Assembly (NCBI RefSeq): GCF_013373795.3
Contig: NZ_CP088022.1
Coordinates: 2,976,001-3,040,000, forward strand
Length of the DNA: 64,000 nt
Direction: 5' to 3'
Source of the DNA: Bradyrhizobium quebecense
GTDB taxonomy: Bacteria > Pseudomonadota > Alphaproteobacteria > Rhizobiales > Xanthobacteraceae
The notes below the pieces were generated by a model, which did not search any database, had not been told where the DNA came from, and saw only the letters and a program-made list of their open reading frames with translations. Positions 1 through 64,000 of the stretch are shown one piece after another. The translations under genes were made by a program, and so were the position numbers. The number at the start of each line of letters is the position of its first letter. Position 1 is the first letter of the stretch.

Positions 1-268
1 GGCCGAACGAGACGGTGTAGCCGTCCGGCGCCGCGCGCACTGCACGGCCGACACCGAGCGAGCCGCCCGCTCCGGTCACGTTCTCGATCAGAACCACCTC
101 GCCGAGCGACCGCTTCATGCGCTCGGCGAGGATGCGCGCCATCGCATCCGACGGACCGCCGGCGGCGAACGGCACGACGATGGTGATCGGGTGCGCGGGC
201 CAGGTTTCCGCCGAAACGCTCCCGGTGAACGCCAACATCGCCAACACGGCCAGAACGAGCTTCCGCAT
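1..268 (-). CDS. TctC/Bug-family tripartite tricarboxylate transporter receptor (partial)
   Basis: Periplasmic solute receptor of the Bug/TctC type, cut by the window edge so that only about 89 N-terminal codons are present. The protein begins with a Sec signal peptide (MRKLVLAVLAMLAF, likely cleaved after SVSA) and continues with PITIVVPFAAGGPSDAMAR, the typical first strand and ligand loop of Bug proteins, then ENVTGAGGSLG, where these receptors bind carboxylates. No TctA/TctB membrane genes are visible on this side. Many Bug receptors are orphans in this group, so the substrate cannot be inferred. The ATG is the only start that gives the signal peptide. Confidence 0.85.
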   Translation of the reverse strand, partial: MRKLVLAVLAMLAFTGSVSAETWPAHPITIVVPFAAGGPSDAMARILAERMKRSLGEVVLIENVTGAGGSLGVGRAVRAAPDGYTVSFG

Positions 269-348
269 CACGCGCTCCCCCTCAATCTTCCTTGTCGTAC
301 CATTTTTGAAGGCCCACCTTTCAACAAGATGGCCCCTCGGACGAGGCG

Positions 349-1590
<1,242 letters not shown>

Positions 1591-1636
1591 GAGATGCGCT
1601 CTTTCTTGTTCTTTGCGAGTTCGTTTTGCCAGACCC

Positions 1637-1742
1637 GTCACCCTGAGGAGCGCGAAGCGCGTCTCGAAGGGCGACGAGCCCCCCTGCTCGATCCGGGCCG
1701 TGCATCCTTCGAGGCTCGCTGCGCGAGCGCCTCAGGATGACG
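1637..1742. repeat. Intergenic palindromic repeat, family A
   Basis: Imperfect inverted repeat between the threonine synthase gene and lpdA. The left arm (CACCCTGAGGAGCGCGAAGC, 1639-1658) is matched by a right arm ending in GCGAGCGCCTCAGGATGACG (1722-1741). The same kind of element (CCTGAGGAGC next to TCGAAGG) is, to my knowledge, scattered through Bradyrhizobium genomes. It probably folds as a long hairpin in the RNA and may act as a terminator for lpdA on the minus strand. Confidence 0.7.
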
Positions 1743-1751
1743 GAGCAGAGA

Positions 1752-3173
1752 CTAGATATTCAGCACGCGCCCGTAGGCGTCGAGTACTGCTTCCTTCATC
1801 ATTTCCGACAGGGTCGGATGCGGGAACACGGTGTGCATCAATTCCTCCTCCGTGGTCTCCAGATTCATCGCCACGACATAGCCCTGGATCAGCTCGGTGA
1901 CCTCGGCGCCGATCATGTGCGCGCCGAGCAGCTGGCCGGTCTTCTTGTCGAACACCACCTTGACGAGGCCCTGGTCCTCGCCGAGCGCGATCGCCTTGCC
2001 GTTACCGACGAACGGGAAGCGGCCGACGCGGACCTCGCGGCCGTCTTCCTTGGCCTTGGCTTCGGTGAGGCCGACGGAGGCGACCTGCGGGTTGCAGTAG
2101 GTGCAGCCCGGGATCAGCAGCTTGTCCATCGGGTGCGGATGCAGGCCCTTGATCGCCTCGATGCAGATCACGCCCTCATGCTCGGCCTTGTGCGCAAGCA
2201 TCGGCGGTCCCGCGACGTCGCCGATCGCGTAGATGCCGGGGACGTTGGTCTTGCCGAGACCGTCGATCACGATGCAGCCGCGGTCGGTTTTGACGCCGAG
2301 CTTCTCCAGCCCGAGATTCTCGATGTTTCCGACCACGCCGACCGCCGAGATCACGCGCTCGAACTCCTTGGCCTGCGGCTGGCCCTTGCCGTCGTCGATG
2401 GTCGCGACCACGCTGTCGGCCTTCTTCTCAAGCTTCGTGACCTTGGTCGAGGACATGATCTTGATGCCCATCTTCTCGAACCGCTTGCGCGCCAGCCCCG
2501 CGATCTCGGCGTCCTCGACGGGCAGGATCTGCGGCAGCACCTCGACCACGGTGACGTCAGAGCCCATGGTGTGGAAGAACGAGGCGAACTCGATGCCGAT
2601 CGCGCCGGAGCCGACCACCAGCAGCGATTTCGGCATCCGCTCCGGCACCATCGCCTCGAAATAGGTCCAGATCAGCTTCTTGTCGGGCTCGAGCCCGGGC
2701 AGCACGCGCGGCCGCGCGCCGGTCGCGACGATGATGTGCTTGGCTTGGTAGGTGCCCTCGCCGCTGGCGCCCTTCGGCGCCTCGACCGCCGACTTCTTCA
2801 CCGTGATCTTGCCGGGCGCATCGATCGTGGCATCGCCCCAGATCACCGTGACCTTGTTCTTCTTCATCAGGAAGCCGACGCCGTCGTTGAGGCGCTTCGA
2901 GACCCCGCGCGAGCGCTGCACCACCGCCTTCGGATCGAACGAGACGTTGTCGGCCGACAACCCGTAATCCTTGGCGTGCTGCATGTAGTGATAGATCTCG
3001 GCGGAGCGCAGCAGCGCTTTGGTCGGGATGCAGCCCCAGTTCAGGCAGATGCCGCCGAGATAGGATTTCTCCACGATCGCGGTCTTGAAGCCGAGCTGCG
3101 CGGCGCGGATCGCGGTCACGTAGCCGCCGGGGCCGGAGCCGATGATGATGACGTCAAAGGATGTATCGGCCAT
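1752..3173 (-). CDS. lpdA: Dihydrolipoyl dehydrogenase (E3)
   Basis: Flavoprotein that reoxidises dihydrolipoamide on E2, passing electrons to NAD+; here the E3 of the pyruvate dehydrogenase complex. The FAD Rossmann motif GSGPGG is at residues 12-17, the redox-active disulfide CLNWGC at 43-48, a second nucleotide-binding motif VVGSGAIGIEF near 185, and the C-terminal HPTLSE with the catalytic His-Glu pair near 452-457. At 473 residues the length is normal. It is the last gene of the pdh cluster and is separated from pdhC by two tiny membrane-protein genes. Confidence 0.97.
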   Translation of the reverse strand: MADTSFDVIIIGSGPGGYVTAIRAAQLGFKTAIVEKSYLGGICLNWGCIPTKALLRSAEIYHYMQHAKDYGLSADNVSFDPKAVVQRSRGVSKRLNDGVGFLMKKNKVTVIWGDATIDAPGKITVKKSAVEAPKGASGEGTYQAKHIIVATGARPRVLPGLEPDKKLIWTYFEAMVPERMPKSLLVVGSGAIGIEFASFFHTMGSDVTVVEVLPQILPVEDAEIAGLARKRFEKMGIKIMSSTKVTKLEKKADSVVATIDDGKGQPQAKEFERVISAVGVVGNIENLGLEKLGVKTDRGCIVIDGLGKTNVPGIYAIGDVAGPPMLAHKAEHEGVICIEAIKGLHPHPMDKLLIPGCTYCNPQVASVGLTEAKAKEDGREVRVGRFPFVGNGKAIALGEDQGLVKVVFDKKTGQLLGAHMIGAEVTELIQGYVVAMNLETTEEELMHTVFPHPTLSEMMKEAVLDAYGRVLNI

Positions 3174-3190
3174 GGCGGCTCCCGTTCAAC

Positions 3191-3433
3191 TCAATTTGTG
3201 ACGCCGCGCGCGCGGCTTCTTGCGATCAACGACCTGACCAGCCATTCGAGCCCGATCGCCACGGCCATGATGGCCAGGGCCGTCAGCACGATCGGCTGGG
3301 CGATGTTCCGCGCCAGCAGTTCGCCGGCGAAGAACGCGGAGTGCAGGAAATCGAACCCGACCGGATTGCACACCAGTGCGGCCGACAGCAGCAGCGAGAT
3401 CCAGGGCCAGCGCGTGCGAGCCGTGCCGGCCAT
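3191..3433 (-). CDS. Small membrane protein in pdh cluster (80 aa)
   Basis: I do not recognise a family. The 80-residue product has two hydrophobic stretches (about 10-27 and 44-64) and a very basic tail ending RSLIARSRARG, so it is probably an inner-membrane protein with a cytoplasmic C-terminus. Its ATG directly follows the stop codon of the upstream 58-residue membrane gene, which suggests translational coupling. Both sit between pdhC and lpdA on the same strand, so they are likely co-transcribed with the dehydrogenase genes. A functional link to pyruvate dehydrogenase is inference from position only. Confidence 0.6.
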   Translation of the reverse strand: MAGTARTRWPWISLLLSAALVCNPVGFDFLHSAFFAGELLARNIAQPIVLTALAIMAVAIGLEWLVRSLIARSRARGVTN

Positions 3434-3610
3434 CTATCCGTACTCCTGCCATACCGCACCGAGGAATATCGACCACGCCAGCGCCAGCACGGCGGCGGCG
3501 ATCATCATGATCCTGAACTGGATCGTCGAAATCAGGTCGCGGTTGACCGCGACGAGCAACGCGACGGCAACGGCGGCGAGCAGGACGTACGGACCGTAGA
3601 TCGCGTACAT
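3434..3610 (-). CDS. Very small membrane protein in pdh cluster (58 aa)
   Basis: A 58-residue open frame with two predicted membrane helices (residues 5-21 and 34-52), beginning MYAIYGPYVLLAAV and ending AVWQEYG. Its stop codon abuts the start codon of the next membrane gene and its start lies about 10 bases after the pdhC stop, so it looks like a real operon member. No family recognised and no charged active-site-like residues. Together with the next gene it could form a small two-component membrane assembly; this is speculation. Confidence 0.55.
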   Translation of the reverse strand: MYAIYGPYVLLAAVAVALLVAVNRDLISTIQFRIMMIAAAVLALAWSIFLGAVWQEYG

Positions 3611-3622
3611 GGCTGATGCCCG

Positions 3623-4990
3623 TCACACCATCATCATCACGGGGTTTTCGATCAGCTGCTTGAAAGCGCCGATCAGCTCGGCGCCGAGCGCGCCGTCGAT
3701 CGCGCGGTGATCGCACGACAGCGTCACGCTCATCATGTGCGCGATCTCGATCTTGCCGCCGCGCACCACCGGACGTTCCTCCGAGGTGCCGACCGCGAGG
3801 ATCGAGGCGTGCGGCGGGTTGATCACGGCGGTGAAGTGGTTGATGCCGTACATGCCGAGGTTCGACACCGCGGTGGTGCCGCCCTGGTATTCTTCCGGCT
3901 TCAGCTTGCGTGCGCGGGCGCGCGCGGCAAAATCCTTCATCTCGTTGGAGATGGTCGACAGCGTCTTGGTCTCGGCCTTGCGGATGATCGGCGTGATCAG
4001 GCCGCCCGGCATCGCCACCGCGACGCCGACGTCGGAATGCTTGTGCTTGAGCATGCCGCCCTCGGTCCAGCTGACGTTGCAGTTCGGGATCTTCTGCAGC
4101 GCGACCGCCATCGCCTTGATGACGAAGTCGTTGACCGAGATCTTGTAGAGCGGCTTCTTCTCCTTGTCCTTCGGCGCAGCGGCGTTGATCTCCTCGCGCG
4201 CGGCGAGCAGCTTGCCGATGTCGCAGTCGATCGTGAGATAGAAGTGCGGGACGTTCTGCACCGAGGCGGTGAGACGCTGCGCGATGGTGCGGCGCATGCC
4301 GTCATGCGGCACGACTTCGTAGGAGCCCGGCTCGAACAGCGCCAGGATCTGCTTGTCGGACATCGACGGTGCGATGCTGGGACCTGTGGCGGCCGGCGCA
4401 GCCGCCGGCGCCCTCAGGCCCTTGCCGGACTTGGCGTCGTCGACGTCGCGCGCGATGACGCGGCCGTGCGGGCCGGTGCCGGTGATGCGGCCGAGATCGA
4501 TGCCGGCTTCCTTCGCAAGCCGGCGCGCCAGCGGCGAGGAGAACACGCGGGCGTGGCCATTGGCTTGCGCGGCCGGTGCAGCAGCCTGCAGCGCAGCGGC
4601 GGGCGCTGCGGCCGGCTGCGGCGCGAGCGCAGCCGCCGGTGCGGGAGCCGCGGCAGGCGCGGCCTGTGCGGCAGGCTTCGGGGCCTCGGCGGGCTTGGCG
4701 GCCGGGGCAGCACCCGCTCCGGCGCTGGCTGCCGCCTTCACGTCCTCGCCGTCACCGGCCATGACGGCGATGACGTCGTTGACCGGCACGTCCTGGGTGC
4801 CTTCGGGCACCAGGATCCTGGCGATCGTGCCTTCGTCGACCGCCTCGACTTCCATTGTCGCCTTGTCGGTCTCGATCTCCGCGATCACGTCGCCGGACTT
4901 GACCTTGTCGCCCTCTTTCTTGAGCCACTTGGCGAGGTTGCCCTTTTCCATCGTCGGCGACAGCGCGGGCATGAGAATATTGATCGGCAT
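3623..4990 (-). CDS. pdhC: Dihydrolipoyl acetyltransferase, pyruvate dehydrogenase E2
   Basis: Core E2 of the pyruvate dehydrogenase complex, moving the acetyl group from lipoamide to CoA. Residues 1-78 are one lipoyl domain with the lipoylated lysine in ETDKATM (K43). An Ala/Pro-rich swinging linker covers about 88-147, the E3-binding domain about 150-185 (SSPLARRLAKEAG), and the catalytic domain runs to the end with DHRAIDG around 427-433. At 455 residues the length is usual for alphaproteobacteria. I take the ATG at 4990 ([18 protein letters not shown]), because the same frame stays open upstream only by chance over the DUF5076 gene. Confidence 0.97.
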   Translation of the reverse strand: MPINILMPALSPTMEKGNLAKWLKKEGDKVKSGDVIAEIETDKATMEVEAVDEGTIARILVPEGTQDVPVNDVIAVMAGDGEDVKAAASAGAGAAPAAKPAEAPKPAAQAAPAAAPAPAAALAPQPAAAPAAALQAAAPAAQANGHARVFSSPLARRLAKEAGIDLGRITGTGPHGRVIARDVDDAKSGKGLRAPAAAPAATGPSIAPSMSDKQILALFEPGSYEVVPHDGMRRTIAQRLTASVQNVPHFYLTIDCDIGKLLAAREEINAAAPKDKEKKPLYKISVNDFVIKAMAVALQKIPNCNVSWTEGGMLKHKHSDVGVAVAMPGGLITPIIRKAETKTLSTISNEMKDFAARARARKLKPEEYQGGTTAVSNLGMYGINHFTAVINPPHASILAVGTSEERPVVRGGKIEIAHMMSVTLSCDHRAIDGALGAELIGAFKQLIENPVMMMV

Positions 4991-4992
4991 TG

Positions 4993-5298
4993 TCAGTGAC
5001 CTTGTTGCGACCGCGGTTTGGTTTGGCCCATGTCGGTCGGCCGGGCGATTTCGGCTTCGAACATCTCGACGATGCGCGCGAGCGCCTCGTCTTCGGTGTA
5101 TTCGCTCTCGCGCGAATAGGCGCGCGCAGCGTGGCGGGCGATGTCCACGAGCATCAGCCCCCACATGTCCGGCTCCTCGAAGGCGCGCTGGAACGCGATC
5201 GACAGGCCGCCGTCGACGACGAAGGCGCGCAGCACCTCGACGGCGTCGTCGCGGCCCATCACGTCGGGCGGCAGCGGCTGCTCCTTCGGACCGGCCAT
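4993..5298 (-). CDS. DUF5076 domain protein
   Basis: A 101-residue soluble protein of the DUF5076 family, which in rhizobia is typically found between pdhB and pdhC, as here (5 bases after the pdhB stop, 2 bases before the pdhC start). It contains VMGRDDAVEVLRAFVVDGGLS and MLVDIARHAARAY, an alpha/beta fold with a conserved helical end. Its role is not known to me; the tight placement implies equal dosage with the E1 and E2 subunits. Start and stop are well defined by the neighbours. Confidence 0.85.
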   Translation of the reverse strand: MAGPKEQPLPPDVMGRDDAVEVLRAFVVDGGLSIAFQRAFEEPDMWGLMLVDIARHAARAYSRESEYTEDEALARIVEMFEAEIARPTDMGQTKPRSQQGH

Positions 5299-5303
5299 CG
5301 GCG

Positions 5304-6698
5304 TTACCGGTAGGACACGGCCTTGGCGGCCGCGACCACCTCGGCGACGGAGGGCAGAGCGAGCTTCTCGAGGTTCGCGGCATAGGGCATCGGCACGTCC
5401 TTGCCCGAGACGCGCGCGACCGGCGCATCGAGATAGTCGAAGGCATGCTCCATGATGCGGGCGGCGACCTCGGAGCCGACGCCGCTCTGCTGCCAGCCCT
5501 CCTCCACCGTGACCGCACGGCCGGTCTTCTTCACCGAATTGATGATGGTCTCGGTGTCCATCGGACGGATGGTTCGAAGATCGATCACCTCGGCCTCGAT
5601 GCCTTCCTTGGCGAGTTCATCGGCGGCCTTCAGCGCATAGGACATGCCCATCGCCCAGGAGACGATGGTGACGTCCTTGCCGGCGCGCGCGATCCGCGCC
5701 TTGCCGATCGGCACCACGAAATCGGGCAGCTTCGGCACCTCGCCGGTGTGGCCGTACAGCATCTCGTTCTCGAGGAAGACCACCGGATTGGGATCGCGGA
5801 TCGCGGCCTTGAGCAGGCCCTTGTAGTCGGCGGCCGAGTACGGCGCGATCACCTTGAGGCCCGGGATCTGCGAGTACCAGGCGGCGTAGTCCTGGCTGTG
5901 CTGGGCGGCGACGCGCGCGGCGGCGCCGTTCGGGCCGCGGAACACGATCGAGCATCCCATCTGGCCGCCGGACATATACAGCGTCTTGGCGGCGGAGTTG
6001 ATGATCTGGTCGATCGCCTGCATCGCGAAATTCCAGGTCATGAACTCGACGATCGGCTTCAGCCCGGCCATCGCTGCGCCGACGCCGACGCCGGCAAAGC
6101 CGTGCTCGGTGATCGGCGTGTCGATCACGCGCCGGGCGCCGAATTCCTGCAACAGGCCCTGCGTCACCTTGTAGGCACCCTGATACTCGGCGACCTCTTC
6201 GCCCATGATGAAGACGTCGCCGTCGCGCCGCATCTCCTCGGCCATCGCATCGCGCAGCGCCTCGCGAATGGTCTGGGTGACCATCTCGGTACCCGCCGGA
6301 ATTTCCGGATCGGGCAGTGCTTCGCTGACCGGCGCGGCCGGCGCCTTCGCCGAGGGCTGCGGCGCTTCCGCCTTGGCTTCTGCAGCGGGCGCCTCCGCGG
6401 CCTTCGGCTGCGGCGCCGGTGCGGCAGGCGCCTTGGCAAGGTCGGCGGCGCTTTCGCCGTCGGCCAGAATGGTGGCGATCGGCGTGTTCACCGCAACGTC
6501 GGCGGTGCCCTCCGGAATCAGTATCTTGCCGAGCGTGCCCTCGTCCGTCGCCTCGACCTCCATCGTCGCCTTGTCGGTCTCGATCTCGGCGATGACGTCA
6601 CCGGACTTGATGGTCTCGCCTTCCTTTTTCAGCCATTTGGCAAGGTTGCCCTTCTCCATGGTGGGCGACAGCGCAGGCATGAGCACTTGAATGGGCAT
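5304..6698 (-). CDS. pdhB: Pyruvate dehydrogenase E1 component, beta subunit with lipoyl domain
   Basis: Beta chain of the E1 heterotetramer, which decarboxylates pyruvate and acetylates lipoyl groups. The protein starts with a full lipoyl domain ([18 protein letters not shown]; lipoyl lysine K43 in ETDKATM), nearly identical to that of pdhC, then an Ala/Pro linker to about residue 135, then the transketolase-like pyrimidine-binding domain ([16 protein letters not shown]) and the C-terminal transketolase domain. A lipoylated E1-beta is characteristic of alphaproteobacterial PDH. Length is 464 residues. Confidence 0.97.
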
Positions 6699-6743
6699 AT
6701 CAGCTCCCGAAATCGGTCTTGAGATTCTTCTGCGCGGATGGGG

Positions 6744-7762
6744 TTAGCGGTAGATGTCGGTGTAGAGCTCGGACGGATCGGGCTCCGGATCATGCTGCGC
6801 GAAGTCGCCGGCTGCGTTGACGATCTCGCGCACCTCGGCGTCGATCGCCTTCAAGTCCTGCTCGCTCACGCCTGCCGCCAGCAAGCGGTTGCGCACCTGC
6901 TCGATCGGGTCCTGGTCGTGGCGGACCTTCTCGACCTCCTCGCGGGTGCGGTACTTCGCCGGATCGGACATCGAATGGCCGCGGTAACGGTAGGTCTGCA
7001 TCTCCAGGATGATCGGACCATTGCCGCCGCGACACCAGCTCGTGGCCTCATCGGCGGCGGCCTTGACCGCACGTACGTCCATGCCGTCAACCTGCTTGCC
7101 GGGAATGTTGAAGGAGACGCCGCGCTTGGAGAAGTCCTGTTGCGCCGAGGCGCGCGACACCGCGGTGCCCATCGCATAGCGATTGTTCTCGATGACGTAG
7201 ATCACCGGCAGCTTCCACAACTCCGCCATGTTGAAGCTTTCGTAGACCTGGCCCTGGTTGGCCGCGCCGTCGCCGAAATAGGTCACGCTGACGTTATCGT
7301 TGCCGCGATAGCGGTTGGCGAACGCAAGGCCGGTGCCCAGCGACACCTGTGCGCCCACGATTCCGTGACCGCCGTAGAAATGCTTCTCCTTGCTGAACAT
7401 GTGCATGGAGCCGCCCTTGCCGCGGGAGTAGCCGCCGCGGCGTCCGGTCAATTCCGCCATCACGCCCTTGGCTTCCATGTCGCAGGCCAGCATGTGGCCG
7501 TGGTCGCGGTAGCCGGTTATGACCTCGTCGCCCTGCTTCAATGCCATCTGCATGCCGACCACGACGGCTTCCTGGCCGATATAGAGATGGCAGAATCCGC
7601 CGATCGCACCCATACCGTAGAGCTGACCGGCCTTCTCCTCGAAGCGTCGGATCAGGAGCATGTCCCGCAGTGCCTTGAGCTCCTGCTTCCTGGAGAATTC
7701 GGGGGAGAGCCAGCCTTCTCCTGCCCTGATTCCTTTGCGACGGTTTTCTTGGGTGTGGCCAT
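6744..7762 (-). CDS. pdhA: Pyruvate dehydrogenase E1 alpha subunit, frameshifted near N-terminus as read
   Basis: TPP-dependent alpha chain of E1. The long intact frame (ATG at 7661, 305 residues) carries IGGFCHLYIGQEA, the TPP motif GDGAANQG...ENN, the phosphorylation-loop-like YRYRGHSMSDPAKYRTREE, and a normal C-terminus. The expected start is the ATG at 7762 (MATPKKTVAKESGQEKAG), but this frame ends soon after. One extra base in the run of five G at 7701-7705 would join it to PEFSRKQELKALRDM just before residue MLLIRRF and give a normal 339-residue protein. So the reading either has a lost base or the gene is a real frameshift mutant. Translation from 7661 alone would lack the N-terminal helix and has no good ribosome binding site. 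Confidence 0.9.
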
Positions 7763-7926
7763 GGCAATTCCGGGTGAGAGAAGTCTAAGAACCCTCTCTA
7801 ACCCAACTCAAATCGCCTTGGAAGGATTGCGTTCGTCCGATGGAATTTTGCTATGCCGCACTGCAACGTGGCGCGACATTTTTGTGATGTTGATCGATCA
7901 ATTTTGAAATTTGACGAACGGGCGCA

Positions 7927-7961
7927 AGTTATTTTCGGACAAGCGCTGTCCGAAAATAACT
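7927..7961. terminator. Perfect 15-bp hairpin between ftsB and pdhA
   Basis: AGTTATTTTCGGACA (7927-7941) is followed by a 5-base loop and its exact complement (7947-7961). The arms hold AT-rich outer halves, so transcripts in both directions end in a U-rich descending arm. It lies 7 bases after the ftsB stop and about 165 bases upstream of pdhA. Most likely it ends the ftsB transcript; a protein-binding role in the pdhA promoter is the alternative. Confidence 0.6.
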
Positions 7962-7968
7962 GCCGGTG

Positions 7969-8286
7969 TCAATTCGCCTTGTTGACCCGAACGAGATCGC
8001 GCGGATTGGCGTAGTCGAGCTGGAAGCGCGCGCGCTCGTCCAGCATGTCGGGATCGACCCGGTCCGACCGCAACAGCGACACGCGCTGCTCGCCTTCGGC
8101 CCGTTCCTTCTTCAGCCGCGCCAGCTCCGAGGTCAGCGCGATGATTTCCTGGTCGAGTTCCTGCCGCGCGTTCAGGCCGTATTTGCCGGTGTAGGCGTTG
8201 ACGCCGAAATACCCGACCATCAGCGCCGCCAGCGTGTAGAGGGCGAGCCCGGTCAGAATCGATTTGAGGCGTGTGCGGGAAACCAT
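7969..8286 (-). CDS. FtsB/DivIC septum formation initiator family protein
   Basis: Bitopic inner-membrane division protein of the FtsB/DivIC family. Residues 1-8 are cytoplasmic and basic, about 10-30 form one membrane helix (ILTGLALYTLAALMVGYFG), and about 40-70 form a coiled coil (LDQEIIALTSELARLKKERAEGEQRV) typical for pairing with FtsL; the short C-terminal domain contains the family's LDERARFQLDYANPRDLV. At 105 residues the size is normal. Its place upstream of pdhA in the same orientation matches the eno-ftsB-pdh order common in alphaproteobacteria. Confidence 0.88.
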   Translation of the reverse strand: MVSRTRLKSILTGLALYTLAALMVGYFGVNAYTGKYGLNARQELDQEIIALTSELARLKKERAEGEQRVSLLRSDRVDPDMLDERARFQLDYANPRDLVRVNKAN

Positions 8287-8326
8287 GGCCGCGAAGATGC
8301 GGCCATGCGGTTAACGGAGTGCTAAA

Positions 8327-8447
8327 CCAGAGCGTTTTCGAGCGAAGCCTGTCCCGGACTTGATCCGGGATGGATAGCGGTTCGCGCGCAGACAACCCGT
8401 CAAAACAACCAGCCTGGAGCTCCGCTCCGATTCAATCGGAACGGGGC
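8327..8447. repeat. Intergenic repeat, family C (copy 1)
   Basis: A roughly 120-base element beginning AGAGCGTTTTCGAGCGAAG and ending with CCGATTCAATCGGAACGGGG. A closely similar copy lies at 20482-20600 and a shorter one at 63196-63246. It contains a nested hairpin, TCCCGG ACTTGAT CCGGGA. It sits between ftsB and the flavin reductase gene and contains no open frame of note. Confidence 0.75.
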
Positions 8448-8453
8448 GCCGGG

Positions 8454-9005
8454 TCAGCCGTTCTGCTTCGCGACGAAGGCGGCGAAAGCGTCAAGGTACT
8501 GCTGCAACACCGTCTTGAGCGCTTCCTTGGTCAGTTCGCCCTTGTCGTCGAAGGCGTCGCCGACGCCGTTCAGATAGGTCTCCGGCTGACCGAGGATCGG
8601 GCCGGAAATGCCCGGCAGGATGTTCTGCAGGTGCTTCGCCGCGCTGACCCCGCCGAGCGGGCCCGGCGAGTTGGAGACGATCCCGACCGGCTTGCCGATG
8701 AATGAACTCTTGCCATAGGGCCGCGAGGCGACGTCGATCGCGTTCTTCAGCACGCCCGGGATCGAGCGGTTGTATTCGGGCGTCACGAACAGCACGCCGT
8801 TCGACTTCTGCAACTTCTCGCGAAAGGCCAGCCAGTCCGCCGGCGGCGCCGCCTCGAGGTCCTGGTTGAAGAAGGAAATGCCCTCGAGGGTCGTCACATC
8901 GAGATTCAGCGAGGCCGGCGCGAGCTTGGCCAGCGCTTTGGCGATCTTGAGCGAGAAGCTCTGCTTGCGGATACTGCCGACGATCGTGACGATGTTGTAG
9001 GCCAT
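8454..9005 (-). CDS. NADPH-dependent FMN reductase family protein
   Basis: Flavodoxin-fold reductase (183 residues) of the ChrR/azoreductase-like NADPH-dependent FMN reductase family. It shows the phosphate-binding start VGSIRKQSFSLKIAKAL (residues 9-25), TPEYNRSIPGVLKNAIDVASRP around 78-99, which contacts the flavin ring, and SNSPGPLGGVSAAKHL. Members reduce quinones, chromate or azo dyes and supply reduced flavin; the physiological substrate here is not indicated by context. The ATG at 9005 gives the canonical N-terminal strand MAYNIVTIVGS. Confidence 0.88.
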   Translation of the reverse strand: MAYNIVTIVGSIRKQSFSLKIAKALAKLAPASLNLDVTTLEGISFFNQDLEAAPPADWLAFREKLQKSNGVLFVTPEYNRSIPGVLKNAIDVASRPYGKSSFIGKPVGIVSNSPGPLGGVSAAKHLQNILPGISGPILGQPETYLNGVGDAFDDKGELTKEALKTVLQQYLDAFAAFVAKQNG

Positions 9006-9023
9006 TGCAAAATTCCCCTCGGG

Positions 9024-9230
9024 TTACGCGTAAGACTGGTGCACTTCACCTACCGGCACGCCAAGAACGATGCAAGTGCATGGATCGTCCAATTCCGGAA
9101 ACGCAGTGTTCGCGAAATTTGCCTGAACATCGGGCTTCACCCAACCAGGAGGTCCCGAAGCGACGGCCCGGACCATGCGCAGCAAATTGTCGACATCTTC
9201 GTCCGAGCATACTGCCACGGATTCCCACAT
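9024..9230 (-). CDS. Possible small protein of unknown function (68 aa)
   Basis: Weakly supported frame on the minus strand, just upstream of the flavin reductase gene and divergent from ddl. It would encode MWESVAVCSDEDVDNLLRMV and end GVPVGEVHQSYA, an acidic soluble protein without recognised domain. Codon third positions are only moderately GC-rich, lower than in the neighbouring genes, so it is either a young or transferred gene or spurious. No clear ribosome binding site. Confidence 0.3.
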   Translation of the reverse strand: MWESVAVCSDEDVDNLLRMVRAVASGPPGWVKPDVQANFANTAFPELDDPCTCIVLGVPVGEVHQSYA

Positions 9231-9257
9231 CACCCGCCGACGTCGAGAGGCCAAACA

Positions 9258-10373
9258 ATGCCAGAGCGCAAGATCCGGGTCGCGATCCTGTTCGGTGGCC
9301 GTTCCGCCGAGCACGACGTTTCGCGGGCATCAGCCGCCAACGTACTTCGCTCACTCGACCCGGATCGCTATGACGCGACGGCGATCGGCATCACCCGCGA
9401 TGGCCGCTGGGTGGTCACCGATGCGGGAAACGGCGTTGGCACGGGGAGCGGCGCGCTGACCATTCCCGACCAGGGACCGCAACTCGCTTTGCTGCCGGGC
9501 GGACAGGGCCGCGTCGTAGTGCTTCGGGGACCGGCGGCGGGACCAGCGGAATTGCCGGCGTTCGATGTCGTCTTCCCGGTCCTGCATGGCCCGAACGGCG
9601 AAGATGGCACGGTGCAGGGCGCGCTGGAATTGTCGGATGTCGCCTATGTCGGCTCGCGCGTGATGGGTTCGGCGGCCGGCATGGACAAGGACATCGCCAA
9701 GCGCCTGATGCGCGAAGCGGGCTTGCCGATCGTTCCCTTTGTCGTGATGTCGAGCGCCGCTCCCATCAGCTATCACGACGCGGTCAGCGCCCTCGGATCG
9801 CAGGAGGTCTTCGTCAAGCCCGCCAACATGGGATCATCGGTCGGCGTGTCGAGGGTGCGCACCGCGGAGGAGTTCGAGGCCGGCTGCAGATTGGCGTTTC
9901 GTTTCGACACCAAAATCCTGATCGAGCGCGGTGTCGCGCCGATCCGGGAGGTCGAGTGCTCCGTGCTCGAGGATGCCGAGGGCCGCGTCCGTGCCTCCCA
10001 GCTCGGCGAGATCGTTCCGTCCGACAAGCACGGCTTCTATTCCTACGACGCGAAGTATCTCGATGCTGACGGCGCGCTGCTGCAGGTGCCGGCCAACGTG
10101 CCGGCTGCCGTCGCCGAAACCATCAGGGAGCTCGCCATCAAGACATTCCGCGTGCTCGGCTGCGAGGGCATGGCGCGGATCGACTTCTTCCTGCACGGCG
10201 AGCAAGCCTTCGTGAACGAGGCGAACACCCTGCCCGGCTTCACCAACATCAGCATGTATCCGCGGCTGTGGGAGGCCAGCGGCCTGCCGCAATCCGAGCT
10301 GATGGATGTCCTGATCGGCCACGCCCTGGAGCGTCACAAACGCTCCAGGAAGCTGGCATTCGAGCGCGAGTAG
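9258..10373 (+). CDS. ddl: D-alanine--D-alanine ligase
   Basis: ATP-grasp ligase that joins two D-alanines for peptidoglycan. The motifs are in order: GGRSAEHDVS at residues 13-22, LHGPNGEDG, FVKPANMGSSVGVS (ATP lysine and P-loop-like turn), EVECSVL, MARIDFF, and the ligand loop NEANTLPGFTNISMYP. At 371 residues it is of the longer DdlA-like class rather than the roughly 310-residue DdlB class of division clusters, so this is probably a second Ddl. I chose the ATG at 9258, with GAGAGG 7 bases before it; the frame is open further upstream but without homology. Confidence 0.93.
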   Translation: MPERKIRVAILFGGRSAEHDVSRASAANVLRSLDPDRYDATAIGITRDGRWVVTDAGNGVGTGSGALTIPDQGPQLALLPGGQGRVVVLRGPAAGPAELPAFDVVFPVLHGPNGEDGTVQGALELSDVAYVGSRVMGSAAGMDKDIAKRLMREAGLPIVPFVVMSSAAPISYHDAVSALGSQEVFVKPANMGSSVGVSRVRTAEEFEAGCRLAFRFDTKILIERGVAPIREVECSVLEDAEGRVRASQLGEIVPSDKHGFYSYDAKYLDADGALLQVPANVPAAVAETIRELAIKTFRVLGCEGMARIDFFLHGEQAFVNEANTLPGFTNISMYPRLWEASGLPQSELMDVLIGHALERHKRSRKLAFERE

Positions 10374-10383
10374 ACGCGGTTGG

Positions 10384-11523
10384 TTACGCGCCCTTGTTCG
10401 GGTTGATCAGGAATTTCTCGCCGGTCGCGCGCTTGCCGTAGACCGCGATGTTGTCAAGCTGCAGGGTCTCCTGCAGCGACACCACCTTGGTGTAGTGGCT
10501 GGCGAAAGTCGTCTTCAACTCGGCCACCACGCGCTGGCGCAGCTTGTTGCCGGCCTCCGGACCGATCTTCATCAGGAACGGGAACAGCAGCCAGCCGCCG
10601 ATGCCCCAGGCCATGCCGAAGCCGCGCGGCAGCTCGATCTCGCGGGTATCGAGGCTGCCATAGACATAGACCTGCTTGTGCACGTTCGAGCCGTAGCGGC
10701 TGTAGACCTTGGCAGTCTTGTTGATCGCGGTCTCCATCGCGACCAGGATCTGGCCCGCGAGCTTGCCGCCGCCGATCGCATCGAAGGCGATGGTCGCGCC
10801 GGTCTCGACCAGCGCGCCGGTGAGCTTGTCCATGAAATCGGGCGCGCTGGAATCAACGACATGCTTGGCGCCGATCTTGTGCAGGATGTCGGCCTGCTCC
10901 TTGTTGCGCACGATGTTGACGAGGCCGATGCCGTCCTTGAGGCAGATCCTGTTCAGCATCTGGCCGAGGTTCGACGCCGCCGCCGTGTGCACCAGCGCCT
11001 TGTGCCCCTCGCGCCGCATCGTCTCGGTCATGCCGAGCGCGGTCAGCGGATTGACGAAGCAGGACGCGCCTTCCGCCGGCGTGGTGCCGTCGGGCAGCGG
11101 CAGGCATTCATTGACCCGCAGCGTGCGGTATTGCGCATACATCGCGCCGCCGATCATCGCGACGGTGCGGCCCATCAGCGCTTTCGCCGCGTCCGACGAG
11201 CCTGTCCTGATCACGACACCGGCGCCTTCATTGCCGACCGGCATCGACTCGTCGAGCCGCGCGGCGAGGCCAGGCAATGCCGCTTCCGGCACGCGCGCGG
11301 TCACCACAGGCAATTCCTTGCTGCCGGTGACCTTTGCCGCCGCCATGTTGGCCGGGCCGATCAGGAGCCCGAGGTCGGATGGGTTGATCGGGGTCGCCTC
11401 GACCCGGACCACGACCTCGTCGGGACCGGGCTCGGGGGTCGGGACATTGACCAGCGACAATTCCAGTTCGCCATCCTTCTTGAGCAGCGAACGCAGCTGC
11501 AGACCGCTCTTGCCGTCACTCAT
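10384..11523 (-). CDS. Zinc-type alcohol dehydrogenase-like (MDR) oxidoreductase
   Basis: Medium-chain dehydrogenase/reductase of 379 residues. Residues about 35-150 form the GroES-like domain (VVRVEATPINPSDLGLLIG, VGNEGAGVVI); the region HTAAASNLGQMLNRI starts the NAD(P)-binding Rossmann fold. The zinc ligands of classical alcohol dehydrogenases are not obvious, so it resembles the quinone oxidoreductase/enoyl reductase branch. Convergent with ddl (10 bases apart) and just downstream of eno in the same direction. Substrate unknown. Confidence 0.8.
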   Translation of the reverse strand: MSDGKSGLQLRSLLKKDGELELSLVNVPTPEPGPDEVVVRVEATPINPSDLGLLIGPANMAAAKVTGSKELPVVTARVPEAALPGLAARLDESMPVGNEGAGVVIRTGSSDAAKALMGRTVAMIGGAMYAQYRTLRVNECLPLPDGTTPAEGASCFVNPLTALGMTETMRREGHKALVHTAAASNLGQMLNRICLKDGIGLVNIVRNKEQADILHKIGAKHVVDSSAPDFMDKLTGALVETGATIAFDAIGGGKLAGQILVAMETAINKTAKVYSRYGSNVHKQVYVYGSLDTREIELPRGFGMAWGIGGWLLFPFLMKIGPEAGNKLRQRVVAELKTTFASHYTKVVSLQETLQLDNIAVYGKRATGEKFLINPNKGA

Positions 11524-11571
11524 CCCGACCTCCCTTTTTTGCGTCTTGTTCAGTCCCGATCAGTTGGGGCG

Positions 11572-12897
<1,326 letters not shown>

Positions 12898-12976
12898 CTA
12901 GCGCAATGCATCGAGGGGGAAAAGGCCGGGTGACGGACGCCCGATCATAGGCTAGGAGACCCCCCGGAGACCCCGA

Positions 12977-13453
12977 ATGGCGAAGAAATCCAGCAAATCA
13001 ACGACCTCCCCCGGCCTGCAACTCGGCCGTGCGGTGGAATGGCCCGACGCGCCGGAAAAGGCGCGGCTCGACCGCGTGCCCAATCCGCAGGCTGGCACCG
13101 ATTATCTGGTACGCTTCACCGTGCCTGAATTCACCTCGATCTGCCCGGTGACGGGCCAACCGGATTTCGCGCATCTGGTGATCGACTACGTGCCGGGCCG
13201 CTGGCTCTTGGAATCCAAATCGCTGAAGCTGTTCGCCGCGAGCTTCCGCAACCACGGCGCATTCCATGAGGATTGCACGGTCATGATCGGCCGGCGGATA
13301 TCAGACGAGATCAAGCCGAAATGGCTGCGCATCGGCGGCTACTGGTATCCGCGCGGCGGCATTCCGATCGACGTGTTCTTCCAGACCGGCCGGCTGCCGA
13401 AGGGTCTCTGGGTTCCCGATCAGGGCGTCGCGACTTATCGCGGGCGCGGTTAA
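12977..13453 (+). CDS. queF: NADPH-dependent 7-cyano-7-deazaguanine reductase (QueF)
   Basis: Reduces preQ0 to preQ1 in queuosine synthesis. It is the short monomodular form (158 residues) with the T-fold core. The nucleophile cysteine is in [13 protein letters not shown] (C56) with the catalytic Asp in QPDF (D63), the NADPH-binding motif is ESKSLKLF (79-86), and HEDC (97-100) completes the substrate pocket. It is divergent from eno. I see no clear preQ1 riboswitch in the 120-base leader. Confidence 0.95.
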
Positions 13454-13653
13454 GCCGAGCACCCACGAATTCGCCACGTCCGCTTATTTTCGGAAGACGA
13501 CTTGGAGGCCGACGTGAATTCATGTGCAGCCGCAAGCCTCTCGGCGATCGACAGCGACATTGTTGAGCAATCAACAGGAACTGAGCCGCCACTGCCGGAT
13601 TAGCCTAGGTCAATTTGCGTCCCACGCAAATCACAGCCGGGCTTGCACATTCA

Positions 13654-14016
13654 ATGACACGCTCGGCTGTTCTGGTCGTCGAAGACGATTTTCTGATCCG
13701 CATGCAGGCCGCCGACATGGTCGAGGAAGCTGGGTTCCACGCCATTGAAGCCAGGAACGCCGACGACGCGATAACGATTCTTGAAGCGCGTGACGACATT
13801 CGGGTGATTTTCACCGATATCCAGATGCCCGGCTCGATTGACGGCTTGAGGCTTGCGCATGTCGTTCGCCATCGTTGGCCGCCGATTGCGATCATTGCCA
13901 CGTCAGCCACTGACGTAACCCTCGACGACCTCCCGGCCGGCGGTCATTTCATTCCCAAGCCGTACAGCCTCGCCGACGTCGGGATGCACCTCCGGCAGGT
14001 TACGGCTGACCAATAG
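13654..14016 (+). CDS. Single-domain response regulator (receiver only)
   Basis: A 120-residue receiver domain with no output domain. The acidic pair is at D11-D12, the phosphoacceptor aspartate at D55 in IFTDIQMPG, the Thr/Ser switch in IIATSA and the conserved lysine in IPKPYS (K102). The pattern VLVVEDDFLIR...DIQMPGSIDGL is typical of the stand-alone CheY-like proteins that are numerous in Bradyrhizobium. No kinase is adjacent, so its partner is unknown. The ATG at 13654 is preferred, since upstream codons do not belong to the fold. Confidence 0.88.
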   Translation: MTRSAVLVVEDDFLIRMQAADMVEEAGFHAIEARNADDAITILEARDDIRVIFTDIQMPGSIDGLRLAHVVRHRWPPIAIIATSATDVTLDDLPAGGHFIPKPYSLADVGMHLRQVTADQ

Positions 14017-14109
14017 TGGGCGATTGCGCACAGGCGTCACCTGGACGCCAATTGGTTGCCACGGTCCGGCATGAGATCCAATGCGCGAGAGATCAGGATG
14101 TACGGCCTT

Positions 14110-14304
14110 TCATGACGCGGCTCCGTTGTCGAACATGTTGCGAAAGCCTCGCGGCAGCCGCGCCTCGCCTTCAGGCATATGGCAATGAGGACATGGCGAC
14201 CCGGCCCCACAACACGTGCAGGCGTCGGGACCTGTCCATGGCTGATCCTCGTGAGTCTCACAGACCCAGCGCGTGTCATCACAAAGGATGCAATGACCGA
14301 TCAT
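14110..14304 (-). CDS. Small CxxC-rich protein (64 aa)
   Basis: A 64-residue hypothetical with several cysteine pairs: CILC at the start, CTCCGAGSPCPHC in the middle, and a tail MPEGEARLPRGFRNMF. This looks like a small zinc-binding knuckle protein of a type common in Bradyrhizobium. Its ATG overlaps the TGA of the upstream gene (ATGA at 14301-14304), so the two are translationally coupled. Function unknown. Confidence 0.65.
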   Translation of the reverse strand: MIGHCILCDDTRWVCETHEDQPWTGPDACTCCGAGSPCPHCHMPEGEARLPRGFRNMFDNGAAS

Positions 14305-14495
14305 GACAGCTCGGCGGACGTGCGGAACAATCGCCAGCCCAAATAGCTAAAAGTGCCCGACCATTGATGCACCAATCTGGCGCAGTGAACGCAGTGAAAC
14401 TTTCCACTGCGATCATTGCGATCCTGTGAGGCCTCATATGTGGCGCCACAGCTCTCGCAGGAAAAATATACTGAAATGTGAGGTAAACTGATCAT
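14301..14495 (-). CDS. Small zinc-ribbon-like protein (64 aa)
   Basis: A 64-residue protein beginning MISLPHISVYFSCESCGATY with a second pair CVHC about 25 residues on, the spacing of a one-knuckle zinc ribbon. The tryptophan-rich tail (VHQWSGTFSYLGWRLF) may pack on the metal site. I start at the ATG at 14495; the frame is open further upstream but that part has no cysteine pattern or sensible composition. It overlaps the next small gene by 4 bases. Confidence 0.6.
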   Translation of the reverse strand: MISLPHISVYFSCESCGATYEASQDRNDRSGKFHCVHCARLVHQWSGTFSYLGWRLFRTSAELS

Positions 14496-14717
14496 TTGGC
14501 TGCGCTGCTCCCTGAGTGGGGCGAAAGCGCAACCGGCGTTCTCATCACCGATAGAAGCCACGGGCCGGGCGGCGATGCGGAAAGCATACGCCGATCCGGC
14601 TGGCAGCGATAGGGCCACGATCAAAAGCGATGCGGTGGACATCCGGTCTGAACACCGACGGATGTTTCTTTCGAAGCCAACACCACCGTTGAAGCCGCTT
14701 TGCGGCGACATTCGATG

Positions 14718-14924
14718 TCACGGTATCCGCACCTGGCATTTCAAACACTGAAAGCAGCAGATCTCCGGATCAATGCACGCGAAGCCGGCTGGCACATGGT
14801 CGGCGCGCGTACCGCTATCGCCTCTCACATAGGCATAGCCATCCGCCTGAGACAGAATAGCCACGTCGATGCTCCCGCAGCGTGGGCACTCGAGGTCTAC
14901 GGTCCATCTATCGCGCGCGACCAT
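14718..14924 (-). CDS. Small zinc-ribbon-like protein (68 aa)
   Basis: A 68-residue protein with CPRCGS near the N-terminus and CFQCLKCQVRIP at the C-terminus, the two halves of a zinc ribbon, with a variable aromatic middle (ADGYAYVRG). It shares layout with the two small cysteine-pair genes just downstream on the same strand, which suggests a local family of small metal-binding proteins. A CGAGG lies about 13-17 bases before the ATG. Function unknown. Confidence 0.6.
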   Translation of the reverse strand: MVARDRWTVDLECPRCGSIDVAILSQADGYAYVRGDSGTRADHVPAGFACIDPEICCFQCLKCQVRIP

Positions 14925-15026
14925 CGGTCAATATGCCTCGTTGGAGCGACTGCTTGAATAGCGAGCACTAAGGCGACTGAACGACACGATACCTTGATGC
15001 TTGTGTGTCCACGACCTGAGGGATCG

Positions 15027-16235
15027 CTAGGGCTCGACGTCCGGGCGCAGGTCGGCGTCGGCCGGTCGCCGCTGCTTCAGGAATTTCGCGCAGATGAAGC
15101 CAAGCACGACCATCACGGCGGCGGCGGAAACCAGCGTCGCGGTCTTGCCGGCATGTTGCAGGCCGAAGCCATAGGCGATCGGGCCGACGGTCTGCCCCAT
15201 GAAGAAGAAGAACGAGTGCAGCGACAGCGCGGTGGCGCGCGCCTCGACCGACAGCTCGCTGGCGAACACCTGCAGGCAGCCATGGATCATGTAGAAGCCG
15301 AGGCCCATCACCAGGAGGCCCGCCATCTGCAGCTTCCAGTGCGGCCCGAAGGCGACGCCGACCAGCTGGATGCCGACCAGCGCTGCGCCGACGACCATCA
15401 TGCCCCTCACGCCGATCAACGGCAGCAGGCGCGCCACCGTCAGCGTGTAGAGCAATCCGCCGATCGCAAAGCCTGCGATCACGATACCGGCGATCGAGAG
15501 CGAGGTCTCGCCGAGTTCGAACAGGAACGAGGCGATGAAGGGAAACAGCCCGAGCACGCAGCAGCCCTCGATGAAGACCGCCGAGTAGCAGATCCGCGCG
15601 TTCGGATTGGTGAAGATGGTGCGATAGCCGTGGCGAAGCGCCTTCAGGCTGGTGCGCGGCGGACGGTTCAGCGCAGCGCCGCGGAAGCCGGCCGCAACCG
15701 CCAGTGCTACGATGATCACGAGGCCGCCGAGCACGGCGAGCACACCGCGCCAGCCGAGGAAATCGCCGATCAGACCGGAGGCCGTGGCGCCGAGCAAATT
15801 GCCGGTCATCGAGCCTGCGAGCGTTCGCCCGATCGCAAGCTGCCGCTTGTCGGCACCGACGAGATCGCTGGTCAGCGACAGCGCCACCGGAAACACGCCG
15901 CCCGAGCCGATGCCGGCGAGGATGCGGGTCACGAACAACATCGGAAACGAGGTCGAGAGTGCGCCGAGGATGTTGGCGACGCCGAGCAGCCCAAGGCAGA
16001 TCGTCATCAACCGCGCCTTGCCGAACAAATCGGCGGCGGCGCCGATCGCCGGCTGGACCGCAGCGAAGGTGAAGGCGAACACCGCGGCGAAGCTCGCCGC
16101 GGTCGCGATGCTGACGCCAAAATCCTCCGCGACATGCGGCAGCACCGGATCGAGAGCGCGCACCGACAGGCTCGCCGCGAAGGTCGCCAGCGTGATGACG
16201 TTGAGGGCCGGCGGCATGCCGCTCGTTGCGGTCAT
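15027..16235 (-). CDS. MFS transporter (drug/sugar efflux type)
   Basis: A 402-residue major facilitator with about 12 hydrophobic segments. It shows the loop 2-3 signature region AIGAAADLFGKARLM, the helix 4 region LFVTRILAGIGSGGVFPVALSL and the helix 5 motif region IGRTLAGSMTGNLLGATASGL, which resembles the antiporter motif of drug:H+ transporters such as the arabinose/drug efflux group. It follows kdsA by 15 bases on the same strand and may be co-transcribed. Substrate cannot be told from sequence. Confidence 0.85.
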   Translation of the reverse strand: MTATSGMPPALNVITLATFAASLSVRALDPVLPHVAEDFGVSIATAASFAAVFAFTFAAVQPAIGAAADLFGKARLMTICLGLLGVANILGALSTSFPMLFVTRILAGIGSGGVFPVALSLTSDLVGADKRQLAIGRTLAGSMTGNLLGATASGLIGDFLGWRGVLAVLGGLVIIVALAVAAGFRGAALNRPPRTSLKALRHGYRTIFTNPNARICYSAVFIEGCCVLGLFPFIASFLFELGETSLSIAGIVIAGFAIGGLLYTLTVARLLPLIGVRGMMVVGAALVGIQLVGVAFGPHWKLQMAGLLVMGLGFYMIHGCLQVFASELSVEARATALSLHSFFFFMGQTVGPIAYGFGLQHAGKTATLVSAAAVMVVLGFICAKFLKQRRPADADLRPDVEP

Positions 16236-16250
16236 GTCGTTGTCCGCCGA

Positions 16251-17108
16251 TCAGGCTGCTGTCTTGGCGAGCGCGTCGAACTGCATCAGCCGCTTGACGA
16301 GGAATTCGAAGTCGCGGAGCGGCACCATGTTGGGACCGTCGGACGGCGCGTGATCCGGATCGGGATGGGTCTCGATGAACACGCCGGCAACGCCGACCGC
16401 GACCGCGGCGCGCGCCAGCACCGGCACGAATTCGCGTTCGCCGCCCGAGGACGTGCCTTTGCCGCCCGGCTGCTGCACCGAATGGGTGGCGTCGAAGATC
16501 ACAGGCGCACCGGTGGTGCGCGCCAGGATCGGCAACGCGCGCATGTCGGACACCAGCGTATTGTAGCCGAACGACGCGCCGCGCTCGGTGACCAGCACAT
16601 TGGCATTGCCGGCGCCGGTGATCTTGCTGACCACATTCGCCATGTCCCATGGCGCCAGGAACTGACCCTTCTTGACGTTGACGACCTTGCCGGTCGCAGC
16701 CGCAGCCAGCAGAAGATCCGTCTGCCGGCACAGGAAGGCCGGGATCTGCAGCACGTCGACCGCCTGCGCCGCCTCAGCGCACTGGTCGGGTTCATGCACG
16801 TCGGTCAGCACGGGCAGCCCAAGCGAAGAACGGATCTCGGCGAAGATCGGCAGCGCCTGCTTCAGCCCGATGCCGCGCGCGGCCGACGCGCTGGTGCGGT
16901 TCGCCTTGTCGAACGAGGTCTTGTACACCAGACCGATCTTGAGCCTTGCTGCGATCTCCTTCAGCGCGGACGCCACTTCGAGCGCATGCGCGCGGCTCTC
17001 GAGCTGGCAGGGACCGGCGATGATCGAGATCGGCAAGGCATTGCCGAATTTCGCCGATCCGACGGCAACGATCGGCGCGGCGGCTGGCGCGGAAACCTGA
17101 TTTGTCAA
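16251..17108 (-). CDS. kdsA: 3-deoxy-8-phosphooctulonate synthase (KDO8P synthase)
   Basis: Condenses arabinose 5-phosphate with phosphoenolpyruvate to make the KDO precursor of lipopolysaccharide. The 285-residue TIM barrel has [10 protein letters not shown] near residue 29, [13 protein letters not shown], the [11 protein letters not shown] loop, [13 protein letters not shown] and a C-terminal [11 protein letters not shown] with [17 protein letters not shown]. Complete and of normal length. It supplies the same outer-membrane pathway as the lpx operon at the right end of the window. Confidence 0.96.
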
Positions 17109-17274
17109 AATGCTGCATCCTTTTGCCGGCGACCATGCAATCCCGCGCCGGAGGGATCAAGCCATCCCGCACGATGAGGGGGTTGCGCTGACGCCGTGGG
17201 TGCGCCGTGCTATCACAATCCTGCCCCAACCGCTCCTATAAGTTGTCGCGGAACGGATTCCCATGAGGAACGAA

Positions 17275-17610
17275 ATGCGCATCTCGGTTGTGATCGGAGC
17301 TGTGACCGCCCTATCGGCGATGCCGGGCCTGGCGCACGCCCAGACCAGCAGCCAACCCGGCATCGTCACCGGCGGCGCCGCAGGCGTCACCGTCAACGGC
17401 AAGCCGGCCGCGCGCAGCGGCGACACCACCAGCAATGGCGGTCCGCTCGTCGAGGGCGTGCCCAACGTCCTGATCAACGGCAAGCCGGCCGTGGTGATGG
17501 GCGATCGCACGCATTGCGGCGGCAAGACCACTTCAGGCAGCCACGGCGTCTTCATCAACGGCAAGCCGATGGTCCGCGAGGGCGATCAGACGTCGGGCTG
17601 CCCGCAATAG
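17275..17610 (+). CDS. Secreted PAAR-like repeat protein
   Basis: The mature protein is built of three copies of a [VI]NGKPxxxxGD unit (VNGKPAARSGD, INGKPAVVMGD, INGKPMVREGD), with THCGG and SGC near the metal-binding end. This is the pattern of PAAR/DUF4150 spike-tip proteins. Unusually, a Sec signal peptide precedes it (RISVVIGAVTALSAMPGLAHA, cleaved after AHA). The second ATG at 17275 has GAGGAACGA directly before it and is preferred; 17263 is the alternative. No VgrG, Hcp or effector gene is near, so a type VI role is not supported. About 111 residues. Confidence 0.75.
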   Translation: MRISVVIGAVTALSAMPGLAHAQTSSQPGIVTGGAAGVTVNGKPAARSGDTTSNGGPLVEGVPNVLINGKPAVVMGDRTHCGGKTTSGSHGVFINGKPMVREGDQTSGCPQ

Positions 17611-17929
17611 TTTCGCCGCGGCATTTCGGACGGGACCCGCTACAGCAGATGGCGCACTGTGCCTCGCCGGCGAGAAACTCGCCACCGCAGGTCCGCGCGG
17701 CCAAAATATCGAAAACAACCCCATGCAAAGGCGCTGGCGGCTACCGGCGTTCGACATGGCACCTTGACCCGTCGGGCAAATCAGGGATATATTTCCAGTA
17801 TTCCGAAATCGTGCAAGCACCCTCTCGCCTGCCGTCGTTGCGCGGAGCGACAGCGACGAAGCACTCCATCGCTCGCATATGCGGTGCCAATGGATTGCTT
17901 CGCTCTGCTCGCAATGACGGCAGCCTGCG
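17611..17929. other. Gene-free stretch with one palindromic repeat
   Basis: Between the PAAR-like gene and the convergent NIPSNAP gene. The first 220 bases show no convincing frame or RNA signal; the rest is occupied by the family B palindromic repeat at 17832-17920. Confidence 0.6.
17832..17920. repeat. Intergenic palindromic repeat, family B (copy 1)
   Basis: Imperfect inverted repeat whose right arm reads ATGGATTGCTTCGCTCTGCT then CGCAATGACGG and whose left arm begins CCGTCGTTGCGCGGAGCGA. The same element is present in better preserved form at 24889-24976. It lies just downstream of the NIPSNAP gene and may terminate its transcript. Confidence 0.75.
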
Positions 17930-18256
17930 TCACTTCACCGCTGAGAACGCGGTCGGCACCAACAGCTGGTTTTCGATGGTGAGAACGATCTGGCCGTCCT
18001 CCTCGGTCTTGGCGCGCGCGGCGATCCATTCCGGATCGGTCGCGAACGCGGTCCATTTCTTCTCGCGTTCGGCGAGCGATTCCCAGGCCAGCAGATAGGT
18101 CAGGTCCTGGTTGGATTCGCCGACCAGCGTCGTGAAGAAGCCGGCCTGCCTGATGCCGTGCTTGTCCCAGAGCTTCAGCGTGATGGTCTCGAAGCGCTTG
18201 AGCAGCGCCGGCAGCCGGCCCGGCAGGCAGCGATAGACGCGGGTCTCGTAGATCAT
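17930..18256 (-). CDS. NIPSNAP family protein
   Basis: A 108-residue ferredoxin-like fold protein of the NIPSNAP family (dimeric alpha-beta barrel). It shows the typical start MIYETRVYRCLPGRLPALLKRFE, GFFTTLVGESNQDLTYLLAWES in the middle, and EWIAARAKTEEDGQIV in the second helix. Cellular role is unknown in bacteria. It is divergent from the response regulator gene; the shared 170-base gap holds the direct repeat at 18366-18384. Confidence 0.85.
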   Translation of the reverse strand: MIYETRVYRCLPGRLPALLKRFETITLKLWDKHGIRQAGFFTTLVGESNQDLTYLLAWESLAEREKKWTAFATDPEWIAARAKTEEDGQIVLTIENQLLVPTAFSAVK

Positions 18257-18365
18257 TGGCAGTCCTCCTAGATCCTGTTGTGCGGGCGGTTATAGCCAGC
18301 GGGTTCCAGACTGTCTTGAGGGGGCGGCAACATGGCACCCCTGCTCATCGCAAGCGGCCATTTCC

Positions 18366-18384
18366 GCAATGTTGTTGCAATGTT
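18366..18384 (+). promoter_or_regulatory. Tandem GCAATGTT repeat, putative response-regulator operator
   Basis: Two exact copies of GCAATGTT (18366-18373 and 18377-18384) with an 11-base period, ending 44 bases before the response regulator start. OmpR-family regulators usually bind such direct repeats spaced by one helical turn. Nearly the same double repeat occurs upstream of the methyltransferase gene at 20613-20631, suggesting autoregulation plus control of that target. Confidence 0.55.
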
Positions 18385-18428
18385 ACTTGCCCTACAACCG
18401 GCCGTACGGGAACTGGACCCAAAAGCAC

Positions 18429-19103
18429 ATGCGGATACTGCTGGTTGAAGACGAGGCCGAAATGGCGGCGGCGCTGTCACAGGCGCTGAAGGGCTACGAC
18501 ATGGTCGTCGATCATGTGCCGACCCTTGCCGAGGCCGAGGAAGCGATTTCCGCCGACGTGCATGGCGCCGTCCTGCTCGACCGCCAGCTCCCCGACGGCG
18601 ACGGCCTCACGCTGATCCCGAAGCTGCGCGCCAAGGCCGACGGCGTTCCGATTATCGTGCTGACCGCGCGCGGCGATCTCGCCGACCGCATCACCGGCCT
18701 CGACAGCGGTGCCGACGATTATCTGGCCAAGCCGTTTGCGGTCGAGGAGCTGTTGGCGCGGCTGCGCGCCGTGCTGCGCCGTCCCGCCGGCGTGCAGTTC
18801 GAGATCATCAAGGCCGGCCGGATGGCGTTCGATTGCAGCCATCGCGAGGCCAGCGTCAATGGCCGCCCGCTCGAGCTGCCGCGACGCGAGCTGCTGGTTC
18901 TGGAGACGCTGCTGCGCCGGATGGGCCGCACCGTGCTGCGCGCGACGCTGGAGGAAGCTGTCTACAATTTCGAGGACGAGATTCAGTCGAACGCGCTCGA
19001 CGCTCACGTCTCGCGGCTGCGGCGCAAGCTCGCCGACTCCGATGCCGGCGTCGAGATCCACAGCATCCGCGGCGTGGGCTACCTGCTGAAGCAGGTATCA
19101 TGA
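18429..19103 (+). CDS. OmpR-family response regulator
   Basis: A 224-residue two-domain regulator of the QseB/PmrA/TctD branch. The receiver domain has E7-D8, phosphoacceptor D51 in VLLDRQLPDGDG, T79 in IVLTARGD and K101 in DYLAKPF. A winged-helix DNA-binding domain covers about 125-224 (LPRRELLVLETLLRRMG, SNALDAHVSRLRRKL, IRGVGYLL). The stop overlaps the start of the kinase gene (ATGA), so the two are one operon. Confidence 0.93.
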   Translation: MRILLVEDEAEMAAALSQALKGYDMVVDHVPTLAEAEEAISADVHGAVLLDRQLPDGDGLTLIPKLRAKADGVPIIVLTARGDLADRITGLDSGADDYLAKPFAVEELLARLRAVLRRPAGVQFEIIKAGRMAFDCSHREASVNGRPLELPRRELLVLETLLRRMGRTVLRATLEEAVYNFEDEIQSNALDAHVSRLRRKLADSDAGVEIHSIRGVGYLLKQVS

Positions 19104-20479
19104 GCGAACAGGCTGATCACTACTGCCTGCGCTCAAAGCTGAGCTGGCGGCTGGTGACGCTTCAGGCGCTGCTGCTCGCCATGCTGATCGTCTGCCTGAT
19201 CAGCGCGCTGTGCGCCACCGGTTTCCTGATCGTTCCGCGCGACGAGGATCACGTCATCTCCATCGTGCAGAACGCGATCGCGCGCGATGCGCAGGGCAAT
19301 CTGGTGTTGCGCCCGACCGCCGACCTCAAGCAGCTTCGCGAGAACACGCCGGACCTCTGGTTCCTGGTGCGCGACCGGCAAGGCCATTCGCTGTCGGAAG
19401 GCGCAGTGCCGCCCGAATTCGCCAAGATCGGCGATGCACTCGACCAGATCAGCCAGGCCAGGCTCGGCTGGCAGATGTTCGAGGACGATCCGCGCAAGCC
19501 GCCGGCGCGGCTGAAACGCGTCAATTCCGACGCCGGCCCCGTGCAGGTGCTCACAGCCACGCAAGGGCCGACGTCGAGCGTCAAGACAGCCCTCGCCACG
19601 ACGCTGGCATTCCTTGCCATCGCCCTGCCCGGCCTGTTGCTGATGGCGTGCGCCACCTTCATCGCGACGCCGATGGTAGTGCGACGCGCGTTTGCGGGCA
19701 TCGACTCCACGGCCGACGAAGCCCGCCGGATCGATTTCCGCCAGCGTGGCAGCCGGCTGTCGGCGGACCATTTGCCGCTCGAGGTCGCGCCGCTGGTGAG
19801 CGCCGTCAACGATGCGCTGACGCGGCTCGACGACGGCTATTCGCGTCATCAGCGCTTCGTCGCGGATGCCGCGCATGAATTGCGCACGCCGATCGCGATC
19901 CTCAACACGCGGCTGGAGTCGCTGCCGTCAGGGCCGGAGAAAACCCGCCTGCTCGAGGATGCGGCACGGCTTGCGACGCTCGCCGAGCAGCTGCTCGACA
20001 TCCAGCGTTTCGACCAGTGCCGCAATCCGTTCGGCTGCGTCGATCTCGTCGCGGTCGCGCGCAATGTCGCCGCCGACCTCGCGCCGCTCGCCATCGCGGC
20101 CGGCTACGAATTGTCGCTCGATACATCGGCCGATCGGGTCGAAACGATCGGCGACCGCGCCGCGCTGGAGCGCGCGCTGACCAATCTCGTGCAGAACGCC
20201 ATCCAGCACGGCGGCCGCCGCGGCACCATCACCATCCATGTCGGCAGCGCCGCGACCATCGACGTGACCGATGAAGGTGACGGTATTCCGAAGGATGAGC
20301 GCACCCGGATCTTCGATCCGTTCTATCGGCTTGCGCCGCTCGATCGCGGCGCCGGCCTGGGCCTCAACATGGTGCGCGAGATCGCAAGACTGCATGGCGG
20401 TCACGTCTCCGTGCTCGATGGCCCGACGGGCGGCGCGAGCTTCCGTCTCACATTACCGCCGGCACCGTTCGCATCGTGA
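19100..20479 (+). CDS. Sensor histidine kinase (TctE/QseC-like)
   Basis: A 459-residue membrane kinase, partner of the preceding regulator. Membrane helix 1 covers about residues 17-44, a periplasmic sensor region about 45-163, helix 2 about 165-190. The HAMP-like linker is followed by the phosphoacceptor His in DAAHELRTPIA (H259). The ATPase domain has the N-box LVQNAIQHGG, the G1 box DEGDGIPKDE and the G2 box GAGLGLNMV. The gene overlaps the regulator stop by 4 bases. Signal unknown; the target gene suggests envelope or phospholipid stress. Confidence 0.92.
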   Translation: MSEQADHYCLRSKLSWRLVTLQALLLAMLIVCLISALCATGFLIVPRDEDHVISIVQNAIARDAQGNLVLRPTADLKQLRENTPDLWFLVRDRQGHSLSEGAVPPEFAKIGDALDQISQARLGWQMFEDDPRKPPARLKRVNSDAGPVQVLTATQGPTSSVKTALATTLAFLAIALPGLLLMACATFIATPMVVRRAFAGIDSTADEARRIDFRQRGSRLSADHLPLEVAPLVSAVNDALTRLDDGYSRHQRFVADAAHELRTPIAILNTRLESLPSGPEKTRLLEDAARLATLAEQLLDIQRFDQCRNPFGCVDLVAVARNVAADLAPLAIAAGYELSLDTSADRVETIGDRAALERALTNLVQNAIQHGGRRGTITIHVGSAATIDVTDEGDGIPKDERTRIFDPFYRLAPLDRGAGLGLNMVREIARLHGGHVSVLDGPTGGASFRLTLPPAPFAS

Positions 20480-20481
20480 TG

Positions 20482-20600
20482 CCAGCGCGTTTTCGAGCGA
20501 AGTCTGTCCCGGACTTGATCCGGGATGGGCATCGGTTCGCGTGAAGGAAACGAGTCAGACCAGAGTCTGGAGCCCGTTCCGATTCAATTCGAACGGGCTT
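20482..20600. repeat. Intergenic repeat, family C (copy 2)
   Basis: Similar to 8327-8447 over its whole length: GCGTTTTCGAGCGAAGTCTG, the nested hairpin TCCCGG ACTTGAT CCGGGA, GGTTCGCGTGAAG, and the end CGTTCCGATTCAATTCGAAC. It begins directly after the kinase gene stop and ends just before the putative operator of the methyltransferase gene. Confidence 0.75.
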
Positions 20601-20612
20601 CAGCAACATCGC

Positions 20613-20631
20613 GCAATGTTGTCGCAATGCA
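20613..20631 (+). promoter_or_regulatory. Tandem GCAATG repeat upstream of methyltransferase gene
   Basis: GCAATGTT (20613-20620) and GCAATGCA (20624-20631), again with an 11-base period and a 3-base spacer. It matches the double repeat in front of the two-component operon at 18366-18384. It ends 69 bases before the methyltransferase start, a usual place for an activator or repressor site. Binding by the neighbouring regulator is inference. Confidence 0.5.
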
Positions 20632-20700
20632 AGCCCCGCAAAGAAGAGAACGCGCCACGCAATCGAGTCGAGGCGCGGCGACATTTTGCTGGGAATCCCA

Positions 20701-21366
20701 ATGGCACATGATCTCCTGTCTTTCTTCACGGCGTGGATGGCAGCCCCCGGCCGCGTCGGCGCCATCGCGCCCTCGGGCGCAGCGCTCGCCGAACTGATCA
20801 CGCGCGACATCAGCGCCAAGACAGGTCCGGTGCTGGAGCTCGGTCCTGGAACGGGCGCCTTCACCTATCAGCTGCTGAAGCGCGGCGTGCGCCAACAGGA
20901 TCTCACGTTGATCGAATACGGTTCGGATTTCATGCGGCTGTTGCAGCTCCGCTTTCCCGGCGCGCGCGTGCTGTGGATGGACGCCGCGCGGCTGGCCTCG
21001 GAACGGCTGTACGACGGCGCGCCGGTCGGCGCCGTGGTCAGTGGACTGCCGCTGCTCAACATGTCGCCGCGCAAGGTGATATCGATCGTCAGCGGCGCAT
21101 TCAGCTACATGCGTCCCAATGGCGCATTCTATCAATTCACCTACGGCATGCGCTGCCCGGTGCCGCGGCCGATCCTCGACCGGCTCGGTCTGCGCGCCAC
21201 GCTGGTCGATCGCGCCATCCTCAACGTGCCGCCTGCCGCGGTCTACCGGCTGACGCGACGCCCGCAATACAAGCTCATCACGCGCGACGTCACCCCCGCG
21301 GCCGATGCAGGCGTCTCACCGATCAAGAAGGAACGCCGGGCCAGCAAGGACTGCGCCGCCGTGTGA
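20701..21366 (+). CDS. PmtA-like phospholipid N-methyltransferase family protein
   Basis: A 221-residue class I SAM-dependent methyltransferase. The first 35 residues (FFTAWMAAPGRVGAIAPSGA) match the membrane-associating start of the Rhodobacter/Agrobacterium PmtA type enzymes that methylate phosphatidylethanolamine toward phosphatidylcholine. The SAM motif I is VLELGPGTGAFTYQLL (about 44-59). The C-terminus is basic and cysteine-containing. I choose the ATG at 20701 over the TTG at 20686. It is downstream of the two-component pair and shares its upstream direct repeat. Exact substrate not proven. Confidence 0.78.
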   Translation: MAHDLLSFFTAWMAAPGRVGAIAPSGAALAELITRDISAKTGPVLELGPGTGAFTYQLLKRGVRQQDLTLIEYGSDFMRLLQLRFPGARVLWMDAARLASERLYDGAPVGAVVSGLPLLNMSPRKVISIVSGAFSYMRPNGAFYQFTYGMRCPVPRPILDRLGLRATLVDRAILNVPPAAVYRLTRRPQYKLITRDVTPAADAGVSPIKKERRASKDCAAV

Positions 21367-21385
21367 CGGCGCAGTTGACGGCGGC

Positions 21386-23023
<1,638 letters not shown>

Positions 23024-23143
23024 TTACCTTTAAGCCGACTCCAGCGATTCGCAAAACGAATCGGCTGTTCCCGGCAAACAATCCACCGGGCTGTGGGTTA
23101 GATTAAATTGGAAGCGATTTCAGAGCATTGATGGGGATTTCTG

Positions 23144-23172
23144 ATGCAGGATGCCAGCGCTGCATCCTGCAT
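23144..23172. terminator. Hairpin downstream of secG
   Basis: ATGCAGGATG (23144-23153) and its exact complement CATCCTGCAT (23163-23172) with a 9-base loop, 12 bases past the secG stop on the minus strand. No long T-run follows, so it may be a weak terminator or an mRNA-stabilising end. Confidence 0.45.
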
Positions 23173-23184
23173 GGCGCCCCTGCT

Positions 23185-23574
23185 TTATTGCGACCGTGGT
23201 GCCTGCGGGCCGCTCGGAGCCTGCTGCCCCTGCTGCTCGTCGGTCTTCTTCAGCGAATCGAGGATGCCGCCGGAGGTCGGTGCAGTGATCGGCGCGCCGC
23301 TGGCCGGCTGGGTCTGCGCCGGTGCGCCGGTGCCGATGATCGAGCTCGGCTTGCGGTCGTAGCCCGCATACCAGGACAGGAACAGGCTGGTGAGGAAGAA
23401 GCCGGCCGCGAGGATCGCGGTGGTCCGCGACAACAGATTCGCGGTGCCGCGGCTCGACATGAAGCCGGCGCCGCCGCCCATGCCAAGGCCCCCGCCTTCG
23501 GATTTCTGCAACAGTACAGCGCCGATCATGACGGCGACGATCATGAGATGGATAATGATAACGACAGTCTGCAT
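23185..23574 (-). CDS. secG: Preprotein translocase subunit SecG
   Basis: Accessory membrane subunit of the SecYEG channel. It has two membrane helices (residues 2-22 and about 50-70) separated by the conserved glycine-rich loop LLQKSEGGGLGMGGG, followed by a long Pro/Gln/Ala-rich cytoplasmic tail as in other alphaproteobacterial SecG. I place the start at the ATG at 23574 (MQTVVIIIH), since the extra codons upstream do not fit the family. 129 residues. Confidence 0.93.
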   Translation of the reverse strand: MQTVVIIIHLMIVAVMIGAVLLQKSEGGGLGMGGGAGFMSSRGTANLLSRTTAILAAGFFLTSLFLSWYAGYDRKPSSIIGTGAPAQTQPASGAPITAPTSGGILDSLKKTDEQQGQQAPSGPQAPRSQ

Positions 23575-23758
23575 CGCAAGCCTTCCGTCACAAGCCGCCA
23601 AGCGGCCAGACAAACGGCGCTATCGGCTTTGCGGTTTTTCGTGAAGTCGCGCCCTGTTACACGATTGGACCGGGCATTGTCACCCCGAGATAGTCGCAAT
23701 GGCTGACATCACAAGCTGCCTCGGCCGCGCTTGCCTGAGCCTTGATCGGAACCGGCCA

Positions 23759-23776
23759 TTTCTATTATAATAGAAA
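23759..23776. promoter_or_regulatory. Perfect 18-bp palindrome before the XRE-cupin gene
   Basis: TTTCTATTATAATAGAAA is fully self-complementary and ends one base before the start codon of the XRE-cupin gene. It is an island of pure AT-rich sequence in GC-rich DNA. A dimeric XRE repressor binding here would block transcription or translation initiation of its own gene. No other copy was noticed in the window. Confidence 0.65.
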
Positions 23777-23777
23777 A

Positions 23778-24344
23778 ATGGATACTTTGATAGAAGATCT
23801 GAGCCAGCGCCTGGCGCAGCGGATCAGGCTCGAGCGCGACGGCCGGGGCTGGTCACTGGCCGAGCTTGCCGAACGCTCCGGCGTCTCGAAGGCGACGATC
23901 AGCAAGATCGAGCGCGCCGAGGTCAGCCCGACCGCGGTCGTGCTGGTGCGTCTCGCCTCGGCCTTCGACCTCACTCTGGCCGGCCTGATGTTGCGCGCAG
24001 AAGGCCAGGGCGAACGGCTGTCGCGCGCGGCCGCGCAGCCGATCTGGAGCGATCCGGAAACCGGCTATCTGCGCCGCCAGGTGTTCAGCCGTCCCGATCA
24101 TCCGGTCGAGCTGGTGCGGGTGGAAATGCCGGCGAGGCAGTCCGTGACCCTGCCCGCCTCGTCCTACGCCCATATTCGCCAGCTGGTCTGGGTGCTGAGC
24201 GGCAGCCTTGTCATCACCGAGGGCGGCGCGCGCTATGTGCTTGCCGCCGGCGATTGCCTCGGCTTCGGGCCGCCCGCTGAGACCACCTTCGCCAACGAAA
24301 CCAACGCCGGCTGCACCTACGTGGTCGCCTTGGCCCGGAGCTGA
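23778..24344 (+). CDS. XRE-family transcriptional regulator with C-terminal cupin domain
   Basis: A 188-residue regulator. The helix-turn-helix covers about residues 12-66 (LAQRIRLERDGRGWSLAELA, SGVSKATISKIERAEVSPTA), and a cupin sensor domain covers about 110-185 (HIRQLVWVLSGSLVITEGG, LAAGDCLGFGPPAETTF). XRE-cupin proteins typically control small-molecule detoxification or amine/sugar metabolism genes next to them. The ATG at 23778 follows the palindromic operator directly. The GNAT gene starts 3 bases after its stop, so it is probably co-regulated. Confidence 0.9.
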   Translation: MDTLIEDLSQRLAQRIRLERDGRGWSLAELAERSGVSKATISKIERAEVSPTAVVLVRLASAFDLTLAGLMLRAEGQGERLSRAAAQPIWSDPETGYLRRQVFSRPDHPVELVRVEMPARQSVTLPASSYAHIRQLVWVLSGSLVITEGGARYVLAAGDCLGFGPPAETTFANETNAGCTYVVALARS

Positions 24345-24347
24345 TGC

Positions 24348-24881
24348 ATGTCGCACTTCGCCATCAAGCCGCTCGAGGACGAGCCGGACCTGTGCAACGC
24401 ACTCGGTGCGCTGCTGATCGAGACCGTCGCGAGCGGCGGCTCAGTGAGCTTCATGCATCCGCTGCCGTTAAATGACGCGAAGGCATTCTGGCAGGACTCG
24501 CTTGGCGCCGCGGCGCGCGGCGAGCGAGTAGTGCTCGGCGCGTTCGACGGCGACAGCCTGATCGGCACCGTAACGCTGCTGCTGAAGCTGCCGCCGAACC
24601 AGCCGCATCGCGCCGAGATCGCCAAGATGATGACGCGCGTGAGCCACCGCAACCGCGGCGTGGCGACGGCATTGCTGCGCGCCGCCGAGCAGCTGGCGAT
24701 CGCGCACGGGCGCACGCTGCTGGTGCTCGACACCGCCGTCGACGACGGCGCCGCGCCGCTTTACGAGAAGCAGGGCTTTCGGCTCAGCGGCATCATCCCC
24801 GATTACGCGTTGAAGCCGCATGGCGGCCTCACCGGGACGATGATCTACTGGAAGCGGATCGGCGCGGCCGCGGCGGCGTAA
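24348..24881 (+). CDS. GNAT family N-acetyltransferase
   Basis: A 177-residue acetyl-CoA dependent acetyltransferase. The core shows LIGTVTLLLKLPPNQPHRAE, then motif A AEIAKMMTRVSHRNRGVATALLRAAE, where RNRGVATAL binds the pyrophosphate of acetyl-CoA, and LLVLDTAVDDGAAPLYEKQGF as motif B. The acceptor is not known. It forms a two-gene operon with the XRE-cupin regulator, which probably controls it. Confidence 0.88.
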   Translation: MSHFAIKPLEDEPDLCNALGALLIETVASGGSVSFMHPLPLNDAKAFWQDSLGAAARGERVVLGAFDGDSLIGTVTLLLKLPPNQPHRAEIAKMMTRVSHRNRGVATALLRAAEQLAIAHGRTLLVLDTAVDDGAAPLYEKQGFRLSGIIPDYALKPHGGLTGTMIYWKRIGAAAAA

Positions 24882-24888
24882 CCCGAAT

Positions 24889-24976
24889 CCGTCATTGCGA
24901 GGAGCGAAGCGACGAAGCAATCCATATTTCCGCATATGCGGAGCCATGGATTGCTTCGCTTCGCTCGCAATGACGG
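24889..24976. repeat. Intergenic palindromic repeat, family B (copy 2)
   Basis: Well-preserved inverted repeat: CCGTCATTGCGAGGAGCGAA at the left end and TTCGCTCGCAATGACGG at the right end, with GAAGCAATCCAT and ATGGATTGCTTC as inner arms. It lies between the convergent GNAT and tpiA genes, starting 8 bases after the GNAT stop, and would form a stable hairpin in either transcript. Confidence 0.85.
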
Positions 24977-25000
24977 AGGCATAGCGTCGGCCACGGCCGC

Positions 25001-25753
25001 TTAACAGCCAGCGGCGATCGCCAAAAAGTCCGACGCCTTCAGGCTGGCGCCGCCGACCAGCGCGCCGTTGACATTGGCGACGGCCATCAGCTCGGCGGCA
25101 TTCGACGGCTTCACCGAGCCGCCATAGAGAATCCTGGTCCGGCTTCCCTCGCCCTTGAAGCGATCGGTGAGCTGACCTCGGATAAACCTGTGAACTTCCT
25201 CGACATCCTCTGCGGTCGGGGTCAGGCCAGTGCCGATCGCCCAGACCGGCTCATAGGCCACCACCAGATTGGCCGCGGTCGAGCCGTCGGGCAGCGAGCC
25301 GACAAGCTGGGTGCCGCAGACATCGAGCGTCCTGCCGGCGTCGCGCTGCTCGCGCGTCTCGCCGATACAGACGATCGCGGTCAGCCCGGCGCGCCACACT
25401 GCCTCCGCCTTCTGCCGAATCAAGGCATCGGTCTCGCCATGGTCGGCGCGCCGCTCGGAGTGGCCGACGATGATGGCGACCGCGCCGAGATCCCTAAACA
25501 TTTCCGCCGAGAGGTCGCCGGTGTGGGCGCCCGACGCTTTCGGATGGCAGTCCTGGGCGCCGACGGCGACCTTCGAGCCGCGCGCCTTGTCGGCAAAGGC
25601 CCCGACCAATGTCGCCGGCGGGCAGACCAAGAGATCGGCCTTCCCGGCGACATCGCCGGCGCCGGCCAGCATCGCGTCGAACTCGGCAAAAGAGGATTTC
25701 AGGCCGTTCATTTTCCAGTTGCCGGCGATCAGCGGCCGGACGGCGTCGGTCAT
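25001..25753 (-). CDS. tpiA: Triose-phosphate isomerase
   Basis: Interconverts dihydroxyacetone phosphate and glyceraldehyde 3-phosphate. The catalytic lysine is in AGNWKMNG (K14), the histidine in IIVGHSERR, and the glutamate in [13 protein letters not shown]; the phosphate loop [12 protein letters not shown] and [10 protein letters not shown] close the barrel. I use the ATG at 25753, so the protein is 250 residues. Divergent from ppiD. Confidence 0.97.
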
Positions 25754-25993
25754 GTCGGATTTCCCATCATTCAAGCGTGCCCCTGCGCTATCAGAGCCGG
25801 GCGGCGACTTCCAGAGTGCGGCTTCGCGCCTGCCGTGCGACGCTTCCGCCCGCGCGCCCGAGGTTGCGGGGGGACACGAGCCACTTTATAAGCGTTTTCA
25901 ATTCGGTGACGCCCTGCTGCCGGACAAAAAGTCCCGACTTTTAGTCCCACTTGGGTACGACCCGGTTCCCCTCCTGTAAAACAAGTTGGACCC

Positions 25994-27895
25994 ATGCTTC
26001 GAGGAATGCGGAAAGCCTCATCAAACTGGCTCGGCAAGACGATTATGGCCGTGGTGATGGGCGTTTTGATCGTCAGTTTCGGAATTTGGGGCATTGCCGA
26101 CATCTTCAAGGGGTTTGGCCAGTCGACCTTCGCCAAGGTGGGCGGGACCGAGATTTCGGCCGAGCAGTTCCGCCAGATCTATACCGACCGGCTGCAGCAG
26201 CTTGGCCGCCAGTTCGGCCGTCCGCTGACCCCCGACCAGGCGCGCGCTTTCGGGATTGACCGCCAGGTGCTGCAGCAGACGCTCGCGGAGGCCGCGCTGG
26301 ACGAGGAAGCGCGCCGCATGGGCCTCAACCAGTCCGATGCCGAGGTGCTGCGCACGATCTACAACGATCCGAACTTCAAGGGCCTCAACGGCCAGTTCGA
26401 TCCACAGCGCTTCCAGTCCGTGATCCGCAACTTCGGCTACACCGAGGGCCGCTACATCGCCGAGCAGCGCCGCGTCGGCCTGCGGCGGCAGATCGCCGGC
26501 ACCATCTCGTCCGGGATCGAGCCGACCAAGGCCGTGGTCGAGGCGCTGACCCGTTTCCAGAACGAGCAGCGCTCGATCGACTATGTCACGCTCGGCGCCG
26601 CGCAGGCCGGCACCATCGATCCGCCCTCGCCCGAGGCGCTGGCTGCCTATTTCGAGGACCACAAGGTCCAGTTCCGCGCGCCCGAGTACCGCAAGATCGC
26701 CTTCGTCGCGATCACGCCGGAAGAAATCGGCAAGTGGGAGACCGTGTCCGACGAGGATGCCAAGAAGATCTTCGAGGAGCGCAAGGACCGGCTCAGCACG
26801 CCGGAGAAGCGCGAGGTCTCGCAGATCGTGTTTCCGGACGCCGGTGAGGCGCAGGCCGCCCGCGCCCGCATCACCTCGGGCACCTCGTTCGACGACATCG
26901 CCAAGGAGCGCAAGCTCAATCCCGCCGACGTCAACCTCGGTCTGGTCGCGAAGTCGGCGATCCTTGACCCTGCGGTCGGCGATGCCGCCTTCGCGCTGCC
27001 GGCAGGCGAAGTCAGCCAGCCGATCCAGGGCCGCTTCGGCGTCGCGCTGGTCAAGGTCGGCAAGATCGAGCCCGGCGTTACCCCGAGCTATGAGGCCCTT
27101 GCGCAGCAGGTGAAGAACGAGATCGCGACCGAGCGCGCCCGCGCCAAGGTCGCTGAGCTCCGCGACAAGATGGAAGACGAGCGCGGCGGCGGCTCCAGCG
27201 TCATCGACGCGGCGCAGAAGCTGAAATTGACCGCCGTCACCATCGACGCGATCGATCGCTCGGGACGTCTGCCGAACGGCCAGGTCGCGTCAAACATCCC
27301 ACGCGGCCTCGACGTGGTGTCGCAGGCCTTCAACAGCGACGTCGGCGTCGACAACGACCCGATCCAGTTCAACAACGGCTATGTCTGGTACGACGTGCTC
27401 GGCATCACGCCGTCGCGCGAGCGCACCCTCGACGAGGTCCGCGACCAGGTCGAGGCCAAGTGGCGCGAGGACCAGATCTCCGCCAGGCTGCGCGCCAAGG
27501 CGACCGAGATGGTCCAGAAGCTCGACAGCGGCGCCAAGCTCGCCGACGAGGCCACGGCGGCCGGCGTCAAGGTCGAGACCGCCGCGAACTTCCGCCGCGA
27601 GGCCACGCTGCCCAACGTGCCGGCCGGCGTGATCGCGGCCGCATTCCGCACCGCCAAGGACGGCGACGGACAGACCTCCGCGGCCGGCGGCAGCCAGTGG
27701 GTGGTGTTCCGCGTCACCGATGTGACGGTGCCCCCGGTCGACTTCGCCTCCAACGAGGTCAAGCAGCTCAGCGAGGCGCTGCGGCGCTCGTTGAGCGACG
27801 AGCAGGTCGCGCAATATGTCGCGAAGATCGAGACCGACATCGGTGTGACCGTCAACCAGGCAGCCTTCGCACAGGTGACAGGCGCAAATAATTGA
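25994..27895 (+). CDS. ppiD: Membrane-anchored peptidyl-prolyl isomerase/chaperone (PpiD/SurA-N type)
   Basis: A 633-residue periplasmic folding factor anchored by one N-terminal helix (about residues 16-36). Residues about 40-190 form the SurA-like chaperone module ([35 protein letters not shown]). A parvulin domain covers about 255-365 ([52 protein letters not shown]). A second degenerate parvulin-like part follows. PpiD sits at the lateral gate of SecYEG in E. coli, so its closeness to secG fits. It heads the ppiD-trpD-trpC-moaC run. Confidence 0.93.
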
Positions 27896-27965
27896 GCATG
27901 ATCGGGACAGCGCGACGACGCGCTGCGCGGCGACCAAGCTCCAACAACAGACCCTGAGCCAGCGA

Positions 27966-28979
27966 ATGGACGACCTGAAATCGATCATCGGAAAAGTCGC
28001 CACCGGCGCCACGCTGACGCGTGAAGAGGCGGCGTCCGCCTTCGACAGCATGATGTCGGGCGAAGCCACGCCCTCGCAGATGGGCGGGCTGTTGATGGCG
28101 CTGCGGGTGCGCGGCGAGACCGTCGAAGAGATCACCGGCGCGGTCAGCGCGATGCGCGGCAAGATGCTGCGGGTCACCGCACCGGCGGAAGCCGTCGACA
28201 TCGTCGGCACCGGCGGCGACGGCTCGGGCTCGGTCAATGTCTCGACCTGCGCGGCCTTCATCGTGGCCGGCGCGGGCGTACCCGTTGCCAAGCACGGCAA
28301 TCGCGCGCTGTCGTCGCGCTCGGGTGCCGCCGATGTGCTGGCCTCGCTCGGGGTCAAGCTCGACCTGACGCCTGCGCAAGTCGGGCGCTGCGTCAAGGAA
28401 GCCGGCATCGGCTTCATGTTCGCGCCTTCGCATCATCCGGCCATGAAGAATGTCGGCCCGACCCGGGTCGAGCTTGCCACCCGCACCATCTTCAACCTGC
28501 TCGGGCCGCTCTCCAACCCGGCCGGCGTCAAGCGGCAGATGGTCGGCGTGTTCTCGCGGCAATGGGTGCAGCCGCTGGCGCAGGTGTTGAAGAACCTCGG
28601 CTCCGACAAGGTCTGGGTCGTGCACGGCTCCGATGGCCTCGACGAGATCACCCTCACCGGCCCGACCTTCGTTGCAACGCTCGAGAACGGCGAGATCAGG
28701 ACATTCGAGGTGACGCCTGAGGAGGCGGGCCTCGTCCGCGTCGGCGGCGAGGCGCTGAAGGGCGGTGATGCCGACGCCAATGCGATCGCGCTGTCGAGCG
28801 TGCTCCAGGGCAAGCCGAGCGCCTATCGCGACGTCGCTTTGCTCAACGCGGCCGCCGCGCTGATCGTGGCCGACCGTGCCAAGGATTTGAAGGAAGGCGT
28901 GGCGATCGGCGCCCAGTCGCTCGACAGCGGCGCGGCCGCGGCGCGGCTGAAGCACCTGGTCGCGGTTTCCAACGGCTGA
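27966..28979 (+). CDS. trpD: Anthranilate phosphoribosyltransferase
   Basis: Second step of tryptophan synthesis: anthranilate plus PRPP to phosphoribosylanthranilate. The 337-residue protein shows the PRPP-binding glycine loop [15 protein letters not shown] (around 79-92), the [17 protein letters not shown] loop, and the anthranilate channel motif [20 protein letters not shown]. It is followed by trpC with an 11-base gap. Confidence 0.97.
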
Positions 28980-28990
28980 GAGCGCGGGAC

Positions 28991-29812
28991 ATGTCCGACA
29001 TCCTGACCAAGATCGAGGCTTACAAGCGCGAGGAGATCGCCGCCGCGAAGCGCGCGCGTCCGCTCGCCGAGGTCGAGGCGCGGGCGAAAGCGGCCTCAGC
29101 TCCACGCGGCTTCGTCCGCGCCCTGAAGGACAAGCATGCACGCGGCGACTACGCGCTGATCGCGGAGGTGAAGAAGGCCTCGCCCTCCAAGGGGTTGATC
29201 CGGGCCGACTTCGATCCGCCCGTGCTCGCGAAGGCTTATGAGGCGGGTGGCGCGGCGTGCCTGTCGGTACTGACGGATGCGCCGTCGTTCCAGGGCCATC
29301 TCGACTTCATGGTCGCGGCCCGCACGGCGACCAATCTGCCGGTGCTGCGCAAGGACTTCATGTTCGACACCTATCAGGTGGCGGAGGCGCGTGCCCACGG
29401 CGCCGACTGCATCCTGATCATCATGGCCGCGCTCGACGATGCGGCGGCCTGCGAGATCGAGGACGCCGCGCTCGGCTATGGCATGGACGTGCTGATCGAG
29501 ATCCACGACCGCGCCGAGCTCGACCGTGCCCTGAAGCTTCGCTCGCCGATGATCGGCGTCAACAACCGCAATCTGCGCACCTTCGAGACGACACTCGCAA
29601 CCAGCGAGGCACTGGCGCCGCTGATCCCGGACGACCGCCTGATGGTCGGCGAGAGCGGCATCTTCACGCCGGAGGACCTCGCCCGCCTCGAGCGCGTCGG
29701 AATGTCGACTTTCCTGGTCGGCGAGAGCCTGATGCGTCAGCAGGACGTCACCGCGGCCACCCGCGCCTTGCTGACGCGGCAGGCGGCACCGCGCGCCACC
29801 GGCACGCGCTGA
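28991..29812 (+). CDS. trpC: Indole-3-glycerol phosphate synthase
   Basis: Closes the indole ring in tryptophan synthesis. The 273-residue barrel has the N-terminal helix [20 protein letters not shown], the catalytic lysine region [34 protein letters not shown] with a second catalytic lysine, [15 protein letters not shown], and [12 protein letters not shown] with VGESLMRQ as phosphate loops. Monofunctional and complete. The moaC start follows 4 bases after its stop. Confidence 0.97.
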
Positions 29813-29816
29813 CGCG

Positions 29817-30332
29817 ATGGCGCGCAAGACCAAAGCCGGATCGAAGGGACCCGTCGCCGCCCTCACCCATATCGACGCCAAGGGCGAGGCGCGCATGGTC
29901 GACGTCTCGGCCAAGCCCGCGACCGAACGGACCGCGATCGCCGAAGGCCGCGTCCTGATGAGCAAGGCAACGCTCGCGCTGATCGAGTCCGGACAGGCCA
30001 AGAAAGGCGACGTGCTGGCGACCGCGCGGATATCAGGCATCATGGCGGCGAAGCGGACCTCGGAATTGATCCCGCTCTGCCATCCGCTGGCCCTGACCAA
30101 GGTCACGATCGACATCGCCACCGACGAGAAGCTGCCCGGCTGCATCGTCCGCGCCAGTGTCAAGGTGACGGGGCCGACCGGCGTCGAGATGGAGGCGTTG
30201 ACCGCGGTTTCGGTCGCCTGCCTGACGATCTACGACATGGTCAAGGCGGTCGATCGTGGCATCCGGATCGAAGGCATTCACCTCGTCGAGAAGATCGGCG
30301 GCAAGTCCGGGCACTATCACGCAGCCGAGTGA
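29817..30332 (+). CDS. moaC: Cyclic pyranopterin monophosphate synthase (MoaC)
   Basis: Second enzyme of molybdenum cofactor synthesis, producing cPMP from the MoaA product. The 171-residue protein carries [20 protein letters not shown], the substrate-site motif [16 protein letters not shown] and [22 protein letters not shown] with the catalytic lysine region. In related genomes it is normally followed closely by moeA; here moeA is 15 kb away. Confidence 0.96.
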
Positions 30333-30491
30333 TCGCGACCGATGCGCAGGGATGGCCTTTCGCGAAGACGCGCAACCATCCGTTAACCAATCTCGCTAAC
30401 CCGCGCTCCATTTCGTTTGGATACGACTTTCGCGGGCCGGAGGTGCGCGAAAGCTACTTCCGGGTGAAACGCCTGGAAGCGATAGCGTCAG

Positions 30492-33224
30492 ATGAAGCAA
30501 AACGGCAGCGCCTCGTTCAACGTCACCTCGGTGATCGGCAGTGGTCCGATCCGCTGGCTGATCCTTGGCGGCGCCGTGCTGATGGCCGCGATCGCGATCG
30601 GCGCCACCCTGATGGCCGAGAATTTCCGCGAGCGCGCCCTGCACAACAGCGAGCGTGAGCTCGAGAACACCGTGTTGCTGCTGGCGCGGCATTTCGACCA
30701 GCAGCTCGAGGATTTCGAGGTGGTCCAGCGCGACCTGATCGCGTTCATGCGCGACAACGGGATCGCGACACCGGAGAATTACAAGCGCCGGATGTCGGCC
30801 GCGGACATCCATGCAATGCTCAAGTCCAAGATGGACGCGCTGTCCAATGTCGGCAGACTCAACGTGTTCGACGCCGACGGCATGCTGATCAACAGCTCAG
30901 GCGACTGGCCGTTGCCGCAGGTCAGCATCGCCGACCGCAGCTACTTCCAGACTTTCAAATCGAGCCCCTACTCGCCCGACATGCTGGTCGCCCCGGTGGT
31001 CAGCCGCGTCAGCGGAGTCTGGACCACCGCCATCACCCGCAAGGTGACCGGCCCACGCGGCGAGTTTCTCGGCGTACTCGTCCGCGGCGTCGAGCCGGCG
31101 ACCTTCGAGAAATTCTTCTCGACCGTTGCGCTCGGCGAAGGCGCCGCGATCTCGATGCACCATCGCGACGGCACGCTGCTGGCGCGCTATCCCCATGTCG
31201 AGGAGATGATCGGGAAGAACTTCCGCACCGGCCCGGCCGGTCAGCAGCAGGTGTTCGAGCAGCCCGAGAGCACCTCGCGATTGACCAGCCCGGTCGACGG
31301 CAAGGACCGCCTGGTGTCGTCGCGGGCACTCGCCAAATTCCCGATCGTCGTCGTCGCCACGACCACCACGGAAGCGGCACTCGCCAACTGGCGCGAGCAG
31401 ATCGGCATGCTGATCGCGGTGACCGCAGCATCGGTGCTGGCGATCGCGATCCTACTGACGCTCGTGGTGCGCAAGCTGTTGCAGCAGCACCGCACCCAGC
31501 AGCAACGCCTGACGCTGGAGAAGCTCCGGCTCGACACCGCCGTCAACAACATGACGCAGGGGCTGTTGCTGTTCGATGCCGCGCAGCGGCTGGTGATCTG
31601 CAACAAGCGCTATATCGAGATGTACGGATTATCCGCCGACGTCATCCGGCCCGGCTGCAGCTTCCGCGACGTCATCGTGCATCGCCACCTGACGGGCTCG
31701 TTCCAGGGCGACGTCGAGCGCTACGTCAACCTCGTGCTGCGCGACGTCGGCATCCGCAACACCATGGTGATCGCGACGCCCGACGGGCGCTCGATCCAGG
31801 TCGTCAACGAGCCGCTGGCCGATGGCGGCTGGCTTGCAACCCACGAGGACGTCACCGAGCGCCGCCGCGCCGAGGAGCGCATCACGCATCTTGCCCACTA
31901 CGATGCTCTCACCGACCTGCCGAACCGCGCGCTGTTCCACGAGGAGATCAAGCGCGAGCTGCCGCATGTCGCCCCCGACAGCCAGCTCGCGGTGCTCTAT
32001 ATCGACATCGACGAATTCAAGGGCGTCAACGACTCGCTCGGCCACATGGTCGGCGATGAATTACTCAAGTCCGTTGCGCGGACGCTATCCGGCGTGATCG
32101 GCGACGGCGATTTCGTCGCCCGGCTCGGCGGCGACGAATTCGCGATCGTGCAGACCGGCGTGAAGAACGAGGTCGAGGTCACCGACCTCGTCGCGCGCAT
32201 CTACGAGGTCATCCGTTCGCCCTATCAATGCCTCGGCCACCAGGTCACGACCGACGCCAGCATCGGCATTGCGCTGGCGCCGAAGGACGGCACCGATCTC
32301 GACCAGATATTGAAGAACGCCGACCTTGCGATGTATGCGGCGAAGTCGGCCGGCCGGCGCGTCTCGCGCTTCTTCGAACCGGCGATGGATGCCGATGCCC
32401 GCGCCCGCCGGGAGCTCGAGATGGAGCTGCGGCAGACCATCGCCGCGGGCAGCGGGCTCGAAGTGTATTACCAGCCCTGCGTCGACCTGCGCAGCAACGA
32501 GATCACCGGCTGCGAGGCGCTGGTGCGCTGGCGCCATCCGGTGCGCGGCATGATCTCGCCGGCCGACTTCGTGCCGATCGCCGAGGAGACCGGCCTGATC
32601 AACCAGCTCGGCGAATGGGTGCTGATGACGGCCTGCAAGGAAGCCGTGAACTGGCCCGATCACGTCAAGCTCGCGGTCAACGTCTCGCCGGTGCAGTTCC
32701 GGACCGGCACGCTGGCGCTCAAGGTGATCGCGGCGCTGGCGGCATCGGGCCTGTCGGCGGGCCGGCTGGAGCTTGAGATCACCGAGGCGGTACTGATCCG
32801 CGACGACGAGACGGCGCTGGCCGCGCTGCATCAGCTCCGCGCCATCGGCATCAGGATCGCGCTCGACGATTTCGGCACCGGCTATTCGTCGCTGAGCTAT
32901 TTGAAGCGTTTCCCGTTCGACAAGATCAAGATCGACCGCTGCTTCGTCACCGACATCGCCGATCCGCAAGGTTCGGCCGGCATCGTCGAGGCCGTCGTCA
33001 ACATCGCCGCCGAGCGCAGCATGACCACGACGGCGGAAGGCGTCGAGACCGCGCAGCAGCAGCAATTGCTGCGCGAGCTCGGCTGTTCGGAAATGCAGGG
33101 CTATCTGTTCAGCCCGCCGAAGCCGGCCGCCCAGATCCGCGAGCTCTTGGCCGGGCATCGCCGTGGCCCTGCTGCAGGTCCGACCGCCACGCGTCGGCGC
33201 AAACCTGTTGCCGGCGCGGCGTAG
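30492..33224 (+). CDS. Membrane-bound diguanylate cyclase/phosphodiesterase (dCache-PAS-GGDEF-EAL)
   Basis: A 910-residue c-di-GMP turnover protein. Helix 1 covers about residues 20-42, a periplasmic dCache-like sensor about 45-300, helix 2 about 302-326, and a PAS-like domain about 341-459 (NMTQGLLLFDAAQRLVICN). A GGDEF domain follows, with intact active site RLGGDEFAIV near 545, and an EAL domain starts near 674 (CEALVRW), with DDFGTGYSSLSYLKRFP and AEGVET also intact. Both activities may therefore be functional, one gated by the ligand sensor. Transcribed alone, it is the first gene of the block that separates moaC from moeA. Confidence 0.95.
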   Translation: MKQNGSASFNVTSVIGSGPIRWLILGGAVLMAAIAIGATLMAENFRERALHNSERELENTVLLLARHFDQQLEDFEVVQRDLIAFMRDNGIATPENYKRRMSAADIHAMLKSKMDALSNVGRLNVFDADGMLINSSGDWPLPQVSIADRSYFQTFKSSPYSPDMLVAPVVSRVSGVWTTAITRKVTGPRGEFLGVLVRGVEPATFEKFFSTVALGEGAAISMHHRDGTLLARYPHVEEMIGKNFRTGPAGQQQVFEQPESTSRLTSPVDGKDRLVSSRALAKFPIVVVATTTTEAALANWREQIGMLIAVTAASVLAIAILLTLVVRKLLQQHRTQQQRLTLEKLRLDTAVNNMTQGLLLFDAAQRLVICNKRYIEMYGLSADVIRPGCSFRDVIVHRHLTGSFQGDVERYVNLVLRDVGIRNTMVIATPDGRSIQVVNEPLADGGWLATHEDVTERRRAEERITHLAHYDALTDLPNRALFHEEIKRELPHVAPDSQLAVLYIDIDEFKGVNDSLGHMVGDELLKSVARTLSGVIGDGDFVARLGGDEFAIVQTGVKNEVEVTDLVARIYEVIRSPYQCLGHQVTTDASIGIALAPKDGTDLDQILKNADLAMYAAKSAGRRVSRFFEPAMDADARARRELEMELRQTIAAGSGLEVYYQPCVDLRSNEITGCEALVRWRHPVRGMISPADFVPIAEETGLINQLGEWVLMTACKEAVNWPDHVKLAVNVSPVQFRTGTLALKVIAALAASGLSAGRLELEITEAVLIRDDETALAALHQLRAIGIRIALDDFGTGYSSLSYLKRFPFDKIKIDRCFVTDIADPQGSAGIVEAVVNIAAERSMTTTAEGVETAQQQQLLRELGCSEMQGYLFSPPKPAAQIRELLAGHRRGPAAGPTATRRRKPVAGAA

Positions 33225-33253
33225 ACTTCGGAAGGTGTGGACGACCGATAACG

Positions 33254-33284
33254 CGTCATGCCCGAGCGTGACCCGGGCATGACG
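33254..33284. terminator. Shared hairpin between convergent genes
   Basis: CGTCATGCCCG (33254-33264) pairs exactly with CGGGCATGACG (33274-33284) across a 9-base loop. It lies between the stop of the GGDEF-EAL gene and the stop of ctpA, and probably ends both transcripts. The core GTCATGCCCG hairpin is also a frequent dispersed repeat in this bacterial group. Confidence 0.6.
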
Positions 33285-33298
33285 AAGAAGAGATGGGC

Positions 33299-34648
33299 CT
33301 AGTTCGGCACCGGCCGCTTCTGCGCAGCCTTGTCCGCGTTCTTGGCGTCGGCGTTCACGGTGACGCCGCGCAGCTGGTTGAACGCCGCGGCCAGCGCCTT
33401 GTCGTTCTTCTCGTCCGGCGGCACGTAGGATTGCGAGCCGGTCTGCTCGGCGCCCTCGGCGGAGAGATGGCCGCGCATCGAGGCTTCGCCCTTGAGCTCG
33501 GAGCGGGTCTTGAACTCGTCCGGCACGTCCTGCAGCACCTCGATGTCGGGCTTGATGCCGAGCGCCTGGATCGAATGACCCGACGGGGTGAAATAGCGCG
33601 CCGTGGTCAGCGCCAGCGCGCCATTGCCGGCGCCGAGCGGAATGATGGTCTGCACCGAGCCCTTACCGAACGAGCGGGTCCCGATCAGGGTCGCGCGCTT
33701 GTGGTCGTGCAGCGCCCCGGCGACGATCTCGGAAGCCGAAGCCGAGCCGCCATTGATCAGCACCACGAGCGGCTTGCCCTTGGTCATGTCGCCGCCGTGG
33801 GCGGTGAAGCGCTGGGTCTCTTCCGGATTGCGGCCGCGGGTCGAAACCACCTCGCCGCGCTGCATCAGCGTCGAGGTCACCGAGACCGCCTGGTCGAGCA
33901 GGCCGCCCGGGTTGTTGCGGAGGTCGACGACGTAGCCGTCGAGCTTGTCCTGCGGGACCTGCTTCTGGATCTCGCCGATCGCCTTGCGCAGGCCCTCGGT
34001 GGTCTGCTCGTTGAACGAGGTGATCCTGATGTAGCCGATGTCGCCGCCCTCGACGTGATACTTCACCGGGCGGACGCGGATGATCTCGCGGGTAATCGAG
34101 ACCTCGATCGGCTTGTCGGCGTCCTTGCGGACGACCTTCAGCCGGATCGAGCTGTTGGGCGCGCCCTTCATCTTGTTGACGGCCTGGTCGAGCGTCAGGC
34201 CCTGGATCTGCTCATCGTCGATCGAGGTGATCACGTCGCCCGACATGATGCCGGCGCGCGAAGCCGGCGTGTCGTCGATCGGCGCCACCACCTTGACGAA
34301 GCCGTCCTCCATCGTGACCTCGATGCCGAGCCCGCCGAACTCGCCATGCGTGGTCTCCTGCATCTCCGCCCAGCCCTTCTCGTTCATGTAGCGGGAGTGC
34401 GGATCGAGCGAGGAGATCATGCCGTTGATCGCCCCTTCGACGAGCTTGGAGTCCTCGGGCTTCTCGACGTAGTCGGTCTTGATCTTCTCGAACACCTCGC
34501 CGAACAGGTTGAGCTGCGAATAGGTGTTGTCGGCATGCGCGGCGGCATTGGCGACGGCGAACAGATGCGCCCCCTGCGGCGAGGCCACGAGCAGGGTGAG
34601 ACACGCTCCCGCAACCGTCCCGAGGAAGAAGCCAACATGTTTGCGCAT
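33299..34648 (-). CDS. ctpA: S41 family C-terminal processing peptidase (CtpA-like)
   Basis: Periplasmic serine protease that trims C-termini of envelope proteins. A signal/anchor (MRKHVGFFLGTVAGACLTLL) is followed by a helical N-domain with SLDPHSRYMNEK, a PDZ domain (about 85-170; VAPIDDTPASRAGIMSGDVI), and the catalytic core with the serine in NGGSASASEIVAGAL (about residue 305) and the lysine in RSFGKGSVQT (about 329). 449 residues from the ATG at 34648. An upstream extension in frame is not supported. Confidence 0.94.
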   Translation of the reverse strand: MRKHVGFFLGTVAGACLTLLVASPQGAHLFAVANAAAHADNTYSQLNLFGEVFEKIKTDYVEKPEDSKLVEGAINGMISSLDPHSRYMNEKGWAEMQETTHGEFGGLGIEVTMEDGFVKVVAPIDDTPASRAGIMSGDVITSIDDEQIQGLTLDQAVNKMKGAPNSSIRLKVVRKDADKPIEVSITREIIRVRPVKYHVEGGDIGYIRITSFNEQTTEGLRKAIGEIQKQVPQDKLDGYVVDLRNNPGGLLDQAVSVTSTLMQRGEVVSTRGRNPEETQRFTAHGGDMTKGKPLVVLINGGSASASEIVAGALHDHKRATLIGTRSFGKGSVQTIIPLGAGNGALALTTARYFTPSGHSIQALGIKPDIEVLQDVPDEFKTRSELKGEASMRGHLSAEGAEQTGSQSYVPPDEKNDKALAAAFNQLRGVTVNADAKNADKAAQKRPVPN

Positions 34649-34834
34649 TATCCGCGATCCTTTTTCGCTATCGGCCGGCAACGTTCCGCAACGTTCGCCT
34701 GCCCCACCCCGACGGGGGCACCACACAACGGCTTTTTGGTCGGATCAAGGCCGCCTTGTCACTGGACCATTACGGTCCTGTCACGATGCCCTGGTCAGCC
34801 CCAAAATCAGCATTTAGTCAGCACCACGTCAGCC

Positions 34835-36022
34835 TCAAGTCGGCTTCCGGTCGGCCTCTGGCCCAGCCTCCCGCAGCCCGCTCTGCCAGGTCGACGGCCG
34901 AGTCCCGAATCCGCGCTTGGCCCGGGTGCCCAGCCAATAGCCAAACTGCGGAGGAACATGGCGAAATGGCCCTTCAACCCCGAGTTTCAGCGCGGCATCC
35001 ATCGGCCAGTTGGGGCTATTGAGGATTTCCCGGCCGACCGCGATCAAATCTGCTTGTTTTTCGCGCAGGATTTGCTCGGCCTGGTCACCATGAATGATCA
35101 GGCCGACCGCCATGGTCATGATATCGGCATGCCGGCGGACATATTCCGCCAGCGGCACCTGATAGTTGTATTTGATCTCCTTGCCCAGGATCGGCGCCAT
35201 CTCGCTGATTCCCCCCGACGAGCAGTCGATCACGTCGACGCCCTTCGGCTTCAGGATCGCCGCCAGCCGCGCGCTCTGTTCCGGACCCCAGCCGGCATTG
35301 TCCTCGACCGACAGCCGCACGAACAGCGGCTTGTGATCCGGCCAGTGCGCGCGCACCGCCTCCGTCACCTCGATCAGGAAGCGCATCCGGTTGGCTTCCG
35401 AGCCGCCATATTGATCGCTGCGCTGGTTGGAGCGCGCGGAGAGGAATTCGTGCACGAGATAGCCATGGGCGCCGTGCAGCTCCAGCACCTCGAACCCGGC
35501 CTCGTGCGCGCGCCGCGCCGCCTGCCCCCAGGCCGCGACGAGGTCCTTCACCTCCTGCGTTTCCAGCGCGCGCGGCACCGGCCAGCGCTCGCTATGGGCG
35601 ATCGCGCTCGGCGCCACCGGCGTCCAGGCATCCCAATCCTCGATTGCGGCGCTGCGTTCGAGCGGTCGGTCGCCTTCCCAGGGGCGGCTTGCGCGCGCCT
35701 TGCGGCCGGAATGGCCGAGCTGGATGCCGGCCACTGCATTCTGTTGCTTGATGAAGCCGACGAGCCGGCTGAGCGGCGCGATGAACTTGTCATCCCAGAT
35801 GCCGAGATCGCCGATCGTTCCGCAACCGCGCCGCTCGACCTTGGTCGATTCGACGATCACGAGACCGGCGCCGCCGGCGGCGAACTTGCCGGCGTTCATC
35901 AGATGCCAGTCGGTCGGAAAGCCCTTCTCGGCCGAATATTGATGCATCGGCGGCACCACGATGCGGTTCTTCAGCGTGACGCCGCGGATGGTCATCGGCG
36001 AAAACAGCAGCATGTCGGACAT
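34835..36022 (-). CDS. NADH:flavin oxidoreductase, Old Yellow Enzyme family (NamA/YqjM-like)
   Basis: FMN-dependent ene-reductase of 395 residues. It begins LFSPMTIRGVTLKNRIVVPP, has VAGIQLGHSGRKA, the catalytic-site ELHGAHGYLVHEFLS, and PLFVRLS with the substrate arginine region. The phosphate-binding end is DLIAVGREILNSPNWP. The usual cysteine after PP (PPMC) is replaced by His (PPMHQYSA), so redox tuning may differ from YqjM. Natural substrates of this class are generally unknown. Transcribed singly. Confidence 0.9.
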   Translation of the reverse strand: MSDMLLFSPMTIRGVTLKNRIVVPPMHQYSAEKGFPTDWHLMNAGKFAAGGAGLVIVESTKVERRGCGTIGDLGIWDDKFIAPLSRLVGFIKQQNAVAGIQLGHSGRKARASRPWEGDRPLERSAAIEDWDAWTPVAPSAIAHSERWPVPRALETQEVKDLVAAWGQAARRAHEAGFEVLELHGAHGYLVHEFLSARSNQRSDQYGGSEANRMRFLIEVTEAVRAHWPDHKPLFVRLSVEDNAGWGPEQSARLAAILKPKGVDVIDCSSGGISEMAPILGKEIKYNYQVPLAEYVRRHADIMTMAVGLIIHGDQAEQILREKQADLIAVGREILNSPNWPMDAALKLGVEGPFRHVPPQFGYWLGTRAKRGFGTRPSTWQSGLREAGPEADRKPT

Positions 36023-36158
36023 CGCTTCCTCACTTCACGTCGTTACCCGGCGCGCGGGACCGATCTTCTATTTGCCGCCGACGTTATACGCACTGCACGA
36101 CGGCCGAAAGGGGCGCGGGGCGCGCATCACCGAGGCAACATCCATCCACGAGCTGTTC

Positions 36159-36308
36159 CTATTGAGCGGGCTTCCGGTTCGCCGACAGGTCCGTCGGGCA
36201 GTCTACCCCGCATGCGATCACTTTCCTCTGGTCGGCAACGCGCCACACCAGCAGCGCGGCCAGGACGATGATGGTGACGGTGAGCTTGGCCAACGTGTCG
36301 TGATTCAA
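36159..36308 (-). CDS. Possible small membrane protein (49 aa)
   Basis: Short frame starting at a TTG with GGAG 6 bases before it. The product has one membrane helix (LTVTIIVLAALLVWRVA) and a small outer part with two cysteines (VIACGVDCPTDL). Composition and the good ribosome binding site argue for a real gene, but the rare start and short length leave doubt. No family recognised. It lies alone between the OYE gene and an ABC binding-protein gene. Confidence 0.4.
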   Translation of the reverse strand: MNHDTLAKLTVTIIVLAALLVWRVADQRKVIACGVDCPTDLSANRKPAQ

Positions 36309-36595
36309 TTTCAGCTCCGAGCAACAATCCGCATGAGCGACAATTATTAGCTGCGAACAAAAACTGGCCCCGGGGCGCCTGAAGGCCGCTGACGGGGCCG
36401 ACCCGCGTTCGATTCAACGTGATCTGGATCATCATCGTACGGACCTGGCGCGGCCTGCAAGCTCTCCGGTCCGCATGGCAGCACAGCACAGCCGCGCGCG
36501 GCCATGCTGGAACTTTCTCGTCCGGAATGCCGCGATCTCCGGGAACCTGCCCGTCCATCACCTAGCCCATATGGGCTACATCCTCACCGTGGCCG

Positions 36596-37612
36596 TCAAC
36601 TCCGCACGAGCCTTGCTGCGCCCGCGGCGATCGCGTCGTTGAAGCTCGTATCCCAGAATTGTCCGACCTCGGCGCGCGCGTCGAGCACGCCGAGCTTGAG
36701 GAAGGTGTCGGCAACCTTCTGGTGGGTGTCCGGCACGTCAGACGTTACACCAGCCAGCGAGAAGTCGTCGCTGCGGCGGGCGAACTGGTCGAGAATGTCC
36801 TGCAACGGCAGATGGGTTTCGGCTACCTGCGCCGCCGCATAGAGGGGAAAATTCTTGTTGGCGAACGCATAGGCGCGCTGGATCCGCAGCAGCAGATCGC
36901 TCACGGCCGCGTGGCGCAGCGGATCGTCGATGGCCTTCGGATTGGCGTAGATCGGGAAATTGCCCGAGAGATAGCCGACGCCGGTCTTGAGCAGCCGCGC
37001 GCCCTGCCTGGCGATGGCGAGCTGTCCGTTGTAGCCATAGATCGCCCAGGCATCGAGCTTGCCGGAGGCGAACGCCGAGTAGCCGTCGGACGGCGTCAGA
37101 TTGATCGCCTCGATATCGCCGAACCCAAGGCCTGCCTCCTCGAGCTGTTTCGCGAGGAAGTAATGCGCCGTGGTCGCGCGCACATAGCCGACGCGCTTTC
37201 CCTTGAGGTCGGCAATCGAATGGATCGGCGCGTCCTTTGCCGCCACCGTGACCTGGATGTTGAGATCCTCATGGGTGACGGCGATGAAGCGCACCTTTGC
37301 GTTCTGGCGCGCGGCGAACATCGCGGGAACCTCGCTGCCCGAACCGACGTCGAGCGCATCGCCGTTCAGGGCCTCGATGTGGAGCACCCCGTTGTTGAGC
37401 TCCTTCCATTCGATTTTGTAGGGCGTCTTGTCCTCGCCCGCCGCCTGCAGCAGCGGACGCCAGCCGCCCTTGTAATACGCCACCCGCAAGGTGACGCCAA
37501 CGAGATCGGCGCCCTCACCCGCCCCGGTTTCCGCGCGCGCACTTCCCGCAACCAGACTTCCGGCGAGCACGCCGAGCGCAGAACGTCGCGAAAGGACAAA
37601 TGGCGTGGTCAC
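36596..37612 (-). CDS. ABC transporter substrate-binding protein, SsuA/NMT1-like
   Basis: Periplasmic receptor of the sulfonate/nitrate/taurine class, 338 residues. It starts with a Tat-like signal (SRRSALGVLAGSLVAGSARA). The binding core shows LRVAYYKGGWRPLLQAAGED, VGSGSEVPAMFAARQ, ADLKGKRVGYVRATTAHYFL and FASGKLDAWAIYGY, which is the usual NMT1 fold. No permease or ATPase genes adjoin it, so it is an orphan receptor whose membrane partners lie elsewhere. Ligand unknown. Confidence 0.88.
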   Translation of the reverse strand: MTTPFVLSRRSALGVLAGSLVAGSARAETGAGEGADLVGVTLRVAYYKGGWRPLLQAAGEDKTPYKIEWKELNNGVLHIEALNGDALDVGSGSEVPAMFAARQNAKVRFIAVTHEDLNIQVTVAAKDAPIHSIADLKGKRVGYVRATTAHYFLAKQLEEAGLGFGDIEAINLTPSDGYSAFASGKLDAWAIYGYNGQLAIARQGARLLKTGVGYLSGNFPIYANPKAIDDPLRHAAVSDLLLRIQRAYAFANKNFPLYAAAQVAETHLPLQDILDQFARRSDDFSLAGVTSDVPDTHQKVADTFLKLGVLDARAEVGQFWDTSFNDAIAAGAARLVRS

Positions 37613-37766
37613 CGGCTTAGGCTCCTGATCAGCAGTTACATTGCCTGCAAGCTTAGGAGAAAATCCGCCGATGTATATGAGACGCTATTTCGTTTTTCGC
37701 CGCGCGCGCGAAAAGCCGTTCCAAGGATTGACGGCTTGGCGCGGAAAACAATATCCGACGACGCGA

Positions 37767-37896
37767 ACGTAGCCCGGATGGGCGCAGCGATATCCGGGGC
37801 CGCTCTCTCAGTTTGCGGTGACCTCCCCGCATGTCGCGGAGCCCGTCATCGGGCGCGCGTTCGCGCGACCCGTTGGCTCATGCAGGCGGGCTACGT
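37767..37896. repeat. Intergenic repeat, family D, with 10-bp terminal inverted arms
   Basis: A 130-base element bounded by ACGTAGCCCG (37767-37776) and its complement CGGGCTACGT (37887-37896), with inner GGGCGCAGCGATATCCGGGG. I recognise the CGTAGCCCGGATG...CGGGCTACG layout as a dispersed element of Bradyrhizobium. It ends 9 bases before the stop of the following binding-protein gene. Confidence 0.7.
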
Positions 37897-37904
37897 CAGC
37901 CGCG

Positions 37905-38816
37905 CTACTTTGCAACCTCATAAACATCAGGATCGAAGCTCGAGCTCGGATGGGCGAATGCATTCTTCAGTGCCGGCGACATCGGGACATTGTAATTGAT
38001 GCCGTTCGGCGGTGTCGGCTGCTCCAGCCACTTCTTGTACATGACCTCGATCTCCGGGCTCCCATAGAGCTCGGCCGTCGCGCGGTCCGCGAGCGCCTTG
38101 AACGGCGCGTCCTCCCGGCGCAGCATGATTCCGAACGGCTCGGCCTTCGAGAACGCCTCCTCGCTGATCATGTAGAGCGAAGGCTGCTTGGATCGGGCAA
38201 TCGCGACGGCGAGCTGGACATCGTCGAGCGCATAGGCCTGGGCGCGATCGGTCTCCAGCATCAGGAACGCTTCGGCCTGGTCCTTGGCCGGCTGAACGTT
38301 GATGCCGAGCTTGCGTTCGGTGTTGACCTTGATGAGCTGCGTGAGGTTCACCGAGCCTGCAACGGCGGTGACCGACTTGCCCTTGAGGTCGTCGATGGTG
38401 TTGATGCCGGCGGACTTTTTGGCGGCGAATCGCGTCGCGCTCAGGAAGTGCGAGTTGGTGAAGGTCACCTGCTTCTGGCGCTCGGCGCTGTTGGTGGTCG
38501 CCGAGCAGTGCAGGTCGATCGTGCCGTTGACCATCAGCGGGATGCGGTTCGACGAGGTCACCGGGAGATAGTCGACCGTGATGTCGGGCATGCCGAGCTC
38601 CTTCTTCACGGCATCGACGATCTTGAGGCAGATATCGAGCGCGAAGCCGATCGGCCGCTGGTTGTCGTCGAGATAGCTGAAGGGAACGGAGGCCTCCTGA
38701 AAGCCCAGCGTGACCTTCCTGGTCTCCTTGATCTTCTGCAGCGTGCCCGACAGCTCCTCGGCGGCCGCGGGGCCTACGGCGAGCGTGAGGACGAAAATGA
38801 CGGCGGGCAAACGCAT
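37905..38816 (-). CDS. Amino acid ABC transporter substrate-binding protein (GltI-like)
   Basis: Periplasmic receptor of the glutamate/aspartate type, 303 residues. The signal peptide MRLPAVIFVLTLAVGPAAA is followed by KIKETRKVTLGFQEASVPFS, DNQRPIGFALDICLKIVDAV, NGTIDLHCSATTNSAERQ, and AEAFLMLETDRAQAYALDDV, all typical of this family. I start at the ATG at 38816, which gives the signal peptide. As with the neighbouring receptor, no permease or ATPase gene is adjacent. It lies two genes from the NarL-type sensor pair and could act as a sensor subunit, which is speculation. Confidence 0.88.
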   Translation of the reverse strand: MRLPAVIFVLTLAVGPAAAEELSGTLQKIKETRKVTLGFQEASVPFSYLDDNQRPIGFALDICLKIVDAVKKELGMPDITVDYLPVTSSNRIPLMVNGTIDLHCSATTNSAERQKQVTFTNSHFLSATRFAAKKSAGINTIDDLKGKSVTAVAGSVNLTQLIKVNTERKLGINVQPAKDQAEAFLMLETDRAQAYALDDVQLAVAIARSKQPSLYMISEEAFSKAEPFGIMLRREDAPFKALADRATAELYGSPEIEVMYKKWLEQPTPPNGINYNVPMSPALKNAFAHPSSSFDPDVYEVAK

Positions 38817-38965
38817 CGGCGGCTCCTGTGCGGTAATCAGATGGCGGTGATAACCCACACACAGGCCCGGCGATACAAGACGGTGTGTCTATCAGCTATC
38901 GCGCTTTGCTATGGTCCGCCTGCCGAGGTTGCGACCGCAGCAGCGAGCCATCCGCGCCGGGATCG

Positions 38966-39901
38966 CTACTGCTGCGCCCCGCCCTCGAGCAGGCGGTCGC
39001 CGACCAAATGGACCGCGCCGCGGGTCCATGAGTAATCGGCGCCCATCCGCAAGCCGCTGTCGCCGCGTGAGACGACCGCGCCGCTGCGGGCGTCGCGCAC
39101 CTGGAAGCCGACCGTGTATTCGGTCCGGCTGACCCGCCTGATCACACCGATCAGCGATTGATCGGCGCCGAGTTTCTGCGCGATCGCCGCCTCGCAGCCG
39201 TCGCAGTCGCGCAGCGCCCGCGCCTTGACGGGCTCGGCCATTGCGCCGCCGGTATCGACCAGGCGATAGCGGCCCGATTGCGCGAGCCGGTCGCGGACGC
39301 CCTGGGTGACATCGGCCAGAGTGGCTGCATCGGAGCCGGCAAGACCGGACGACGGTGCCGCGGAATTATCCTCGAGCTCGAACTCGAACACCGCAAGCCC
39401 GATCGGCGCCGCGGCGGCGGCCCGTGCCGTCGGCAACGCAGCGGCAAGAACGGCGCGCACCTCGCGCGACACGAACATCCGCGCATGGTCCCATGCCTCG
39501 TCATTGTCGCCACGAAACGTGTAGAGCTTTTCATACAGCACACGGCTCGCGCCGACATCGATGACCGCCACCTTGGCCCACTGCACCAGCGTGCTCATCT
39601 TCTGCACGCCGCCGACCACCTTGATTTGGGCCTCGCCGGCGGGCGCCGCCTGCGGCACCAGGCGATAGCGCGGCTCCGCGGCAATATCGGCGCGCAGCGC
39701 AGCCATGAACGCATCCAGCCGCTTCTGATGCACGGCGGTTTGGTCGATCACCTCGCCCGAGGTGTCGACATAGCTGAAATCATCGACGCTGACGCCAAGC
39801 GGGGGAGCCGCGGCGGCGCCGGTTTCGGCGCGCAGCGGACAAGATCCGGCCAGAAGGCCGATCAATGCGAGGGCGCGTACGACGAGGCGGGACTGGCGCA
39901 T
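38966..39901 (-). CDS. DUF2380/DUF3280-like periplasmic protein with two related halves
   Basis: A 311-residue secreted protein (signal MRQSRLVVRALALIGLLAGS, cleavage near LRA). The two halves look like related units. The first has VDDFSYVDTSGEVIDQTAVH...LRADIAAEPRYRLVP; the second has IGLAVFEFELEDNS...VRDRLAQSGRYRLVD with CDGCEAAIAQKLGADQSLIG. The family name is given from memory of its FELEDTS-type motif and needs a profile search. Function unknown. It is divergent from the histidine kinase gene and separated from it by 227 bases. Confidence 0.6.
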   Translation of the reverse strand: MRQSRLVVRALALIGLLAGSCPLRAETGAAAAPPLGVSVDDFSYVDTSGEVIDQTAVHQKRLDAFMAALRADIAAEPRYRLVPQAAPAGEAQIKVVGGVQKMSTLVQWAKVAVIDVGASRVLYEKLYTFRGDNDEAWDHARMFVSREVRAVLAAALPTARAAAAAPIGLAVFEFELEDNSAAPSSGLAGSDAATLADVTQGVRDRLAQSGRYRLVDTGGAMAEPVKARALRDCDGCEAAIAQKLGADQSLIGVIRRVSRTEYTVGFQVRDARSGAVVSRGDSGLRMGADYSWTRGAVHLVGDRLLEGGAQQ

Positions 39902-40128
39902 GATCGAGGCCTTTCAGCTGCTGGTGTGGTCGGTTGGGTCGCAGCCTAGGCCGGCAGGCCGCTGCGCCGCAGCGGAGCGCCTCCCGGCCGGTGCCGGGAA
40001 AATTTCACGACCGTGGTCCACACCCAAGGCGACGCTTCTCGACGCTTCCTTTCTGCCGTTTAATGGGCGTGACGGCCCTGCCCGCAACCACGCGCCGAAG
40101 GTCGTCTGCGACCTCTGAGGATACGCCA

Positions 40129-41550
40129 ATGTGGAATTGGTCCGGAAGCGATCTGAAGCTGCGGCTGACGTTGCGTGTGGCTGCGGTGTCGATGCTCTGC
40201 TTTGCCGCGATCTCCGGCTACTTCCTGATCGAGGCCGACCGCTCGGTGCGCGCCAGGATCGCTGCCGTTGCCGATGTCGCCGCCAGGACGCTGGAGCTGC
40301 AGCAAAGCAAGATCCAGTGGCTGAACAATCCGCGCTCCGATTTCCCCGATCTCGACAGCGTTGCCACCTCGGTCATGGCGCCCGGCCTGTGCCTCGCGTT
40401 TCGCAGCAATAGCGGCGAGATCAGCCAGCGCTTCTGCGGCGGCACGCAGACCGATACGGCCGCGCCGCCGCAGGCCTTTGCGGCGCTCTATCGCCGCCTG
40501 TTCGATCCCGGCCGGGAGACCGTGCGCCCGGTGATTTCGCGCGGCCAAGCGATCGGTCAGGCCGTGGTCTGGGTCGATCCGGCGGTGCTGACGACTGAGG
40601 CCTGGCACGATGCCGGCCGGCTGATGGCGGTGCTCATGATCGCGCTGCCGCTGCTCTGCGCGCTGGTCTATGCGGCGCTGTCGCGTGCGCTGCGTCCGAC
40701 GCGGCTGATCCGCGACGGGCTTGAGCGGATCGCCGCAGGCGACCTTGCCGCGCGCCTGCCGCCGTTCAATCTCGCCGAATTGTCGGCGATCGGCGACGTC
40801 TTCAACCATCTCGCCGAGCGCCTCACCACTGCGCTATCCGACCGCAATGCGCTGACGCAGAAACTGATCGTGGTGCAGGACGAGGAACGCCGGCATCTCG
40901 CGCGCGAGCTGCACGACGAGTTCGGGCAATCGCTGGCCGCGATCCGCGCGCTCGCCGCCTCGGCGCGCCTGACCGCGGCGCAGGATTGCCCTACCTTGCT
41001 CGCCGAATGCGACGGCATCGCGCGGACCGCGACCGACATGATGGAGACGTTGCGCGGCGCCCTGTTCAGGTTGCGCCCGCCCGACGTCGACGAACTCGGC
41101 CTTGCAGCCAGTCTGGAGGGCCTGATCGCCGGCTGGAACGGCCGCAGTCGGGGACAGCCGCGGTTCGAGATCGTCATATCGGGATCGTTCGAGCGCATCG
41201 CCACCTCCACCGGCGCCAACCTCTACCGCATCGTGCAGGAGGCGCTCACCAACGCGGCCAAGCACGCCGGCGCCACCCGCGTCATGCTGCGGCTTGAGAT
41301 GCGCGAGACGGCTTCGGCCGGCGGCGGCGGCGAAATCGTGCTCGCGATCGACGATGATGGCAGGCCCGGCGATCCCCAGGGCGATCCTCAAGTGAAGTCC
41401 GGCATGGGCCTGCTCGGTATGCGCGAGCGGGTCGCCGCGCTCGGCGGGCGGCTGAACTTCGAAGCCGGCCAGTCCGCCGGCTCTTCGCTCCGTGTCAGCG
41501 TTCCCGTCGCGGCCGGCCGAGAGGCCGCATTTGTGGAACGCGCGGCATGA
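40129..41550 (+). CDS. NarL-type sensor histidine kinase (HisKA_3)
   Basis: A 473-residue membrane kinase. Helix 1 covers about residues 12-34, a short periplasmic domain follows, helix 2 covers about 163-185, and then a HAMP domain. The HisKA_3 dimerisation helix carries the phosphoacceptor in HLARELHDEFGQSLAAI (about H262). The ATPase domain has VQEALTNAAKHAGAT and GMGLLGMRERVAALGG. The ATG at 40129 has GAGGA 7 bases before it. It overlaps the regulator gene by 4 bases. The combination resembles FlhS/FlhR-like or UhpB-like pairs, but the signal is unknown. Confidence 0.92.
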   Translation: MWNWSGSDLKLRLTLRVAAVSMLCFAAISGYFLIEADRSVRARIAAVADVAARTLELQQSKIQWLNNPRSDFPDLDSVATSVMAPGLCLAFRSNSGEISQRFCGGTQTDTAAPPQAFAALYRRLFDPGRETVRPVISRGQAIGQAVVWVDPAVLTTEAWHDAGRLMAVLMIALPLLCALVYAALSRALRPTRLIRDGLERIAAGDLAARLPPFNLAELSAIGDVFNHLAERLTTALSDRNALTQKLIVVQDEERRHLARELHDEFGQSLAAIRALAASARLTAAQDCPTLLAECDGIARTATDMMETLRGALFRLRPPDVDELGLAASLEGLIAGWNGRSRGQPRFEIVISGSFERIATSTGANLYRIVQEALTNAAKHAGATRVMLRLEMRETASAGGGGEIVLAIDDDGRPGDPQGDPQVKSGMGLLGMRERVAALGGRLNFEAGQSAGSSLRVSVPVAAGREAAFVERAA

Positions 41551-42209
41551 GCACTGCGGCGCGAACCATCCTGCTGGTCGATGACCACGCCGTCGTTCGG
41601 GAGGGCTACCGGGCAATGCTTCAGAAGCAGCCGGGCCTCGCCGTCGTCGCCGAAGCCTCCGACGGCGTCGAGGCCTACCGCCTCTACAAGGAGACCGGGC
41701 CCGACCTCGTCATCATGGACCTGTCGATGCCCGGCATCGGCGGCATCGAGGCCATCCGGCGCCTCAGGCAGTGGGACAAGCGGGCAAAGATCCTGGTGTT
41801 CACCATGCACCAGAACGCGGCCTTTGCCGTGCAGGCGATCCGCGCCGGCGCGAGCGGCTATGTCACCAAGACCAGTCCGCCGGAGACGCTGGTGCACGCC
41901 GTGATGGATGCGCTGTCGGGCAAGATCGCGATCAGCCCGGATATCGACCACGAACTCGCGCTTAGCCACCTCGCCAGCGAGAGCGCCGCTGCCGATCTCC
42001 TGACCGCACGGGAATTCGAGGTGCTGCGCATGCTGCTCGCGGAAAAGACCACCGACGAGATCGCCGAGGCGCTGCATCTCAGCCCCAAGACGGTCGCGAA
42101 CCTACATTCCATGATCAAGGACAAGCTCGGCGTCGGCACGGACATCGAGTTGGTCCGCCTTGCGCTGCGGCAAGGCATCCTCACGCCGATCGATCTGGGC
42201 GAACGGTGA
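41547..42209 (+). CDS. LuxR/NarL-family response regulator
   Basis: A 220-residue regulator. The receiver domain has D12-D13, phosphoacceptor D58 in LVIMDLSMPGIGG, T84-like switch in ILVFTMHQN and the lysine in GYVTKTSPP. The LuxR helix-turn-helix covers about 150-212 (LTAREFEVLRMLLAEKTTDE, ALHLSPKTVANLHSMIKDKL). Partner of the kinase gene that it overlaps by 4 bases. Its targets are not obvious; the divergent DUF gene is the nearest candidate. Confidence 0.93.
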   Translation: MSTAARTILLVDDHAVVREGYRAMLQKQPGLAVVAEASDGVEAYRLYKETGPDLVIMDLSMPGIGGIEAIRRLRQWDKRAKILVFTMHQNAAFAVQAIRAGASGYVTKTSPPETLVHAVMDALSGKIAISPDIDHELALSHLASESAAADLLTAREFEVLRMLLAEKTTDEIAEALHLSPKTVANLHSMIKDKLGVGTDIELVRLALRQGILTPIDLGER

Positions 42210-42266
42210 ACCCGCATCGCCGAACGACCAAGGCTGCCCCACGGCCGTTCCCGCCGTGCGGGCAGG

Positions 42267-42296
42267 TTGACGAAACCGGACAGACAATCCAGAATA
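42267..42296 (+). promoter_or_regulatory. Possible promoter of the thr leader
   Basis: TTGACG (42267-42272) and AGAATA (42291-42296) with an 18-base spacer (or CAGAAT with 17) resemble a housekeeping promoter. The predicted start of transcription is at or beside the ATG of the leader peptide (42302), so the leader could be translated from a leaderless or very short 5' end. Confidence 0.4.
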
Positions 42297-42301
42297 GCGA
42301 C

Positions 42302-42379
42302 ATGCGCAACATCTGTCCGATGTCTTTGACCACTGCGACGACCAGCCTTGGCGGGTCGTCTCCTGGTCGTATGCGGTAA
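42302..42379 (+). CDS. Threonine-rich leader peptide (25 aa) of a thrS attenuator
   Basis: Short frame MRNICPMSLTTATTSLGG... ending at TAA 42377-42379. Codons 10-14 read ACC ACT GCG ACG ACC, that is four threonine codons within five (42329-42343), using three different threonine codons. The stop lies 21 bases before a strong intrinsic terminator and the whole precedes a threonyl-tRNA synthetase-like gene. This is the classic layout of a ribosome-sensing attenuator. Start could also be the internal ATG at 42320. No strong ribosome binding site is visible for either. Confidence 0.65.
   Translation: MRNICPMSLTTATTSLGGSSPGRMR
42338..42370 (+). promoter_or_regulatory. Attenuator hairpin 1:2 of the thr leader
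   Basis: ACGACCAG (42338-42345) pairs exactly with CTGGTCGT (42363-42370). The left arm overlaps the last two threonine codons. A rival pairing GGCGGG (42350-42355) with CCCGCC (42403-42408) would join the loop of this hairpin to the left arm of the terminator and prevent terminator folding. A ribosome stalled at the threonine codons would block the first hairpin and favour the second pairing. Confidence 0.6.
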
Positions 42380-42400
42380 CAGACTGCACAACCAGACAAG

Positions 42401-42429
42401 GCCCCGCCGGCGACGGACGGGGCTTTTTT
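42401..42429 (+). terminator. Rho-independent terminator/attenuator before thrS-like gene
   Basis: GCCCCGCCG (42401-42409) pairs with CGG-A-CGGGGC (42414-42423; one bulged A), closing a 4-base loop, followed by six T (42424-42429). It is the strongest intrinsic terminator I saw in the window and is placed 44 bases upstream of the thrS-like ATG, which only makes sense as a conditional terminator or as the end of an upstream small RNA. Confidence 0.8.
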
Positions 42430-42473
42430 CATGCGCAAACTCGTCCGCGCTGCTTCCATCGGGAGAGCAAGCT

Positions 42474-43676
42474 ATGGACGATCTCGATCACAGAAGCCTC
42501 GGAACGCGTCTCGATCTCTGGCACATCCAGGAGGATGCGCCAGGGATGGTGTTCTGGCATCCGCGTGGCAACACGCTTTATCGCGTCCTGGAGGACTACA
42601 TCCGCCGCAAGATGCGCCGGTTGGGCTATGCCGAGGTTCGAACGCCTCAGCTGCTGCCCCGCGACCTCTGGATTCAAAGCGGCCATTGGGAGAAATTCGG
42701 CGCGCACATGTTCGGCTTTGCCGACGGCGAGCGCGCAATGGCGCTCAAGCCGATGTCCTGTCCCTGCCACGTCCAGATCTTCAACAAGGGCCTTCGTTCC
42801 TGGCGCGACCTGCCGCTGCGCTACGCCGAGTTCGGCGTCTGTCACCGCGATGAGCCGTCAGGCTCGCTGCACGGACTGATGCGCACGCGCGGCTTCGAGC
42901 AGGACGACGCCCATGTGTTCTGCCGCGAGCAGGACGTGCCCAATGAAGTCGCCCGCTTCGTTGCGCTCCTCTCGGAAGTCTATGCCGAGTTCGGCTTCCC
43001 GGCGCCCGAGGTGTCGCTCTCCACCCGGCCGGCCGCGCGCGCCGGCTCGGACGAATTATGGGATTGGGCGGAAGCGACCCTTGCCGCGGCGGCGCGCCAA
43101 TGCGGCCTGTCGTACGAGATCCAGCCCGGCGAAGGCGCTTTCTATGGGCCGAAGCTGGAGTTCGCGCTGCGCGACCGGCTGGGCCGATCCTGGCAATGCG
43201 GAACGGTTCAACTCGACAGCGTTCTGCCGGGCCGTCTCAACGCGTCCTATGTCGGACCGGACGGCGATCGCGCGAACCCGGTGATGATCCACCATGCCGT
43301 ATTCGGTTCAATCGGTCGCGTCATCGCGATGCTGCTTGAACATCATGCCGGCGCGCTGCCGTTCTGGCTGTCGCCGGACCAGGTCGCGGTCGCGCCGATC
43401 TCGCGTGATCACTCCGGATACGCGGTCAAGGTTCTCGATGCGCTCGAAGCTGAAGGCATCAGAGGCGTCCTGTTCGCCAGCGCCGACACCCTGTCGCGAC
43501 GGATCGTTGCCGCACACGAAGCGGGCATTCCAGTCGTGGCCGTCGTCGGGCAGCGTGAAGCGCAACAAGGCACCGTGAGCCTCCGCGAGCGCGCCGGGGC
43601 CGTTTCCGTTTTGCCGCTGGATGACGCCGTCCGGGCGCTTCGACAGCGTGCTTGTCCGGGTCAGGTCGCCGACTGA
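42474..43676 (+). CDS. Threonyl-tRNA synthetase paralogue lacking TGS and editing domains
   Basis: A 400-residue ThrRS that begins at the catalytic core. Motif 1 region is LWIQSGHWEKFGAHMF; motif 2 is EFGVCHRDEPSGSLHG (Arg125); motif 3 is GSIGRVIAMLLEH. The zinc ligands match E. coli C334, H385 and H511: C96 in PMSCPCH, H147 in QDDAHVF and H273 in VMIHHAVFG. Residues about 301-400 form the anticodon-binding domain. Full ThrRS is about 640-660 residues; here the TGS and N2 editing domains are absent, so Ser-tRNA-Thr could not be cleared in cis. ATG 42474 has GGGAGAG upstream. Likely regulated by the upstream threonine attenuator. A normal thrS is presumed elsewhere. Confidence 0.9.
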   Translation: MDDLDHRSLGTRLDLWHIQEDAPGMVFWHPRGNTLYRVLEDYIRRKMRRLGYAEVRTPQLLPRDLWIQSGHWEKFGAHMFGFADGERAMALKPMSCPCHVQIFNKGLRSWRDLPLRYAEFGVCHRDEPSGSLHGLMRTRGFEQDDAHVFCREQDVPNEVARFVALLSEVYAEFGFPAPEVSLSTRPAARAGSDELWDWAEATLAAAARQCGLSYEIQPGEGAFYGPKLEFALRDRLGRSWQCGTVQLDSVLPGRLNASYVGPDGDRANPVMIHHAVFGSIGRVIAMLLEHHAGALPFWLSPDQVAVAPISRDHSGYAVKVLDALEAEGIRGVLFASADTLSRRIVAAHEAGIPVVAVVGQREAQQGTVSLRERAGAVSVLPLDDAVRALRQRACPGQVAD

Positions 43677-44087
43677 AAACTCGCTGCGCGCAGCCCGGCG
43701 CCGCGGGATCCGCGACGCAAAGAAAGGCCCCAGCGAGGGGGTACACGCTGAGGCCAGAGCAACTTGGTCACACCATCCTAGACCTCGCCCCCGGCGCTTT
43801 CCTTTGCTCCTTTGGAGTACCGGATTCATACGGATCGGAGACTGAACCTTATTGCTCGCTCGCGCGTATCCATAACGCCAGGATTTTGCCATTCCTCCTG
43901 GGGCTAGAACCAACGCCGCCCGTCGTATTTCAATGCGGGCGGCGTTGCGCGTTTCTGGCCTGGAACGCGAGGAGACCTAGCGCGCCCGCGCGGCTGACAT
44001 TGATGAAAGTTCCCGGGCAGGAACCGGAACGGATAACAGCCGACGTGAGTTGGACAGCATGATCATGAAGGATGGAGCGTCATCGCC
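43677..44087. other. Gene-free stretch after the thrS-like gene
   Basis: About 410 bases without a convincing frame. It contains a very stable hairpin at 43909-43945 (listed separately). An unseen small RNA gene upstream of that hairpin is possible but nothing in the sequence proves it. Confidence 0.5.
43909..43945. terminator. Stable 12-bp hairpin, GC-rich
   Basis: CAACGCCGCCCG (43909-43920) pairs exactly with CGGGCGGCGTTG (43934-43945) around a 13-base loop. A short CGCGTTTC follows. It lies 230 bases after the thrS-like stop. It may end that transcript or a separate small RNA. Confidence 0.5.
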
Positions 44088-44195
44088 GTGAGCCGAAAAA
44101 CCCTACAGGCACGTTCGGAGCAGGCACTCGTCGTCGTCATTCTCAGCACCGGCGCGCTCATCGCCTACCTCGGCCTGGCGCTTTCCAGGATGTGA
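44088..44195 (+). CDS. Possible single-helix membrane peptide (35 aa)
   Basis: A GTG-start frame (SRKTLQARSEQALVVVILS... to LALSRM) with one membrane helix of about 19 residues and positively charged N-terminus. GGAG lies about 8-11 bases before the start. The charge pattern and helix are credible for a small inner-membrane protein, but at this length chance is not excluded. No family recognised. Confidence 0.4.
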   Translation: MSRKTLQARSEQALVVVILSTGALIAYLGLALSRM

Positions 44196-44714
44196 GAGAT
44201 GCGCCCAGCAGCCAATTTGCTGCGCATCGGAAGCCCGTAAGGCCCAATCACTGATCTGCCCGTCGGCGCGAGCCTCCACCGCAAAGATATTTCGCTTTAT
44301 CGGAAGTTCAACTCATCGCTCGGGGCTCTCTCTTGAAGAGGGCGCAGGGAAAGCCGCGTGCGGATCGCACCGGGCGATGACACCACGCAATGACGGCGAG
44401 AACCGTCCTCATCGTCGTCCTGGCGAAGCCACGAGCCATTACTCCACGTGCCCATTGTTGCGCGAGCTGGGGCCGCGATCCCGTTCATCACCGAACGCGG
44501 TGATTATGGGTCCTGGCTTTCGCCAGGACGACTATTGGGGAGATCTCGCGTTCGTCTCTATCACCGTCGTCCTGAGGAGCGCGGAATTGAAAGTTTGGCC
44601 GTGGCCGTGAGCCTGCTTTCACAAGGACGACACCCCGCCCCTGTCGTCGCATGCCTGCCGCACAAATCGAGGACATTGCCGCCCGCCCGCAATTCTCGTA
44701 CACGGTTTCACGCA
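44196..44714. other. Gene-free stretch with degenerate repeats
   Basis: About 520 bases between the small membrane peptide and the phosphatase gene. GAAGAGGGCGCAGGGAAAGC at about 44334 and two copies of a GTCGTCCTGGCGAA element (44413-44426 forward; 44510-44532 as a hairpin GTCCTGGC/GCCAGGAC) show that it is built from dispersed intergenic repeats. ATCACCG/CGGTGAT (44487-44504) is another small hairpin. No coding sign. Confidence 0.55.
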
Positions 44715-45353
44715 ATGACCTCGCAACTCTCTCCCGATTCCGTCGACGTGCTGCTGTTCGATATCGGCCGCGTCGTACTCGACATCGACTTCGAGAAGGT
44801 GATGGCGCACTGGGCGCGGCATGCCGGCTGCGCGCCGGCCGACCTCGCGACGCGATTTGTCGTCGACGACAGCTTCAAGCATCATGAGATCGGCCGGATC
44901 GACGACGCGGCGTTCTTCGCAAACCTGCGCCGGACGCTCGGCATCAACCTCACCGATGCGCAGTTCCTCGAAGGCTGGAATGCGATCTTCGCCGGCGAGA
45001 TGCCGGGGATTGCACCCCTGCTCGCGACCGCCGCGAAGTGGATGCCGCTCTACGCCTTCTCCAACACCAATCCGGCCCACGTCGCGCATTTCTCCGTCCT
45101 CCATACCGAGCTGCTCAGCCATTTCCGCACCGTCTTCCTGTCCTCGACGATCGGCTTTCGGAAACCCGACGCCGAGGCCTACGATCATGTGGTAAAAGCC
45201 ATCGGCGTGCCGGCGTCGCGGATCCTGTTCTTCGACGATCTGGCCGCCAACATCGAGGGCGCGCGGGCGCGCGGCCTTCATGCCATCCACGTGACATCGA
45301 CGGATGACGTGGCGAGGGCTCTGACTGCACTTGGTATTGAACATTTGGATTGA
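44715..45353 (+). CDS. HAD-superfamily phosphatase, YihX-like
   Basis: A 212-residue HAD-IA hydrolase. Motif I is LLFDIGRVVLDIDF (nucleophile D16; the second position is Gly, as in E. coli YihX rather than the usual DxD). Motif II is FSNTNPAH, motif III has the lysine in GFRKPDAEAYDH, and motif IV is LFFDDLAANIEGAR. YihX dephosphorylates alpha-D-glucose 1-phosphate, so a sugar-phosphate substrate is likely. The ATG at 44715 is preferred; open codons upstream come from repeat DNA. moeA follows 13 bases downstream. Confidence 0.88.
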   Translation: MTSQLSPDSVDVLLFDIGRVVLDIDFEKVMAHWARHAGCAPADLATRFVVDDSFKHHEIGRIDDAAFFANLRRTLGINLTDAQFLEGWNAIFAGEMPGIAPLLATAAKWMPLYAFSNTNPAHVAHFSVLHTELLSHFRTVFLSSTIGFRKPDAEAYDHVVKAIGVPASRILFFDDLAANIEGARARGLHAIHVTSTDDVARALTALGIEHLD

Positions 45354-45366
45354 AGGAGCTCCGAGC

Positions 45367-46578
45367 GTGGCCCTGATGCCGGTTGCCGATGCCCTGTCCG
45401 CCGTCCTCGCCGGCGCCGAACCGCTGCCGGAGGAGATGGTCGCGCTCGATGCCGCCTACCACCGCACCCTGGCGCGCGACCTCGCCGCCCGGCGCACCCA
45501 GCCGCCGCAGCCGATGTCGGCGATGGACGGCTATGCCGTGCGCGCGGCCGACGCTGGTGATCTGAAGGTCCGGCTCAAAGTGATCGGCGAAGTCGCCGCC
45601 GGCCGGCCGTTCGAGCGCACGGTCGGCCCCGGCGAAGCGGTGCGGATCTTCACCGGCGGCGTGATCCCCGATGGCGCCGACGCCGTCATCATCCAGGAAG
45701 ACACCGCCGTCGACGGCGACCACATCACGATTACCGAGGCCGCAACCGCCGGACGGCACATCCGCCCGGCCGGCGTCGACTTCCGTGAAGGCGACGTGCT
45801 GCTCGATGCCGGCAGCCGCCTCTCCGATCGCGCGCTGTCGCTGGCGGCCGCCATGAACTATCCGGACCTCCCGGTGCACCGCCGTCCGAAGGTCGCGGTG
45901 CTGGCGACCGGCGACGAGCTGGTGATGCCGGGCTCGACGCCCGGCCCCGGCCAGATCGTCTATTCCAACGGCTATGCGCTGCGGGCGCTGGCGCGCGCCG
46001 AAGGCGCCGAGACCGTCGATCTCGGGGTTGCCGCCGACACGGTGGAGGCCACCACCGCCGGTATCCGCCGGGCGCGCGAGACCGGTGCCGACATCCTGAT
46101 CACGACCGGCGGCGCCTCGGTTGGCGACCACGACCTGGTCAAGCAGTCGCTGGAGGCCGAGGGCGTCGCGATGGCGTTCTGGCGGATCGCGATGCGGCCC
46201 GGCAAGCCGATGATGCATGGCCGGCTCGGCGCGATGCGGGTGATCGGCCTGCCCGGCAATCCGGTGTCCTCCTATGTCTGCGCCTTCCTGTTTCTGGTGC
46301 CGTTGATTCGGGCACTGAGCGGCCGAAAAGCGATTCATCACCGCCGCGCGAGCGCAGTGCTCGGCCGCGACCTCGCCGCCAACGACCAGCGCGAGGACTA
46401 TCTGCGCGCACGCCTCGAGGAGCGCGAGGACGGCACGCTGATCGCAACGCCTGTGATGCAGCAGGACTCGTCGCTGCTCGGGAATCTCGCTGCGGCACGG
46501 GCACTTCTCGTGCGTCCGCCGTTTGCGCCTGCCGCCGGCAAAGGCAGCGAATGCGAGATCCTGACGCTGCCCGAGTGA
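45367..46578 (+). CDS. moeA: Molybdopterin molybdotransferase (MoeA)
   Basis: Inserts molybdate into adenylated molybdopterin. The 403-residue protein has the moeA N-domain with SAMDGYAVRAAD, the lasso-like IFTGGVIPDGADAVIIQED, the MoCF-binding domain (VAVLATGDELVMPGS, ILITTGGASVGDHDLV, MRPGKPMMHG, GLPGNPVSSYV) and a C-terminal domain. Start: GTG at 45367 with AAGGAG 9 bases before it; ATG 45376 is possible. It belongs functionally with moaC at 29.8 kb. Confidence 0.95.
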   Translation: MALMPVADALSAVLAGAEPLPEEMVALDAAYHRTLARDLAARRTQPPQPMSAMDGYAVRAADAGDLKVRLKVIGEVAAGRPFERTVGPGEAVRIFTGGVIPDGADAVIIQEDTAVDGDHITITEAATAGRHIRPAGVDFREGDVLLDAGSRLSDRALSLAAAMNYPDLPVHRRPKVAVLATGDELVMPGSTPGPGQIVYSNGYALRALARAEGAETVDLGVAADTVEATTAGIRRARETGADILITTGGASVGDHDLVKQSLEAEGVAMAFWRIAMRPGKPMMHGRLGAMRVIGLPGNPVSSYVCAFLFLVPLIRALSGRKAIHHRRASAVLGRDLAANDQREDYLRARLEEREDGTLIATPVMQQDSSLLGNLAAARALLVRPPFAPAAGKGSECEILTLPE

Positions 46579-46640
46579 CAGCGGAGACCGCATCGCTTGA
46601 GCGCTCGCCGGATGCGTTCACCGGAAATTAAGTGGTTGCG

Positions 46641-46655
46641 GAACACATATCGAAC
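46641..46655. promoter_or_regulatory. SOS box (LexA operator) upstream of lexA
   Basis: GAAC-ACATATC-GAAC, an exact match to the alphaproteobacterial SOS consensus (GAAC-N7-GAAC, equal to GTTC-N7-GTTC on the other strand). It lies 167 bases before the lexA start, so lexA is expected to repress itself. I noticed no second copy near other genes of the window. Confidence 0.88.
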
Positions 46656-46821
46656 ATATAGTGTCCGTTCATGATTTGTTTCGAGTACGGGTGTGTACAA
46701 ATGGGAAGCCGCGAGGGAGCGCTCGTGATGAGCACCGTGCTCCTGAGGACTGGCCCCGCCTGTAGGCCCACCTGAAGAGTCTCGGAATCGAACGACGCTA
46801 CCAACCGGGGGAATACTCGAG

Positions 46822-47526
46822 ATGCTCACGCGCAAACAGTACGAACTTCTGCGTTTCATCAATGAACGTCTGAAAGAGGCCGGCGTACCGCCCTCGTTCG
46901 ACGAGATGAAGGATGCGCTCGACCTGCGCTCGAAATCCGGAATCCACCGCCTGATCACTGCGCTGGAAGAGCGCGGCTTCATCCGCCGCCTGCCCAACCG
47001 CGCCCGCGCCATCGAGGTCATCAAGCTGCCCGAGCTCTCGGCCGGCGGCGGTAACGGCCGCCGCGGCTTCACCCCGAGCGTGATCGAAGGCACCCTCGGC
47101 AAGCGCACCAGCACGCCGCCGATCGCCGAGGACGACGGCAACCGTCCGGTCGCGGTCCCCGTGATGGGCCGGATCGCCGCCGGTACGCCGATCGAGGCAC
47201 TACAGACCCGCAGCCACACCATTAGCGTACCGCCCGACATGCTCGGCTCCGGCGAGCACTATGCGCTGGAAGTGCGCGGCGACTCGATGGTCGATGCCGG
47301 CATCCTCGACGGCGACATGGCGCTGATCCAGCGCAACGACGTCGCCAACACCGGCGACATCGTGGTGGCGCTGATCGACGAGGAGGAAGCCACCCTGAAG
47401 CGCTTCCGCCGCCGCGGCGCATCAATCGCTCTGGAGCCGGCCAACACCGCCTATGAAGTGCGCATCCTGCCGCCGAACCGGGTGCGCATCCAGGGCAAGC
47501 TGATCGGCCTCTATCGCAAATACTGA
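46822..47526 (+). CDS. lexA: LexA repressor
   Basis: SOS regulator of 234 residues. The N-terminal winged helix-turn-helix ([38 protein letters not shown]) reads the operator. A long alphaproteobacterial linker follows. The self-cleavage site is A120-G121 (GRIAAGTP), the catalytic serine is S155 in RGDSMVDAG and the lysine K193 in ATLKRF. The operator at 46641-46655 shows autoregulation. Located after moeA as in relatives. Confidence 0.97.
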
Positions 47527-47724
47527 ATTTCAAATACTTGCGGCGGCCGGGAACGAGCGACACATCGGATCGTTCCTTGAATGATAGCGTAACGTGCTGT
47601 TTGCCCGATGCGCTCCGATACCTCTCACGCAGCGTCGCGTGTTTGTGATCGGGAGCGTTTGGCGACCAGTCGTACAATCGCCCAGAAACGAGGAGACACT
47701 CGTTCGCTATCGTCCACTCTGGTA

Positions 47725-47776
47725 GAGGCCCTATGCCTCAAGGAGAGGCACGGGTCGCTACCTCGATTTGAGGAGC
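47725..47776 (+). promoter_or_regulatory. Leader with alternating complementary segments masking an SD
   Basis: Five short segments alternate in complementarity: GAGGC (47725-47729), GCCTC (47735-47739), GAGGC (47745-47749), CCTC (47761-47764) and GAGG (47770-47773). The last is part of GAGGAG, the ribosome binding site of the gene at 47783. The final hairpin (GCT-a-CCTC with GAGG-AGC) would hide this site; pairing CCTC with the earlier GAGG would free it. No known riboswitch class matches to my eye. Confidence 0.4.
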
Positions 47777-47782
47777 CATCCG

Positions 47783-48211
47783 ATGTGTGACTATAGTCTG
47801 CACGCCGTGGCGTCGCGCCCCGCCATTGTTGGAGAGACGCTGATCACCACGACTTTCCGCGGCACGTCGACCCGCGGCTTTGCTTCGGAGACCGATCCCA
47901 CTGTCGCGGTCTGCATGCTGCCGGGCACCGAGCTCGCTTTCGCCGAGAACGTTCGCTACGACAGCCGCTGGATCTGGACCAAGACGATGAACTTCCGCGT
48001 CGGCGTGTTCAACGAAGTCGAGCCCGACGTTCCCGATCGCCATCATGACGCGGTCGAATTCCCCGACGGCAGCCATGTGCTGGTGACCCAGCTCGTCGAG
48101 GGACAACGCGTCAGCGTGCTGCAATTGCCGGCACTGCATCCGTCGGTCGAGCAGAAGCCGAAGGTTGTGGAGCGGCGGCCCTCCGCATTTGCGTCGCTGT
48201 TTTTGGGTTGA
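47783..48211 (+). CDS. Conserved hypothetical protein (142 aa)
   Basis: A 142-residue soluble protein beginning MCDYSLHAVASRPAIVGETL and containing TSTRGFASETDPTVAVCMLPG, LAFAENVRYDSRWIW and RHHDAVEFPDGSHVLVTQL, then a basic tail. I believe it to be conserved in Bradyrhizobium but know no function. A mainly beta structure is likely. GAGGAG lies 7 bases before the ATG, inside a possible hairpin switch. It is transcribed away from lexA in the same direction, 256 bases on. Confidence 0.75.
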   Translation: MCDYSLHAVASRPAIVGETLITTTFRGTSTRGFASETDPTVAVCMLPGTELAFAENVRYDSRWIWTKTMNFRVGVFNEVEPDVPDRHHDAVEFPDGSHVLVTQLVEGQRVSVLQLPALHPSVEQKPKVVERRPSAFASLFLG

Positions 48212-48356
48212 GCGCATCGTCGCCGCGGAATGAGCTGTTCGGCGGCGGATGACCTAAGCGATTTCGAGCGACCCCGGACGCCGGGTTCCGGGGCGCGGCT
48301 GGAGAATTGCGTCGGCGCGCGCCTTGGCGCATCATCGGGCACGGAGGACGTGCGTG

Positions 48357-48584
48357 GTGGTCGACAAGGTCACATGGCAAAAGGCTGGACGCGTCACGGA
48401 GCCGGGTCGCTACATGTTCCGGTTCGGCTGGCTGACGGTGACGGCTGACGACCTGAAGGTCTGGGAGCAATTCCCCGAGGCTTCCTTCACCCTCGTCAAG
48501 AAGCCCGACGCGGGCCCCGACTCCGACGAATACCATCTCGGCCTGTTCGAGCTGCCGACCGGCCCCTTACCCGACAACGGCTAA
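48357..48584 (+). CDS. Conserved small hypothetical protein (75 aa)
   Basis: A 75-residue protein with VTWQKAGRVTEPGRYMFRFG followed by WLTVTADDLKVWEQFP and a polar tail, a compact alpha/beta unit that I recognise as recurrent in Bradyrhizobium without known function. The start is one of two adjacent GTG codons (48354 or 48357), with GGAGG about 8-10 bases before. Its stop overlaps the comEC stop on the other strand by 4 bases, a tail-to-tail overlap. Confidence 0.65.
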   Translation: MVDKVTWQKAGRVTEPGRYMFRFGWLTVTADDLKVWEQFPEASFTLVKKPDAGPDSDEYHLGLFELPTGPLPDNG

Positions 48585-50866
48585 TCCTCGCCCTGCAAAT
48601 CGGTCTCGGCCGGCGTCGCATCGACGGCAGGCCGGGGGGCGCTGGCGGGTGCGCGCAGCGTGGTCTCGCTCTCGCCATCGCCGGGAACCGCTGGCGACCA
48701 TGGCCGGTCGATCCCTCCGGGCTTGACCGCATCGATGGCGTAGCCGTCCCTGATGCGCCGCAGCACCAGCGCGCCGTGGCGCCGCAGCCGCTCGGCATCG
48801 ATCACCGAGGCCGCGCAGTCCCGCGGTGCCGGCCGCGCGGTCACGATCAGCGCCGCACGCTCGCAGTCGTCGGCCAGCGCCTCGGGCCGGCTCGCCAGCG
48901 CAACGAAGGAGCCGCCCGGCCCTTGCGTCACGCAGCCGCTCGGATCGCAGGAGACGCCCTCGCCGAGCGAGGAATCCGTGGCGGTCCGCGCGTCAGCATC
49001 CGCTGCCAGCCACTCCTTGACCAGAAATGCGTCCTTCGCGCTGTGCATCACATGCAGCCGGCCGTCGCCGCCCCGCACTGCGACGTTGCGGCCGTCGGCG
49101 GAGACCAGCACGTCCGGCTGCGGCACCCGCACAGCCCAGACCGAGGCGACCACCAGCAGCACGGCACCCGACCAGCGCAGCGGCGTGCGCAACAGCCCGA
49201 GAAGGACGAGGCCGGCGCTCGCCACGATCATCGGTCCGACCCCGAACGCCGCCATCCGGCCGACTGCGCCCGGGAGCGCCGCGACCCATTGCGTCACCAG
49301 GATCATCCAGTCGATGCCGAAACCCATGATCGCCCAGAACACCCCGTCGAAGCCGAACGGCATGGCGAGCAGCCCGAGCAGGCCGGCCGGCATCACGACC
49401 GCCGACACCACCGGCATCGCCGCAAGGTTCGCCAGCAGCCCGTAGGGCGTCACGCGGTGGAAATGGAACGCGGCGTAGGGCGTGGTCGCGAGCCCCGCCA
49501 CCAGCGAGGCCAGCATCAGCATCGTGAGCTCGCGCCCGCCCCACAGCGCAACCCGCGCGGTCGCCGAATGATCGGGTGACGCCAGCAGGTTCGGCAGCCC
49601 GATCTGCACCAGCGCCACCAGCCCGAGCGTTGCTGCAAACGACATCTGAAAGCTCGGATGCACCAGCGCTTCCGGCGCGATCGCGAGCACGATCAGCGCC
49701 GCCACCGCCAGCGTGCGGAAGGTGATCGCGCGGCGGTCGACGATCACCGCGATCAGCACCACGGCCGTCATGAAGAACGATCGCTGGGTCGCGACCTCCG
49801 CTCCCGACAGCAGCAGGTAGAACGCCGCCGCGACGAGCGCGGCCGCCGCCGCCCATTTCTTGATCGGGTGTCCCGCCGTCAGCGCCGGAAACAGCGCAAG
49901 CAGCGCGCGGATAGTGAAGAACACGACACCCGCGACCACGGCCATGTGGTAGCCGGAAATCGACAGCACGTGGCCGAGGCCCGAGATGAACATCGCGTCG
50001 TTGACCGGCGTCGTGATCGCATCGCGCCGGCCGGTGAGCAGCGCGGTTGCGATCGCGCGCTGATCCCCGTCGAGGGTGGTGCGGATGCGCGCGTCGATGG
50101 CATCGCGCAGCCACTGCATGAAGGCGGCATAGCGCAACGCAAGGCCACCAGTTGCCGGCGGCTCCCTGGTCTTCACCGCGCCCATTGCGAAACCGGATGC
50201 TCCGATACCCTGGAAATAGAGATCGCGGCCGAAATCATAGGAGCCCGGCCGCTGCGGCCCCAGCGGCGGCATCAGCCGCGCCTTCAATTCGACGAAGCTG
50301 CCGACCTCGGGCGCGGTGCCCTTCTTCACCGAGAGTCTGACGCGCTCGAGTTTTGGCACCTCGCGCTGGCTTTCCATCGACACGACGCGCAGCACGAAGC
50401 GGTCGGTCTTCTCGCGGACGTCGCGTGTCTCGACAAAACCGGTCAGTGCCACGGAAAATATCGGCCGCGCCAGCACGCCATGGGCGATCCGCGCGGTCTT
50501 CCATGTCGCGGTCGCAAAGCCCGCCGCGACCGCCGCCAGCATCACGACGGCGGGAAACACGCTGCGCCGCCGAAGCAGCAACGCCAGCAGGCAGAGCGCG
50601 ATTGCGACGGTCGCCGCGACCGACAGCACCGGCTCGTGCTCGGCCGCAAAATAGAATGCAATGCCGGTGCCGAACGCCACCGACACCCACGGCAACAGCC
50701 GCCCGGCCCCCGTCTCCGCACGCGCCCATTGCCGCAATGTCTCGACGAGAGGCCGCCAGGTGCTGGCGCGCACCGGAATATAGCCACCGACCGGCGCAGC
50801 CGCGCGCGGCGGCCATGTCCCCGCGTAGCCGCGTCTGCCGCCCGGCGTCGTACTCTGCTCCGCCAT
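48581..50866 (-). CDS. comEC: ComEC/Rec2 family DNA uptake channel protein
   Basis: Polytopic membrane protein for passage of single-stranded DNA in natural transformation. The 761-residue protein has an N-terminal membrane pair, an OB-fold DUF4131 part (VALTGFVETRDVREKTDRF), the Competence domain with GLGHVLSISGYHMAVVAG and many membrane helices, and a short C-terminal soluble part. The full metallo-beta-lactamase domain of Gram-positive ComEC is missing or degenerate here, as in many proteobacteria. I choose ATG 50866 with GAGCGGA before it over the TTG at 50893. Confidence 0.92.
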   Translation of the reverse strand: MAEQSTTPGGRRGYAGTWPPRAAAPVGGYIPVRASTWRPLVETLRQWARAETGAGRLLPWVSVAFGTGIAFYFAAEHEPVLSVAATVAIALCLLALLLRRRSVFPAVVMLAAVAAGFATATWKTARIAHGVLARPIFSVALTGFVETRDVREKTDRFVLRVVSMESQREVPKLERVRLSVKKGTAPEVGSFVELKARLMPPLGPQRPGSYDFGRDLYFQGIGASGFAMGAVKTREPPATGGLALRYAAFMQWLRDAIDARIRTTLDGDQRAIATALLTGRRDAITTPVNDAMFISGLGHVLSISGYHMAVVAGVVFFTIRALLALFPALTAGHPIKKWAAAAALVAAAFYLLLSGAEVATQRSFFMTAVVLIAVIVDRRAITFRTLAVAALIVLAIAPEALVHPSFQMSFAATLGLVALVQIGLPNLLASPDHSATARVALWGGRELTMLMLASLVAGLATTPYAAFHFHRVTPYGLLANLAAMPVVSAVVMPAGLLGLLAMPFGFDGVFWAIMGFGIDWMILVTQWVAALPGAVGRMAAFGVGPMIVASAGLVLLGLLRTPLRWSGAVLLVVASVWAVRVPQPDVLVSADGRNVAVRGGDGRLHVMHSAKDAFLVKEWLAADADARTATDSSLGEGVSCDPSGCVTQGPGGSFVALASRPEALADDCERAALIVTARPAPRDCAASVIDAERLRRHGALVLRRIRDGYAIDAVKPGGIDRPWSPAVPGDGESETTLRAPASAPRPAVDATPAETDLQGED

Positions 50867-51296
50867 TCCGCTCGCGATCCCTGCCGGGGGCAAGGCTAGC
50901 GGAAGCTGCGACCTGATCGCTAGCGGAACGGATCAAGAATACGGGACCGGCCAGCCGGGATACCAGGACCGACCTGCGTCACGGCTCCCGGCGGCAGGCC
51001 GCCGCCGGTGCCTGCGTCAAACCGATCGAGCCGAAAGTCTCATTAGGTGCCGATCCCATTGGGACTAGACTGTCCTGATGCCTCCACTCCCGGACAGACG
51101 GGGATGAGGTGGCAACGGCTCGCGGCACTGAAGGCCGCTGGAGCTCTTCTCAGGTGGCCCAAAACTCCCCTGAGATCAGGCGTTGCGGACAAACTCGCAA
51201 ATCTCGCCTGCAACGCCGCGCACCACGCGCACGCCGCGAGCGGATCGAGCGCTGAAAAACGCGAAGAGTAGCGTTTGCAATTGATAGGAGCAGCAC
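50867..51296. other. Intergenic region between divergent comEC and MHS transporter genes
   Basis: About 430 bases. GCTAGCGGAA occurs twice as a direct repeat (about 50896-50905 and 50921-50930), close to the comEC start. The rest shows no frame with credible coding signs; promoters for both genes must lie here. Confidence 0.45.
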
Positions 51297-52625
51297 ATGG
51301 CAATTCAAGTACCGAGCGATTTTCGTCGCGTGATTGTCGCTGCGTCGGTGGGAAACATCATTGAATGGTACGACTTCTACATTTTTGGCAGCCTGGCCGC
51401 AGTTCTGTCGGTCAAATTCTTTGAGCAATCCCACCCCGTCGCAGCCCTGCTGAGCACGATCGCGCTGTTCACTGCGGGATTCCTGATCCGTCCGCTGGGG
51501 GCTTTCCTGTTCGGATGGATGGGCGATCGGGTCGGCCGCAAATATACATTTCTCATTACGCTGAGCGGAATGGGACTGGGGACGGGCGCGATCGGACTGA
51601 TCCCAACCTATCAGTCGATCGGCCTGACGGCCGCATTCGTTCTGTTCGGCTTGCGGATGATCCAGGGTCTCTGCCTGGGCGGCGAATATGGCGGCGCCAT
51701 CACCTATGTCGCCGAGCATGTTCCGGACGACCGCCGCGGCTACTACACAGGCTGGCTGCAAACCTCGCCGACGCTCGGGATCGTGGTGTCGCTGGCCGTG
51801 ATCGTCCTGACCCGGACCTGGGCCGGCAATCAGGCCTTCGACGAATGGGCGTGGCGCGTTCCGTTCCTGGTCTCGTTCGTGCTGGTCGCGATCGCCATCT
51901 ACATCCGCCTCCAGCTCCAGGAGACGCCGATTTTCCAGGAGATCAAGGCACGCGGACAGATGACCAGGAATCCCTGGCGGGAAGCCTTCCTCAGCACCAA
52001 CATCAAGTACATCTTGATCGCCATCGTCGTCCTGATCGGACAGGGCGTGGTCTGGTACAGCGGTCAATTCTGGGCACTGTACTTCCTGCAGCAGGTCTCC
52101 AAGGTCGATCCGGTTACCTCGGCCTATATCGTCGGAGCCGCACTGCTGATCGCAACGCCGAGCCTGATCTTCTTTGGCTGGCTGTCGGACCAGATCGGCC
52201 GCAAATCCGTGATCCTCGGAGGAATGCTGCTTGCCGCGCTCACCTACTATCCGCTGTACCTGTGGCTCGGCATGGTCACGCAGCCGGGACACATCAACTA
52301 TCCGGTCGCCGTCTTCATCATCTTCATCCTCGTCTGCTACGTCGGGATGGTGTACGGGCCGGTCGGCGCGTTCCTGGCGGAGTTCTTCCCGGCCAGGATC
52401 AGGTACACCTCGGTCTCGGTGCCGTATCATATCGGCAACGGTTGGGGCGGCGGATTGGTGCCGTTCATCACATCGGCCGCCTTCGCAGCGACTGGCAGCA
52501 TCGGCTACGCGCTGATCTACCCGATTGTCGTTCCCGCGGTGTGCTTCGTGATCGCCCTCTTCATCATGCCGGAGACACGTAAGACCAGAATTTGGGAGCA
52601 GATCGAGGCGCGAGCCGCATCGTGA
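51297..52625 (+). CDS. MHS-family MFS transporter (metabolite:H+ symporter)
   Basis: A 442-residue 12-helix symporter of the MHS branch (ProP, KgtP, ShiA relatives). It begins VPSDFRRVIVAASVGNIIEWYDFYIFG, the hallmark entry of the family. It has the signature RPLGAFLFGWMGDRVGRK and RMIQGLCLGGEYGGAITYVAE, where the GGEYGGA motif lines the path. Likely substrates are dicarboxylates, betaine or shikimate-like acids; nothing nearby decides which. AGGAG lies 9-13 bases before the start. Confidence 0.92.
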   Translation: MAIQVPSDFRRVIVAASVGNIIEWYDFYIFGSLAAVLSVKFFEQSHPVAALLSTIALFTAGFLIRPLGAFLFGWMGDRVGRKYTFLITLSGMGLGTGAIGLIPTYQSIGLTAAFVLFGLRMIQGLCLGGEYGGAITYVAEHVPDDRRGYYTGWLQTSPTLGIVVSLAVIVLTRTWAGNQAFDEWAWRVPFLVSFVLVAIAIYIRLQLQETPIFQEIKARGQMTRNPWREAFLSTNIKYILIAIVVLIGQGVVWYSGQFWALYFLQQVSKVDPVTSAYIVGAALLIATPSLIFFGWLSDQIGRKSVILGGMLLAALTYYPLYLWLGMVTQPGHINYPVAVFIIFILVCYVGMVYGPVGAFLAEFFPARIRYTSVSVPYHIGNGWGGGLVPFITSAAFAATGSIGYALIYPIVVPAVCFVIALFIMPETRKTRIWEQIEARAAS

Positions 52626-52858
52626 CCGAGTGGCCTCGCTGAGGGAGCGACCAACGCTTGCGGCAAGAGTCATGGCCTGGTCATGGCCGCCCTGCAGCGC
52701 GTACGGGACGACGCTTCGTCCTGTACGCGCGTGATTCCGCTGCGGAGCTTGCATCGGCATGAGGTCAACGCGCCTCGGAGGGATCCGGTTTGGCGCAATC
52801 CCTATCTCTCCGGCCGCCTGTGACTGGCGGTCAGGTCAACGTTTCAGTCGGCTCCCTC

Positions 52859-53221
52859 TCAGCCAGCCCGGTGATGCCAGCGATCGTGCCACCAAATGGC
52901 AAAATCACGATCCATCGTCAGCTCCCAGCAAGCGAGCACGATCACCGCGATGCCGGCGAGCACGCTGCTCGTCGTGGCCGATCCATGTTCGTAGCTGAAC
53001 GTCCAGGGTGCCAGCACCAGGGCCAGCCCCATCAGCATCTCGCCCCATTCCTCCAGATAGGACGGAATGATGAATGCCTCGATGGCAAACAGCACGACGC
53101 CCAATCCAAGTGCGATGGAGATCCAAAGAGCTGCCCCGGAGAAGCCCAGGGCAAACGGCGACGCGACCAGCCAGACGCCAACCAACAGGCTGACAGCATC
53201 CTGCCAGTGTTGAATGCGCAT
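52859..53221 (-). CDS. SPW repeat membrane protein
   Basis: A 120-residue protein with four membrane helices and two SPW-like repeats: HWQDAVSLLVGVWLVASPFAL and EEWGEMLMGLALVLAPWTFSY, the usual W-x-(S/A)P-(F/W) pattern. Such proteins are small inner-membrane proteins of unknown role. The ATG at 53221 is preferred because GAGGTGAGG precedes it; a GTG at 53230 is possible. Confidence 0.85.
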   Translation of the reverse strand: MRIQHWQDAVSLLVGVWLVASPFALGFSGAALWISIALGLGVVLFAIEAFIIPSYLEEWGEMLMGLALVLAPWTFSYEHGSATTSSVLAGIAVIVLACWELTMDRDFAIWWHDRWHHRAG

Positions 53222-53531
53222 AATCCTCACCTCCCTCTTCCGAGCATATGGTGCGGCGGGGACAAAAAGGCATCGGTCCGACCTGCGATGTGTTGCCGCT
53301 GTTTGATCCGCAAGCCGACGACCATGCGGCCGTCCGCCCGGAAGCCGCTCTCCACAGCCTCCGACCCTGGTCCCGTCTCGCGATCCAGCGAGGTCCAGAC
53401 GGCCTGCAAGTCAGGGGCAAGATCGCTTGGCTGAGCGGCGGCCGCGAGGTGCACAACGCCCGGCCAAAAACGCTGCCTGACCACGAGGGCCCGCCGGCCC
53501 TCGACGCTTATGCCACGCTCTGGCGTGGAGC
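53222..53531. other. Intergenic stretch with tandem hairpins
   Basis: About 310 bases between the SPW gene and the SnoaL-like gene (both minus). Near 53484-53503 CGAGGGCC pairs with GGCCCTCG, and near 53512-53527 CCACGC pairs with GCGTGG. Both lie just after the SnoaL-like stop and probably end that transcript. Frames present on either strand lack recognisable features. Confidence 0.5.
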
Positions 53532-53918
53532 CTAGATCAGCGGTGTCTGCGACGAGACGTGATGGCAGACGATCTTCCAGTCGCCGTGCTCGCGCGCGAT
53601 CACCCAGGTGATCTTGACGGCGAGCGAGGGCACATCGCCGTCGAGGAAAAAGGACGCGATAGCAGCCATGTTGACGAGGCCGTCATTGACCCGCTCCGTC
53701 CTGACCTCGCTGAATTGGACGCGCGGCGCGTGCCAGCGCGGCAGACCATTAAAATAGGCCTTCACGCCGTCGCGGCCACGATACAGCGTCGGGTTCGAGC
53801 CGAAGAAGAACGCGTGCTGCGAATAGAGCGCAGCAAGCGTATCCGCATCGAGCTTGCCGAAACCTGCGGACCATCTGGCGATGATGGCGGAGGCGATATC
53901 GTCGGCTTCGTCAAGCAT
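53532..53918 (-). CDS. SnoaL/NTF2-like domain protein
   Basis: A 128-residue protein of the SnoaL-like (NTF2) fold. It starts with an N-terminal helix LDEADDIASAIIARWSAGF and has LAALYSQHAFFFGSNPTLYRGRDGVKAYF, the typical strand-helix cup, then FFLDGDVPSLAVKITWVI and WKIVCHHVSSQTP at the end. Members are small enzymes or ligand-binding proteins; no substrate is suggested. It precedes the glnS stop by about 35 bases on the same strand in reading order after glnS. Confidence 0.85.
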   Translation of the reverse strand: MLDEADDIASAIIARWSAGFGKLDADTLAALYSQHAFFFGSNPTLYRGRDGVKAYFNGLPRWHAPRVQFSEVRTERVNDGLVNMAAIASFFLDGDVPSLAVKITWVIAREHGDWKIVCHHVSSQTPLI

Positions 53919-53953
53919 CGATCGCCTCCGTCCGTTGTTCGCGCCGGATCGCG

Positions 53954-55633
53954 CTAACCCTTGCCGCCGACTTCCTTGGCGAAGGTGTCGCGCAGGCCGA
54001 TGGTGCGGTTGAACACCAGCCTGTCCGGCGTCGAATCCGCATCGCGCACGAAATAGCCCTGCCGCTCGAACTGCATCACGTCGGGCGAATTGCTCTCGGC
54101 GATCGCAGGCTCGACCCGCGCATCGCTGAGCACTTCCAGCGACTGCGGATTGAGGTCGGCGGCGAAATCGGCGGCGTTCGGGCTCGGGTTGGCGAAGAGC
54201 TGATTGTAGATGCGGATTTCCGCCGGCTTCGACTGCGCCGCCGGCAACCAGTGCATCGTCGCCTTCACCTTGCGGCCATCGGGCGCGTTGCCGCCCTTGG
54301 TCGCGGGATCGTAGGTCGCGCGCAGCTCGACGATCTCGCCGGCGTCGTTCTTCACGACGCTGGTGCACTTGATGAAGTAGGCATAGCGCAGCCGCACCTC
54401 ATTGCCGGGCGAGAGGCGGAAGAACTTCTTCGGCGGGTTTTCCATGAAGTCGTCGCGCTCGATATAGAGCTCGCGGCCGAACGCGATCTTGCGGGTGCCG
54501 GCGTCCGGATTGTCGGGATGGTTGATCGCCTCGATCTCCTCGACCTGCCCTTCCGGATAGTTCTCGATCACCACCTTGAGCGGCCGCAGCACCGCCATGC
54601 GGCGCAGCGACGTGCGGTTCAGCTCCTCGCGGATGCAGAATTCGAGCATGCCGACATCAACCACGCTGTTGGCCTTGGCGACGCCGATGCGCTTGATGAA
54701 CTCGCGCACCGCAGCCGGCGGCACGCCGCGCCGCTTCAGGCCAGCAATGGTCGGCATCCGCGGATCGTCCCAGCCCGAGACATGGCCGTCACGAACGAGC
54801 TGCGTCAGCACGCGCTTGGACAGCAGCGTGTAGGTCAAATTCAGCCGCGCCATTTCGTACTGGTGCGGCTTCGACGGCACCGGCAGCTTGTCGAGCAGCC
54901 ACTCATAGAGCGGGCGGTGATCCTCGAACTCCAGCGTACAGATCGAATGGGTGATGCCTTCGATCGCATCCGACTGGCCGTGCGCGTAGTCGTAGCTCGG
55001 ATAGATCGACCATTTGTCGCCGGTGCGCGGATGGTGGGCGTGCAGGATGCGGTACAGCACGGGATCGCGCAGGTTGATGTTGCCGGCGGCCATGTCGATT
55101 TTGGCGCGCAGCACGCGGGCGCCGTTCGAGAACTCGCCGGCCTTCATGCGGCGGAACAGGTCGAGGTTCTCCTCGACCGACCGGTCGCGGAACGGCGAGT
55201 TCTTGCCGGGCTCGGTCAGCGTACCGCGGGACAGCCGGATCTCCTCCTGCGACTGATCGTCGACATAGGCGTAGCCAGCCTTGATCAGGCCCTCGGCCCA
55301 ATCGTACAGGCGCTCGAAATAGTCCGACGCAAAGAAGAGGTTTTTGCCCCAATCGTAGCCGAGCCAGTGCACGTCGGCCTGGATCGAGTCGATGTACTCC
55401 TGCTCCTCCTTGGTCGGATTGGTGTCGTCGAAGCGCAAATTGCACTGGCCGCCGAACTCCTGCGCGATGCCGAAATTCAGGGCAATCGACTTGGCGTGAC
55501 CGATATGCAGGTAGCCGTTCGGCTCCGGCGGGAAGCGGGTCACGATCCGATTGTGCTTGTGGGAGGAGAGATCGGCCTGGACGATGTCGCGGATGAAGTC
55601 GCGCCCTGCCTCTGCCGTCGTGTCAATCGTCAT
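53954..55633 (-). CDS. glnS: Glutaminyl-tRNA synthetase
   Basis: Charges tRNA-Gln directly. The 559-residue class I enzyme has the HIGH motif in [31 protein letters not shown] for the ATP/amino acid site, the acceptor-end domain, and a KMSKS-like [11 protein letters not shown]. The C-terminal beta-barrels read the anticodon. The ATG at 55633 gives the normal N-terminus. It is divergent from gltX, with 179 bases between them. Confidence 0.96.
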
Positions 55634-55812
55634 CAAAGGGTTCCCTGGAGGAGTCAGCTCAACCTTCTGCCAAATTCGCGCCGTCCGGCCAAGCCTGGTT
55701 TCAAAGTCTGGTTTCAAGCCTGGTTTGGCCGGCAAAAGGTCAGCCGGGGCTTTAGTTATGTTCGGTTCCTGATATACACCACCGCCCATTCCAGCATACG
55801 TCGCACTCGATC

Positions 55813-57233
55813 ATGACCAATTCCGTCGTTACCCGCTTCGCCCCCTCGCCGACCGGCTTCCTCCACATCGGAGGCGCCCGCACCGCGCTGTTCAACTGGC
55901 TCTATGCCAGGAAGCTCGGCGGCAAGATGCTGCTCCGGATCGAGGACACCGACCGCGAACGCTCGACCAAGGAGGCGATCGACGCCATCCTGGACGGCCT
56001 GAAATGGCTCGAGCTCGATTGGGACGGCGATGTCATCTACCAGTTCAGCCGCGCCGCCCGCCATCGCGAGGTCGCCGAGGGCCTGCTCGCCGCCGGGCGC
56101 GCCTATTACTGCTACGCCACCCCGGAGGAGCTCGCCGCGATGCGCGAGAAGGCGCGCGCCGAGGGCCGCACCCGCCTCTATGACGGCATGTGGCGTGACC
56201 GCGATCCGGCCACCGCGCCTTCCGACGTCAAGCCGACCATCCGCCTCAAGGCGCCGCAGACCGGCGAGACCGTGATCGAGGATCAGGTTCAGGGCCGCGT
56301 GGTCTGGCAGAATGAGAACCTCGACGACCTCGTCCTGCTCCGCGGCGACGGCACCCCGACCTACATGCTCGCGGTCGTGGTCGACGACCACGATATGGGC
56401 GTCACCCACATCATCCGCGGCGACGACCACCTGATCAACGCCGCGCGCCAGAAGCAGATCTACGACGCGCTGGAGTGGGAGCTGCCGAGCATGTCCCACA
56501 TTCCGCTGATCCACGGACCGGACGGCTCGAAGCTGTCGAAGCGCCATGGTGCGCTCGGCGTCGATGCCTACCGCGCGCTGGGCTATCTGCCGGCCGCCTT
56601 GCGCAACTATCTCGTCCGGCTCGGCTGGAGCCATGGCGACCAGGAGATCTTTTCGACCCAGGAGATGATCGACGCGTTCGATCTCTCGGCGTCGGCCGCT
56701 CGGCGGCGCGGTTCGATTTCGCCAAGCTGGAGAACCTCAACGGCCACTATATCCGGCAGAGCGACGATCAATCCCTCGTGAGCCAATTCGAGAGCGTGCT
56801 GGATTATGTTCCTGAGGGCGCCGCGCTGAAGGCCAAGCTCAATGACACCACCCGCGCGCAATTGCTGCGGGCGATGCCGAGCCTGAAGGAGCGCGCCAAG
56901 ACGCTGATCGAGCTGATCTCGGGCGCCTACTTCATTTTCGCCGATCGCCCGCTTGAGCTCGATCCGAAAGCGGCCGCGCTCGTCACGCCGGAAACACGCG
57001 CGTTGATCGGCAGGCTGCGCACCGCGCTGGAAGCCGTCAACGACTGGAGGGCCGAAACCACCGAGACCGCCATGCGGAATTTCGCCGAGCAGAACAATCT
57101 GAAACTCGGCGCCGTTGCCCAGCCGCTGCGGGTGGCGCTGACGGGACGTACGACATCGCCGGGCATCTTCGACGTGCTGGCCGTCCTGGGACGCCAGGAG
57201 TGCCTTGCCCGTCTCGCCGATCAGGCGGCGTGA
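55813..57233 (+). pseudogene. gltX: Glutamyl-tRNA synthetase, frameshifted as read
   Basis: Class I synthetase for Glu-tRNA. The first frame gives the HIGH motif in [33 protein letters not shown] and the KMSKS motif in [11 protein letters not shown], and is normal to [12 protein letters not shown]. It then leaves the family sequence at about 56689-56691. Another frame continues with [22 protein letters not shown] and the complete anticodon-binding region to the stop at 57231-57233. One extra base (GCGGTC for GCGTC) restores a normal 473-residue protein. Since gltX is expected to be essential and no second copy is seen, a sequencing or assembly error is more likely than a dead gene. Confidence 0.88.
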
Positions 57234-57393
57234 TCCTGCATGGACCCCCTCCAGGGTCCATCTTGCAGCGCACATTGCAATGAGCTACCCATCGCCGGAC
57301 GCTTTCTCCACAAGCCGTTCCGCCCCGCCATGGGCCGCAAATTAGCGACTGGGCAAGGTCGGTTTTCGCAACGATTTCATCGGGGATCTCACG

Positions 57394-58695
57394 ATGGACG
57401 CAAAATCCAGCAAGACAGCCACACTCACCATTGGCAACAAGAACTACGATTTCCCGATCCTGAGCGGCACGGTTGGGCCTGATGTCATCGACATCGGCAA
57501 GCTCTACGGCCAGGCCGGGGTGTTCACCTACGACCCCGGCTTCACCTCGACCGGCAGCTGCCAGTCGAAGATCACCTATATCGACGGCGACGCCGGTATC
57601 CTCGAATACCGCGGCTACCCGATCGAGCAGCTCGCCGAGCACGGCGACTTCCTCGAAACCTGCTACCTGCTGCTCTATGGGGAGCTTCCGACCCCGGCGC
57701 AGAAGAAGGATTTCGACTATCGCGTGATCCATCACACGATGGTGCATGAGCAGATGGCCCGCTTCTTCCAGGGCTTCCGCCGCGACGCGCATCCGATGGC
57801 GATCATGGTTGCTGCCGTCGGCGCGCTCGCCGCGTTCTACCACGACTCCACCGACATCAACGATCCGCGGCAGCGCATGATCGCCTCGATGCGGATGATC
57901 GCGAAGGTGCCGACGCTGGCGGCGATGGCCTACAAGTACACCATCGGCCAGCCCTTCATGTATCCGAAGAACTCGCTCTCCTTCGCCGAGAACTTCCTGC
58001 AGATGTGCTTCAGCGTGCCCTGCGAGGAATACAAGATCAACCCGGTGCTCGCCGACGCGCTCGACAAGATCTTCATCCTGCATGCCGATCACGAGCAGAA
58101 CGCGTCGACCTCGACGGTGCGTATCGCCGGCTCCTCCGGCGCCAACCCGTTCGCCTGCATCGCGGCCGGCATCGCCTGCCTGTGGGGTCCGGCCCATGGC
58201 GGCGCCAACGAAGCCGCGCTCGCCATGCTGTCGTCGATCGGAACGGTCGACAAGATTCCCGAATTCATCGCCAGGGTGAAGGACAAGAACAGCGAAGTCC
58301 GCCTGATGGGCTTCGGTCACCGGGTCTACAAGAACTACGATCCGCGCGCCAAGATCATGCAGAAGATGTGTCACGCGGTGCTGGCCGAGACCGGCCATGG
58401 CAATGACCCGATGCTGAAGGTTGCGCTCGAGCTCGAGAAGATCGCGCTCAGCGATCCCTACTTCATCGACCGCAAGCTCTACCCGAACGTCGACTTCTAT
58501 TCGGGCATCACGCTGAAGGCGATGGGCTTCCCGACCTCGATGTTCACCGTGCTGTTCGCGGTCGCCCGCACCGTCGGCTGGATCAGCCAGTGGAGCGAGA
58601 TGATCGAGGATCCGCAGCAGAAGATCGGCCGTCCGCGCCAGCTCTACACCGGCGTCGCGCGCCGCGACTATGTGACGATCGACAAGCGCAAGTAG
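57394..58695 (+). CDS. gltA: Citrate synthase
   Basis: First enzyme of the TCA cycle, condensing acetyl-CoA with oxaloacetate. The 433-residue type II enzyme has the N-terminal small beta domain ([19 protein letters not shown]), the catalytic histidines in [15 protein letters not shown] and [15 protein letters not shown], and the aspartate in the C-terminal region [16 protein letters not shown]. Type II enzymes are commonly NADH-sensitive hexamers. A clear terminator follows. Confidence 0.97.
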
Positions 58696-58718
58696 GCGTC
58701 ATCTCTGACAAGTTCGAG

Positions 58719-58755
58719 ACGGCGCCATCATTCCTGATGGCGCCGTTTTCGTTTG
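58719..58755. terminator. Intrinsic terminator after gltA, shared with arsR
   Basis: ACGGCGCCATCA (58719-58730) pairs exactly with TGATGGCGCCGT (58735-58746) around a TTCC tetraloop, followed by TTTCGTTT. It is a strong intrinsic terminator for gltA. The last codons and stop of the convergent ArsR gene (58728) fall inside the hairpin, so the arsR reading frame ends within the terminator. Confidence 0.88.
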
Positions 58756-59063
58756 CCGCGGGCGACTTCGGTCGCGAGCGCATCGAGACGCGGCAGCCAG
58801 AGCGCCCTGAACCGGTCCAGCCAGGCGTCGACCTCGCGCAGCCGCCCCGGCTCGACGGCATAGATGCGGCGCGTGCCGTCGGCGCGCACCGACGCAAAAC
58901 CGGCGTCGCGCAGGATCCGCAGCTGCTGCGAGACCGCCGATTGGGTGATGCCGAACTCGTGCTGCACGACGGCGACGACGTCGCCCGAACTGTGCTCGCC
59001 GGTCGCCAGCAACTCCAGGATACGCCGGCGGACGGGATCGCCGAGGATGTCGAAGGCGTGCAC
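58728..59063 (-). CDS. ArsR-family transcriptional regulator
   Basis: A 111-residue winged-helix repressor. It begins HAFDILGDPVRRRILELLATG and has the recognition helix in EFGITQSAVSQQLRILRDAGF, then a wing with VRADGTRRIYAVEP. No metal-binding CxC motif of ArsR/SmtB metal sensors is present, so it belongs to the group paired with SRPBCC (AHSA1) proteins. It starts 6 bases after the SRPBCC gene stop in the same operon. Confidence 0.92.
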   Translation of the reverse strand: MHAFDILGDPVRRRILELLATGEHSSGDVVAVVQHEFGITQSAVSQQLRILRDAGFASVRADGTRRIYAVEPGRLREVDAWLDRFRALWLPRLDALATEVARGKRKRRHQE

Positions 59064-59069
59064 GGCGCG

Positions 59070-59741
59070 CTAGCCTCCGCCGCCGGGTTCAGGCTCGCCG
59101 CAATAGAACGCGGTGGTGTTGGCTTCTGCCTTGCGCGCGGCCGCCTCATCCGTGCCGGCCTTGATCGAGGCTCGGCACCAGTCGGCGCTGCTGCGGCGGA
59201 TGAAATCCTTGCCGTCGGCCGACGCAGGCCAGGCCGCGGCGGCCGCGCGGTCGAATGGCTGTCCCGGCGGCGTCACGAAGTACAAAGCGAGCCCCATCAA
59301 GGCGAGGTCCCAGCCGACCCCGACCGCGCCAGGCCCATAGCGATCCCAGAAGTCATCTTCGATGACCGAGAGGTGCTCCAGCTCCAAACGGGTTCCGCTG
59401 GAACCGTCGTCAGCCAGCGTCACCGTCACCCAGCTGACAGTGCCAGCAAACTCCCAAGTCACAGCAAGCTGACGCGGCGGCTCGCAGGCCGTGATCTGAC
59501 CGCCGGCCTGCCCCTCGAACTGGTAGCGGCCGCCGAGTTTTAGGTCTCCGGAGATCGGCAGGAACCAACGCGGAATGCGCTCGGGATTGGTCAGCGCGTC
59601 CCAGAGGTCGGCGATGTCGGTGTCGTAGCTGCGCGTCGCAATCACCGCCCGCGCCGGCTTGCCATCGCGTTTCCTGACGACGACTTCACGAATAACGGCT
59701 CCGACATAGGCGACAGGATCGATCCTCATAGGCAGCTCCAT
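59070..59741 (-). CDS. SRPBCC (AHSA1-like) family protein
   Basis: A 223-residue START/Bet v1-fold protein. The helix-grip fold shows ATRSYDTDIADLWDALTNPERIPRWFLP, GGRYQFEGQAGGQITACEPP and TWEFAGTVSWVTVTLADDG, the usual activator-of-Hsp90 homology pattern in bacteria, with a C-terminal extension including DFIRRSSADWCRASI. Proteins of this type are nearly always next to an ArsR regulator, as here. Biological ligand unknown. An inner ATG at 59729 is an alternative start. Confidence 0.9.
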   Translation of the reverse strand: MELPMRIDPVAYVGAVIREVVVRKRDGKPARAVIATRSYDTDIADLWDALTNPERIPRWFLPISGDLKLGGRYQFEGQAGGQITACEPPRQLAVTWEFAGTVSWVTVTLADDGSSGTRLELEHLSVIEDDFWDRYGPGAVGVGWDLALMGLALYFVTPPGQPFDRAAAAAWPASADGKDFIRRSSADWCRASIKAGTDEAAARKAEANTTAFYCGEPEPGGGG

Positions 59742-59744
59742 ACT

Positions 59745-59764
59745 ATATTAGCTGCAGCTAATAT
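59745..59764. promoter_or_regulatory. Perfect 20-bp palindrome upstream of the SRPBCC-arsR operon
   Basis: ATATTAGCTGCAGCTAATAT is fully self-complementary and ends 4 bases before the SRPBCC start on the minus strand. Its position and symmetry fit the operator of the operon's own ArsR repressor. TATTAG-like half sites recur just beside it (ATATTAG at 59761-59767), possibly a second half site or -10 element. Confidence 0.7.
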
Positions 59765-59839
59765 TAGTACGATCTAAATATCTGGCGCAAGCGGAACCTG
59801 TGCAACCGGATGTCGCCGCGACTATGTGATGAGCGGTAG

Positions 59840-61018
59840 CTAGTCTGAGCGCCGGCTCATTTCCGCGAGCACAATGTCGGCGGCGCGGACGCTCGGCGGC
59901 TGGTCGCCGGTCGACATCTTCCCGTCCATCGTCGCGAACGCCACGAGCTGCCGCAGACGGTCGGGCGAATCCGCGAGGACATCACCCAGCGCTTGCGCGA
60001 GCTTGTCCGGCGTGCAGTTCTCCTGCAGGAACTCGGGAATGATGTCGCTGCCGATCACGAGATTGGCGAGGATCACCGACGACACCCGGATCGCACGGCG
60101 CAGGATGAACGCCTCGGCGGCACCGACGCGATAGGCCGTCACCATCGGAATGCCTGACAGCGCGAGCTCCAGCGTCACCGTCCCCGACTTTGCGAGCGCC
60201 GCGCGGGCCACGCGGAATGCCGCGCGCTTCTCGATCTCGCCGACGGCGAGCCGCGGCACCACGGGCCACGACGCGACGCCTTCGCGCACCATGGCCTCGA
60301 GATGCGGCATGGTGGGAAGCACGACCTCGAACGGGGTTTGCTTGCTGAGCTGGCCGAGCGCCGCGCCGAACAGCGCCAGATGATGCCTGATCTCGCTGCG
60401 CCGGCTTCCGGGCAGAACCAGCAGGACCGGCGGCTGCGCATCCCGCCGCTTCTGCTCCTCCTCGTTCGGCCGAAGCGAAGTGAGCTGCTCGGTCAGGGGA
60501 TGCCCGACATAGCTGCATGGCGGTCCCTGCAGCTTGCGATATTCCTCCGGTTCGAACGGCAGCAGCGCGAGCACGTGATCGACATAGCGTCGCATCGCGC
60601 GCGCCCGGCCCGGCCGCCACGCCCAGACCGATGGCGACACGTAGTCGACGATCGCAATGTTCGGGTTGCGCGCACGGACGCGGCGCGCGACGCGGTGGGT
60701 GAAGTCAGGGCTGTCGATGATGACGAGCATGTCAGGCGCATCGGCGAGCACGGCATCGGCCGTGCGTCGGATCAATTGCAGGACCTTCGGCAATTGCTTC
60801 ACGACGGCGGCAAAGCCGATGATCGAGAGCTCCTCGATCGGAAACAGGGGATCGATGCCCTCGCCCGTCATCTCCCGGCCGCCGACGCCGGAAAATTGCA
60901 CGGCATCGCCAAGGCGCTGGCGCAGCACCTTCATCAGTGCCGCGCCAAGGCGGTCGCCGGACTCCTCGGTCGCGATGAGGAAGATCCTGCGGCCGCTGCT
61001 GGGACTGCGCGCCTGCAT
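59840..61018 (-). CDS. lpxB: Lipid-A-disaccharide synthase
   Basis: GT19 glycosyltransferase that joins lipid X and UDP-diacylglucosamine. The 392-residue protein has FLIATEESGDRLGAALMKVL, FSGVGGREMTGEGIDPLFP, the region IDSPDFTHRVARRVR, DYVSPSVWAWRPGRAR and the catalytic-domain end GTVTLELALSGIPMVTAYRV. The N-terminal serine-rich ESGD site is complete. Its start overlaps the lpxI stop by one base (TGATG), so it is translated with lpxI. Confidence 0.96.
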   Translation of the reverse strand: MQARSPSSGRRIFLIATEESGDRLGAALMKVLRQRLGDAVQFSGVGGREMTGEGIDPLFPIEELSIIGFAAVVKQLPKVLQLIRRTADAVLADAPDMLVIIDSPDFTHRVARRVRARNPNIAIVDYVSPSVWAWRPGRARAMRRYVDHVLALLPFEPEEYRKLQGPPCSYVGHPLTEQLTSLRPNEEEQKRRDAQPPVLLVLPGSRRSEIRHHLALFGAALGQLSKQTPFEVVLPTMPHLEAMVREGVASWPVVPRLAVGEIEKRAAFRVARAALAKSGTVTLELALSGIPMVTAYRVGAAEAFILRRAIRVSSVILANLVIGSDIIPEFLQENCTPDKLAQALGDVLADSPDRLRQLVAFATMDGKMSTGDQPPSVRAADIVLAEMSRRSD

Positions 61019-61887
61019 CAGCCCGCCAGTCCGATGACAAACAGCCCTTTGGCCTCGGCGGCCTCGATCAGCGCCTGCGGATCGGCGGCAAGCGTGTTGC
61101 CGGCGATCACGGCGATGCCGGCGATGCCCGCCGCGGCCGCGCCCTCGACCGTGCGTGGACCGATGGTCGGCAGATCGAAGCGCAGATCCTGCTTGCTCTT
61201 CGGCGCCTTCACCAGCACGCCGCGGCCAGCCTTGGTGCGGATGCGGCCGTCGGCGCGCAGCCGCGCCACCCGCGCCAGGAGCCCATCGGTGCCTTCGATG
61301 TCCTCGACCGCAACCACGTGACCGTCGATCACCACGGCGGCCTGACCGATGTCGAACGGTCCAAGCGCATCGAGCACACCGCGTCCGCGCGCAATGTCGG
61401 CGAGCGCGCTCGAGTCCGGCGTCGTGCGCGTCACGGCGCCCTCAGGCATCAGGAGATCTGGCGCGACATCCTTGATTCCGACCATGCGAAATCCCTGCTG
61501 CTCGAGGATGCGGCCGACGCTCGACAGCAGATGATCGTCGCCGCCGCGGAACGCGCGCACGACATGGCCGAGCAGCCGCAGCGTGCCCCAGTCGAGCCGG
61601 ATCTCCGACAACGCGGGACGCACCAGGGTGCCGATGAAGATCAGGTCGCGGCAGCCTTCGTCGCGGAACAACCGGGTCGCGCGTCCGAGCTGGCCGACCG
61701 AGATCCAGCGATGACGAAACCGCTGCGCGCGCGCCGGATCGCAGGCACCGCGCAGCGCGAACAGCACCGGCGTGATGCCGCGCGCGGTGAGCTGATCGGC
61801 GACCGCGAACGGCATGGCGCCGCCGCCGGCGATCACGCCGACCGGCGAAGAAAGCGAGGGAGCCGCTGACGTCATGCTGGCGGCCAT
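61018..61887 (-). CDS. lpxI: UDP-2,3-diacylglucosamine pyrophosphatase (LpxI)
   Basis: Produces lipid X in lipid A synthesis; LpxI replaces LpxH in most alphaproteobacteria. It shows VGVIAGGGAMPFAVADQL at the start, GCRDLIFIGTLVRPALSEI, GGDDHLLSSVGRILEQQGF with family aspartates, and DIGQAAVVIDGHVVAVEDIEGTD, all hallmarks of the former DUF1009. Start at 61887 (289 aa) or 61875 (285 aa) is uncertain; both lie just past the lpxA stop. Located between lpxA and lpxB as usual. Confidence 0.94.
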   Translation of the reverse strand: MAASMTSAAPSLSSPVGVIAGGGAMPFAVADQLTARGITPVLFALRGACDPARAQRFRHRWISVGQLGRATRLFRDEGCRDLIFIGTLVRPALSEIRLDWGTLRLLGHVVRAFRGGDDHLLSSVGRILEQQGFRMVGIKDVAPDLLMPEGAVTRTTPDSSALADIARGRGVLDALGPFDIGQAAVVIDGHVVAVEDIEGTDGLLARVARLRADGRIRTKAGRGVLVKAPKSKQDLRFDLPTIGPRTVEGAAAAGIAGIAVIAGNTLAADPQALIEAAEAKGLFVIGLAG

Positions 61888-61894
61888 CCCCTGC

Positions 61895-62689
61895 TCAATT
61901 GACGTCGGCGGGAAGACAGAGCGGCCGGAGCTTGCCGCCCTCGATGAAGGCGAGGATTTCCGCGATCGCAGGATCCTCACCCGCCAGCGGCTGCACCGAA
62001 GCCAGCCGCTCGGCGAAGATGCCGGGACCGTGGAACAGTTTCTGATAGAACGCGCGCACTGTCGCCAGCCGCGCCTTGGTGAACTGGCGCCGCCGCATGC
62101 CGATGATATTGAGTCCTTCGAGCACCGCGTATTGACCGTTGGCTAACCCGAACGGGATGATGTCGCCGCGCACGCCGCAGACGCCGCCGATCATCACCTG
62201 CGAGCCGACGCGGGTGAACTGGTGCACCGCCGACAGGCCGCCGATATACACGAAGTCGCCAATCTCGCAGTGGCCGCCGAGCGTCGCTGACGTCGCGAAG
62301 ATCACGCCGTTGCCGACCATGCAGTCATGGCCGACATGGCTGTTGTTCATGAAGAAGCCGCGATCGCCGACGCGGGTGAGCCCACCGCCCTTGACCGTGC
62401 CGACATTCATCGTCACGCCTTCGCGGATCGTGCAGGCCTCGCCGACTTCGAGACGGGTCGGCTCGCCGCGATAGCTGAGATCCTGCGGTGGCCCGCCGAG
62501 CGCGGCAAACGGCGAGATGACGCAGCCGGCGCCGATCTTCGTGTGCCCGCTGATCGTGACATGCGCGATCAGCTTGCAGTTCTCGCCTAGCACGACGTTG
62601 GGGCCGATGATGCAGTACGGACCGATCTCGGTGCCGGCCCCGATCACAGCGCCATCCGCAATCCGCGCAGTGGGGTCGATCATGCTCAT
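61895..62689 (-). CDS. lpxA: UDP-N-acetylglucosamine O-acyltransferase
   Basis: First committed acyltransferase of lipid A. The 264-residue protein is a left-handed beta-helix made of hexapeptide repeats (from MSMIDPTARIADGAVIGAGT through IGPYCIIGPNVVLGENC), with the catalytic-histidine loop in FFMNNSHVGHDCMVGN, the central VYIGGLSAVHQFTRVG, and a C-terminal helical domain starting GLNIIGMRRRQFTKA. It follows fabZ in the conserved order, although fabZ and lpxA are separated here by a 555-base gap holding a KTSC gene on the other strand. Confidence 0.96.
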   Translation of the reverse strand: MSMIDPTARIADGAVIGAGTEIGPYCIIGPNVVLGENCKLIAHVTISGHTKIGAGCVISPFAALGGPPQDLSYRGEPTRLEVGEACTIREGVTMNVGTVKGGGLTRVGDRGFFMNNSHVGHDCMVGNGVIFATSATLGGHCEIGDFVYIGGLSAVHQFTRVGSQVMIGGVCGVRGDIIPFGLANGQYAVLEGLNIIGMRRRQFTKARLATVRAFYQKLFHGPGIFAERLASVQPLAGEDPAIAEILAFIEGGKLRPLCLPADVN

Positions 62690-62848
62690 GTCGTTATGGT
62701 CCGGAATTCGTTAGTGGCGCCAAGGTGCTATCAAGGTGCTATCAAGGCGCTATGTGTCGGGTTCGGCGGTCGTTAGCGCGACTTTGCCCGCCCTGTCCAG
62801 TGACGTATGATGACGGCCTGTTGCAAACGAGAAGGTCGCAACCGATCC

Positions 62849-63172
62849 ATGGTCCGGGCCGCCGCGCTGATCCTCAGCCTGTTCTCCGCGCCGATCGGCC
62901 CGGAGACCGCCGACCTCGGCAACAGCACGAGCGTCGATCTCTCGGCCTTCGACTGCCGCGACATCAACCGCAGCACGATCGTCCAGCGCGTCTGCTACAG
63001 CGCAAGCGAGCGCACGCTGCTGGTCGCGGTCAGGGGCAGCTACCAGCATTATTGCGGCGTGCCTGCCGAAACCTACGACGCGCTGATGATCGCACCATCG
63101 ATGGGCGTCTTCCTCAACCGCGTCCTGCGGATCGCCGGTGCGGACGGCCGATACGCGTGCAGGATGTCTTGA
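62849..63172 (+). CDS. KTSC domain protein, secreted
   Basis: A small protein with a KTSC domain. The conserved part runs VDLSAFDCRDINRSTIVQRV, then CYSASERTLLVAVRGSYQHYCGVPAETY, then LMIAPSMGVFLNRVL. It has a signal peptide-like start (MVRAAALILSLFSAP). The domain is named for a lysyl-tRNA synthetase-associated motif in some proteins, but its function here is unknown. The start could also be 62807. It sits in antisense direction inside the lipid A operon, between fabZ and lpxA. Confidence 0.75.
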   Translation: MVRAAALILSLFSAPIGPETADLGNSTSVDLSAFDCRDINRSTIVQRVCYSASERTLLVAVRGSYQHYCGVPAETYDALMIAPSMGVFLNRVLRIAGADGRYACRMS

Positions 63173-63195
63173 CCTCGGCGGCCCAGGGCTTTTTT

Positions 63196-63246
63196 TGACG
63201 CGTTTTCTTCACGCGGTCCGGGGGCCACTTCGCTCGAAAACGCTCT
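63196..63246. repeat. Intergenic repeat, family C (partial copy 3, inverted)
   Basis: Read on the minus strand this begins AGAGCGTTTTCGAGCGAAGT and ends GCGTGAAGAAAACGCGTCAAA, matching the front part of the elements at 8327 and 20482. It begins within the fabZ stop codon, so the element directly abuts or even supplies the fabZ end. It contributes to the gap that separates fabZ from lpxA. Confidence 0.7.
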
Positions 63247-63703
63247 AATCCGTCAGCATCGCGCCGACATCGGCCTCGGCGACAACCTGACCGTTGACCT
63301 TGGCGTCACCGTGAAACCACCACATCGTCTTGCGGCGGCCGAGCGAGCGCATGTGGTACTCGATGGTGTCGCCGGGCATCACCGGCTTCCTGAACTTGCA
63401 CTTGTCGATGGTGAGGAAATACACCGCGCGCGGCTTCTCGGTGCCCTCGACCGACTTGATTCCAATCACGCCGGCAGTCTGGGCCATCGCCTCGATCATC
63501 ATCACGCCGGGGTACACCGGGCGATCCGGGAAATGCCCCTGGAACGGCGGCTCGTTGAAGGTGACGTTCTTGATGCCGATACCGCTGTAGTCGGTGCGGA
63601 TCTTGATCACGCGGTCGATCAGCAACATCGGAAAGCGATGCGGGAGCGTCTTCAGGATATCGTTGATATCCACGAGCTCGAATTTGACCGGTGCCTCCTC
63701 CAT
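63245..63703 (-). CDS. fabZ: 3-hydroxyacyl-[ACP] dehydratase
   Basis: Hot-dog fold dehydratase of fatty acid synthesis, which also balances hydroxyacyl chains for lipid A. The 152-residue protein has [12 protein letters not shown], the catalytic histidine and glutamate in [22 protein letters not shown] (H57, E71) and a substrate channel end [12 protein letters not shown]. The start at 63703 overlaps the lpxD stop by one base (TGATG). Confidence 0.97.
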
Positions 63704-64000
63704 CACTCCTGTTCCTTGCCTTTGGCTTCGTTGTCGCGCACCAGGCGCTCCACCGCGATAATTTCCCTGAACCACTGCTTGGTCGGCTTGGCGAAATGCC
63801 CGCCCCAGCGACCATTGGCCGGAATGTCGTCCTTGACCGCGCTCATCGCCGTCACCTGGGCGCCGTCGCCGATCTTGAGGTGGTTGTTGATGCCCACCTT
63901 GGCGCCGAGCGCGACATTGTCGCCGATCGTCAGACTGCCGGCGAGCCCGATCTGGGCCGCGAGCAGGCAGTGCCGGCCAATGGTCACATTGTGGCCGATC
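63703..64000 (-). CDS. lpxD: UDP-3-O-(3-hydroxyacyl)glucosamine N-acyltransferase (partial)
   Basis: C-terminal part of LpxD; the rest lies beyond the window. About 99 codons are present: hexapeptide repeats ([48 protein letters not shown]) and the C-terminal helix with [17 protein letters not shown]. It is the third acyltransferase step of lipid A. Order lpxD-fabZ-lpxA-lpxI-lpxB is the standard one. Confidence 0.95.

Follow-up and report, generated by a model that had tools for sequence, protein, structure and literature searches.

A predicted threonine attenuator before an editing-less threonyl-tRNA synthetase paralogue in Bradyrhizobium and related leaders in alpha- and betaproteobacteria

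Known attenuators and synthetase paralogues

Attenuators with a leader peptide are described before several aminoacyl-tRNA synthetase genes, including (i) pheST, (ii) trpS/trpS2 and (iii) leuS in gammaproteobacteria and Streptomyces, and leader peptides of hisS paralogues are described in Bacillus, according to the available excerpts of two sources (PMC1262725, PMC2965389). The candidate attenuator considered here lies in a window of Bradyrhizobium quebecense, the whole stretch of 64,000 nucleotides that was analysed, and resembles these systems in placing a leader peptide before a synthetase, which in some of them (trpS2, hisS) is likewise a paralogue. It differs in the amino acid and enzyme concerned, threonine and threonyl-tRNA synthetase (ThrRS), in a probably leaderless leader, in a paralogue devoid of editing domain and in a GGCGG/CCCCGCC element common to two bacterial classes. 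The sequence-only reading of the window had believed ribosome-mediated attenuation before a truncated ThrRS in alphaproteobacteria to be undescribed, and no attenuator for ThrRS was found in the open-licence literature searched; if the assignment is true, it adds threonine and ThrRS to the few synthetases for which attenuation by the ribosome is described.

The rnTrpL/peTrpL system of Sinorhizobium meliloti is an alphaproteobacterial attenuator whose transcript starts with the leader ATG, as excerpted from PMC7298713 and PMC10117765; such a start is predicted for the Bradyrhizobium leader, which comprises Thr codons and ThrRS in place of Trp codons and trpE. SEP5 from Sinorhizobium, a small ORF that contains six Thr codons and three Lys codons and precedes an 'aspartate dehydrogenase' gene (PMC10117765, in excerpt), is an alphaproteobacterial Thr-rich possible leader as well, differing in the biosynthetic gene that follows and in its mixed Thr/Lys codons. 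The window genome carries a SEP5-like leader before asd.

Conditional or specialised ThrRS paralogues comparable to the Bradyrhizobium enzyme include Anabaena T2 and ObaO, as far as the excerpts of PMC4787780 and PMC11252418 describe them. T2 retains an editing domain, though an impaired one, and is under Zur repression (PMC4787780), whereas the Bradyrhizobium paralogue has no editing domain; ObaO displays Ser at the Gly463 position and confers obafluorin immunity (PMC11252418), whereas the Bradyrhizobium paralogue keeps Gly463.

Architecture of the locus

The locus very probably encodes a transcription attenuator, operated by the ribosome, that responds to charged tRNA-Thr and governs a stand-alone ThrRS paralogue without editing domain (Table 1). 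The 25-codon leader with four Thr codons in five, proposed in the sequence-only reading, stood on re-reading. A single promoter-like site was found in 42180-42520, with 9/12 matches and a 17-nt spacer (mean of 0.0 sites in shuffles), and TTGAC occupies -39 to -35 relative to the leader ATG in 56/59 loci by pattern and in the remaining three by eye. Two leader starts, 42302 and 42320, had been left as options; the former is favoured and the latter is not, because the promoter abuts 42302. From this spacing, transcription probably starts at or adjoining the ATG at 42302, and therefore the mRNA is probably leaderless, like rhizobial trpL. This ATG is invariant in the 34 aligned leaders.

Table 1. 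Coordinates of the predicted attenuator and its synthetase gene (positions in the window)
Feature	Position	Strand	Basis or remark
-35 element TTGACG	42267..42272	+	promoter scan; pattern kept across loci
-10 element CAGAAT	42290..42295	+	promoter scan
Leader ORF MRNICPMSLTTATTSLGGSSPGRMR*	42302..42379	+	25 codons, sequence re-read
Regulatory codons ACC ACT GCG ACG ACC (Thr Thr Ala Thr Thr)	42329..42343	+	sequence read
Region 1, GACGACC	42337..42343	+	partner 42354-42360; overlapping 42338-42345 partners 42363-42370
Region 2, GGCGGGTCGTC	42350..42360	+	42354-42360 to region 1, or GGCGGG to CCCGCC 42403-42408 (predicted antiterminator)
Inner antiterminator stem, 5' half (predicted)	42363..42377	+	CTGGT 42363-42367, GCGGT 42373-42377
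Inner antiterminator stem, 3' half (predicted)	42383..42395	+	ACTGC 42383-42387, ACCAG 42391-42395
Intrinsic terminator	42398..42429	+	left arm including region 3, CCCCGCC 42402-42408; right arm ending at 42423; T run of six at 42424-42429
Putative Shine-Dalgarno-like GGGAG for ThrRS	42461..42465	+	read from sequence
Threonyl-tRNA synthetase paralogue, 400 aa	42474..43676	+	catalytic and anticodon-binding domains, without N-terminal editing domain

Conservation of the leader

The leader was read in 76 genomes with a shortened ThrRS from alpha- and betaproteobacteria, comprising 59 loci and 17 further betaproteobacterial ones. In 75/76 of these genomes a short ORF stops ahead of a CCCCGCC-type terminator, and at least three Thr in seven codons occur in 74/76. 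Within the first set the ORF is present in 59/59, its stop 21-31 nt before a CC[CT]CGCC anchor, and at least three Thr in seven codons are found in 57/59; the Thr-richest among the ORFs ending near the anchor was chosen, and the choice is therefore not blind. Sixteen of the 17 further loci display the leader ORF and at least six Thr in seven codons. Retention of the terminator with loss of the Thr run or frame, which would speak against the switch, is confined to three of the 76: L097, with two Thr in the leader, L154, with three scattered Thr, and L251, the seventeenth betaproteobacterial locus, where nine consecutive Thr codons are seen by eye but the stop is lost and the frame runs on.

Four Thr in seven codons are found in 54/59 shortened-ThrRS loci vs 1/110 upstream regions of longer ThrRS genes (seven were skipped), a control in which each of the 110 frames extends upstream by a further 178 codons or more. 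The longer thrS of the window genome has no Thr-rich leader upstream. Variation within the Thr codons is mainly synonymous: variant cells at codon positions 1/2/3 number 0/0/2 in one Bradyrhizobium clade (8 sequences) and 0/2/18 in the other (33 sequences, each 25 codons long, with L097 and L182 excluded). The GG.GG columns of region 2 are invariant or nearly so in the 34 aligned leaders, and GGCGG is kept despite being read as Gly-Gly, as Arg-Arg or, in the form GGTGG, as Arg-Trp.

Comparison of the leaders thus far establishes, at the level of sequence, the leader itself, its Thr codons, their spacing, the pairing partners and the co-occurrence with the shortened ThrRS. Nearly all of the 76 genomes, distant alphaproteobacteria and betaproteobacteria included, retain the Thr run, frame and pairings, as the sequence-only reading had proposed to check in orthologues; its restriction to alphaproteobacteria is too narrow, the predicted switch and shortened ThrRS occurring together in many members of both classes.

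Pairings, terminator and antiterminator

The segments ACGACCAG (42338-42345) and CTGGTCGT (42363-42370) are perfect 8-nt complements, and both this pairing of regions 1 and 2 and the alternative GGCGGG:CCCGCC pairing, as first proposed, hold, as do the six T after the terminator. The best-conserved partner of the Thr run is nevertheless a different one, GGCGG with its flank, and the inner part of the antiterminator had been missed (Table 1). None of 200 dinucleotide shuffles folds as well as the 129-nt leader (z -3.62). Synonymous-codon nulls leave a modest excess (mean z -0.85; 14/34 below -1) and were set aside as proof of the hairpin, to which they lend weak support alone.

The helix of regions 1 and 2 comprises 21 double-change cells vs 8.0 in shuffles, but neither the pairs with double change (3 vs 2.9) nor the pair types (8 vs 9.6) exceed the shuffles. 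In the terminator, 93.5% of cells are paired (34 sequences), with 4 double-change cells vs 1.3 in shuffles, and its support therefore rests mainly on conservation. A terminator scan returned zero sites at its own threshold, despite the hairpin and six T, and the automatic consensus (model R1) captured just the terminator and a 3-pair stem.

The mutually exclusive antiterminator is, in the folding models, GGCGG:CCGCC together with inner stems of differing sequence: GGCGG makes at least 4/5 bonds with the CCCCGCC arm in 21/21 stalled-state folds, and in 4/21 (L089, L121, L156, L182) the folding z of the antiterminator segment does not fall below -1.5. The Rfam family Thr_leader (RF00506), the threonine operon leader, comprises Thr codons plus a terminator and sits before a gene other than ThrRS; the leader was rejected as a member, scoring 15.6 bits vs a gathering score of 55. 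An Rfam search of the window returned 0 families, T-box or other leader, at gathering threshold, and the element, common to Bradyrhizobium through Roseobacteraceae and Burkholderiaceae, is thus one without Rfam match.

Modelled ribosome switch

Folding was modelled for 34 leaders (32 for Thr 3) with the ribosome (i) stalled at Thr 1-3, (ii) absent, or (iii) at the stop codon. The mean fraction of GGCGG:CCGCC bonds is 0.78, 0.83 and 0.83 for stalling at Thr 1, 2 and 3, vs 0.13 without ribosome and 0.13 with the ribosome at the stop. The offsets at which modelled stalling works, -21 to -12, are those where the Thr fraction is 0.85, 0.85, 0.82 and 0.50; it is 0.91 at -9, where stalling yields no antitermination in the model, and 0.26 at -24, and does not exceed 0.12 at any other offset. 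Thr codons 1-3 of the window leader fall inside the modelled productive window and the fourth outside. In these models, a ribosome stalled at the control codons covers region 1 while region 2 stays accessible, the -9 Thr codon excepted. Switching above 0.5 is reached by 26/34 real leaders vs 63/340 shuffles retaining GGCGG and CCCCGCC, and the contrast between Thr and other codons holds for ribosome 3' edges of 9-15 nt.

Several leaders depart from this behaviour in the model: antitermination of at least 0.5 without ribosome or with the ribosome at the stop is seen for L148, L153, L154, L157 and L177, and with the ribosome at the stop for L244 and L249, two of the eight betaproteobacterial leaders modelled, and in L121, L149, L150 and L151 antitermination does not reach 0.6 at any Thr codon. 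Once the complete terminator has been transcribed and folding is at equilibrium, the terminator prevails even with a stalled ribosome (mean 0.89-0.93 at Thr 1-3), and the switch must therefore be kinetic.

Sequence comparison across 76 genomes and the folding models support the ribosome-mediated attenuation of ThrRS first suggested for the window. RNA polymerase would begin at or beside the leader ATG, and the leader ORF is presumably translated at once. With ample Thr-tRNA, the ribosome would reach the stop codon and cover the inner antiterminator parts, the end of the Thr run would sequester GGCGG, the CCCCGCC arm would pair downstream and transcription would end at the six T. With scarce Thr-tRNA, the ribosome would stall on the first Thr codons and cover region 1, so that GGCGGG could capture CCCGCC ahead of synthesis of the right arm; termination would then fail and ThrRS would be produced. 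Such a leader could be used to report Thr-tRNA charging in vivo.

The ThrRS paralogue and alternative readings

Only tRNA-synt_2b and HGTP_anticodon exceed the Pfam cut-off in the paralogue, a third match, below it, being a sugar-binding domain; the catalytic and anticodon domains initially noted are thereby borne out as the only ones. The description as editing-less agrees with this domain content and with the lack of N-terminal ThrRS similarity (TGS, editing domains) in the 900 nt upstream in 59/59 loci. Solved ThrRS cores align over residues 5-391. By sequence, the paralogue qualifies as a threonyl-tRNA synthetase, with 457 bits against TIGR00418 (cut-off 384) and with zinc ligands and both motif arginines kept in 55/55 intact copies, and its inferred role is that of an emergency backup that would charge tRNA-Thr.

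A second, insensitive ThrRS induced through the same attenuator when natural inhibitors block the housekeeping ThrRS is an unlikely alternative. In its favour, any drop in Thr-tRNA would register at the switch, and obafluorin resistance through a second ThrRS is known from ObaO; in the excerpts of that source, Tyr462 is the obafluorin target, Gly463 is tied to resistance and Leu489 is also changed in ObaO (PMC11252418). Against it, Tyr462, Gly463 and Leu489 (E. coli numbering by alignment offset) are kept in 55/55 intact copies, and an ObaO-type inhibitor-immune enzyme was rejected on the absence of substitution at Gly463/Leu489. Nor does any protein family besides ThrRS recur in more than three of 23 neighbourhoods (ORFs of at least 90 codons, blastp E 1e-12): one such family reaches at least three, namely three, in a search that is not exhaustive, since it missed ThrRS itself in 2/23. 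A tRNA gene was also discarded as partner, none lying in the window or in 12/13 loci, with one tRNA-Pro in L156.

The anticodon-reading loop of the paralogue is changed, as judged from the alignment (numbering by offset to E. coli), at positions which we take to contact the tRNA: the Arg583 position is Val in 49/55 copies, Arg/Lys589 is Ala, Gly or Ser in 49/55 and Asn575 is Ala in 39/55, Glu600 and Arg609 being kept in 54/55 and 52/55. These losses, together with the intact zinc ligands and motif arginines and the predicted lack of Ser-tRNA-Thr editing, would suit a paralogue that, under the same attenuator, charges a different tRNA set or misacylates. We regard this as rather improbable, as Glu600 and Arg609 are still there and a full-length ThrRS alongside the paralogue could supply editing in trans, as shown for Anabaena (PMC4787780, in excerpt).

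An extension to which we assign a distinctly low probability is a self-contained emergency module, mobile by horizontal transfer, in which a leaderless, ribosome-read Thr-tRNA sensor would release the non-editing ThrRS with its altered anticodon reading only when tRNA-Thr is uncharged, so that translation might continue via Ser for Thr (programmed mistranslation) or via charging of tRNAs that the housekeeping enzyme does not charge, and the terminated RNA and peptide might also act in trans like rnTrpL/peTrpL.

A separate gene for a small peptide or small RNA, ending in a terminator of its own and merely situated before ThrRS, with a Thr run that serves the peptide and no switch, is very improbable. 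Genomes of the genus Bradyrhizobium have like small ORFs and the same terminator type before other genes, and rhizobial trpL attenuator RNA and peptide act in trans (PMC7298713, in excerpt), but the leader ORF precedes the shortened ThrRS almost throughout two classes, pairing and codon positions suit a switch, and no strict promoter lies between the terminator and the ThrRS gene in 59/59 loci. Autogenous control by ThrRS binding its own mRNA, like E. coli ThrRS, which an excerpted source names among self-regulating proteins (PMC2965389), is scarcely credible, as it needs neither a Thr-codon run with mainly synonymous change nor an intrinsic terminator.

Under the preferred reading, a Thr-sensing attenuator before a backup ThrRS, an editing-less, anticodon-loop-changed ThrRS clade stands behind a Thr leader in nearly every genome examined, which makes it testable why a cell should produce a less accurate ThrRS precisely when Thr-tRNA runs low. 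The shortened ThrRS form one clade (support 100/100), which seems to have spread horizontally.

Architecture of the locus

Re-reading of the sequence recovered the ORF, Thr codons, pairings and terminator that the sequence-only reading had assigned to a threonine attenuator ahead of a shortened threonyl-tRNA synthetase (ThrRS), all at the coordinates proposed. The description of the enzyme as restricted to catalytic and anticodon domains is likewise borne out, the class II core and the anticodon-binding domain being the only ones above cut-off in the product of 42474-43676. The same genome encodes a second, longer thrS, a 740-codon open frame with 49% identity to the short copy across the shared part, and the region upstream of this longer gene holds no Thr-rich ORF. 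The leader has no match at threshold in Rfam.

Coordinates of the leader, the synthetase gene and two further leaders of the same genome (G000)
Feature	Position	Description
Leader ORF	42302-42379	MRNICPMSLTTATTSLGGSSPGRMR, then stop; re-read from sequence
ThrRS gene	42474-43676	400 aa; domain search, and threonine--tRNA ligase cut-off passed
Region 1:2 helix, family type	42337-42343 with 42354-42360	GACGACC with GGTCGTC
asd leader (L207)	G000:C1:2810081-2810224	Thr and Lys codons, -35 abutting ATG, CCCCGCC-type terminator
Leader before dapA-like gene (L208)	G000:C1:5332431-5332573	Weaker leader found with RNA model R1; small ORF MITTSCAVVSSKKAPLPGTRDRAR and terminator

Distribution and conservation of the leader

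Shortened ThrRS copies, judged among the matches listed by score and open-frame length, occur in at least 39 of 265 Bradyrhizobium genomes and at least 13 of 385 in the class draw, with copies in 7 of 248 genomes in the family draw and 6 of 347 in the order draw; these draws overlap, and the window's genome is present in all of them and in the phylum draw. The latter (299 genomes) contributed one genome from outside the class, G1405, whose family carries the shortened enzyme in 17 of 249 genomes, G1405 counted in. This family is taken to be betaproteobacterial, since the leader region of Caballeronia sp. SBC2 (Betaproteobacteria) is identical to that of its member G1682 (L256). Roseivivax halodurans (L011), Mesobaculum littorinae (L012) and Burkholderia arboris (L243) were added from other searches, and leaders were read in 76 distinct genomes (59 + 17; G159 left out). 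Similarity to the N-terminal part of ThrRS is absent from the 900 nt upstream in 59/59 loci of the first set.

A short ORF with its stop 21-31 nt ahead of the CC[CT]CGCC anchor of the terminator left arm is present in 59/59 loci, and, the ORF being chosen as the richest in Thr among those ending close to the anchor, 57 hold at least three Thr in seven codons and 54 at least four. Among the further 17 loci, 16 display an ORF with at least six Thr in seven codons, including nine consecutive Thr codons in L243, L244, L245 and L247. The comparison of orthologues proposed in the sequence-only reading thus finds Thr run and frame kept in nearly all of the 76 leaders, but not in three that retain the terminator: (i) L097, with 2 Thr; (ii) L154, with 3 scattered Thr; and (iii) L251, in which a nine-Thr run is present but an extended G run alters the frame, leaving no stop before the terminator. 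Within two Bradyrhizobium clades variation at Thr codons is almost confined to the third position, with variant cells at positions 1/2/3 numbering 0/0/2 (8 sequences) and 0/2/18 (33 sequences, without L097 and L182). In the control, a short ORF holding 4 Thr in 7 codons precedes longer ThrRS genes in 1/110 upstream regions (7 loci skipped at edges), and in all 110 the frame exceeds that of the window's ThrRS by 178 codons or more on its upstream side.

Pairing anatomy and the predicted switch

The region 1:2 pairing put forward earlier, 42338-42345 with 42363-42370, exists in the window, but family-wide the partner of the Thr-run end is GGCGG or its flank. On the leader alignment (A1), 79.5% of cells in this region 1:2 helix are paired. 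Double-change cells number 21, compared with 8.0 after shuffling and 3-16 for slid helices; two other counts, 3 pairs showing a double change (2.9 after shuffling) and 8 pair types (9.6 after shuffling), do not rise above the shuffled level. GGCGG is retained whether read as Gly-Gly or Arg-Arg (L150, L011), and its variant GGTGG is read as Arg-Trp in L121, so that the constraint probably acts on the RNA. When the stalled state is folded, GGCGG forms at least 4/5 bonds with the CCCCGCC arm in 21/21 representatives, the inner antiterminator stems differing strongly in sequence, and the folds are more than 1.5 sd better than shuffles in 17/21 (exceptions L089, L121, L156 and L182).

Base pairing was computed for RNA ending at the CCGCC arm in 34 leaders below 93% identity. 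Of the five GGCGG:CCGCC bonds, a mean fraction of 0.13 forms both without a ribosome and with a ribosome at the stop codon; it reaches 0.78, 0.83 and 0.83 with the A site on Thr codons 1, 2 and 3 (n=34, 34 and 32), falling to 0.31 on the fourth (n=30). Sliding the ribosome codon by codon gives means of 0.71 to 0.90 for offsets between -24 and -12 relative to GGCGG, 0.24-0.42 upstream of -24, and at most 0.05 from -9 to +21. The Thr fraction of codons is 0.85, 0.85, 0.82 and 0.50 at -21, -18, -15 and -12, respectively, 0.26 at -24, 0.12 at both -27 and -30, and no more than 0.06 at other offsets, apart from 0.91 at -9, an offset where modelled stalling no longer works. A switch amplitude above 0.5 is found in 26/34 real leaders versus 63/340 shuffles keeping both motifs, and the contrast holds for footprint edges of 9-15 nt (0.60-0.75 at Thr codons vs 0.17-0.19 at others). 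For the window leader the values are 0.98 at codons 1-2, 0.78 at codon 3, 0.08 at codon 4, 0.35 at the stop and 0.09 ribosome-free. The model yields no discrimination in L148, L153, L154, L157 and L177 of the 34, nor in L244 and L249 of 8 betaproteobacterial leaders modelled; folding beyond the peptide-dictated level is modest (mean z -0.85; 14/34 below -1). With the complete terminator present, the modelled equilibrium prefers the terminator, the stalled state included, so that within this model antitermination has to depend on kinetics, the usual assumption for attenuators of this class.

Promoter and transcript start

TTGACG-17-CAGAAT at 42267-42295 is the sole promoter-like site within 42180-42520, and it predicts a transcript that begins with, or directly beside, the A of the ATG at 42302, the leader mRNA probably being leaderless. 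TTGAC lies 35-39 nt upstream of the leader ATG in 56/59 loci, and at exactly -35 in 42, many being close relatives; the remaining three show, by eye, TTGATC (L011 and L012, counted from the ATG pair of alignment A1, not the upstream ATG picked in the ORF choice) or TTTACA (L155) at the same position. In the betaproteobacterial set, TTGA[CT] is located at -37 to -35 in 16/17 ORF-bearing loci, L184 counted in, and was not found in L259. A start at this ATG would resemble S. meliloti rnTrpL, whose transcript begins with the ATG of trpL (PMC7298713 and PMC10117765).

The shortened enzyme

A tree (rooting not shown) separates 25 representatives of the shortened ThrRS from 37 longer enzymes by a branch with 100/100 support. 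The inner branching is at odds with taxonomy, G063 of the window's genus grouping with G751 of another family and two Roseobacteraceae (100/100), which speaks for horizontal transfer. Leader and ThrRS seem to be the unit, since among 23 neighbourhoods no other protein family is shared by more than 3. All 55 intact copies keep the zinc ligands, the motif 2 and 3 arginines, Tyr462, Gly463 and Leu489 (E. coli numbering via alignment offset), and residues of the anticodon-reading loop with presumed contact roles differ clade-wide, the Arg583 position being Val in 49/55. Five copies with the leader kept have broken or short ThrRS frames (L090, L091, L181, L183 and G159, the last on contig C23 with an intact leader followed by a 294-codon fragment frame), an indication that the gene is dispensable. 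Two relatives, P0036 (635 aa) and P0076 (693 aa), 77% and 72% identical, carry long additions, with PF06934 in P0036; these may be fusions or the outcome of frame calling. The leader of L010 (CALQFM020000015.1, titled Candidatus Kuenenia stuttgartiensis MAG) is that of G1089:C15, of the window's class, and the record is probably a mislabelled or mixed bin.

Relation to known attenuators and to other leaders of the same build

The probable ThrRS attenuator would add to the synthetase attenuators ahead of pheST, trpS, trpS2 and leuS (PMC1262725) and the leader peptides ahead of hisS paralogues (PMC2965389). No Thr attenuator before a ThrRS was found in the open-licence literature searched, PMC1273637 included; prior mention in subscription literature is possible.

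RNA model R1, built from the leader consensus, retrieves from the window's genome MITATKRTTKTTKPSGASGGVRA, a leader with Thr and Lys codons that lies ahead of asd (aspartate-semialdehyde dehydrogenase, identified by family search for L207 alone) and has promoter and ATG arranged in the same way; it probably corresponds to SEP5 of S. meliloti (PMC10117765). Similar Thr/Lys leaders, with the -35 placed alike and a CCCCGCC-type terminator, precede a probable asd in L230-L235, L237, L240 and L241, the downstream frame of L233 not being clear, and the gene behind L208 reaches 202 bits against TIGR00674, slightly below the cut-off of 206. The shared build of the asd and dapA-like leaders is consistent with the idea that the ThrRS switch and a threonine-biosynthesis attenuator may have a common origin. 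In 13 Bradyrhizobium genomes (L217-L229), R1 also finds another kind of leader that shares this type of terminator, comprising a small ORF (e.g., MIKSSRKLNCNHMTRFGWAVGGVVR) directly 3' of a TTGAT-type -35 and a AGGCCCCGCCGGCATCGGACGGGGCC-like terminator. These small ORFs show no evident amino-acid run, and in 9/13 the downstream frame resembles, by eye, a DUF1127 protein.
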